Positions 1 to 22,513 of a stretch of 22,513 nucleotides of DNA are shown here, in pieces. The translations under genes were made by a program, and so were the position numbers. The notes beneath the pieces were generated by a model. That model was not told the DNA's origin. It saw only the letters and a program-made list of their open reading frames with translations, and searched no databases. The DNA lies in IMG/VR virus record IMGVR_UViG_3300017724_000096, positions 1-22,513 of that record, one strand, 5' to 3'. The stretch is from a virus. The first letter of the stretch is position 1. Each line of letters starts with the position of its first letter.

Positions 1-1140
1 ATATCAGGTTCTGAACATATATTTACTGCTATAACTTCTTCAGGTAATATAAGTGCAAGTGGAATCGTAAAAGCTAGCTCATATAATATTGATGGGTATC
101 TAGCACTTAATACAGATGGATCAACTCAGGGTAGAGTATTTAGTGATGCCTCTATAACAGGAATTCAAATAGGAAGAAATGGTTATTCAAATAAAAATAT
201 AGAATTATTAGGACCAGTAACAGCCTCAGGTAATATAAGTTCAAGTCATGTCTCAACTATATCTGGTGGAACAGGTTCTTTTAGAAGATTACTTCTTGGA
301 GATACTGCAGTAGGTACTTTAGCTGCAGAACTTCATATTAGAAATCAAGGTTCAGTTAATGTTAATTTAGATTCATTTGATCAAAATGGTAATCAAATTA
401 TTAATTTTTTAAACAATCAAGAACCTGATTTTTCAATAGGTAATTACTTTAGTGATGGTGGGTTTCAAATAAGATCAGATAATAAAAAATTTTTAATAAT
501 TGGTGCAGATGATGGTGATGAAATTTTTGCAAGTGGTAGCTTAAACGTTACCAGTCATATAACAGCATCAGGTAATATAAGTTCAAGTGGAACAATAACA
601 GCAAATGCAGGAACAGGGGCGGGGTACACAGTAAGACCTAATTTATATTTCTTTGCAACAAACACTAGTGCAACTACTATGACAGCTTTTGGAACGGGTG
701 GAGCTGATAATCAAGGATCTCTTCCTGAAACAAATACAACAACAGTTACATTATCTCAAGAACAAAACAGCCACACTAATATTTTTAGTTTGTCTAGTAA
801 TAGAGTAACCATATCTAGAGCAGGTTTATATAAAATAACCTATAACGCAACTTTAGAAATAAATAATGGTTCAAACAGAGTCGAAGGTTTTACTGGTATA
901 GTTCAAGAAACTAGTGGAGGTACAGTTACTTTAGTTGATGGGTCAGAAGGTAGAGGATATCATAGATTTGTGCAAAGTGCTAGACCATCAGGACAAACTC
1001 ATGCAGCTTCTGTTATTGTAAATGTAGCTGCAAATTCAATATATGATTTAAGATTTGGTATGATTAAACAATCTTTAGCCGAACAAAAATTAAGAACAAT
1101 ACCTACAGGTACTTCATTTATGATAGAAGCAATAACCTAA
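1..1140 (+). CDS. Tail fibre / receptor-binding protein, 5'-truncated by window edge
   Basis: Frame 1 is open from the first base to the TAA at 1138-1140, so this is the C-terminal 379 residues of a longer protein. The in-frame ATG at 679 is internal. Visible residues 1-200 are Ser/Gly/Thr-rich and carry three SGNIS(A/S)S motifs, typical of beta-solenoid or collagen-like phage fibre shafts. From about residue 240 the style changes to a compact beta-rich domain with AGLYKITYNATLEI and, near the end, GTSFMIEAI. This spacing recalls the C1q/TNF-like jelly-roll heads that trimerise and bind receptors at fibre tips. The fibre role is well supported by composition and by the three further fibre-like genes downstream. 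The C1q-like assignment is inference from pattern only. Confidence 0.75.
   Translation: MSGSEHIFTAITSSGNISASGIVKASSYNIDGYLALNTDGSTQGRVFSDASITGIQIGRNGYSNKNIELLGPVTASGNISSSHVSTISGGTGSFRRLLLGDTAVGTLAAELHIRNQGSVNVNLDSFDQNGNQIINFLNNQEPDFSIGNYFSDGGFQIRSDNKKFLIIGADDGDEIFASGSLNVTSHITASGNISSSGTITANAGTGAGYTVRPNLYFFATNTSATTMTAFGTGGADNQGSLPETNTTTVTLSQEQNSHTNIFSLSSNRVTISRAGLYKITYNATLEINNGSNRVEGFTGIVQETSGGTVTLVDGSEGRGYHRFVQSARPSGQTHAASVIVNVAANSIYDLRFGMIKQSLAEQKLRTIPTGTSFMIEAIT
40..588 (+). repeat. Dispersed fibre-shaft repeat, three copies
   Basis: A segment beginning TCAGGTAATATAAGT and ending in CAAGT occurs at 40-60, 226-246 and 568-588, differing at one base. A fourth copy with two or three changes lies at 4729-4749 in a separate fibre gene. 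Each encodes SGNIS(A/S)S or SGDISAS. The copies are unevenly spaced, so this is a modular protein motif with near-identical DNA rather than a tandem array. Such homology could allow recombination between fibre genes. Confidence 0.7.
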
Positions 1141-1152
1141 AAAATAGGATAA

Positions 1153-1683
1153 ATGCCACAAGTAGACTTACTCCCCAATGACGTAAATACTTCAGAAACA
1201 GGAAATTGGAGTTCTTCACCTGCAACTTTACCATCAATATTAAATGATGCAGATGATAGTACATTATGTAATAATGCAATCCAAAACCAATCAATGTTTT
1301 TATTATTAGATGATCTTGAAATCTCTAATTTTCAATCACCAACTTCAGTTCAACTTATAGTAAGAGCAAAAGCAGGATCAAAAGGATCATCTACTTTTAC
1401 AGCAGCAATTGTTAAAGAGGGTAATGGAGAAGTTGTTGGAAGTGATAATCACACAGCTGCAACCACAAGTTTTGATAGTTATTCAGGTAATATAGTAGAC
1501 ATAAGTGGTGAAGATGAGACATTTGTTAATGGTTTAGCAGTAAAAATTACAACAACAGGGGGAACTCAAGGATTTTTTTCTCAGGTAACAGTTAAACTAA
1601 TTTATGTTGAAACTAGTATTAGAAAAATATTACTAAATACTGGAAAAATATCATTAAATACTGGAAAAATAATTATATCTTAA
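1153..1683 (+). CDS. Small beta-rich putative tail/fibre accessory protein
   Basis: A 176-residue protein beginning 12 bases after the upstream fibre, preceded by an AGGA-like sequence (ATAGGATAAATG). No family is recognised with confidence. Alternating hydrophobic and polar stretches such as SVQLIVRAKAG and LAVKITTTGG suggest an all-beta sandwich. There are no signal peptide, membrane segment or catalytic motifs. The last 20 residues contain a seven-residue duplication, LLNTGKI then SLNTGKI, followed by IIS. That resembles the start of a short beta-stacking tail. Its position between fibre genes suggests a fibre-tip, adhesin or capsid/tail decoration role. This is inference from neighbours alone. 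Confidence 0.6.
   Translation: MPQVDLLPNDVNTSETGNWSSSPATLPSILNDADDSTLCNNAIQNQSMFLLLDDLEISNFQSPTSVQLIVRAKAGSKGSSTFTAAIVKEGNGEVVGSDNHTAATTSFDSYSGNIVDISGEDETFVNGLAVKITTTGGTQGFFSQVTVKLIYVETSIRKILLNTGKISLNTGKIIIS
1634..1671 (+). repeat. Short direct repeat encoding LNTGKI twice
   Basis: The 17-base string TAAATACTGGAAAAATA occurs at 1634-1650 and again at 1655-1671, a period of 21 bases (seven codons). It duplicates the peptide LNTGKI at the C-terminus of the 176-residue protein. The near-identical DNA suggests a recent slippage or duplication event. Confidence 0.7.
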
Positions 1684-1693
1684 TATATTTATA
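1684..1693 (+). promoter_or_regulatory. TATATTTATA promoter-like box directly before the S74 fibre gene
   Basis: A perfect copy of the TATATTTATA box seen before several other genes in the window. It ends only four bases before the ATG at 1698. A bacterial start site 5-8 bases beyond the box would fall at or inside the start codon and give a nearly leaderless mRNA. The CTGAAC tail seen at stronger copies is absent. It may therefore be a chance match in AT-rich DNA. Confidence 0.35.
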
Positions 1694-1697
1694 ACAT

Positions 1698-3713
1698 ATG
1701 GCTATAAAAATTAAACATACAAATCCTTCTTTAAATGAATTTGCTACTGATGATTTAGTAGTAAATATCAATGAAGGGGCGTTATTTTTTAAATCTAACA
1801 CCAAATTATTTAGAATACAAGGTGATAACATATTAACTACCGGATCTTTAGAATCAGGTATTTTTTATGAAGGAATGGATTTATTCCCTCCAACGATAAA
1901 AAGAGAAGAACAACAAGCAAACCAAGTAACCACAAAAACTTATTGGGTAGACAATGAAGACGTAAAAGCAGACGTTCATATAGGTGCACAAGTAGAATTA
2001 TCATCTAATAACCCTGTATATCCTCGTTTAGCAATTCAACCCCCAGGTCACACTGGTGGCCCTTTTGCCTTATATGCAAGAGATGATGCGTCTTCTGCTT
2101 ATTTAGACTGGCATTATGGTCTTACTACAGGTAATCATATAATGACCTTTAAACATACTGGTAATGTTGGTATAGGAACAACTTCACCATCTGCTAGAGT
2201 TCATATAGAAGGTTCTAATGAAACCTTAAGAATAGTATCACCTACAGCAGGTAATACTCATTTTTCTTATAATGGAGTAGATAATTATTTTTCTTACGCA
2301 ACCACAGGTAACACATTTTTTAGAACATATAATGGTTCTGCTTATACTAATAGAGTATTTATTTCAGGAAGTGGTGAGGTTGGTATAGGACTTATTACTC
2401 CATCACAACAACTCCATATTAAAGAAAATATGATGATGGGAGATAATGCTGGTGGTGGTAATTTTATACACGGAAGAGACAACCTAGCACTTTCAGCCGA
2501 TGGAGTAGTTTCAATAGTTGCAGATGCTAATGACACATCTGGTGTTGGTTCTTCAGACCTATTTTTAGGTTATGGTTCTTCTGTTGATTTAAACTCAGTA
2601 GCTACCTCATCATATGGAGATACTTTTCCTTCTAATACACCTAGAGTTACTTTAATAAAACTTGACTCATCTGCTAATAATGTTGGTATAGGAAATAATT
2701 TTACTGGTACTGCTGATATGAGGTTACATGTTAGTTCTTCGGATGTTAATATTCTTAAATTAGAAAGAAGCGATGTTAATAATGTAAACGTAGCTTATAC
2801 AAATACCACTGGTACAATGTATGCGGGTATAGATACAATTTCTAGTGCACTAATTTGGGGAGTAGGAAGTAATCAAGACATGAGTGCAGGAGCTGTACTT
2901 ACAGTTTCAGGTGATAAAGTTGGTATAGGAACAACAGCCCCATCTCACACACTAACTGTAGACATGAGTAGTGATGTTAATCATATCTACAACCAATCAA
3001 CTAATGCTAATGGTTTATTTATAAAAGGAAATGGAACAGCAAGAGCCGCACACACAGGACCCGATGGACCTGGTATATATTTAAGTTCGGGAACTACTAG
3101 TACAGCAGAATTTAACCCTGCACTTATTTCGGTAGCTTCTAAGGATTCTGGAGGAGGTGGACTTCATATATTAACAATACCTCCAGATGACCACGCTGAC
3201 CATCCAGGACTAGTAATTAGAATGGACGATGCTCAAGCTACATCAGATGCATCTAGATTTGCAGAACATTCTGACATAGTTCAATTTTTTAATTATACAA
3301 CAGAATCCTTTAGAATAGCACATGATGGTACTCTTACAGGATTAGACACATCTATTGGTTCACTTTCAGATAAAAGATTAAAGAAAAACATAGAAAATTA
3401 TCAATATGATTTAGAAAAATTTAAACAACTTAAAACTAGAATATTTGATTGGAAAAATCCTAAGGAACACGGTAATAAATTTCAACAAATAGGTTTTATT
3501 GCTCAAGATTTAGAAAAAATAGATCCTAGATGGGTTAAAGAACATAAAATAAATCTTGAAAGTCCCGACAATGATTTTTTAGACAAAGATAAAATATCTA
3601 AGACAACCCCTTTAGGACAAACAGATGCAATGTATGTTTCAATAATACAACAACTTATTACAAAAGTAGAAAATATAGAAAAAGAATTAAAAGAACTAAA
3701 AAATGGCAAATAA
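1698..3713 (+). CDS. Tail fibre with C-terminal S74 intramolecular chaperone
   Basis: A 671-residue fibre or spike protein. Residues 1-60 look like an attachment domain (AIKIKHTNPSLNEF onward). The shaft contains four spaced VGIG motifs near residues 157, 228, 329 and 408, three followed by (T/I)(S/T/A)P and a short strand. The C-terminus is a peptidase S74 domain starting SDKRLKKNI, with the serine-lysine dyad at Ser557 and Lys562, the same five-residue spacing as in endosialidase-type fibres. In that family the domain trimerises the fibre and then cleaves itself off just before the serine. That would release about 115 residues here and leave a 556-residue mature fibre. The tail IIQQLITKVENIEKELKELK is the expected terminal coiled coil. 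The 3' end overlaps the next gene by 11 bases. Confidence 0.88.
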   Translation: MAIKIKHTNPSLNEFATDDLVVNINEGALFFKSNTKLFRIQGDNILTTGSLESGIFYEGMDLFPPTIKREEQQANQVTTKTYWVDNEDVKADVHIGAQVELSSNNPVYPRLAIQPPGHTGGPFALYARDDASSAYLDWHYGLTTGNHIMTFKHTGNVGIGTTSPSARVHIEGSNETLRIVSPTAGNTHFSYNGVDNYFSYATTGNTFFRTYNGSAYTNRVFISGSGEVGIGLITPSQQLHIKENMMMGDNAGGGNFIHGRDNLALSADGVVSIVADANDTSGVGSSDLFLGYGSSVDLNSVATSSYGDTFPSNTPRVTLIKLDSSANNVGIGNNFTGTADMRLHVSSSDVNILKLERSDVNNVNVAYTNTTGTMYAGIDTISSALIWGVGSNQDMSAGAVLTVSGDKVGIGTTAPSHTLTVDMSSDVNHIYNQSTNANGLFIKGNGTARAAHTGPDGPGIYLSSGTTSTAEFNPALISVASKDSGGGGLHILTIPPDDHADHPGLVIRMDDAQATSDASRFAEHSDIVQFFNYTTESFRIAHDGTLTGLDTSIGSLSDKRLKKNIENYQYDLEKFKQLKTRIFDWKNPKEHGNKFQQIGFIAQDLEKIDPRWVKEHKINLESPDNDFLDKDKISKTTPLGQTDAMYVSIIQQLITKVENIEKELKELKNGK

Positions 3714-5778
3714 CTTACATTATAGAGATGGAAGTATATACTTAATTAGTGGTAGTATATCACCATCTATATCAACATCTATTGATACAATTATAGGAAC
3801 CCAACCAGCTTTCGAAATAACAGGTTCAGGCACCGCTTCTATAACACAATCACATGTAATATATCCTAGTGTTACTGGTTCTTCTTTCAAATCATCTATA
3901 ACTTTAGACTCTGCAGACAATTCATCATTTATAATATCAGGTTCAAACCCATCATCTTCCTTTTATATGTCAAGTTCAGGTAAATTTGGTTTTGGAACAA
4001 CTGATCCCTTAGTTAGTTTTGACATTAGATCAGATGAATTTCAAGTTCAAAAACAAGGAAAAAGACAAGGTATAAGAGTAAATAATGAAGGAAATATAGA
4101 AAGTTTTAACGCAGAATCTACAGCAGCAGCAACAGGTAGTGAATTTATATTATCTTATACTAGAGGGGGAACAGGAGAAGTATCATCTATAGCTTTACAA
4201 AAAATATTAGGAGTAAGTCCCGATGAGATAGCTGACGCTGGAGGAGCCACAGCATTTTTTAATGGATTAAGAAGAAGAGATCAAGATAAAATTCTATTTC
4301 TAATGGAAAGAGAAGGTTTTATAGCCTCAGCTTCATTAGGAGATGTTTTAGGATCAATTAGATGGATAGCATCATCAGGATCAGTTAGTGATAAAGACAG
4401 AACAGCAGGAGAAGCAGCAACCATTCAAGCAGTAGTAAATGCCTCAAATAGATTTGGAGTATCAGCTGATTTACTTTTTAAAGTAGCTGACAGAGCTGCA
4501 TTAGAAGGAGCATCAAGTGATTTAGGAGCAGCAGCAGCTCCTAAAACAGCATTATTATTAGATGGAAATTTTAAACATGAACTAACTGGTTCTTTAACAA
4601 TTACAAATGAGTTAACTGCAAGTAAATTTCATGGAGATGGTAGTGGTTTAACTAATGTAACAGCTACAGCCACTATACCAGCAGGAACTATCTCAAGTTC
4701 AACACAAATATTTACAGCACTAACATCTTCAGGAGATATAAGTGCAAGTGGAAATATTATAGCTTCTACATTTGTAGGTAATATAGATGCTGTAGATGGA
4801 GATTTTGATGGAACTCTAGAAGCAGACGCATTAACAATAGGTGGCACAAACATACTTACTGGTGGTATTGTAACTACATTAGGTACTATGGCAGGTGCTA
4901 TTGATTTTAATAGTCAAAACATGACAAATGTTGACATTAATTCAGGAACTATAGATAGAGTAACAATTGCACAATCAGATATAACAGTAGGGGGAGGAAA
5001 AACATTAGAAGTAAGAGAAGCAGCAGCTTTTAATACTTCAGCAGCACAAAAGAAAATCATAATAGAAGGAGCAGCATCTAATTTAGATATAGGTGCATAT
5101 GAATTAAGAGCACAAACATTTGAATCAGACGTAGCAACAGGAACTGCACCATTTACAATAGCATCAAATACTCAAGTAGCTAATTTACATGCAGCAACAG
5201 CAAGTTTAATAGAAATATATAATACGTGGGAAGTAACAACAAGAGCATCTACAGGTGATGATAATAATTGGCAAGGACCAAACACAAAAGGTATACATAC
5301 TATGGAAGATTGGGGCCAAGATTATGGAACAGATTATGATGATATAACTTCAACAAATTCCGAAGCAAGAACATACATGAACACAGGTTGGAGAATACCA
5401 AACCAAGCAAACTATTCTTGTAGTATAAAATCAATGGATGTTTATGTACAAGCCAATGAAAATATAACTTACGCGGATGCAGATGGTTTTTCAGCATCAT
5501 TATGGTATTCACATAATTCAGATGTAATAGGTGAACAAAACGTACCAGATGCAAATTCAGGAACATTTATACAAAGACACGCAGCAACCGTAGATAGTAC
5601 ACAATGTAAGGCAGCTGATGAAAAGTTTTTTAAATATAATAATTATCATGTGTCTCAATCTATTAATTTAGATTTAGCTCCAGGTTCTATAATATTTCCA
5701 AGAATGAAAACAGTAGGGACAAATGATTTTACTACGAATGTATATTGGATAGTTAATTATGTAAAAATACCTTTATAA
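3703..5778 (+). CDS. Long tail fibre / structural protein
   Basis: A 691-residue protein whose ATG lies inside the end of the S74 fibre gene (11-base overlap), suggesting translational coupling. The first 130 residues are Ser/Gly/Thr-rich, including KFGFGTTDP. Residues 130-290 are Ala-rich and probably helical. FHGDGSGLTNV at residues 309-319 is a recurrent phage-fibre motif and is followed by SSGDISASG, shared with the truncated fibre at the window start. The last 180 residues contain Trp and Tyr (TWEVTTRAS, YWIVNYVKIPL) and look like a globular beta-sandwich tip. No S74 serine-lysine motif is present, so it must trimerise another way. The fibre role is confident; the receptor target is unknown. 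Confidence 0.75.
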   Translation: MANNLHYRDGSIYLISGSISPSISTSIDTIIGTQPAFEITGSGTASITQSHVIYPSVTGSSFKSSITLDSADNSSFIISGSNPSSSFYMSSSGKFGFGTTDPLVSFDIRSDEFQVQKQGKRQGIRVNNEGNIESFNAESTAAATGSEFILSYTRGGTGEVSSIALQKILGVSPDEIADAGGATAFFNGLRRRDQDKILFLMEREGFIASASLGDVLGSIRWIASSGSVSDKDRTAGEAATIQAVVNASNRFGVSADLLFKVADRAALEGASSDLGAAAAPKTALLLDGNFKHELTGSLTITNELTASKFHGDGSGLTNVTATATIPAGTISSSTQIFTALTSSGDISASGNIIASTFVGNIDAVDGDFDGTLEADALTIGGTNILTGGIVTTLGTMAGAIDFNSQNMTNVDINSGTIDRVTIAQSDITVGGGKTLEVREAAAFNTSAAQKKIIIEGAASNLDIGAYELRAQTFESDVATGTAPFTIASNTQVANLHAATASLIEIYNTWEVTTRASTGDDNNWQGPNTKGIHTMEDWGQDYGTDYDDITSTNSEARTYMNTGWRIPNQANYSCSIKSMDVYVQANENITYADADGFSASLWYSHNSDVIGEQNVPDANSGTFIQRHAATVDSTQCKAADEKFFKYNNYHVSQSINLDLAPGSIIFPRMKTVGTNDFTTNVYWIVNYVKIPL

Positions 5779-5802
5779 TTCTTATGGTTTCTGAATCTCG
5801 CA

Positions 5803-5818
5803 TATATGTATATCTGAA
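5803..5818 (+). promoter_or_regulatory. Putative late promoter, TATATGTATA + CTGAA
   Basis: ATATATGTATATCTGAA at 5802-5818 matches all 17 bases of a site at 9386-9402. Both lie in gaps shortly before a gene (38 and 32 bases from box to ATG). The box differs from TATATTTATA by one base. It is followed by an A-rich leader without a Shine-Dalgarno sequence. Confidence 0.6.
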
Positions 5819-5850
5819 TTAATAATAAAAATAAATTAACATTTTAAGTT

Positions 5851-6132
5851 ATGGCAGACGCAATCAAATTTACAGAAGACGAATTAAAATCACTTCAAGA
5901 ACTTCAAGGAACTTATAATTCTATTACCATGTCAATGGGTCAATTAACATTATCTAGATTAAGTTTAGATAAGCAAGAAGAACAACTAAAAACAGCTTTA
6001 GAAGACACTCGTACTAAAGAAAATGAATTAGCTAAAACACTTACTGACAAATATGGTAAAGGATCTTTAGACATAAGTACAGGAGAATTTACCCCATCCT
6101 CAGAAGAATCTACTGAAGAAGCTACTAAGTAG
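5851..6132 (+). CDS. Small coiled-coil protein of unknown function
   Basis: A 93-residue acidic protein. Residues 8-70 are strongly helical with heptad-like Leu spacing (LKSLQELQ, LTLSRLSLDKQEEQL, LEDTRTKENELAKTL), predicting a coiled coil. It then has KYGKGSLDISTGEFTP and a Ser/Glu/Thr-rich tail. The length and the KYGxGxLDxxTGxF-type end recall small uncharacterised proteins near structural genes of marine T4-like phages, but I cannot name a function. It has its own promoter-like motif upstream and a hairpin downstream, so it may be a single-gene unit. Its place just before the sheath suggests a virion or assembly helper role (inference). Confidence 0.7.
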   Translation: MADAIKFTEDELKSLQELQGTYNSITMSMGQLTLSRLSLDKQEEQLKTALEDTRTKENELAKTLTDKYGKGSLDISTGEFTPSSEESTEEATK

Positions 6133-6153
6133 TAATTGCTTTGAATTATATTT

Positions 6154-6163
6154 TATATTTATA
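6154..6163 (+). promoter_or_regulatory. TATATTTATA box overlapping a hairpin
   Basis: A perfect TATATTTATA box, but followed by GGTGACC rather than CTGAAC. Its 3' end forms the left arm of the hairpin at 6160-6189. It lies 105 bases before the sheath start, and a second box lies closer at 6215. It could be a tandem promoter or simply part of the terminator flank. Confidence 0.35.
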
Positions 6164-6189
6164 GGTGACCCCAAAAGAGGTCGCCTATA
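6160..6189 (+). terminator. Intergenic hairpin, probable terminator or RNA-processing stem
   Basis: ATAGGTGACC (6161-6170) pairs with GGTCGCCTAT (6179-6188) with one G-U pair, around an eight-base CCAAAAGA loop. T6160-A6189 extends it to 11 pairs. The downstream sequence AGTAGTTTTGGTTT has only a weak U-run, so this is a poor classical terminator. It could act as an attenuating or mRNA-stabilising stem between the small protein gene and the sheath. Confidence 0.55.
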
Positions 6190-6214
6190 GTAGTTTTGGT
6201 TTATGAAATGTTTT

Positions 6215-6230
6215 TATATTTATATCCAGA
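6215..6230 (+). promoter_or_regulatory. Putative late promoter of the sheath gene
   Basis: TATATTTATA at 6215-6224 is followed by TCCAGAACAA, close to the TCTGAAC tail at other copies. It lies 44 bases before the sheath ATG, with an A-rich leader (AACAAAATAAAAATAACAAT) and no Shine-Dalgarno sequence. Confidence 0.6.
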
Positions 6231-6268
6231 ACAACATATTGAAATAACAAAATAAAAATAACAATAAG

Positions 6269-8782
6269 ATGGCAGAAACTATTATTTCACCAGGTGTATT
6301 TACAAGAGAAAATGATCTTTCTTTTTTACCCGCTGGTATTGGAGCAATTGGAGCGGCAATCGTAGGACCTACAGTTAAAGGACCTGCTTTTGTACCTCAA
6401 GTAATTACAAGAGGATTTTCAGAATTTGAAAGAGTATTTGGACCACAACATCCTGAAACTTATGTCCCTTTTGCAGTTAAAGAATATTTAAGAAACGCAG
6501 GAACTGTAACAGTATTAAGAGTATTAGCTGGGGGAGGTTATAAGTATAACGATACTATGAATAATGCAATTGCAATTGTAAATAACAATCCAGCATCTCA
6601 AGCAGGAGGTCAAATTATATCAATTATTGTTCCTTCAAAAGGAAATAATTTATCTGATTTAAATGCTTCTACTTTAACTGCAGCTTCAGATGGTGATTTA
6701 ACACCAGAAGCAAATGAAAAATTAGCATTAACATTATCAGGTTCATCTATAGCTAAAACAGTTATTTCAATGTCTCTATTATCTACAGATTCTCAATATA
6801 TTGAGAGAACATTAGGTACTAGTGCAAGAAATTCAAAAATAGGAGGAAATACTTATTCAACAGGAGAGGGTAGTGCAATTTCTAACCCATCAGCTAAACC
6901 AGCTCATTTAGCAATTCATTTTAAAAATAAATCATTATCTAGTTCTCTTGATAATGAAGTATTATTACTAACAGGAAGTGTTTCAGCAAGTGATTTTACG
7001 AATTCAACATTTACAGAAGGATATGATCATGCAAAAACTCCAATGATTACCTCAGGATATACAAATTCCCCAGGTACTTCTACTGTAGATTTATTTAAAT
7101 TCCACACATTAGCAGATGGAACATCAACAAATAAAGACTTTAAAATATCTGTTACTAATTTAAATGATGGTCAATCAGATATAGATGGTGTAGAACAATA
7201 TGCAACATTTACAATACAATTAAGAGGATATGGGGATACAGATAAAGCTCCAACAATTTTAGAAGAATATACAAATGTAAATTTAAATCCAGATAGTCCA
7301 AATTATATTGCAAGACGAATTGGAGATAGATTCCAATCATATAATACAACATTAGGTAAAGTACTTACATCAGGTGATTATCCAAATATTTCACAATTTA
7401 TAAGAGTTGAAGTATCAGAAGGAGTTTCAGAAGGATCATTATCTCCTAAATTATCACCAAGAGGATTTAAAGCAGTTACAGATCCATTTGCACCATTCCA
7501 ACAAGCACCAGGTGGAACAGTATATAGATTCCCAGGAGCTACTTATCGTACTTCACAACAATTATCAGGAACTTACAATTTAAAAGCTTATTTAGGTTGG
7601 GATTTCTCAGAAAAACAAAATGAAAATTGGAACAGACCAGTAGCTAATTTAGGACAAGCAAATGTAGCATCAGGTTCTTCAAAAACAACTAATTTCTTTA
7701 ATGTTGATGATTTTAGTATGCATGCAAGTGCTTCAGCAACATTTGTTGGATCTTTAAGTGCATCAACTGATAACACAGGAACAAGTGGACCAAGAGGAAA
7801 AGATCTTAAATTCTCAGTACCATTCCAAGGAGGAAATGATGGTATGAGCCCAGCAATAATAAGACAAATAGGAGAATATGCTACAGCAACTAATGTATAT
7901 GGATTTAATTTAAGTTCAACAAGTGCTACAGGATACACAGCTTATAAAAAAGCATTAGACATATTATCAAACCAAGATGAATATGATATTAATATGTTAG
8001 CATTACCAGGTGTAGTTAAAAATTTACACGCACCAGTAACAGATGCAGCAGTTACAATGGCAGAAGATAGACAAGATACTTTCTATGTAATGGATTTATC
8101 TACAGTAAATGCATCAGTAGCTCAAGCAGTTAATGATGCAGATGGATTAGATACTAATTATGCAGCATCATATTATCCATGGGTAAAAGTGCTAGATACA
8201 TCGCGTAACAAGCCAGTATTTGTTCCTCCATCAGTTATAGTGCCTGGTGCAATAGCTGCGTCAGATCGAATTGGAGCTGAATGGTTCGCACCAGCAGGTT
8301 TAAATAGAGGTGTATTAGGAACTGTATTAGAAGCTAAAACAAGATTAAATCAAGCTGAAAGAGATGAATTATATGAAGGTAGAGTAAATCCAATCGCAAC
8401 GTTCCCAGCAACAGGAGTTTGTATTTGGGGTCAGAAAACACTTCAAGTAAGACCAACAGCATTAGATAGAATTAATGTTAGAAGATTAATGATCGCAGTT
8501 AAGAAATTTATCGCAAGTTCTTCTAAATATTTAGTATTTGAACAAAATACAATTCAAACAAGAAATAGATTCCTAAACATTGCAAATCCATTCTTAGAAT
8601 CAGTACAACAAAGACAAGGATTATTTGCATTTAGAGTAACAATGGATGAAACAAATAACACACCAGATGAAATAGATAGAAATAGATTAATTGGTGCAAT
8701 ATTTTTACAACCAGCTAAAACAGCAGAATTTATAGTACTTGATTTCAATATTCTTCCAACAGGAGCAACATTTGGAGATTAA
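6269..8782 (+). CDS. Contractile tail sheath protein (T4 gp18-like)
   Basis: An 837-residue protein that polymerises around the tail tube and contracts on infection. The N-terminus SPGVF (residues 7-11), then GAIGAAIVGPTVKGPAFVP and FSEFERVFG, is the classic start of phage sheath proteins. The C-terminal 240 residues carry the conserved inner core: the WVKVLD segment, an insertion-prone loop around LDTSRNKPVFVPPSVIV, then RINVRRLMIAVKKFI and IGAIFLQPAKTAEFIVLDF. These form the donor-strand mesh and the tube-facing domain. T4 gp18 is 659 residues, so about 180 extra residues sit in the Ser/Thr/Asn-rich middle (roughly 120-480), probably surface-exposed outer domains. The tube gene follows at once, as in other myoviruses. 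Family assignment is very secure. Confidence 0.95.
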   Translation: MAETIISPGVFTRENDLSFLPAGIGAIGAAIVGPTVKGPAFVPQVITRGFSEFERVFGPQHPETYVPFAVKEYLRNAGTVTVLRVLAGGGYKYNDTMNNAIAIVNNNPASQAGGQIISIIVPSKGNNLSDLNASTLTAASDGDLTPEANEKLALTLSGSSIAKTVISMSLLSTDSQYIERTLGTSARNSKIGGNTYSTGEGSAISNPSAKPAHLAIHFKNKSLSSSLDNEVLLLTGSVSASDFTNSTFTEGYDHAKTPMITSGYTNSPGTSTVDLFKFHTLADGTSTNKDFKISVTNLNDGQSDIDGVEQYATFTIQLRGYGDTDKAPTILEEYTNVNLNPDSPNYIARRIGDRFQSYNTTLGKVLTSGDYPNISQFIRVEVSEGVSEGSLSPKLSPRGFKAVTDPFAPFQQAPGGTVYRFPGATYRTSQQLSGTYNLKAYLGWDFSEKQNENWNRPVANLGQANVASGSSKTTNFFNVDDFSMHASASATFVGSLSASTDNTGTSGPRGKDLKFSVPFQGGNDGMSPAIIRQIGEYATATNVYGFNLSSTSATGYTAYKKALDILSNQDEYDINMLALPGVVKNLHAPVTDAAVTMAEDRQDTFYVMDLSTVNASVAQAVNDADGLDTNYAASYYPWVKVLDTSRNKPVFVPPSVIVPGAIAASDRIGAEWFAPAGLNRGVLGTVLEAKTRLNQAERDELYEGRVNPIATFPATGVCIWGQKTLQVRPTALDRINVRRLMIAVKKFIASSSKYLVFEQNTIQTRNRFLNIANPFLESVQQRQGLFAFRVTMDETNNTPDEIDRNRLIGAIFLQPAKTAEFIVLDFNILPTGATFGD

Positions 8783-8806
8783 AAATTAAGAAAAACTTAA
8801 AAAGCT

Positions 8807-8823
8807 TATATTTATAACTGAAC
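8807..8823 (+). promoter_or_regulatory. Putative late promoter of the tail tube gene
   Basis: TATATTTATA (8807-8816) followed by ACTGAAC, 27 bases before the tube ATG. There is no clear terminator between sheath and tube, so this box would add extra tube transcription to read-through from the sheath. That suits a protein needed in many copies. Confidence 0.62.
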
Positions 8824-8843
8824 AATAAAAACAAAATAAGAAG

Positions 8844-9329
8844 ATGGCAATATTAAACACAAACGAAATGTTCTACACAGCATTCGAACCTAAAGTACAA
8901 AATAGGTTTGTAATGTTTATTGATGGAATCCCAGCATTCCTAGTTAAAAAAGTAGGACGACCAAACATATCATTTGGAGACATAACTCTTGATCACATTA
9001 ACGTGAAAAGAAAATTAAAAGGAAAAGCGGATTGGCAAGACATTACAGCTGAACTTTATGATCCAGTAACACCATCAGGTGCTCAAGCAGTAATGGAATG
9101 GGTTCGTTTGTCACACGAGTCAGTTACAGGTAGAGATGGTTATTCTGATTTCTATAAAAAAGACATTAGATTTAACGCTTTAGGTCCTGTAGGTGATGTT
9201 GTTGAAGAATGGATTTGTAAAGGAGCTTATTGTAAAGCAGCTAACTTTGGAGAATTTGATTGGAGTTCTGAAGCACCAGCAAACATCTCACTTACTATTA
9301 GAATGGATTACGCCATCTTAAATTACTAA
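8844..9329 (+). CDS. Tail tube protein (T4 gp19-like)
   Basis: A 161-residue protein, almost the length of T4 gp19 (163). Family hallmarks include the N-terminal FEPKVQNRFVMFIDGIPAFLVKKV, HINVKRKLKGKADWQDITAELYDPV, and the C-terminal region from WICKGAYCKAANFGEFDWSS to ISLTIRMDYAIL. It assembles as stacked hexamers to form the inner tube through which DNA passes, inside the sheath. It sits immediately after the sheath gene and is closed by a strong terminator, so sheath and tube form a unit. Its codons are less T-rich than those of the fibre genes, consistent with high expression (an impression, not measured). Confidence 0.94.
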   Translation: MAILNTNEMFYTAFEPKVQNRFVMFIDGIPAFLVKKVGRPNISFGDITLDHINVKRKLKGKADWQDITAELYDPVTPSGAQAVMEWVRLSHESVTGRDGYSDFYKKDIRFNALGPVGDVVEEWICKGAYCKAANFGEFDWSSEAPANISLTIRMDYAILNY

Positions 9330-9351
9330 TAGTAATAAATTATATAAAAAG

Positions 9352-9377
9352 AAAGCGCCTAATTTGGCGCTTTTTTT
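9352..9377 (+). terminator. Strong rho-independent terminator after the tail tube gene
   Basis: AAAGCGCC (9352-9359) pairs perfectly with GGCGCTTT (9366-9373) around the six-base loop TAATTT, followed by a continuing T-run to 9377. The A-run upstream and T-run downstream make it possibly bidirectional, although no gene converges on it here. Confidence 0.9.
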
Positions 9378-9386
9378 ATTTCTCTA

Positions 9387-9402
9387 TATATGTATATCTG
9401 AA
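9387..9402 (+). promoter_or_regulatory. Putative late promoter of the tail chaperone gene
   Basis: ATATATGTATATCTGAA at 9386-9402 is identical over 17 bases to the site at 5802-5818. It comes just after the tube terminator and 32 bases (from box end) before the next ATG. This is where a new promoter is required. Confidence 0.65.
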
Positions 9403-9428
9403 CTAGTTTTAATAAAATAAATAACGTT

Positions 9429-10205
9429 ATGGAACAAACACAACAAAAACCCCAATTTCCTACTGAAGAAGTAACATTACCTTCAAAAGGATTACTTTAT
9501 CCTGAAGGACATCCTTTAAAATCAGGAAAAATCACAATGAAATATATGACAGCTAGAGAAGAAGATATCTTAACTAATCAAAATTTCATTAAAAATGGCA
9601 CAGTAATTGATAAATTACTAAAATCACTTGTAGTCGATAAATTTATAAATTTAGACGACATGTTAATTGGTGATAAAAATGCTATATTAGTAGCTGCACG
9701 TATTTTAGGATATGGTAGTGAGTATACTTTTAAAGCACCTCACCCAGAAACAGGTGAAGAAGAAGAAATAACAATAGATCTAACTGAAGCTGACGATAAA
9801 CCTTTTAATGAAGAATCTTTTAATGGTGATAATGAATTTGAATTTCAATGTCCCCATTCAAAAGTATTACTTACATTTAAACTTTTAACTCAAGGTGATG
9901 AGAAAAAAATTGAAAATGAGATAAAAGGACTTAAAAAAATAAGTAAACTTAATACAGCAAATTTAACTACACGTCTTAAACATTTTATTACTTCAGTTAA
10001 TGGTGATAGAGATATTAAAACAATTAGAGATTTTGTAGATAATCAATTTTTAGCACGAGATTCAAGAGCTTTTAGGGATTATGCTAAAGAAATTATGCCA
10101 GATATAAATTTAAAATTTGATTTGCAATTTAATGATGGGACAGTTGCAGAAGATATAATGCTTCCCATTAGCATTAACTTTTTTTGGCCTGACGCCTCAG
10201 TATAG
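9429..10205 (+). CDS. Baseplate hub/tail assembly chaperone, T4 gp26-like
   Basis: A 258-residue protein matching the T4 baseplate protein (gp26-like) pattern: VTLPSKGLLYP at residues 15-25, MKYMTAREEDILTN at 37-50, GDKNAILVAARILGYGSEY at 81-99, and an acidic middle with FQCPHSK. T4 gp26 is 208 residues. The frame ends FFWPDASV shortly after AAC TTT TTT TGG. The +1 frame beyond this T-run continues for 84 codons with gp51-like sequence. The position between tube and tape measure is that of tail assembly chaperone pairs (lambda G/GT and equivalents), which are often linked by programmed frameshifting. I infer two products: 258 residues, and a minor fusion of about 336. Confidence 0.8.
   Translation: MEQTQQKPQFPTEEVTLPSKGLLYPEGHPLKSGKITMKYMTAREEDILTNQNFIKNGTVIDKLLKSLVVDKFINLDDMLIGDKNAILVAARILGYGSEYTFKAPHPETGEEEEITIDLTEADDKPFNEESFNGDNEFEFQCPHSKVLLTFKLLTQGDEKKIENEIKGLKKISKLNTANLTTRLKHFITSVNGDRDIKTIRDFVDNQFLARDSRAFRDYAKEIMPDINLKFDLQFNDGTVAEDIMLPISINFFWPDASV
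10176..10187 (+). promoter_or_regulatory. Probable programmed ribosomal frameshift site (T7 run)
   Basis: In the zero frame the codons read AAC TTT TTT TGG. A Phe tRNA on the second UUU (10182-10184) can re-pair perfectly one base downstream (10183-10185). It would then read GGC at 10186 and enter the gp51-like frame, a +1 shift; a -2 shift reaches the same frame. The zero frame stops at 10203-10205. A one-base homopolymer sequencing error is the competing explanation. Confidence 0.6.
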
Positions 10206-10440
10206 GGTAAACCTATTCGACCAAATACATGATCTGGTGTACCATGGCGGTGGTGGATTCATACATTCAGAAGTATACAACATGCCTATTTGGTTAAGAA
10301 TATTTCACATTAATAAGATTAGTGAATGGAATAAAAAACAAAATGAAGAACTGGAAAAAGCTCAGGGCCAATCTAATATTGGAGACAATAATAAAGTAAT
10401 GGGTCCTGCTGTTAATCCTAATTCTACATTTAATTATTAA
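10186..10440 (+). CDS. gp51-like frameshift extension of the tail chaperone gene
   Basis: An 84-codon frame, +1 relative to the gp26-like gene, open from 10159 to the TAA at 10438. From 10186 it begins GLTPQYRVNLFDQIHDLVYHGGGGF, followed by VYNMPIWLRIFHINKISEW and a Lys/Glu/Gln-rich helix. This pattern is that of the small gp51-like baseplate hub assembly proteins of T4-like phages. No ATG exists before the MPIWLR methionine, and the earliest standard alternative start is GTG at 10237, which would discard the conserved-looking GLTPQYR segment. That favours synthesis as a C-terminal extension by frameshift rather than independent initiation. A separate GTG-initiated 67-residue product cannot be excluded. 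Confidence 0.68.
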   Translation, partial: GLTPQYRVNLFDQIHDLVYHGGGGFIHSEVYNMPIWLRIFHINKISEWNKKQNEELEKAQGQSNIGDNNKVMGPAVNPNSTFNY

Positions 10441-10444
10441 AAAC

Positions 10445-10475
10445 ATAAGGGTATCGCAAGATACCTTTATCTTTT
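10445..10475 (+). terminator. Rho-independent terminator with GCAA tetraloop
   Basis: AAGGGTATC (10447-10455) pairs with GATACCTTT (10460-10468), with one G-U pair, around a stable GNRA-type GCAA loop. Flanking bases extend the stem by two more pairs, and CTTTTT follows at 10471-10476. It ends the chaperone unit just before the tape measure promoter. Confidence 0.85.
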
Positions 10476-10490
10476 TATATTTATATTCGA
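10476..10490 (+). promoter_or_regulatory. Putative late promoter of the tape measure unit
   Basis: TATATTTATA (10476-10485) followed by TTCGAATAA, similar to the CTGAA(T/C) tail elsewhere. It begins inside the T-run of the preceding terminator and lies 21 bases before the tape measure ATG. Confidence 0.58.
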
Positions 10491-10506
10491 ATAACTATAT
10501 AATACT

Positions 10507-13218
10507 ATGGCTAACGGAGAAACACCAGATCCTAAAAAACAAAAAGCTTTTAATCAAGAGCAAAAACAAACTACTCAAAACCAAAAGGAGTTGAATAAGG
10601 AAGGGACTGCATATGATAAATTATTAGCTAATTATTTAGAAAAACACACTGGTATTAACAAATCTATTCAAGGATATTTATCTGCTCAAGAAGATATAAC
10701 TGGTCAATTACAACAACAATTAAAAGCTACAGAGGGTAATAAAGAAGGCTTAAAAGGTTCTATTAAACTTTCTAGACAAGTTACAAATGCTATTAAAAAT
10801 TCTATAGGACCCTACAATGATATAAAGAAAATTCAAAAAGAACAATTAAAAAATAAACAATTAGAGAATCAATTAAGAAACCAATCGAAAAAATTGATTG
10901 AAGAAGCAGGAAAAGATCAAGGAGATTATGTAAAAGAAATGAATGCTATTATTTCAAATGAGAAAGAAAGAACTAAAATAGCAAATGAAATTACAGACAT
11001 TCAAAATAAAGAATTTGGATTAATAAAAGAAATTCAAGCAGCAGAAAAAGCAGGAAATACTGATGCTTATGTTTCTTTAAGTGAACAATTAGATTTAACA
11101 AATCAACAAGGTGAATCATTAATAAGACAACAAGGGGATTTAGAAGCTAAAAGGGCTTCCTTACAAGACATTACAACTCAAGAAGCTCAAGAAAATTTAC
11201 TTTTACTTGAAACACAAGCAAATCTTGAAGGAGCTAATCAAAAATTAGACGAACAACTTCAAAAACAACTAGCTGTAAATAAGGCTATGGGATTAACTGG
11301 TGGAGCTTTAAAAACAGTTAATAAATTATTAGGAGGAGCTTTAGGTAACACAGATGAAATTCTAAAAAATTCAGAAGAACAAGTAAAAGCTTTAATAGAA
11401 CAAAGAACCACCTATGATGAAATGGGGAATGTTATAGAAACAGGTGCCGTTTCTAAAATGGAAGGTTTTGGAATCCAAATAGGAGAAGTAGGAAAACAAA
11501 TAAAAGGAAACCTATCAGATCCATTACTTTACCTTAAAATAGGTTTAGATTTTAATAAACAAGTTACAGAAATTCAGAAAAATTTAGGAGTATCTAGAGG
11601 AGAGGCAGCAGCAATGAGACATGAATTTTCTATAATGGCAGGTACAAGTGGTACTATGGCTATTAATTCTAAAGAAATTTCAGAAGCATTTGCTGCTTTA
11701 AATGAACAATTTGGAACAGCTTCAACAGCCCTAAGAGATGATATAGTAGTAGAAGCAGCTGAATTAATGAAATTAACAGGACAATCAGCTGAATCAGTAG
11801 CATCATTTGCTAAATTTGCAAATATATCAGGTAAACCTATGGCTACTATTACTAAAGAAGCAAGAGCAGCAGTAGTAGCAGCAGAAAAAGAGGGAGGAGT
11901 TAGATTAAATATAAATAAGGTATTAGAAGAAACAGGTAAAGTAGGAGGTCAAATATCAGCTCAATTGGGAGGAAATCCAGCTAAAATAGCTAAAGCAGTA
12001 GCATTAGCTAAACAATTTGGTATGGAATTAGAACAAGTAGCAAATACAGCTAAATCATTATTAGATTTTGAATCATCTATTGAATCAGAATTAGAAGCAG
12101 AATTATTAACAGGTAAACAACTTAATTTAGAAAAAGCTAGGTTAGCTGCTTTAACTGGAGATTATGAAACATTAACTGAAGAAATAAATAAAAATGTAGG
12201 TGATTTTGGTGATTTTAGTAAAATGAATGTTTTACAACAAGACGCTTTAGCAAAATCTTTAGGAATGACTACAGACCAGTTATCTGAACAATTACTACAA
12301 AAAGCTAATTTAGAAGAATTAGCACAAGAAGCAAGAGCAGGAGGAGATGAAGAATTAGCTCAACAATTAGAAAGAAGATCAGCAGAAGAAAAATTCCAAG
12401 ATGCAGTTGTTAAATTAAAAGGAATATTCGCAGATTTAGTAGGAGGTCCTGTATCAGCATTTTTAAATATATTAACATTAGCTTTAGAACCTATTAATTA
12501 TATAGTAACTTCATTTACTAAAATGATAGATGTTTTTAGGGGTGGAAATTCAGAACTAACAATAATGGAAAGTATTGTAGCGGGTATTGCAGGAGCTTAT
12601 GTTCTTATAAAAGGTACAATGATGGTAATGAAAGGGCTACAAGTAGCAGGAAATGTATTAGCAGGAATTAGATATGGTATACAATTAGCAACTAATAAAG
12701 CTAAAGCCCAAGAAAATAAAACGGTAATGGTAGGATTAGGTAGAAGTGTAGCAGTTATGGTTGCTAAATTTATTGGTGGTTTTGCAAAAGACCCAATTAC
12801 AGCTATTATTGGTACTGTACTAGCTTTAGCCCTAGCAGGTACTGTTTTTGCTATGTCTAAAAAAACAGGAGATTTAGCAGCAAAAGGAACAGGAGGACCT
12901 ATGGTAATGACTTCACCCCAAGAAGGAGGATTATATCAAGGAACATCAAATGATCAAGTATTAATGTCTCCAACAGCTGTAGATGATGCTATGAAACCTA
13001 AAACACAACAAATAACAGCTTTAGCACCACCACCACCACCTCCACCACCAGCAAATAATGCAATGAACGAAAAAATGGATGCTTTAATTGCCGCTACTAA
13101 AGACCAAAAACAAGTACAAATAAAATCTGTTACTTCAACTAGCTTATGGGATGATGGTAATCCAAATGCTAAAGGAACTTACCAAAAAGGAGTATTAAAT
13201 GAAACAGAATTTGCATAA
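10507..13218 (+). CDS. Tail tape measure protein
   Basis: A 903-residue protein that sets tail length and fills the tube lumen. The first 260 residues are Gln/Lys/Glu-rich and predicted coiled coil. Residues 350-640 are Ala-rich helices (for example FGTASTALRDDIVVEAAELMKL). Hydrophobic stretches lie at about 689-715 (SIVAGIAGAYVLI onward) and 762-784 (DPITAIIGTVLALALAGTVFAM); such segments are usual in tape measure proteins and may form a membrane channel at injection. Eight consecutive prolines follow at 841-848, then a C-terminal domain expected to dock in the hub. It is longer than T4 gp29 (590), suggesting a longer tail if length scales as usual. Identity rests on size, composition, hydrophobic segments and its place after the chaperone pair. 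Confidence 0.85.
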   Translation: MANGETPDPKKQKAFNQEQKQTTQNQKELNKEGTAYDKLLANYLEKHTGINKSIQGYLSAQEDITGQLQQQLKATEGNKEGLKGSIKLSRQVTNAIKNSIGPYNDIKKIQKEQLKNKQLENQLRNQSKKLIEEAGKDQGDYVKEMNAIISNEKERTKIANEITDIQNKEFGLIKEIQAAEKAGNTDAYVSLSEQLDLTNQQGESLIRQQGDLEAKRASLQDITTQEAQENLLLLETQANLEGANQKLDEQLQKQLAVNKAMGLTGGALKTVNKLLGGALGNTDEILKNSEEQVKALIEQRTTYDEMGNVIETGAVSKMEGFGIQIGEVGKQIKGNLSDPLLYLKIGLDFNKQVTEIQKNLGVSRGEAAAMRHEFSIMAGTSGTMAINSKEISEAFAALNEQFGTASTALRDDIVVEAAELMKLTGQSAESVASFAKFANISGKPMATITKEARAAVVAAEKEGGVRLNINKVLEETGKVGGQISAQLGGNPAKIAKAVALAKQFGMELEQVANTAKSLLDFESSIESELEAELLTGKQLNLEKARLAALTGDYETLTEEINKNVGDFGDFSKMNVLQQDALAKSLGMTTDQLSEQLLQKANLEELAQEARAGGDEELAQQLERRSAEEKFQDAVVKLKGIFADLVGGPVSAFLNILTLALEPINYIVTSFTKMIDVFRGGNSELTIMESIVAGIAGAYVLIKGTMMVMKGLQVAGNVLAGIRYGIQLATNKAKAQENKTVMVGLGRSVAVMVAKFIGGFAKDPITAIIGTVLALALAGTVFAMSKKTGDLAAKGTGGPMVMTSPQEGGLYQGTSNDQVLMSPTAVDDAMKPKTQQITALAPPPPPPPPANNAMNEKMDALIAATKDQKQVQIKSVTSTSLWDDGNPNAKGTYQKGVLNETEFA

Positions 13219-13222
13219 AATT

Positions 13223-13236
13223 AATATTTATAAATA
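13223..13236 (+). promoter_or_regulatory. Promoter-like box before the repeat protein; also contains TATAAATA
   Basis: AATATTTATA at 13223-13232 is one base off the window's recurrent box. It overlaps TATAAATA at 13229-13236, an exact match to the T4 late-promoter consensus. It lies in the short gap before the ATG at 13249 and is followed by an A-rich leader. The double match arises because TATTTATAAATA is nearly palindromic, so which element is functional is unclear. Confidence 0.45.
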
Positions 13237-13248
13237 AAAACAACAATT

Positions 13249-13818
13249 ATGGGATTAAAAGAATTAAAATCAAATTTAGACCTAGTACAAGGAGAAGGAT
13301 CAGTAGGAGGTATGGCTGATCTTACTGTACCTAATTTCCAACTTGGAAAAGAAGAAGCCTCACAAAAACATATAGACAGTCTACAAGCAGTACCAGGAGG
13401 AGATAGTAATTCACCTCATCAAGATATGGATGGTCAACCTGGGCCTCAATTTCAAAGAGAAAGAGATATAGCTTCACAAGCACACATAAGCTCTTTAGCT
13501 TTAGTACCAGGGGGAGATAGTAATTCAGCTTATCAAGATTTAGATGGACAACCAGGTCCACAATTTCAAAAAGATGTAGACGCAGCTACACAAGCGCATG
13601 TGGATTCATTACTATCAGTACCAGGAGGAGACAGTAATTCACCTTATCAAGATTATGACGGTAATCAACCACCAGCTTTTCAAAGATCAGTAGATGACGC
13701 TACTGCTCAATCATTAAATAGTTTATTTGCTGTACCAGGTGGTTCATCAAATTCACCATTTCAAGATAGAAATGACGGTGTAACACCACCAAAATATTTA
13801 GATAACTTACCAAGCTAA
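13249..13818 (+). CDS. Tandem-repeat virion protein (4 x 38 residues), unknown function
   Basis: A 189-residue protein not assigned to a known family. After a 29-residue leader beginning MGLKELKSNL it consists of four near-perfect 38-residue units. Each has the pattern FQ(R/K)xxxxA(S/T)xxxxxSLxxVPGGDSNSPYQDxDG, with VPGG at 48, 86, 124 and 162 and Phe of FQ at 30, 68, 106 and 144. The units are rich in Gly, Pro, Asp, Ser and Gln, have few hydrophobics and no cysteine, so they are probably extended or only locally folded. The start MGLKELKSNL resembles MGLKKLVSDL of the next gene, suggesting a common docking peptide. The gene lies four bases before a baseplate gene, so a tail or baseplate linker role is inferred. 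Confidence 0.72.
   Translation: MGLKELKSNLDLVQGEGSVGGMADLTVPNFQLGKEEASQKHIDSLQAVPGGDSNSPHQDMDGQPGPQFQRERDIASQAHISSLALVPGGDSNSAYQDLDGQPGPQFQKDVDAATQAHVDSLLSVPGGDSNSPYQDYDGNQPPAFQRSVDDATAQSLNSLFAVPGGSSNSPFQDRNDGVTPPKYLDNLPS
13336..13791 (+). repeat. In-frame tandem repeat, four units of 114 bases
   Basis: Units at 13336-13449, 13450-13563, 13564-13677 and 13678-13791. Units 1 and 2 are the most alike at DNA level (GTACCAGG(A/G)GGAGATAGT and onward); units 3 and 4 diverge more. All are the same length with no indels, so length is probably under selection. Confidence 0.85.
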
Positions 13819-13822
13819 AAAA

Positions 13823-16222
13823 ATGGGTTTAAAAAAACTAGTATCTGATCTTACACAAGGTCTTAAAGCATATCCTAACCATAATAACCCTTCAACTTCA
13901 GGAGGATTTAATTATGGTTCAAGTACATCTGTTTTTGATACTGGAATTTTTCAACAAAGATCTTTAAGGTATGATATAAATAATGAACATCATACAAATC
14001 CTTCTCCTTTAATGGATCAAAATTTACCTAGAGTAAATGAAACTCCAAGAGAAATGGGGGATGGAATATTAGATGGTTTTACTAGAGGGGGAATATTAGT
14101 AGCAGGAAAAAGAGCAATCCAAGATACAGCAAGAATAGGTAAGTTTTTACTTACAGGAAATGGTTTAAGATTTGTAACTACACAAATAGGATTACAGAAA
14201 ATGAATCCTAGAATTCAAGAGGGAGACCCAGGAGGAATAGGAGGTTTTTTAGGAGATTTAGGAGAACAATATTTTAACACAGATTTTGGATTAAAAGCTA
14301 TTAATAGAACTTATAATCCTCTAAATACATTAGCTCAAATACCTGTTAATTTTACAGGAACTCATCTTAATAGAGCAGGAGTAGATCCCACTATACCCGA
14401 AGAAGCAACATATATTAATTTACATGGAGAAGGTAAAAAATTTGATGGTGATATAGCAGGTACTTTTGATAGTCGTAAAGGATTAGTAGGGGGTAATCGT
14501 TTATTAGGTTTAGCTAAAACCCATTTAAATTTAGACACTGAAGGATTCGAACCACAAACTGAAGAATTTGATGGACTTTTTGATTTAGGGGGACTATTTA
14601 ATAATATTTCGGATTTTATAAACAATACAGGCCCTCAAATATCAGATTTTTTAGGTTTTACTAATTCACAAACTTTAGCAGCTCCTTTATATGAGTATAA
14701 TGGGGGACCAATGTCATCAGCAGGTTTAGGTAAAACTACAATAAAAAGATATGAAATAACTTCAGGAGATTTAGATACTCGTGGTAATCCTTTAACTTTT
14801 TCAGGTATAATACAACAAAATTCTTATAATAATTTAAATTTACCTAATTTTGATAGATATAGATATTATTTATATGAAGATCAAAACATGGGAGATAGAA
14901 ATCCTTTAACTGGAATGGATTCAAGCATCACTCCTACAGGTATATTTAAAACACGTTTACCTGAACCAGGTAAATTAACATCAGGATATATTGAATCTTT
15001 TACACAAGAAGTAGACCCTACTAATAGAGTTTCAGCAACAACCCCAACAGACTATATACAAATTACAGATGAAGGTTTTGGAAGAGCTGAAGGGCAAATA
15101 AAAAATATTAAAAATTTAAAATATAAATCTGGTTTAGAAAATGAAGACCATATAGATAATGCCTCCACACCTAGATATACAGATTCCCAAATTTTAGATG
15201 ATCCTAATGTAAGTGGATATATAAAAAAAATATTTAATACTAAAGACAAAACAGGAACTAAAACATACCATATAGCTAGTAGAGTAGGTATAGGGGAACC
15301 AGGTAGAGATTTTACGGGTAAAAAAAGTAATAATTATAGTATTGATGTAGGGACTAATACCTGGAGATCAGATGCTTTAAATTTATTAGATATTCAAGAA
15401 AACAAAGATGTTGGAAAATTTGATTTAGCAGCTGCTAGAGATTTAATAAGATTTAGATTTGAATTAGTAGACACAGATAATCCAGACCAAGCAGATTATT
15501 TATTTTTTAGAGCATTTTTAGATAGTTTTGGGGATTCTTTTAAATCATCTTGGGATAGTGTTAAATATAGTGGTAGAGGAGAAGATCTATTTACCTATAA
15601 AGGATTTTCAAGAGACATAGGTTTAAGTTTTAAAATAGCAGCACAATCATCTGCTGAAATGAAGCCTTTATATAGAAAATTAAATTATCTAGCTTCTACT
15701 ACAGCTCCTGATTATGGGGATAGTGGAAGATTAAGAGGAAATTATATAAGACTTACAGTAGGTGATTATTTAAATAGCCAACCAGGTTTTATAACTAATA
15801 TAGGAATTAAATGGAATAAAGAATATCCTTGGGAAATAGCTATAAGTAAACCAGAAAATGGAGCTTCTTCACAACCAATGATTTTACCTCATGTTTTAGA
15901 TGTAGATCTTAGTTTTACTCCTATCCATGATTTCTTACCAAGAAAAAGCAAATCAGCACCATTTATTATATCTAATAGACATAATTGGTTAAGTGGGACT
16001 TCTGGAGATTCATCAACCACTACTGAAACATCAACTACTACCACAGGAGTATTAGAAAAACCAGACGCAGGTGGAGGATGGGACTATAAAAGAACAGGAT
16101 TAGGTCCTGATTATCAATATTATGCTAGAAAAGACACAGCATCAGGGTGGTATACAAATGCAGGTAATTACCAATTAGCAACAATACAAAAAGTTATAGA
16201 TGCTATAGCAGCTGAATTTTAA
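13823..16222 (+). CDS. Baseplate / tube-initiator-like structural protein
   Basis: A 799-residue protein starting four bases after the repeat protein (TAA AAAA ATG). The N-terminus MGLKKLVSDL repeats that of the upstream gene. Residues 70-120 (ILDGFTRGGILVAGKRAIQD) are Gly-rich and helical. The region of about residues 540-720 contains LIRFRFELVD, YKGFSRDIGLSFKIAAQS, LYRKLNYLAS and PGFITNIGIKWN. This resembles the tube-fold domains of baseplate proteins that nucleate the tail tube (the role of T4 gp48/gp54). A Ser/Thr linker (TTTETSTTTTG, about 735-745) leads to a short C-terminal domain. A baseplate role is well supported by its position between tape measure and gp53-like genes. The tube-initiator role is inference. 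Confidence 0.68.
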   Translation: MGLKKLVSDLTQGLKAYPNHNNPSTSGGFNYGSSTSVFDTGIFQQRSLRYDINNEHHTNPSPLMDQNLPRVNETPREMGDGILDGFTRGGILVAGKRAIQDTARIGKFLLTGNGLRFVTTQIGLQKMNPRIQEGDPGGIGGFLGDLGEQYFNTDFGLKAINRTYNPLNTLAQIPVNFTGTHLNRAGVDPTIPEEATYINLHGEGKKFDGDIAGTFDSRKGLVGGNRLLGLAKTHLNLDTEGFEPQTEEFDGLFDLGGLFNNISDFINNTGPQISDFLGFTNSQTLAAPLYEYNGGPMSSAGLGKTTIKRYEITSGDLDTRGNPLTFSGIIQQNSYNNLNLPNFDRYRYYLYEDQNMGDRNPLTGMDSSITPTGIFKTRLPEPGKLTSGYIESFTQEVDPTNRVSATTPTDYIQITDEGFGRAEGQIKNIKNLKYKSGLENEDHIDNASTPRYTDSQILDDPNVSGYIKKIFNTKDKTGTKTYHIASRVGIGEPGRDFTGKKSNNYSIDVGTNTWRSDALNLLDIQENKDVGKFDLAAARDLIRFRFELVDTDNPDQADYLFFRAFLDSFGDSFKSSWDSVKYSGRGEDLFTYKGFSRDIGLSFKIAAQSSAEMKPLYRKLNYLASTTAPDYGDSGRLRGNYIRLTVGDYLNSQPGFITNIGIKWNKEYPWEIAISKPENGASSQPMILPHVLDVDLSFTPIHDFLPRKSKSAPFIISNRHNWLSGTSGDSSTTTETSTTTTGVLEKPDAGGGWDYKRTGLGPDYQYYARKDTASGWYTNAGNYQLATIQKVIDAIAAEF

Positions 16223-16227
16223 AAAAA

Positions 16228-16536
16228 ATGGATAGATTATCAAGATTAAAAATTAGAAGAGACTTTTTAAAAGGAGGTAAAAGAACATATAAAGGGATAA
16301 AATATCCCTCTATTCCTATATCATCTTCAGATGTTTATATTATAGCTAAAGTAGGAGATAGATTAGATACTATGGCTTATGATTTTTATAAAGATTCTAG
16401 ACTATGGTGGATTATAAGTAGAGCTAATCCTAATAAAATAAAAAGAGACAGCTTTTTCATAAATCCTGGGCTACGCATAAGAATTCCCATAGATATAAAT
16501 AGAATAAAAGATGAATACGAAAATTTAAATTTTTAA
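16228..16536 (+). CDS. LysM-like baseplate wedge protein (T4 gp53-like)
   Basis: A 102-residue protein with a basic N-terminus (RLSRLKIRRDFLKGGKRTY). A LysM-type fold spans about residues 37-88: YIIAKVGDRLDTMAYDFYKD, RLWWIISRANP, then FFINPGLRIRIP. The order GDRLD, FY, LWW, N, PG, RIP is typical of the LysM proteins of contractile tails. T4 gp53, a baseplate wedge subunit with a LysM-like fold, is about twice as long, so this is a minimal version. In such systems the domain links wedge and hub rather than binding peptidoglycan. It starts five bases after the preceding stop and ends three bases before the hub gene. Confidence 0.82.
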   Translation: MDRLSRLKIRRDFLKGGKRTYKGIKYPSIPISSSDVYIIAKVGDRLDTMAYDFYKDSRLWWIISRANPNKIKRDSFFINPGLRIRIPIDINRIKDEYENLNF

Positions 16537-16539
16537 GTT

Positions 16540-19500
16540 ATGTCAATTTTTAAAGAATCCTTTCCTCCATACATAAAAAAACAAATAGAGCGAAGAGAAA
16601 ATATAATTGGTCAAGAAAAAAGAGATAAAGATTTTTTCACTTATACGACCAATAAACAATGTGTTGTAAGAATGTCATCAGGAGTCAACATCGAAAACAA
16701 TGACATACTAGAAGAAGGAGAATACGTAGTAGGAGTACCTGCAGCGGAGAGTATAGCCAAACAGTATATTTTAGAAGGAGGAATACCTTCAAATTTTAGT
16801 GGAAACACAGAAAGTGGTTTTACATCTACACCTAGAGGAGGTTTTGCAAAAAAAGGAGGTGTGTATGGAGACCCTGATGTAAGAGCAGACGCTAAAGATG
16901 GATTTGGTATAGTACCAATGCCTGGTATTATAGATGCTAACATAAGAACAAAATCAGCCTATGGTTCTTTAAAAACAGGTAAAGTTAAATTTATAGCTCA
17001 TAATCAACGTCAATTAGAAATTTTAGAATTACTTTATATGAGACCTGGTTATACTTTACTGTTAGAATGGCAATGGTCTCCCTTTATTGATAATGGTGGT
17101 AATACTTCTAATAAAATATATGGAGTTAAAGATTTTTTTGATAAAAATATGAGCACTCCTAGGATACAACAACAAATACATTTAAATAGAATTACATCAG
17201 GGGGAAATTATGATGCTATTATAGGATATTGTAAAAATTTTTCATATACTTTAAGAGATGATGGGGGGTATGATTGTGAAACAGAAATTATAGCAAAAGG
17301 AGAAATACTTGAATCTCTAAAAATGTCTGAAAGAAGCCAAATTAGTGGTGGAGATGCAGAAGGAAAAACTCCAATGGAAGATTTATTTGATGAAATTATA
17401 GAATGGTCAGACCAAGTAGATGAAGCTAATGATTTTAATGCAGCTGATCTAGCAAATATATCTATAGCAACACAACAAGAAGCAGAAAAATTAGTTAGAA
17501 AAACATACAATAAGGGAGCTAATCTTTTAAAATGGGTAGTAGATGGAGCAACAGACCTTGCAACATCAGCCACTACATATATAGATGATAAAACAGGAAC
17601 TAATATTTCTAAATTTAATAATACAATAAAAGCAAGTGGAGAGAACATAAACAAAAATATTGAAGGTGCAAAAGTAAGCGAAACAGATCTTTTTGCACCA
17701 GAATTAGCCATTGATATTGAAGATGTAAAAGAAGAAAATATGAGAGCTTCTTTAAAAGCAAGATTAGGATTAAGTCCAGATTTATTTCCTAGTGGAGTTG
17801 AATTATTTCCTCTTTTAATACCTAAAGATTCTAATTTTTTTAGTGGCTTAGATGATACAACTTTAGATTTTTCAGGGGGAGAAAACACATCTAGTGGGGA
17901 GGATGGTGAATCTATATCATTATCTGAATTAGATTATAATACAACTTATATAAGATGGGACGTGTTAGCATCCGTTATAAACACAGAAATAATACCTCTG
18001 CATAAAAAAACAGGAAAACCCATATTTACAATTCAAACATGCCATGTAGTTAACCAAGATACTACACCTACTATTAAACCTTTATTATATTCACGAGCAA
18101 CCCCACCTTCATTAGATAAAAAAATAGAAACAATTAATGGTAAAGCTCTAAATTGGGACTTAACAGACATATCTGTAAATCCAAGTGTTTGTTTATTACC
18201 TCATTTAATGTATGATTTTGCAGCCATAAAAGGATTAAGTAATAATATAACAAACCAAAACCAAAAGGGACAACCATGTAATGGATATTGGGCTGAGGGA
18301 GATCTAGTAGGACCAGGTACTCCTTGGTCTGGGTGGAAAATTCCAATCCAGCAAAAAATTTCAGATACTGAAAAAAGATATAATATAGGAAATATATATT
18401 TTGGAGTAGAATATTTAAGATATACCTTTAGAGACATGTATTATACAGATGAAGATGGAGTAAATCCTGATTTTAGCTTATTAAAATATTTGAAAAAGAT
18501 TTGGAATGATGTAAATCAATCAACAGGAGGTTCCCATCAATTTGAATTTAATGTAGATCATACAATGACAGATCAAGCAAGAGTAATAGACATGCAAGCA
18601 TCTGAAGAAGATCTAACAGAATCTGTACATGAATTAAAAATACAATCTCCTGATTCTATAGTAAGAGATATAGCATATAATTCTTCTATACCTAAAGCAT
18701 TAACATCTACTATAGCAATAGCAGCTCAAGCTCCTGACAGTATAGATAATTTAGATCAAGTTTCATTTGCAGCTATAAACAGAGGAATAGTAGACAGATT
18801 TACGAAAGAAGTATTAGTTTCCCAACAACCTAATCAAAAAGATATAAATGGATGGACAGCAAAATTTAATGAATGGATGAGAGATTTATATTTAGGTATA
18901 AATTATCAAGCAGGTAGTAGAGATGCAACAAAACTTGAAATAGCAGCAGATAAAACTGCAAAAACAGTAGATGCTTCAACAAAAGGCACAGCATATGAAG
19001 ATTTAGTAGATTTAGATAAACAAACAGACGAATACAATGTTGTTGATGGAAAAATACTAATAGGAAAATACCACCCAGATAATAGAACAGGGGGTGGTAT
19101 ATTATCTAATTATCAGTATGATGTATTTACAGGAAGACAAGCAAGTAAATATGATTCTGATGAAAAAAAAGTCATATCTCCTGCAAAAATATCTGAAGCT
19201 AGAGGAGCTTTAAAAGATGTACAAAAAGCCATTATGAACTTAAGTAAAGTATATGGTAATGATGGAATAGGAGAGGATGGCTTTCCTTATTATAGAGGTC
19301 AACCCTTAAAAAATCCTAAACAAAGTGTATCTTCAATTATCCCTTTAAAATTTAATGCTAAAATGGATGGTATAGGGGGTATAGTAATAGGAAATGTATT
19401 TAAACTCCCTAAAAGCAGATTACCTAAAGGATACAGAGGAAAAGATGTACATTTTATAGTAATGGGAGAAGAACAAAGTATAAAAGACCAAAATTGGACT

Positions 19501-20268
19501 ACAACAATTACAGGTCAAATAACTTTATTAGGTAAAACAGAGTCTTCTAGTGGAGATGAGGGTTTAGGATCATGGGTAAAAAATTATACAATAGATAATA
19601 TACCAGAAGTAATTTATGATCCTAATGAAGATCAAGTAGAAGAATTAGAAGGAGGACCAGGAGCAGGTAGCACAGAAGCGTTAGGGCCTACTAAAGGATT
19701 ATTTAATCCATTAGATTCAATAAGTTTTACTACTCAATATGGTCAGTTAAGAAAAATGGGTAAAGGAGCAGGATCTGAAGGGGCTGCAGGAGTATACAGA
19801 AGACATAGGGGCTGTGATTTAAAAGGTAAAACAGGAGATAAATTATATTCAATGGGAGATGGTACAGTTTCTTATGTAGACCCCCCAACAATGGAAAATT
19901 CAAAAACAGGATGTGGAGGTACTATAAAAATAAAATATGAAGGAGATGCATCAGGTATTGAATCTATGTATTGCCATTGTAGTGCTGTTTTTGTAAAAAA
20001 AGGAGAAAAAGTAACAGCAAAACAACATGTTGGTAATATGGGGGGAGAACCAGGAACCCCAGGAGCGGGTAACACAACAGGAGCCCATCTTCATTTAGCA
20101 ATAATGGCACCAGGTAGTGTAGATTGGAAAACATCAGATTTACAACTAGGTCATAGATTTGGTAAAGGGGGTAAATACACAGATAAAAGTAGTAATAAAT
20201 TAAAAGGAACAGAAGGTTTTTCAGCTAATGGGACAGTTGATCCTGCTCAATATTTAATAAAAACTTAA
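16540..20268 (+). CDS. Baseplate hub protein with C-terminal M23 peptidase domain
   Basis: A 1242-residue protein, probably the central hub/spike with a peptidoglycan-cutting domain. The hub part includes YMRPGYTLLLEWQWSPF and IIGYCKNFSYTLRDDGGYDC (about 228-247). A later part, MDGIGGIVIGNVFKLP (from residue 942) through IVMGEEQSIKDQNWTTTITGQI, resembles gp27-like hub proteins. After a Gly/Glu linker, residues 1065-1200 form an M23 (lysostaphin/LytM-type) zinc endopeptidase: H1089-RGC-D1093 and H1183-L-H1185 are the usual ligands, with H1146 in YCHC as the additional catalytic histidine. It would cleave peptide crosslinks during injection, the job of the T4 gp5 lysozyme. Translation follows the gp53-like gene after three bases, with TTAAGTTATG at the start. 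Confidence 0.87.
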   Translation: MSIFKESFPPYIKKQIERRENIIGQEKRDKDFFTYTTNKQCVVRMSSGVNIENNDILEEGEYVVGVPAAESIAKQYILEGGIPSNFSGNTESGFTSTPRGGFAKKGGVYGDPDVRADAKDGFGIVPMPGIIDANIRTKSAYGSLKTGKVKFIAHNQRQLEILELLYMRPGYTLLLEWQWSPFIDNGGNTSNKIYGVKDFFDKNMSTPRIQQQIHLNRITSGGNYDAIIGYCKNFSYTLRDDGGYDCETEIIAKGEILESLKMSERSQISGGDAEGKTPMEDLFDEIIEWSDQVDEANDFNAADLANISIATQQEAEKLVRKTYNKGANLLKWVVDGATDLATSATTYIDDKTGTNISKFNNTIKASGENINKNIEGAKVSETDLFAPELAIDIEDVKEENMRASLKARLGLSPDLFPSGVELFPLLIPKDSNFFSGLDDTTLDFSGGENTSSGEDGESISLSELDYNTTYIRWDVLASVINTEIIPLHKKTGKPIFTIQTCHVVNQDTTPTIKPLLYSRATPPSLDKKIETINGKALNWDLTDISVNPSVCLLPHLMYDFAAIKGLSNNITNQNQKGQPCNGYWAEGDLVGPGTPWSGWKIPIQQKISDTEKRYNIGNIYFGVEYLRYTFRDMYYTDEDGVNPDFSLLKYLKKIWNDVNQSTGGSHQFEFNVDHTMTDQARVIDMQASEEDLTESVHELKIQSPDSIVRDIAYNSSIPKALTSTIAIAAQAPDSIDNLDQVSFAAINRGIVDRFTKEVLVSQQPNQKDINGWTAKFNEWMRDLYLGINYQAGSRDATKLEIAADKTAKTVDASTKGTAYEDLVDLDKQTDEYNVVDGKILIGKYHPDNRTGGGILSNYQYDVFTGRQASKYDSDEKKVISPAKISEARGALKDVQKAIMNLSKVYGNDGIGEDGFPYYRGQPLKNPKQSVSSIIPLKFNAKMDGIGGIVIGNVFKLPKSRLPKGYRGKDVHFIVMGEEQSIKDQNWTTTITGQITLLGKTESSSGDEGLGSWVKNYTIDNIPEVIYDPNEDQVEELEGGPGAGSTEALGPTKGLFNPLDSISFTTQYGQLRKMGKGAGSEGAAGVYRRHRGCDLKGKTGDKLYSMGDGTVSYVDPPTMENSKTGCGGTIKIKYEGDASGIESMYCHCSAVFVKKGEKVTAKQHVGNMGGEPGTPGAGNTTGAHLHLAIMAPGSVDWKTSDLQLGHRFGKGGKYTDKSSNKLKGTEGFSANGTVDPAQYLIKT

Positions 20269-20272
20269 TAAA

Positions 20273-21133
20273 ATGGGATATTTACCAAAATCAAAATTCC
20301 AAAAACTTTTTACTAGTGGAGATGAATTTGTAAATGCTAGAACTAAGCTAATTTATAAAGGTCCTTACATACAAACATCAACAGGGGCGTATGCGGGACA
20401 TAATGCTTCACAATTAAAAACATTATTAGCTAGAATAGTATGGACAGATCTTACAACAGATGAAACTGAAAGTGAGGGAAAAATGGTGGTTTCTGCTGAT
20501 TCTCAAATATATCAAAGAATTTCTAAAAAAGATAAATTTATCAGGGGCACTGAAAGAATTGTAGCTACTAAAACAAAACCAACAAAAAAAGATTATAAAA
20601 AAGGTAGATATATAAGATTTTTTGCCAAAAAAAATAATTCAATTCTTAAATATATTGAAGTAAGTGAAAAAACTTATAAAGCAATAAGAGGTAGAAATAA
20701 AAAATATGATTATTACTTGTACACAGCAGGTGCAATAGATTGGGCATTAGAAGGAGATGTAGTAAAAATAAATAAAAATTTATTATTATTAAAATCTAAA
20801 GAATTTCCTAATATATCTCAATTATTTCCTAAATTAAACGAATACCAAAAATTATTATATTCAAATGGAAGTGAATTAGTGTATAGAGATAATCCTAGCA
20901 GAAAATATGTTGGGTATTATCATATTCATCCAGATAAGGGTCCTATGGAAGGATCTGTACATAAATCAATTCCTCATGCTAGATTAATGTTTGTTACTAA
21001 TAGTATAATTCAAGATGAAGAAACACCATCATTTACTTATACACCCCCTCCAAATATCCAAAACAGAATAACTCCATATGGAGCTTCAGGAGATATAGAT
21101 GATTCTTCTTCTGGTGGAGGAGGTGGTTATTAG
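20273..21133 (+). CDS. Putative baseplate-associated protein with YxGxY...G...G motifs
   Basis: A 286-residue protein, Lys/Tyr-rich, starting four bases after the hub gene. I do not recognise a named family. A motif occurs twice: YKGPYIQTSTGAYAGHN (residues 28-44) and YVGYYHIHPDKGPMEGSVH (212-230), sharing Y-x-G-x-Y...G-xxx-G. The second copy is His-rich (H217, H219, H230, H235) and could bind a metal. I have an impression of similar YHIHPxKGPM motifs in other phage structural proteins. The middle is charged (KPTKKDYKKGRYIRFF). The C-terminus TYTPPPNIQ then SSSGGGGGY is flexible. Its place at the end of the baseplate operon suggests a virion or baseplate role, which is inference. Confidence 0.65.
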   Translation: MGYLPKSKFQKLFTSGDEFVNARTKLIYKGPYIQTSTGAYAGHNASQLKTLLARIVWTDLTTDETESEGKMVVSADSQIYQRISKKDKFIRGTERIVATKTKPTKKDYKKGRYIRFFAKKNNSILKYIEVSEKTYKAIRGRNKKYDYYLYTAGAIDWALEGDVVKINKNLLLLKSKEFPNISQLFPKLNEYQKLLYSNGSELVYRDNPSRKYVGYYHIHPDKGPMEGSVHKSIPHARLMFVTNSIIQDEETPSFTYTPPPNIQNRITPYGASGDIDDSSSGGGGGY

Positions 21134-21159
21134 ATAAAATTTTATTACGTTGGTAAGGT

Positions 21160-22443
21160 ATGTTCTATCTTATCGAAACAAAAAACCAACTAAACCAACT
21201 AGAATCAAATTTATCTTCTAGTTTAACACGCTATCTTGAATTTATTCAGGGTAATGACAACACACACCCTGCGTTAGCAGAAATAATAGCTGTGTATCTT
21301 GAAGTTGATGGTGAAGATTTTATCATACCTTTAAACCATTTAGAATGTATAAATTGGGACAAAGATGCTATTTTGAATATGCTATCAAATTATGAGTTTT
21401 GCGTTTTAGATAAAAAAGCCGCTTTACACGCGGCCCCACACATATCTTATACGGATATACAACATACAATACCTTTATTAGACCAACATACAACCCAAGC
21501 ACACCAATGGTATTATCGAAAATTCCCACATACTAAGGTAAATAAAATGATACCAATCGGAAAACACCTAGAACGCTGTAAATTAAAAACACACAGTATA
21601 TTCCAAGAGTATCGCGGGGAAATTAATGGATACTTTGACAAAATATTATTACCTGTCTTACATGAATTAGAGAAGAATGCATTAAAATTCAATGACAAGT
21701 TTGACGACTATTTTACACTAAAAAACAAAAAATTCTCCATAAAAGAAAATCATATATACGGATGGTATAATCCATACACCACAACCGGAAGACCTGTAAA
21801 TAACTTTAACGGATTAAATTTTGTAGGACTAAAACACGACAATGGAGAACGTGATTGTTTCGAACCAGACAATAACTTTTTTGTAGAAATGGATTATGAT
21901 GGCTATCATCCACGCCTAATAGGCGATATAGTTGACTACCAATTTACAGGCAACGTACACAACACACTTGCGGAAATTTACTTTAAATCCAAGAAAATTA
22001 CTCCACAACAATATAAAGAAAGTAAAACACTTACATTTAAACAGATATATGGGGGTATAGACAAGGCGAACTTACATCATCCTTTTTTCTTTAAAACACA
22101 ACAATTTATAGACATTATTTGGGAAGAATTTAATAATAAAGGAGAAATCAAATGTGGTAGTTATACTATAAGAAAGAAAGATCACCCAAAAATTCATTCT
22201 CAAAAATTATTTAATTATTATATTCAAGCTACCGAAACAGAAACCAACATTCGTAAGATAAAAATCATACAAGATTATTTAAAAACAAAGGAAACAAAAT
22301 TAGTTCTTTACATATATGATGCGTTCGTTTTTGACGTATCTAAATCAGATGGAAAACAAACATTAACGGATTTACAAAATATACTTAATGACAAATTTCC
22401 CGTGAAGTTAAAATCTGGCGCGCATTATGGGTCTTTGCAATAA
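21160..22443 (+). CDS. Short divergent family A DNA polymerase
   Basis: A 427-residue protein with Pol I-type polymerase motifs in order. TTTGRP (207-212) matches the TGR loop. Motif A is D245-Y-D-G-Y-H-P-R252, aligning with DYSQIELR. Motif B has K289, F293 and Y297-G in KTLTFKQIYGG. Motif C is YIYD387AFVFDV, aligning with VHDELVFEV. Both metal-binding aspartates (D245, D387) are kept, but the steric-gate Glu of motif A is His250 and the motif C Glu is Ala388. The first 110 residues resemble a shrunken 3'-5' exonuclease domain without a clear DxE, so proofreading is doubtful. An AAGG lies just before the ATG, unlike most genes here, and the codons look richer in C. It may begin a replication region; T4 itself uses a family B polymerase. 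Confidence 0.82.
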   Translation: MFYLIETKNQLNQLESNLSSSLTRYLEFIQGNDNTHPALAEIIAVYLEVDGEDFIIPLNHLECINWDKDAILNMLSNYEFCVLDKKAALHAAPHISYTDIQHTIPLLDQHTTQAHQWYYRKFPHTKVNKMIPIGKHLERCKLKTHSIFQEYRGEINGYFDKILLPVLHELEKNALKFNDKFDDYFTLKNKKFSIKENHIYGWYNPYTTTGRPVNNFNGLNFVGLKHDNGERDCFEPDNNFFVEMDYDGYHPRLIGDIVDYQFTGNVHNTLAEIYFKSKKITPQQYKESKTLTFKQIYGGIDKANLHHPFFFKTQQFIDIIWEEFNNKGEIKCGSYTIRKKDHPKIHSQKLFNYYIQATETETNIRKIKIIQDYLKTKETKLVLYIYDAFVFDVSKSDGKQTLTDLQNILNDKFPVKLKSGAHYGSLQ

Positions 22444-22447
22444 ATTT

Positions 22448-22462
22448 CATATTTATGACTGG
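22448..22462 (+). promoter_or_regulatory. Promoter-like motif after the polymerase gene
   Basis: CATATTTATG (22448-22457) followed by ACTGGAA is a weaker version of the recurrent TATATTTATA + CTGAAC motif (two box mismatches). It begins five bases after the polymerase stop codon and lies 22 bases before the ATG at 22480, the spacing seen at other copies. Confidence 0.4.
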
Positions 22463-22474
22463 AAAAATTCCGGT
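22458..22474 (+). other. Small hairpin downstream of the polymerase gene
   Basis: ACTGGAA (22458-22464) pairs with TTCCGGT (22468-22474), including one G-U pair, around an AAA loop. The following TATTTA is not a proper U-run, so termination is uncertain. It may instead be a 5' structure on the next transcript. Confidence 0.3.
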
Positions 22475-22479
22475 TATTT

Positions 22480-22513
22480 ATGAACAACAGATTATACTGT
22501 ACCTTTACAACAT
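22480..22513 (+). CDS. Possible start of the next gene, cut by the window edge
   Basis: An ATG at 22480 opens MNNRLYCTFTT and runs off the window. It fits the expected distance from the promoter-like motif at 22448 and the ATTTATG start context. A second open frame starts at 22455 (MTGKIPVIYEQQ...), but that ATG lies inside the promoter-like box. Only 11 codons are visible, so this is tentative and no function can be given. Confidence 0.25.
   Translation, partial: MNNRLYCTFTT

Follow-up and report, generated by a model that had tools for sequence, protein, structure and literature searches.

What is the AT-rich box that recurs ahead of the tail genes of the virus contig IMGVR_UViG_3300017724_000096, and which protein reads it? 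We analyzed this contig over its full 22,513 bp (hereafter the window). Its + strand carries all main genes, which encode a tail fibre with an S74 chaperone, a tail sheath, a tail tube, a T4-type baseplate hub, a tape-measure-like protein, a gp53-like wedge, and a large protein bearing a metallopeptidase. The base composition is 68% AT and intergenic DNA amounts to 633 bp (2.8%). The nearest isolates are Flavobacterium phage immuto and Microcystis phage Mel-JY01, with Rhodothermus phage RM378 more distant. We consider it probable that the box is a -10-like late-promoter element of a large T4-like contractile-tail clade, comprising immuto, Mel-JY01 and hundreds of environmental contigs, and that a phage sigma factor of the gp55 family most likely reads it.

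Boxes in the window

The functional core of the element is ATAT[T/G]TAT(A). Ten copies of ATAT[T/G]TAT lie on the + strand of the window, nine of them intergenic, and none on the - strand. The longer form TATAT[GT]TATA occurs seven times on the + strand, always between genes, and never on the - strand (0.37 expected per strand); together with the downstream tail it is found five times against an expectation of 0.003. The boxes and their neighbors are as follows.

1685..1693, + strand: putative late box ATATTTATA, with the ATG (1698) of the tail-fibre gene 13 nt on; spacing atypical
5804..5818, + strand: putative late promoter, ATATGTATA plus TCTGAA, before the orf at 5851-6132
6155..6163, + strand: putative late box ATATTTATA, lying partly on the left arm of a hairpin (6159-6190); first of two before the tail sheath gene
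6216..6231, + strand: putative late promoter before the tail sheath gene
6269..8782, + strand: tail sheath gene (phrog_23, E 2e-66; PF04984)
8808..8823, + strand: putative late promoter before the tail tube gene
8844..9329, + strand: tail tube gene (phrog_4542, E 4e-28)
9348..9377, + strand: terminator-like hairpin, directly upstream of the box at 9388
9388..9403, + strand: putative late promoter ATATGTATATCTGAAC before the baseplate-hub gene
9429..10205, + strand: baseplate hub gene (T4_baseplate; PF12322, E 1e-6; phrog_150)
10445..10470, + strand: terminator-like hairpin, directly upstream of the box at 10477
10477..10492, + strand: putative late promoter before the tape-measure-like gene
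from 10507, + strand: tape-measure-like gene, homologous to the immuto tape measure
13224..13232, + strand: putative late box ATATTTATA, before the orf at 13249
22449..22456, + strand: putative late box ATATTTAT, downstream of the last complete gene

The initial annotation had read these boxes as late-promoter-like, and a late promoter is the best-backed reading. Its five main boxes (5803, 6215, 8807, 9387, and 10476) all lie where it placed them, 21-44 nt before an ATG when measured from the end of the 10-mer; the copies at 5803 and 9387 are indeed identical over 17 bases, counting from the preceding A, and those at 9387 and 10476 do come right behind terminator-like hairpins. Four further positions had been listed as weaker forms (1684, 6154, 13223, and 22448). 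Boxes are present at all four (1685, 6155, 13224, and 22449), but the label of weak is wrong for two of them: the core at 13224 is perfect and conserved before four of five orthologues, and the one at 6154 is likewise perfect and overlaps a hairpin. The same annotation had noted the T4 late motif on the complementary strand. The self-complementary TAT..ATA flanks make this match trivial, and we rejected a reverse-complement T4 promoter as a by-product of these palindromic flanks.

Counting 11 bases on from the leading T of TATTTAT leads to a purine in eight of the nine intergenic window boxes, the exception being the box at 1685. The distance from box to ATG is 25-53 nt for most boxes, and 13 and 114 nt for two. 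Since the box at 1685 lies only 13 nt before its ATG (window 1685-1700), an mRNA initiated by the +11/+12 rule would there be nearly leaderless.

Two side observations concern the window itself. The first of the two boxes before the sheath gene (6155-6231) lies on the hairpin AGGTGACC...GGTCGCCT, and the same layout is kept in the relative G011 (25204 and 25263). Between the hub and tape genes, a small orf (10237-10440) with the repeated peptide GDNNKVMGPAVN has no family match.

Conservation of the box and a separate host-type class

Relatives were gathered by tail-tube protein similarity alone and their upstream regions were dereplicated. TAT[T/G]TAT was present upstream of the sheath gene in 38/38 cases, the tube gene in 57/57, and the baseplate hub gene in 30/34 (approximately 4 expected each), as well as upstream of 9/21 orthologues of orf5851 and 4/5 of orf13249. 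It was found in 0/50 upstream regions of genes internal to the downstream operon (orf13823, gp53-like, orf16540, orf20273, and orf21160). TATTTAT itself occurs in all 57 tube upstreams (2.8 expected), and ATATTTAT in 56 of the 57 in sense and none in antisense orientation. Given that the window is 68% AT, one could ask whether the box is a chance pattern, but the 10:0 strand bias and the 57/57 conservation at orthologous genes refute this reading, the probability of which is virtually nil.

In the alignment of tube upstreams (n = 57), an A precedes the core and an A or T follows it, while position +11 contains only purines and position +12 almost only purines. The tail CTGAAC is a lineage-specific extension of the core ATATTTATA at the putative start site, with the near-invariant purine 11 bases in. 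A conserved CTGAA-like tail, as first described, holds within the subclade of the window but not as a general feature, since other relatives carry ATAGAAC, AACGGAAT or AATAAAA instead. When the 17-base window form TATATKTATAWCTGAAC was searched in viral contigs, 94 of the 98 exact matches listed outside long ORFs fell in contigs of this clade, as judged by the presence of clade proteins.

The expected enrichment before + strand structural genes was found in the window, in six large relative genomes, and at orthologous genes. In the upstream gaps of these genomes, ATATTTA occurs in sense and antisense orientation 38 and 4 times in immuto, 25 and 5 in Mel-JY01, 36 and 2 in G001, 25 and 1 in G002, 35 and 5 in G010, and 17 and 2 in G009 (5-9 expected); it is the top-ranked gap 7-mer in G001, and is absent from the gaps of a 20-kb T4 control. 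Most late gaps of the close relatives G011 and G023 contain one or two boxes. Terminator-like ends lie within 30 nt upstream of 82/149 boxes, compared to 10/148 at a shifted control. The tail-tube upstreams of RM378 and LR756508 lack the box.

The position of the boxes close to start codons would also fit an RNA-level element, i.e., a translation enhancer or a processing or stability signal. However, the distance to the ATG varies, the boxes adjoin terminators, and they are absent at operon-internal genes, and we regard this reading as very improbable. It is also unlikely that the box is a middle promoter or binds an activator instead of acting as a late promoter that depends on a sigma factor. 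Some non-structural operons of immuto (GroES and PhoH) do carry the box, but it is enriched before virion genes (in immuto those for terminase, portal, sheath, tube, tape, and tail spike, and the baseplate operon), no second spaced upstream element accompanies it, and the near-invariant purine at a fixed +11/+12 resembles a start site.

We also considered whether the box is a host promoter that host sigma A would read; the initial annotation had noted a resemblance to a Bacteroidota TAnnTTTG element with the last G changed. In Bacteroidota promoters, a TTG element at -33 lies about 19 nt upstream of TAnnTTTG. The latter constitutes the -7 box (PMC9723704). The box TATATTTA does match TAnnTTT, and Flavobacteria host part of the clade. 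Nevertheless, there was no TTG at any fixed spacing upstream of the late box in the six genomes, nor any other conserved upstream column; conservation is lacking at the initial T of TAnnTTT (0.53 in that column), whereas ATATTTAT is conserved; and the same box occurs in a Microcystis phage and in phages with Shine-Dalgarno leaders. Moreover, a distinct host-type class, TTGC-N19-TANNTTTA, is present in the same phages: in immuto, G009, and G010, TTGC precedes TANNTTTAGG by exactly 23 bases (15, 18, and 18 cases, respectively), i.e., with a 19-nt spacer and the same layout as the Bacteroidota host promoter. A cluster of small uncharacterised genes in immuto carries TTGC-N19-TA[TC]NTTTAGG in place of the late box. 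In light of the missing -33 TTG, the separate host-type class, and the Microcystis phage box, we rejected the host TAnnTTTG reading as quite improbable.

Several further elements were observed in the relatives. A putative early-type promoter array, TTGC-N19-TA[TC]NTTTAGGTATCAATAATTAAAAC, precedes many small uncharacterised genes in immuto (NC_055915, 60900-73400) and also occurs in G009 and G010. In the gaps of Mel-JY01 (PP395634), another 7-mer, CTTGCAT, is strongly enriched (11 sense vs. 0.2 expected) and is perhaps an early promoter of this phage. At NC_055915 137878 and L420 ~1977, a conserved stretch of non-coding DNA, GAAGTGGGC..CA..G.GTAACCAA.C.TAAT, comes after a late box and is possibly a structured RNA; an Rfam scan of the window and relatives gave no match.

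A candidate late sigma factor

A marginal gp55 match (E 0.008) in a search with phrog_234 and phrog_12791 pointed to immuto gp118. As these two families were only marginal in immuto and gave no match in other clade records, a profile route was taken. The gp118 family is abundant, with at least 600 stretches. A search with Mel-JY01 gp118 as sole query found nothing. Profile alignment of gp118 with gp55 was colinear from the N-terminus over the first ~110 residues (hhalign E 1.5e-5; 6e-5 for the wider family alignment); single sequences aligned weakly (E 0.09), and the best E against Pfam Sigma70_r2 was 0.004-0.01. In gp55 numbering, the equivalents of Y10 and Y97, an acid at D74, and F or Y at F86 are each conserved in 40/40 members. 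These residues suggest that gp118 contains the core-binding acidic helix and base-pocket aromatics of sigma domain 2. N13 is replaced by T in 33/40 members and the H95 equivalent is F or Y; as cyanophage gp55s also have F at H95, the N13 change alone is suggestive. The gp118 alignment shows no evident counterpart of the gp55 C-terminal tail that binds the clamp, hydrophobic-acidic in character, although T4-like variants may differ.

Structural modeling is consistent with these alignments. All 50 structural matches of the AlphaFold model of gp118 (mean pLDDT 80.5) were to sigma factors or to polymerase chains that were interpreted as sigma-like. The T4 gp55 complex 7d7c was among the top matches (Z 9.6, 121 aligned, rmsd 4.3), bearing in mind that Z scores are inflated by helical folds and that the absence of other folds from the structure library is no evidence. 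Foldseek alone yielded no E below 0.1. A TATTTAT box lies between gp118 and the next gene at all 22 loci first inspected and at 27/49 in a more diverse set. LR756508 encodes a gp118 homologue, although its tail tube gene lacks the box, and gp118 was not found in G001 and G002, which carry boxes and lack the baseplate block. It was also not found in the window or in the contigs of its closest relatives, because these contigs stop short of the region; the phage of the window probably encodes gp118 as well. Altogether, gp118 is a plausible candidate for a late sigma of the gp55 family, with binding to the box predicted from sequence and model.

Beyond this region, gp118 continues into another helical domain (~138-232), part of which resembles a helix-turn-helix, and structural alignments of the full-length model extend to sigma domain 4, with large rmsd. 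This C-terminal domain had no Sigma70_r4 sequence match up to E 1, weak matches to the Trp_repressor helix-turn-helix, and no alignment with T4 gp33. Searches for gp33 (phrog_254) detected it in T4 and Syn1 and not in immuto, Mel-JY01, G001, G002, G009, or G010, where a divergent gp33 could escape detection. Searches for a gp45-like sliding clamp were positive for G001, G002, and Mel-JY01 and negative for immuto, G009, and G010. A review of T4 raises the question of why a fused late sigma has never been found (PMC2988020). We tentatively propose, as a hypothesis that is somewhat doubtful as it stands, that gp118 is possibly such a natural fusion, in which a gp55-like domain 2 and a sigma-4/gp33-like helix-turn-helix would replace T4 gp55 and gp33. 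In the PolA-type phages (immuto, G009, and G010), late transcription would then proceed without a T4-type clamp, and the altered -9 pocket (N13 to T) would explain the change of AA to TT in the promoter.

The proposed sequence of events is as follows. Early genes would be transcribed from the host-type promoters, TTGC-N19-TANNTTTA. Host RNA polymerase with a gp55-family phage sigma, most likely immuto gp118 and its relatives, would later read the late promoter, the consensus of which is A-TATTTAT-A with no -35/-33 element. Transcription would probably start at the purine that lies 11-12 bases past the leading T of TATTTAT, i.e., the G or A of CTGAA in the window lineage. The promoter would drive virion gene clusters, and it often sits just past the terminator that closes the previous cluster.

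Comparison with known systems

A phage late promoter is an ordinary kind of element, but neither ATATTTATA nor TATTTATA was reported as one in the open-licence literature searched; the form is clade-wide, and the sigma that plausibly goes with it is unusually built. With this box, late genes and transcription units can be recognised by one simple sequence rule in a large group of T4-like phages from the environment that infect Bacteroidota as well as other hosts. The predicted gp118 model aligns with bacterial sigmas over both domains 2 and 4 (ECF type, SigH, and SigB), but differs from them in lacking a Sigma70_r4 sequence match, and the box lacks an upstream promoter element. With Bacteroidota sigma A promoters, the late box shares the fit of TATATTTA to the -7 half; it differs in having no -33 element and no last G, and in being found outside Bacteroidota hosts.

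The T4-like cyanophages S-PM2 and Syn9 keep the late promoter NATAAATA (PMC2984593). Like the present clade, they have a late box ahead of structural genes and a gp55 homologue, but they retain the central AA, and gp33 is present (Syn1). In T4 itself, the late box TATAAATA occupies positions -13 to -6, there is no -35 element (PMC2988020), and the box is read by gp55 with gp33 and gp45 (PMC2988020; PMC7892883); Y97 of gp55 stacks on A-12, N13 and H95 hold A-9, and T99 holds A-8 (PMC7892883). The present element is likewise an AT-only box of 8 bp near -10, with no -35, that precedes virion genes; the A at -12 and -8 is kept, the Y97 equivalent is invariant, and relatives have a gp55-like sigma domain 2. 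The T4 consensus itself is replaced by TATTTATA or TATGTATA, with sense TATAAATA upstream of the tube gene in 2/57 cases and of the sheath gene in 2/38: TATTTATA has a central TT (or TG) where TATAAATA has AA (-10/-9), the rest being the same. In addition, the pocket residue N13 is mostly T in gp118, which has an extra C-terminal domain that gp55 lacks, while gp33 was not detected in clade genomes nor gp45 in immuto-type genomes. gp118 is a concrete, testable candidate for the fused late sigma whose absence T4 specialists have asked about (PMC2988020), and with promoter and sigma both altered relative to T4, the clade could serve to test DNA recognition by sigmas of the gp55 type.

Follow-up and report, generated by a model that had tools for sequence, protein, structure and literature searches.

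One gene for a gp26-like and a gp51-like tail chaperone: very probable +1 ribosomal frameshifting at a conserved slip site in T4-type phage relatives

Most long-tailed phages possess frameshifted tail chaperones. T4 has been singled out in a major review as lacking them, an exception to otherwise widely conserved G/GT frameshifting (PMC5009743). In phage lambda two overlapping frames adjoining the tape measure gene yield the short form gpG and, by a -1 shift, the C-terminally extended form gpGT, and for the chaperone of the haloarchaeal myovirus HSTV-2 the shift is very likely +1 (PMC5009743). Listeria phage PSA, cited in an earlier note on the DNA described here as a further case of a frameshifted chaperone, does not belong to this list, as the genes with a +1 shift in this phage are cps (capsid) and tsh (tail shaft) (PMC5009743). 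In T4, gp26 and gp51 are encoded by two separate, diverged genes, with gp26 on the opposite strand, and no recoding is involved. The T4 baseplate hub depends on both proteins. T4 gp51 is essential, is absent from T4 particles and has been called a protein of unknown function (PMC3004832), which fits an assembly chaperone. The earlier note had considered recoding in a T4-like phage noteworthy in view of these separate genes, and the point is stronger than it was put, given the listing of T4 as a G/GT exception. For the slip itself, the closest described case is the RF2 gene (prfB), in which the P-site tRNA re-pairs in the +1 direction from CUU to UUU before an A-site codon starting with U (PMC10885494).

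How does the present locus compare to these systems? The window, that is the whole stretch of DNA of a marine T4-type phage that was analysed (22,513 nucleotides; IMG/VR virus record IMGVR_UViG_3300017724_000096), contains a single gene that, judged by sequence comparison, very probably gives rise to gp26-like short and gp51-like long tail/baseplate chaperones through +1 ribosomal frameshifting at UUU-UUU-UGG (Table 1). It resembles lambda G/GT in having two overlapping frames adjoining the tape measure gene and a short and a C-terminally extended form, and differs from it in the direction of the shift, in the sequence family and in belonging to a T4-type contractile tail. The 0-frame gene closes with AAC TTT TTT TGG CCT GAC GCC TCA GTA TAG, the codons at the junction being AGC (10170), ATT (10173), AAC (10176), TTT (10179), TTT (10182) and TGG (10185), and the +1 frame is free of stops from 10159 up to the TAA at 10438-10440. 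The frame coordinates and the peptide GLTPQYRVNLFDQIHDLVYHG..PIWLR given in the earlier note were re-read from the sequence and are right. Since a terminator-like hairpin lies just past the +1 stop, the 0 frame and the +1 frame form one unit. The order tail tube, chaperone, tape measure is the same as in Flavobacterium phage immuto, in which the syntenic gene is annotated 'tail tape measure protein', and places the unit where G/GT-type chaperones are found. From gene position the tape measure protein would be the partner of the chaperone, and the gp19-like tail tube protein would be a partner of the long form.

Table 1. Features of the chaperone locus and its neighbours, in positions of the window.
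Feature	Position	Strand	Basis or remark
Tail tube protein (gp19-like)	8844..9329	+	phrog_4542 tail tube, E 3.8e-28
Terminator-like hairpin 5' of the chaperone unit, 3' of the tail tube gene	9348..9377	+	
gp26-like short chaperone gene (0 frame), 258 aa	9429..10205	+	ends ISINFFWPDASV and stop, i.e. ..NFFWPDASV and stop
Slip motif C-TTT-TTT-TGG	10178..10187	+	T-run 10179-10185 (7 T)
+1-frame extension, 84 aa post-shift	10186..10440	+	starts GLTPQYRVNLFDQIHDLVYHG; T-like domain matching gp51 C terminus
Stop TAG closing the 0-frame short product	10203..10205	+	sequence
GTG in the +1 frame	10237..10239	+	sole ATG/GTG/TTG before the conserved NMP Met
Terminator-like hairpin directly 3' of the +1-frame stop	10445..10470	+	
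Putative tape measure protein gene, 903 aa	10507..13218	+	position and syntenic gene in Flavobacterium phage immuto

Further tail genes surround the locus. The large tail sheath protein (6269-8782, 837 aa) carries a long region ahead of its conserved sheath domains, which lie close to the C terminus. Behind the putative tape measure gene a protein of 189 residues is encoded (13249-13818) that consists of about four imperfect repeats of 36-40 residues (..QAHIDSLxxVPGGDSNSPxQDxDGQPGPQFQ..) and has no match in Pfam. A tail protein of 1242 residues (16540-20268) carries an M23 peptidase domain in its C-terminal part (E 4.9e-15) and is probably a lytic protein of the hub or the tail tip. After the tail genes a 427-aa protein (21160-22443) partially matches DNA polymerase family A with 30.0 bits, under the cut-off of 34.3.

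What are the two products? The 0-frame protein belongs to the PF12322 / phrog_150 family. In a profile search it matches PF12322 (T4_baseplate) with 28.7 bits against a cut-off of 24.5 (E 1.3e-6), it matches phrog_150 (baseplate hub) with E 1.5e-11, and its AF2 model (pLDDT 93) finds T4-type baseplate hub proteins in BFVD. The +1 extension is related to PF20546 (DUF6760), with 23.5-23.8 bits and E 4.6e-5, under the curated membership cut-off of 27 bits. Among 58 homologous extensions, 10 hit phrog_634 (baseplate hub assembly catalyst) with a best E of 4.7e-4, and the window's own extension, searched alone against the phrogs, gave no match. Direct profile-profile alignment of the extension with T4 gp51 is weak (E 0.014, low probability), and for this reason a ranking was made with a profile built from the C termini of known gp51 proteins, none of the new extensions included; of the 4389 ORFs in these loci it places extensions at ranks 1-35. 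Among solved structures there was no convincing sequence match and no Foldseek match. The HK97 tail assembly chaperone 2ob9 was the top solved structure (VIA; Z 4.9, rmsd 6.3, 86 residues) at rank 1 of 733, a score within the noise range that is in weak agreement with a lambda-like chaperone role, and a fold search using the model of the extension alone yielded nothing significant.

In T4, gp26 and gp51 each match the entire length of PF12322 (E 9e-64 and 4e-52, respectively) and match each other in hhalign (E 3e-26), identifying them as paralogues, and gp51 comprises the PF12322 domain plus 48 further residues. Since the two proteins are paralogous and gp51 already consists of domain and extension, what the frameshift produces is not a fusion of two genes of T4, and the proposal of the earlier note that gp26 and gp51 are joined here is not supported. 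Rather, the matches equate the short form with gp26 and the long form, domain plus C-terminal extension, with gp51, and the tail-gene neighbourhood is shared as well. In a tree with long branches and without a root, gp26 and gp51 of the T4 group fall together in a single clade (100/97) that is separate from the frameshift group, which fits a duplication within the T4 lineage. In T4, a gene duplication seems to have taken the place of recoding, with gp26 as the short and gp51 as the long form.

Homologous loci were scanned for in IMG/VR, bacterial genomes and phage records. A +1 extension of 50 aa or longer is present in 115 distinct loci, and the conservation of T-run and frame offset that the earlier note had proposed to look for is kept in them, far beyond what chance would give. 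The terminal codons are TTT-TTT-TGG in 91 of the 115 loci, TTT-CTT-TGG in 8, TTT-TTT-TTC in 6 and TTT-TTT-TAC/TAT in 4. A [C/G]-TTT-(T/C)TT-T site at the gene end together with a +1 extension occurs in 109 distinct loci from metagenomes, bacterial genome bins and cultivated phages. Among the 115 loci, the cultivated phages with slip motif and +1 ORF include those of Flavobacterium, Microcystis, Bacillus (SP-15), Listeria (LIS04), Streptococcus and Rhodothermus (RM378). P-site re-pairing in the +1 direction is from UUU or CUU to UUU in 109 of 109 core loci, and from UUU to UUC in L037, L038, L040 and L065. In deeper variants (TTT-TTT-CAC in SP-15, TTC-TTT-CGT in Streptococcus GXN1 and TTT-CTA in the jumbo phage LR756508) UUU to UUC re-pairing is still possible, and at the site of LIS04, TTT-TTT-AGT, the first UUU is able to slip. 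In 101 of 109 loci a C or G precedes the run, as compared to 169 of 821 TTT codons in gene bodies (p 4e-51, a statistic that ignores shared descent); a C or G here breaks the -1 heptamer T-TTT-TTT. Whenever the second codon of the run encodes leucine it is CTT (8 of 8 distinct loci), a codon that accounts for 18% of leucine codons in the chaperone genes as compared to 60% for TTA, and on the tree CTT at the slip site calls for a minimum of three separate changes. The C terminus of the 0-frame product (FFWPD-stop) is likewise conserved among the loci, and the strict TGG-CCT-GAC following the site reflects the dual coding of WPD in the 0 frame and GLT in the +1 frame. The slip site is conserved at the frame junction, as G/GT-type chaperones require.

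Could the extension be a separate small gene that is expressed by reinitiation or coupling from the GTG at 10237 or from another weak start, with no frameshift at all? Depositors have annotated separate ORFs, in some relatives an ATG lies close to the stop (L070, L082 and L063 among them), and in related phages stop and start overlap (TAATG in LR756511; Pseudomonas Cygsa01). However, the +1 frame is under strong protein selection ahead of any conserved start. In the segment that runs from the 0-frame stop to the first conserved Met its dN/dS is 0.17 with zero stops (49 non-overlapping pairs), close to the value of 0.18 past this Met, whereas the other two frames of the same segment give 1.1 (104 stops) and 1.7 (328 stops). 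Moreover, from the opening of the +1 frame to the conserved Met, 79 of 108 loci are devoid of ATG and 28 of 108 of ATG, GTG and TTG alike. Selection upstream of the conserved Met and the existence of start-less loci together mean that translation must come in from the upstream gene; the downstream frame is under protein selection without a start of its own, as G/GT-type chaperones require. In the window, the +1 frame has no ATG upstream of the conserved NMP methionine, and the GTG is unlikely to be the true start because it sits within the conserved domain (HDL-V-YHG). A proper start for a separate gp51-like gene, which the earlier note had said would speak against a frameshift, is not conserved in the homologues. 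A separate gene would also leave the slip motif without a role, yet the motif is conserved and is lost exactly where a split gene supplies its own start. This is the case in L024, the sole near relative with complete sequence and without frame overlap (L073 and L084 end at contig ends, and L061 is a normal +1 case). In L024 a GIY-YIG homing endonuclease gene (PF01541, over cut-off; L024:4700-5800) is inserted between chaperone gene and extension, the extension starts with an ATG of its own that overlaps the stop codon of the endonuclease gene, and the junction reads TTC-TTC-TGG-CCT-GAT-TTT-TAA, with the slip site lost and the peptide FFWPDF retained. From this junction it appears that, where the frameshift is no longer needed, the nucleotides drift and the C terminus of the short form stays. 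Altogether, translation of the extension as a gene of its own is improbable.

The CTT variants and the re-pairing of the P-site tRNA to UUY favour +1 ribosomal frameshifting over the remaining explanations as well. Transcriptional slippage, with two U inserted or one U lost on the T-run, could be imagined because 7 T, or 8 in the TTT-TTT-TTC loci, are in the range of polymerase slippage, but homologues with TTT-CTT-TGG have runs of three bases only and still keep the +1 extension, and the TTT-CTA and TTC-TTT-CGT variants (L037, L040 and L065) are also without a long run, making this mechanism very improbable. The T-run of the window would equally permit a -2 frameshift yielding NFFFGLTPQYR, the alternative that the earlier note had left standing, and phage Mu uses a -2 frameshift. 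At TTT-CTT-TGG, however, a -2 movement puts tRNA-Leu on TTC, a poor match, whereas the +1 movement is the CUU to UUU slip of the RF2 type, so that a -2 shift is hardly credible. Finally, a sequencing or assembly error in a simple in-frame fusion gene with six T could be imagined, as homopolymers are error-prone and cellular clusters do encode the fusion in frame. Such an error has next to negligible probability in view of the identical offset in more than 100 assemblies and in cultivated phage genomes and of the conserved 0-frame C terminus (FFWPD-stop). The earlier note had named six T in the reads as an observation that would refute the frameshift, and the relatives do not have six Ts. The +1 programmed frameshift at UUU-UUU-UGG in a tail chaperone gene adjoining the tape measure gene, its central proposal, is supported by the conserved site and by the selection on the +1 frame.

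On this reading, ribosomes that stay in the 0 frame would produce the gp26-like short form. In a fraction of ribosomes, peptidyl-tRNA-Phe would be positioned on UUU 10182-10184 with UGG in the A site, move by +1 and re-pair with UUU 10183-10185. GGC would then be the next codon and reading would continue to 10440, resulting in a long form of 336 aa with a C-terminal helical domain that would be the counterpart of the C terminus of T4 gp51. The slip is like that at prfB in the re-pairing of CUU or UUU to UUU before a U-starting codon and differs from it in the A-site codon, which is a sense codon here (UGG, UUC, UAC) and UGA there, and in being without an SD-like stimulator at the prfB spacing (three bases upstream). 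SD-like words just upstream of the slip site are not enriched across the loci, the mean fold z for a stimulatory RNA structure downstream is -0.5 to -1, barely past gene-body controls, and no consensus RNA fold was found among 72 ungapped sequences. In analogy to lambda gpG/gpGT, the two products would be made in uneven ratio; the short form would coat the tape measure protein, and the long form, the rarer of the two, would bring in subunits of the tube or hub.

Other relatives would make the same two forms differently. In Bacteroidota, cellular tail-like clusters contain in-frame fusions (FF-xRLT..), in which PF12322 domain and DUF6760-like extension are encoded by one ORF (L149:859-1623, L150:859-1623 and L151:961-2103). 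DUF6760 was found in 3 of 296 Bacteroidota genomes, two of the three being in-frame fusions with PF12322; the remaining one, L148, is a short ORF located close to sheath and tube genes. The marine T4-like cyanophages, with gp26 and gp51 of phrog_150 and phrog_634, have a member of the same family with an other-frame extension right behind the chaperone gene, and differ in the -1 offset, an invariant T-TTT-TTC and an ATG soon after the stop. Their gp26 genes (L154-L233, L052) end with TTT-TTC, one codon and the stop in 55 of 55 distinct genes, and a T precedes in all 55, creating an invariant heptamer T-TTT-TTC. Within the bodies of these genes TTTTTC is never used for FF, which is encoded by TTCTTT, TTTTTT or TTCTTC. 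The small gp51 is encoded in the -1 frame, which is open through the heptamer, and its ATG, without SD, is two bases past the gp26 stop codon, making coupled initiation at this ATG possible. Rhizobium and Agrobacterium phages have the same type of -1 heptamer, and in Rhizobium IC12 residues resembling RL38J1 are found ahead of the first ATG. These features suggest -1 frameshifting from gp26 into gp51 in the marine cyanophage-type and the Rhizobium/Agrobacterium phages. In the open-licence literature searched, no description of frameshifting in cyanophage-type gp26/gp51 was found, nor one of the present chaperone frameshift or of DUF6760; as only open-licence papers were covered, an earlier report elsewhere is possible.

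It is likely that the T4-type chaperone family as a whole produces short and long forms, be it by a +1 shift, by a -1 shift at T-TTT-TTC, by in-frame fusion, by split genes or by the duplication in T4, and that T4 is no exception to the G/GT principle. More than 100 variants of the +1 slip site, with an invariant -1 site as their counterpart in the sister phages, constitute a large natural data set on such sites. Moreover, gene annotation is corrected in many phage genomes in which the extension has been missed or given a false start. For the biology of these phages the finding amounts to a testable statement: gp26 would be the short and gp51 the long form of one chaperone, which the T4-type relatives would pair by +1 or -1 recoding.

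Follow-up and report, generated by a model that had tools for sequence, protein, structure and literature searches.

The Locus and Its Genes

The window analysed here is a viral DNA fragment of 22.5 kb (22,513 nucleotides, from IMG/VR), and near its end lies the gene for a short DNA polymerase (Table 1). A first-pass annotation, made from the sequence alone, had recognized a family A polymerase in this frame by a motif A reading DYDGYHPR between exact anchors. Both anchors, D245 and R252, are found there, and the other residues that it named (H250, F293, Y297, D387 and A388) are all present in the 427-residue open reading frame.

Table 1. Features of the window in and around the short polymerase gene.
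Feature	Coordinates	Strand	Remarks
Baseplate-wedge-like protein	16228..16536	+	102 aa; context
Tail protein with M23 peptidase domain	16540..20268	+	1242 aa; tail module upstream
Protein of unassigned function, directly upstream of the short polymerase	20273..21133	+	286 aa; homologues in part of the relatives
Short, predicted thumbless family A DNA polymerase gene	21160..22443	+	427 aa, ATG start
Degenerate 3'-5' exonuclease-like domain, residues 1-155	21160..21624	+	DEDD residues gone
Site of the Pol I thumb, residues 171-203	21670..21768	+	33 residues without long helices
T209-G-R211-P212 motif ahead of motif A	21784..21795	+	R211 = R668 of Pol I; T209, R211 and P212 invariant (78/78)
Motif A, DYDGYHPR	21892..21915	+	D245 catalytic; H250 at the steric-gate position
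O-helix, residues 282-297	22003..22050	+	K289, F293, Y297
Motif C, YDAFVFD	22315..22335	+	D387 catalytic; A388 replaces E883
Start of orf130 (MNNRLYCTFTT...)	22480..22513	+	Ends with the window, 34 bases in

The surroundings of the gene are conserved among its relatives. The baseplate/M23 tail module precedes it in all 54 loci that have at least 7 kb of upstream sequence. Downstream, the order short polymerase, orf130, gp32-like SSB, UvsX/RecA, 5'-3' exonuclease and DnaB helicase is seen in 32 of the 33 loci whose sequence continues for 5.4 kb or more on that side; in the exception, L024, cargo genes are inserted and the locus then ends. The orf130 gene, present in 76 of the 77 loci whose downstream sequence runs to 500 bases or more, follows the polymerase gene directly or soon after it and encodes a conserved protein of 130-155 residues with the invariant pattern HRKK..N.LYTIN.LN (e.g., L012:9296-9715; L031:1346-1801). 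In the phage collection the two genes co-occur in the same six records. Searches of Pfam, PHROGs and NCBIfam gave no meaningful match for orf130. Its AF2 model has a pLDDT of 89, and the best PDB match, the origin-binding domain of polyomavirus T-antigen, reached a Z of only 6.2; Foldseek returned nothing under E 0.1, and no fold was assigned. Between orf130 and the SSB gene there is an insertion spot (L024:9708-16283; L012:9712-10140) at which proteins of very unequal length share an N-terminus resembling MKKSELRNIIRQVIxE, which is possibly a targeting or packaging tag.

Relationship to Pol I

Polymerases of family A have the shape of a right hand, with palm, fingers and thumb, and exclude ribonucleotides with a Glu that acts as a sugar gate. 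The Pfam model for this family, DNA_pol_A (PF00476), scored 30 bits against the short polymerase (3e-7), below its curated cut-off of 34.3 bits, and the window's enzyme found no match in PHROGs or NCBIfam, neither of which has a model that names it. A profile built from the family matched the Klenow fragment among PDB sequences at E 9e-7. Alignment with E. coli Pol I pairs D245 with D705, H250 with E710 and R252 with R712 in motif A, and D387 with D882 and A388 with E883 in motif C. In the O-helix K289, F293 and Y297 correspond to K758, F762 and Y766; elsewhere R211 corresponds to R668, and N352 and Q356, which are conserved in the family, to N845 and Q849. By its fold and catalytic residues the short polymerase belongs to family A.

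Both catalytic Asp residues, D245 of motif A and D387 of motif C, are invariant in the 78 distinct members that were aligned, as are H250, K289, F293 and Y297. The stretch from D245 to R252 aligns with D705-R712 without an insertion or deletion, so that a realignment could not bring a different acidic residue to the gate, and none is seen there in the alignment. With the register set by D245 and R252, the Glu gate is absent, its place being taken by His in all 78 sequences. Position 388 is Ala in 69 members and Ser in nine. The active site had therefore been read correctly from the sequence of a single gene: His250 in place of the gate Glu, D387 beside an Ala instead of Glu, and an O-helix with Phe293 and Tyr297 retained.

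The N-terminal domain had been described as a short exonuclease region lacking a clear DxE, which agrees with the alignment. The region is about 155 residues long and contains no DxE, and all four DEDD acids of Pol I are without a counterpart (D355 falls on I29, E357 on G31, D424 on a gap and D501 on K143); no complete DEDD site appears. H36, H60, K86 and D99 of this domain are nevertheless invariant (78/78), and E138 and N128 are found in 76-77 of the 78. These residues do not coincide with the DEDD site. It is possible that H36, H60, K86 and D99 form a new site or a domain contact.

Predicted Structure and the Missing Thumb

The AF2 model of the short polymerase, built from 56 sequences, has a pLDDT of 92.6 and a pTM of 0.90. 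In the PDB it most resembles the large fragments of Pol I (Foldseek E 5e-18), for which VIA-align gave a Z of 26 with an rmsd of about 3.6 over 394-402 residues, covering the whole model; the match to the Pol I fold spans approximately 400 of about 580 residues. In the alignment, the 33 residues from E171 to Y203 correspond to 119 residues of Pol I, E541-Y659, which include the thumb. This stretch is 32-36 residues long in 77 of the 78 members and 16 in the remaining one, and between residues 184 and 230 the model contains no helix of four or more residues. The thumb subdomain thus appears to be missing in the whole family, as judged from alignment, secondary structure and aligned length. The fingers are smaller too, since 56 residues separate the O-helix Tyr from the Asn of the next palm helix, compared with 80 in Pol I.

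On the evidence of the sequences, then, this enzyme lacks the Glu gate and the DEDD site, and apparently the thumb, three usual features of family A. The missing thumb and the conserved gene neighbourhood, both unseen in the first-pass annotation, say more about function than the features that it had noted.

Extent and Conservation of the Family

The short polymerase is a member of a large metagenomic family. A first scan yielded 28 close relatives and a second, wider scan at least 565 confirmed ones; beyond the 78 aligned here there are hundreds more in IMG/VR. The family is carried by a large group of aquatic T4-like phages, three of which have names: Flavobacterium phage immuto, Microcystis phage Mel-JY01 and the 484-kb LR756508. 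Gene 1 of immuto (QQO91919.1) is 36% identical and labelled only 'DNA polymerase family A', and WWT39333.1 of Mel-JY01 is 29% identical and labelled only 'hypothetical protein'; neither record mentions any special feature. Relatives in bacterial genomes were limited to two MAG contigs (L150 and L151, one filed as Rickettsiaceae), which are probably phage contigs binned with a bacterium.

The ratio dN/dS was 0.11-0.20 against nine relatives. Because the unusual residues are invariant across 78 sequences and dN/dS is low, they are a settled trait maintained by selection and not a product of decay.

A similar tail sheath suggested phage RM378 as a relative. It was rejected, since RM378 has a family B polymerase in split form, and a search of it with the profile of the short PolA, run without a positive control, gave no match. 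Matches in Staphylococcus phages and gut phages were set aside as ordinary PolAs with Glu gates (DYSALEMR, DYSQVELR).

Other Polymerases in the Same Genomes

A second polymerase, which the first-pass annotation had raised as a point to be checked, is not seen in the window, itself a fragment, but is present in the records of relatives. Whole records were searched for polymerases of families A and B, and in all 13 that were long enough to show one a full-size polymerase is present beside the short one. A full PolA of 770-796 residues occurs in immuto and six long IMG/VR contigs, and a PolB in Mel-JY01, LR756508 and three IMG/VR contigs. In L011, which belongs to the window's own clade (81% identity), a PolB frame of 895 residues with DIE and DLTSLYPS motifs lies about 16 kb downstream. 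In LR756508 (L038; 260623-266900 and 47415-48068) the PolB sequence is apparently divided among two or more reading frames, and there is a DnaE-type polymerase domain too. In the relatives' records, then, the short polymerase is neither the only nor the main polymerase of the genome.

The full-length PolAs (immuto gene 71 and its relatives) share the family A fold and the catalytic Asp residues with the short enzyme. They differ from it in having intact exonuclease motifs (DTE...HNASFD...ADTD) and a Glu gate (DY.SLEP), both of which the short enzyme lacks. Profile-profile comparison gave no convincing similarity between the two, hence the short enzyme did not arise recently by duplication of the full PolA that the phage carries. 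In the tree of the short enzyme, which has long deep branches, is rooted only at the midpoint and does not label L011, the PolA-bearing genomes form one clade (support 97/91) with the PolB-bearing ones outside it, so that the class of replicase probably changed once while the short enzyme stayed. The retention of a second polymerase by a large T4-like phage lineage in which the replicase is swapped points to an unassigned step in phage DNA replication or repair.

Comparison with Known Polymerases

Among known enzymes the Pol I large fragments (Klenow, Bst, M. smegmatis Pol1) are the nearest in fold (Z 26), and D705/D882, R668, K758/F762/Y766, N845 and Q849 are all matched. In contrast to them, the short enzyme has no recognizable thumb, shorter fingers, His for E710, Ala or Ser for E883 and Tyr for H881, and about 430 residues compared with about 600; it has no fused 5' nuclease. 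Loss of exonuclease activity is shared with the Bst and Taq fragments.

The polymerase of phage Tt72 has a natural non-acidic residue, Ser616, at the position of E883 and is still active, and its S616A variant keeps 76% of the activity (PMC9324360). The Ala of motif C is consequently unlikely to be crippling, by analogy with that enzyme, and the missing Glu is weak evidence of anything. Tt72 Pol differs in keeping the Glu gate, replacement of which by Ala leaves 35% of the activity, and in having a thumb and strong proofreading (PMC9324360). As for the gate, His250 may relax the choice of sugar or may still exclude ribonucleotides. Bulky residues serve as steric gates in families B and Y (PMC10639073), so that a bulky His would not amount to an open gate.

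DpoZ of phage phiVC8 is likewise a phage family A polymerase with a changed active-site residue (PMC8599892). In DpoZ, however, the O-helix Tyr is replaced by Phe and the enzyme is specific for 2-aminoadenine (PMC8599892), and it has exonuclease and thumb domains (PMC8775771). The Phe replacement is absent from the short polymerase, in which Tyr297 is found in 78/78, and the NCBIfam model for DpoZ did not match it. Replication of modified DNA had been among the roles first suggested. As a general role it fails, for 7-deazaguanine genes are annotated in immuto and none in the annotation of Mel-JY01; the description as a small non-proofreading family A enzyme with a changed gate stands. The set annotated in immuto (L031:18607-36971) comprises QueC, QueD, QueE, QueF, FolE and DpdA.

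The abortive-infection reverse transcriptases AbiA and AbiK also have palm and fingers without a thumb (PMC11077055). They belong to the unrelated RT fold family, carry a helical domain at the thumb position and function in defence. A literature search of partial coverage found no paper on a family A phage polymerase that is thumbless or has a His gate. From its sequences and model, the loss of gate, thumb and DEDD site would make the short enzyme a new variant within family A, and a testable accessory polymerase instead of a genome-copying enzyme. A widespread natural group of this kind lets the need for a thumb and a Glu gate be asked directly.

Proposed Function

The reading we favour, with middling confidence, is that the short polymerase is an active, non-proofreading accessory enzyme of low processivity that fills short gaps, apart from the replicase. 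Activity is to be expected because the metal-binding Asp residues and the Arg, Lys, Phe and Tyr that hold the incoming nucleotide are kept, which would preserve the chemistry of the palm. The thumb of polymerases in general recognizes and positions the nascent duplex (PMC11077055), and since it is lost here we infer low processivity. Together with the smaller fingers and the lost exonuclease site, this would mean weak binding of primer-template, few nucleotides added per encounter and no proofreading. The enzyme may fill short gaps on SSB-coated DNA, left either by the neighbouring 5'-3' exonuclease as it removes RNA primers or by UvsX-dependent recombination and repair, and the functions of Pol I would then be split over separate proteins. 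The product of orf130 would be the likeliest partner, because its gene is nearly always beside that of the polymerase.

Some points weigh against gap filling. The gene neighbourhood is circumstantial, as the operon also serves ordinary replication, and a plain gap-filling polymerase needs no H36, H60, K86 and D99 in its N-terminal domain. If another part of the enzyme or a partner compensated for the loss of the thumb, it could be more processive than we suppose. A bolder reading of the sequences, which we think unlikely, is that of a thumbless class within family A, in which orf130 would supply the grip on DNA and the His gate and re-used exonuclease-like domain would lead to a distinct chemistry, such as the synthesis of short mixed or ribonucleotide-tolerant patches. 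If true, such a class has been kept across hundreds of aquatic phages beside a PolA or PolB replicase.

The adjoining UvsX and SSB genes are also what one would expect of a lesion-bypass (translesion) polymerase, whose open non-proofreading site would insert nucleotides opposite damage after stalling, acting with UvsX. The absence of an exonuclease site, the smaller fingers and the altered gate fit this role, and lesion bypass has been proposed for a family A polymerase of Entamoeba (PMC2919377). No bypass-specific feature was found in the short polymerase, however, and its near-universal presence in the operon of the lineage suggests a housekeeping task; we consider bypass doubtful. Tolerance of ribonucleotides is another candidate: His250 would admit rNTPs, and RNA or mixed patches would be made when dNTPs are scarce. 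In its favour, the Glu by which family A enzymes keep rNTPs out (PMC10639073, PMC9324360) has given way to His in 78/78, and the full PolA found in these genomes retains it. Yet the bulky His could itself block the 2'-OH, Tyr297 and Phe293 are kept, and the immuto record annotates a DnaG primase and, just downstream of the operon, a ribonucleotide reductase, which makes this explanation quite improbable.

The lack of a thumb across the whole family has a further possible meaning. The absence of a thumb in AbiA has been interpreted as adapting that enzyme to a product that is single-stranded (PMC11077055), and like the thumbless Abi enzymes the short polymerase might not hold a duplex product and might extend 3' ends or proteins in untemplated or single-strand synthesis. 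This is very unlikely, the conservation of R211, N352 and Q356 (R668, N845 and Q849 of Pol I) suggesting templated synthesis and the Abi enzymes being unrelated by fold family. The least probable reading is that the protein is no longer a polymerase and persists as a structural or regulatory remnant. The Pfam score below the cut-off and the loss of the motif C Glu and of the exonuclease site might be taken that way, but the catalytic Asp and O-helix residues do not vary among the 78 sequences, whose identity falls to about 29%, and the gene is under strong purifying selection.
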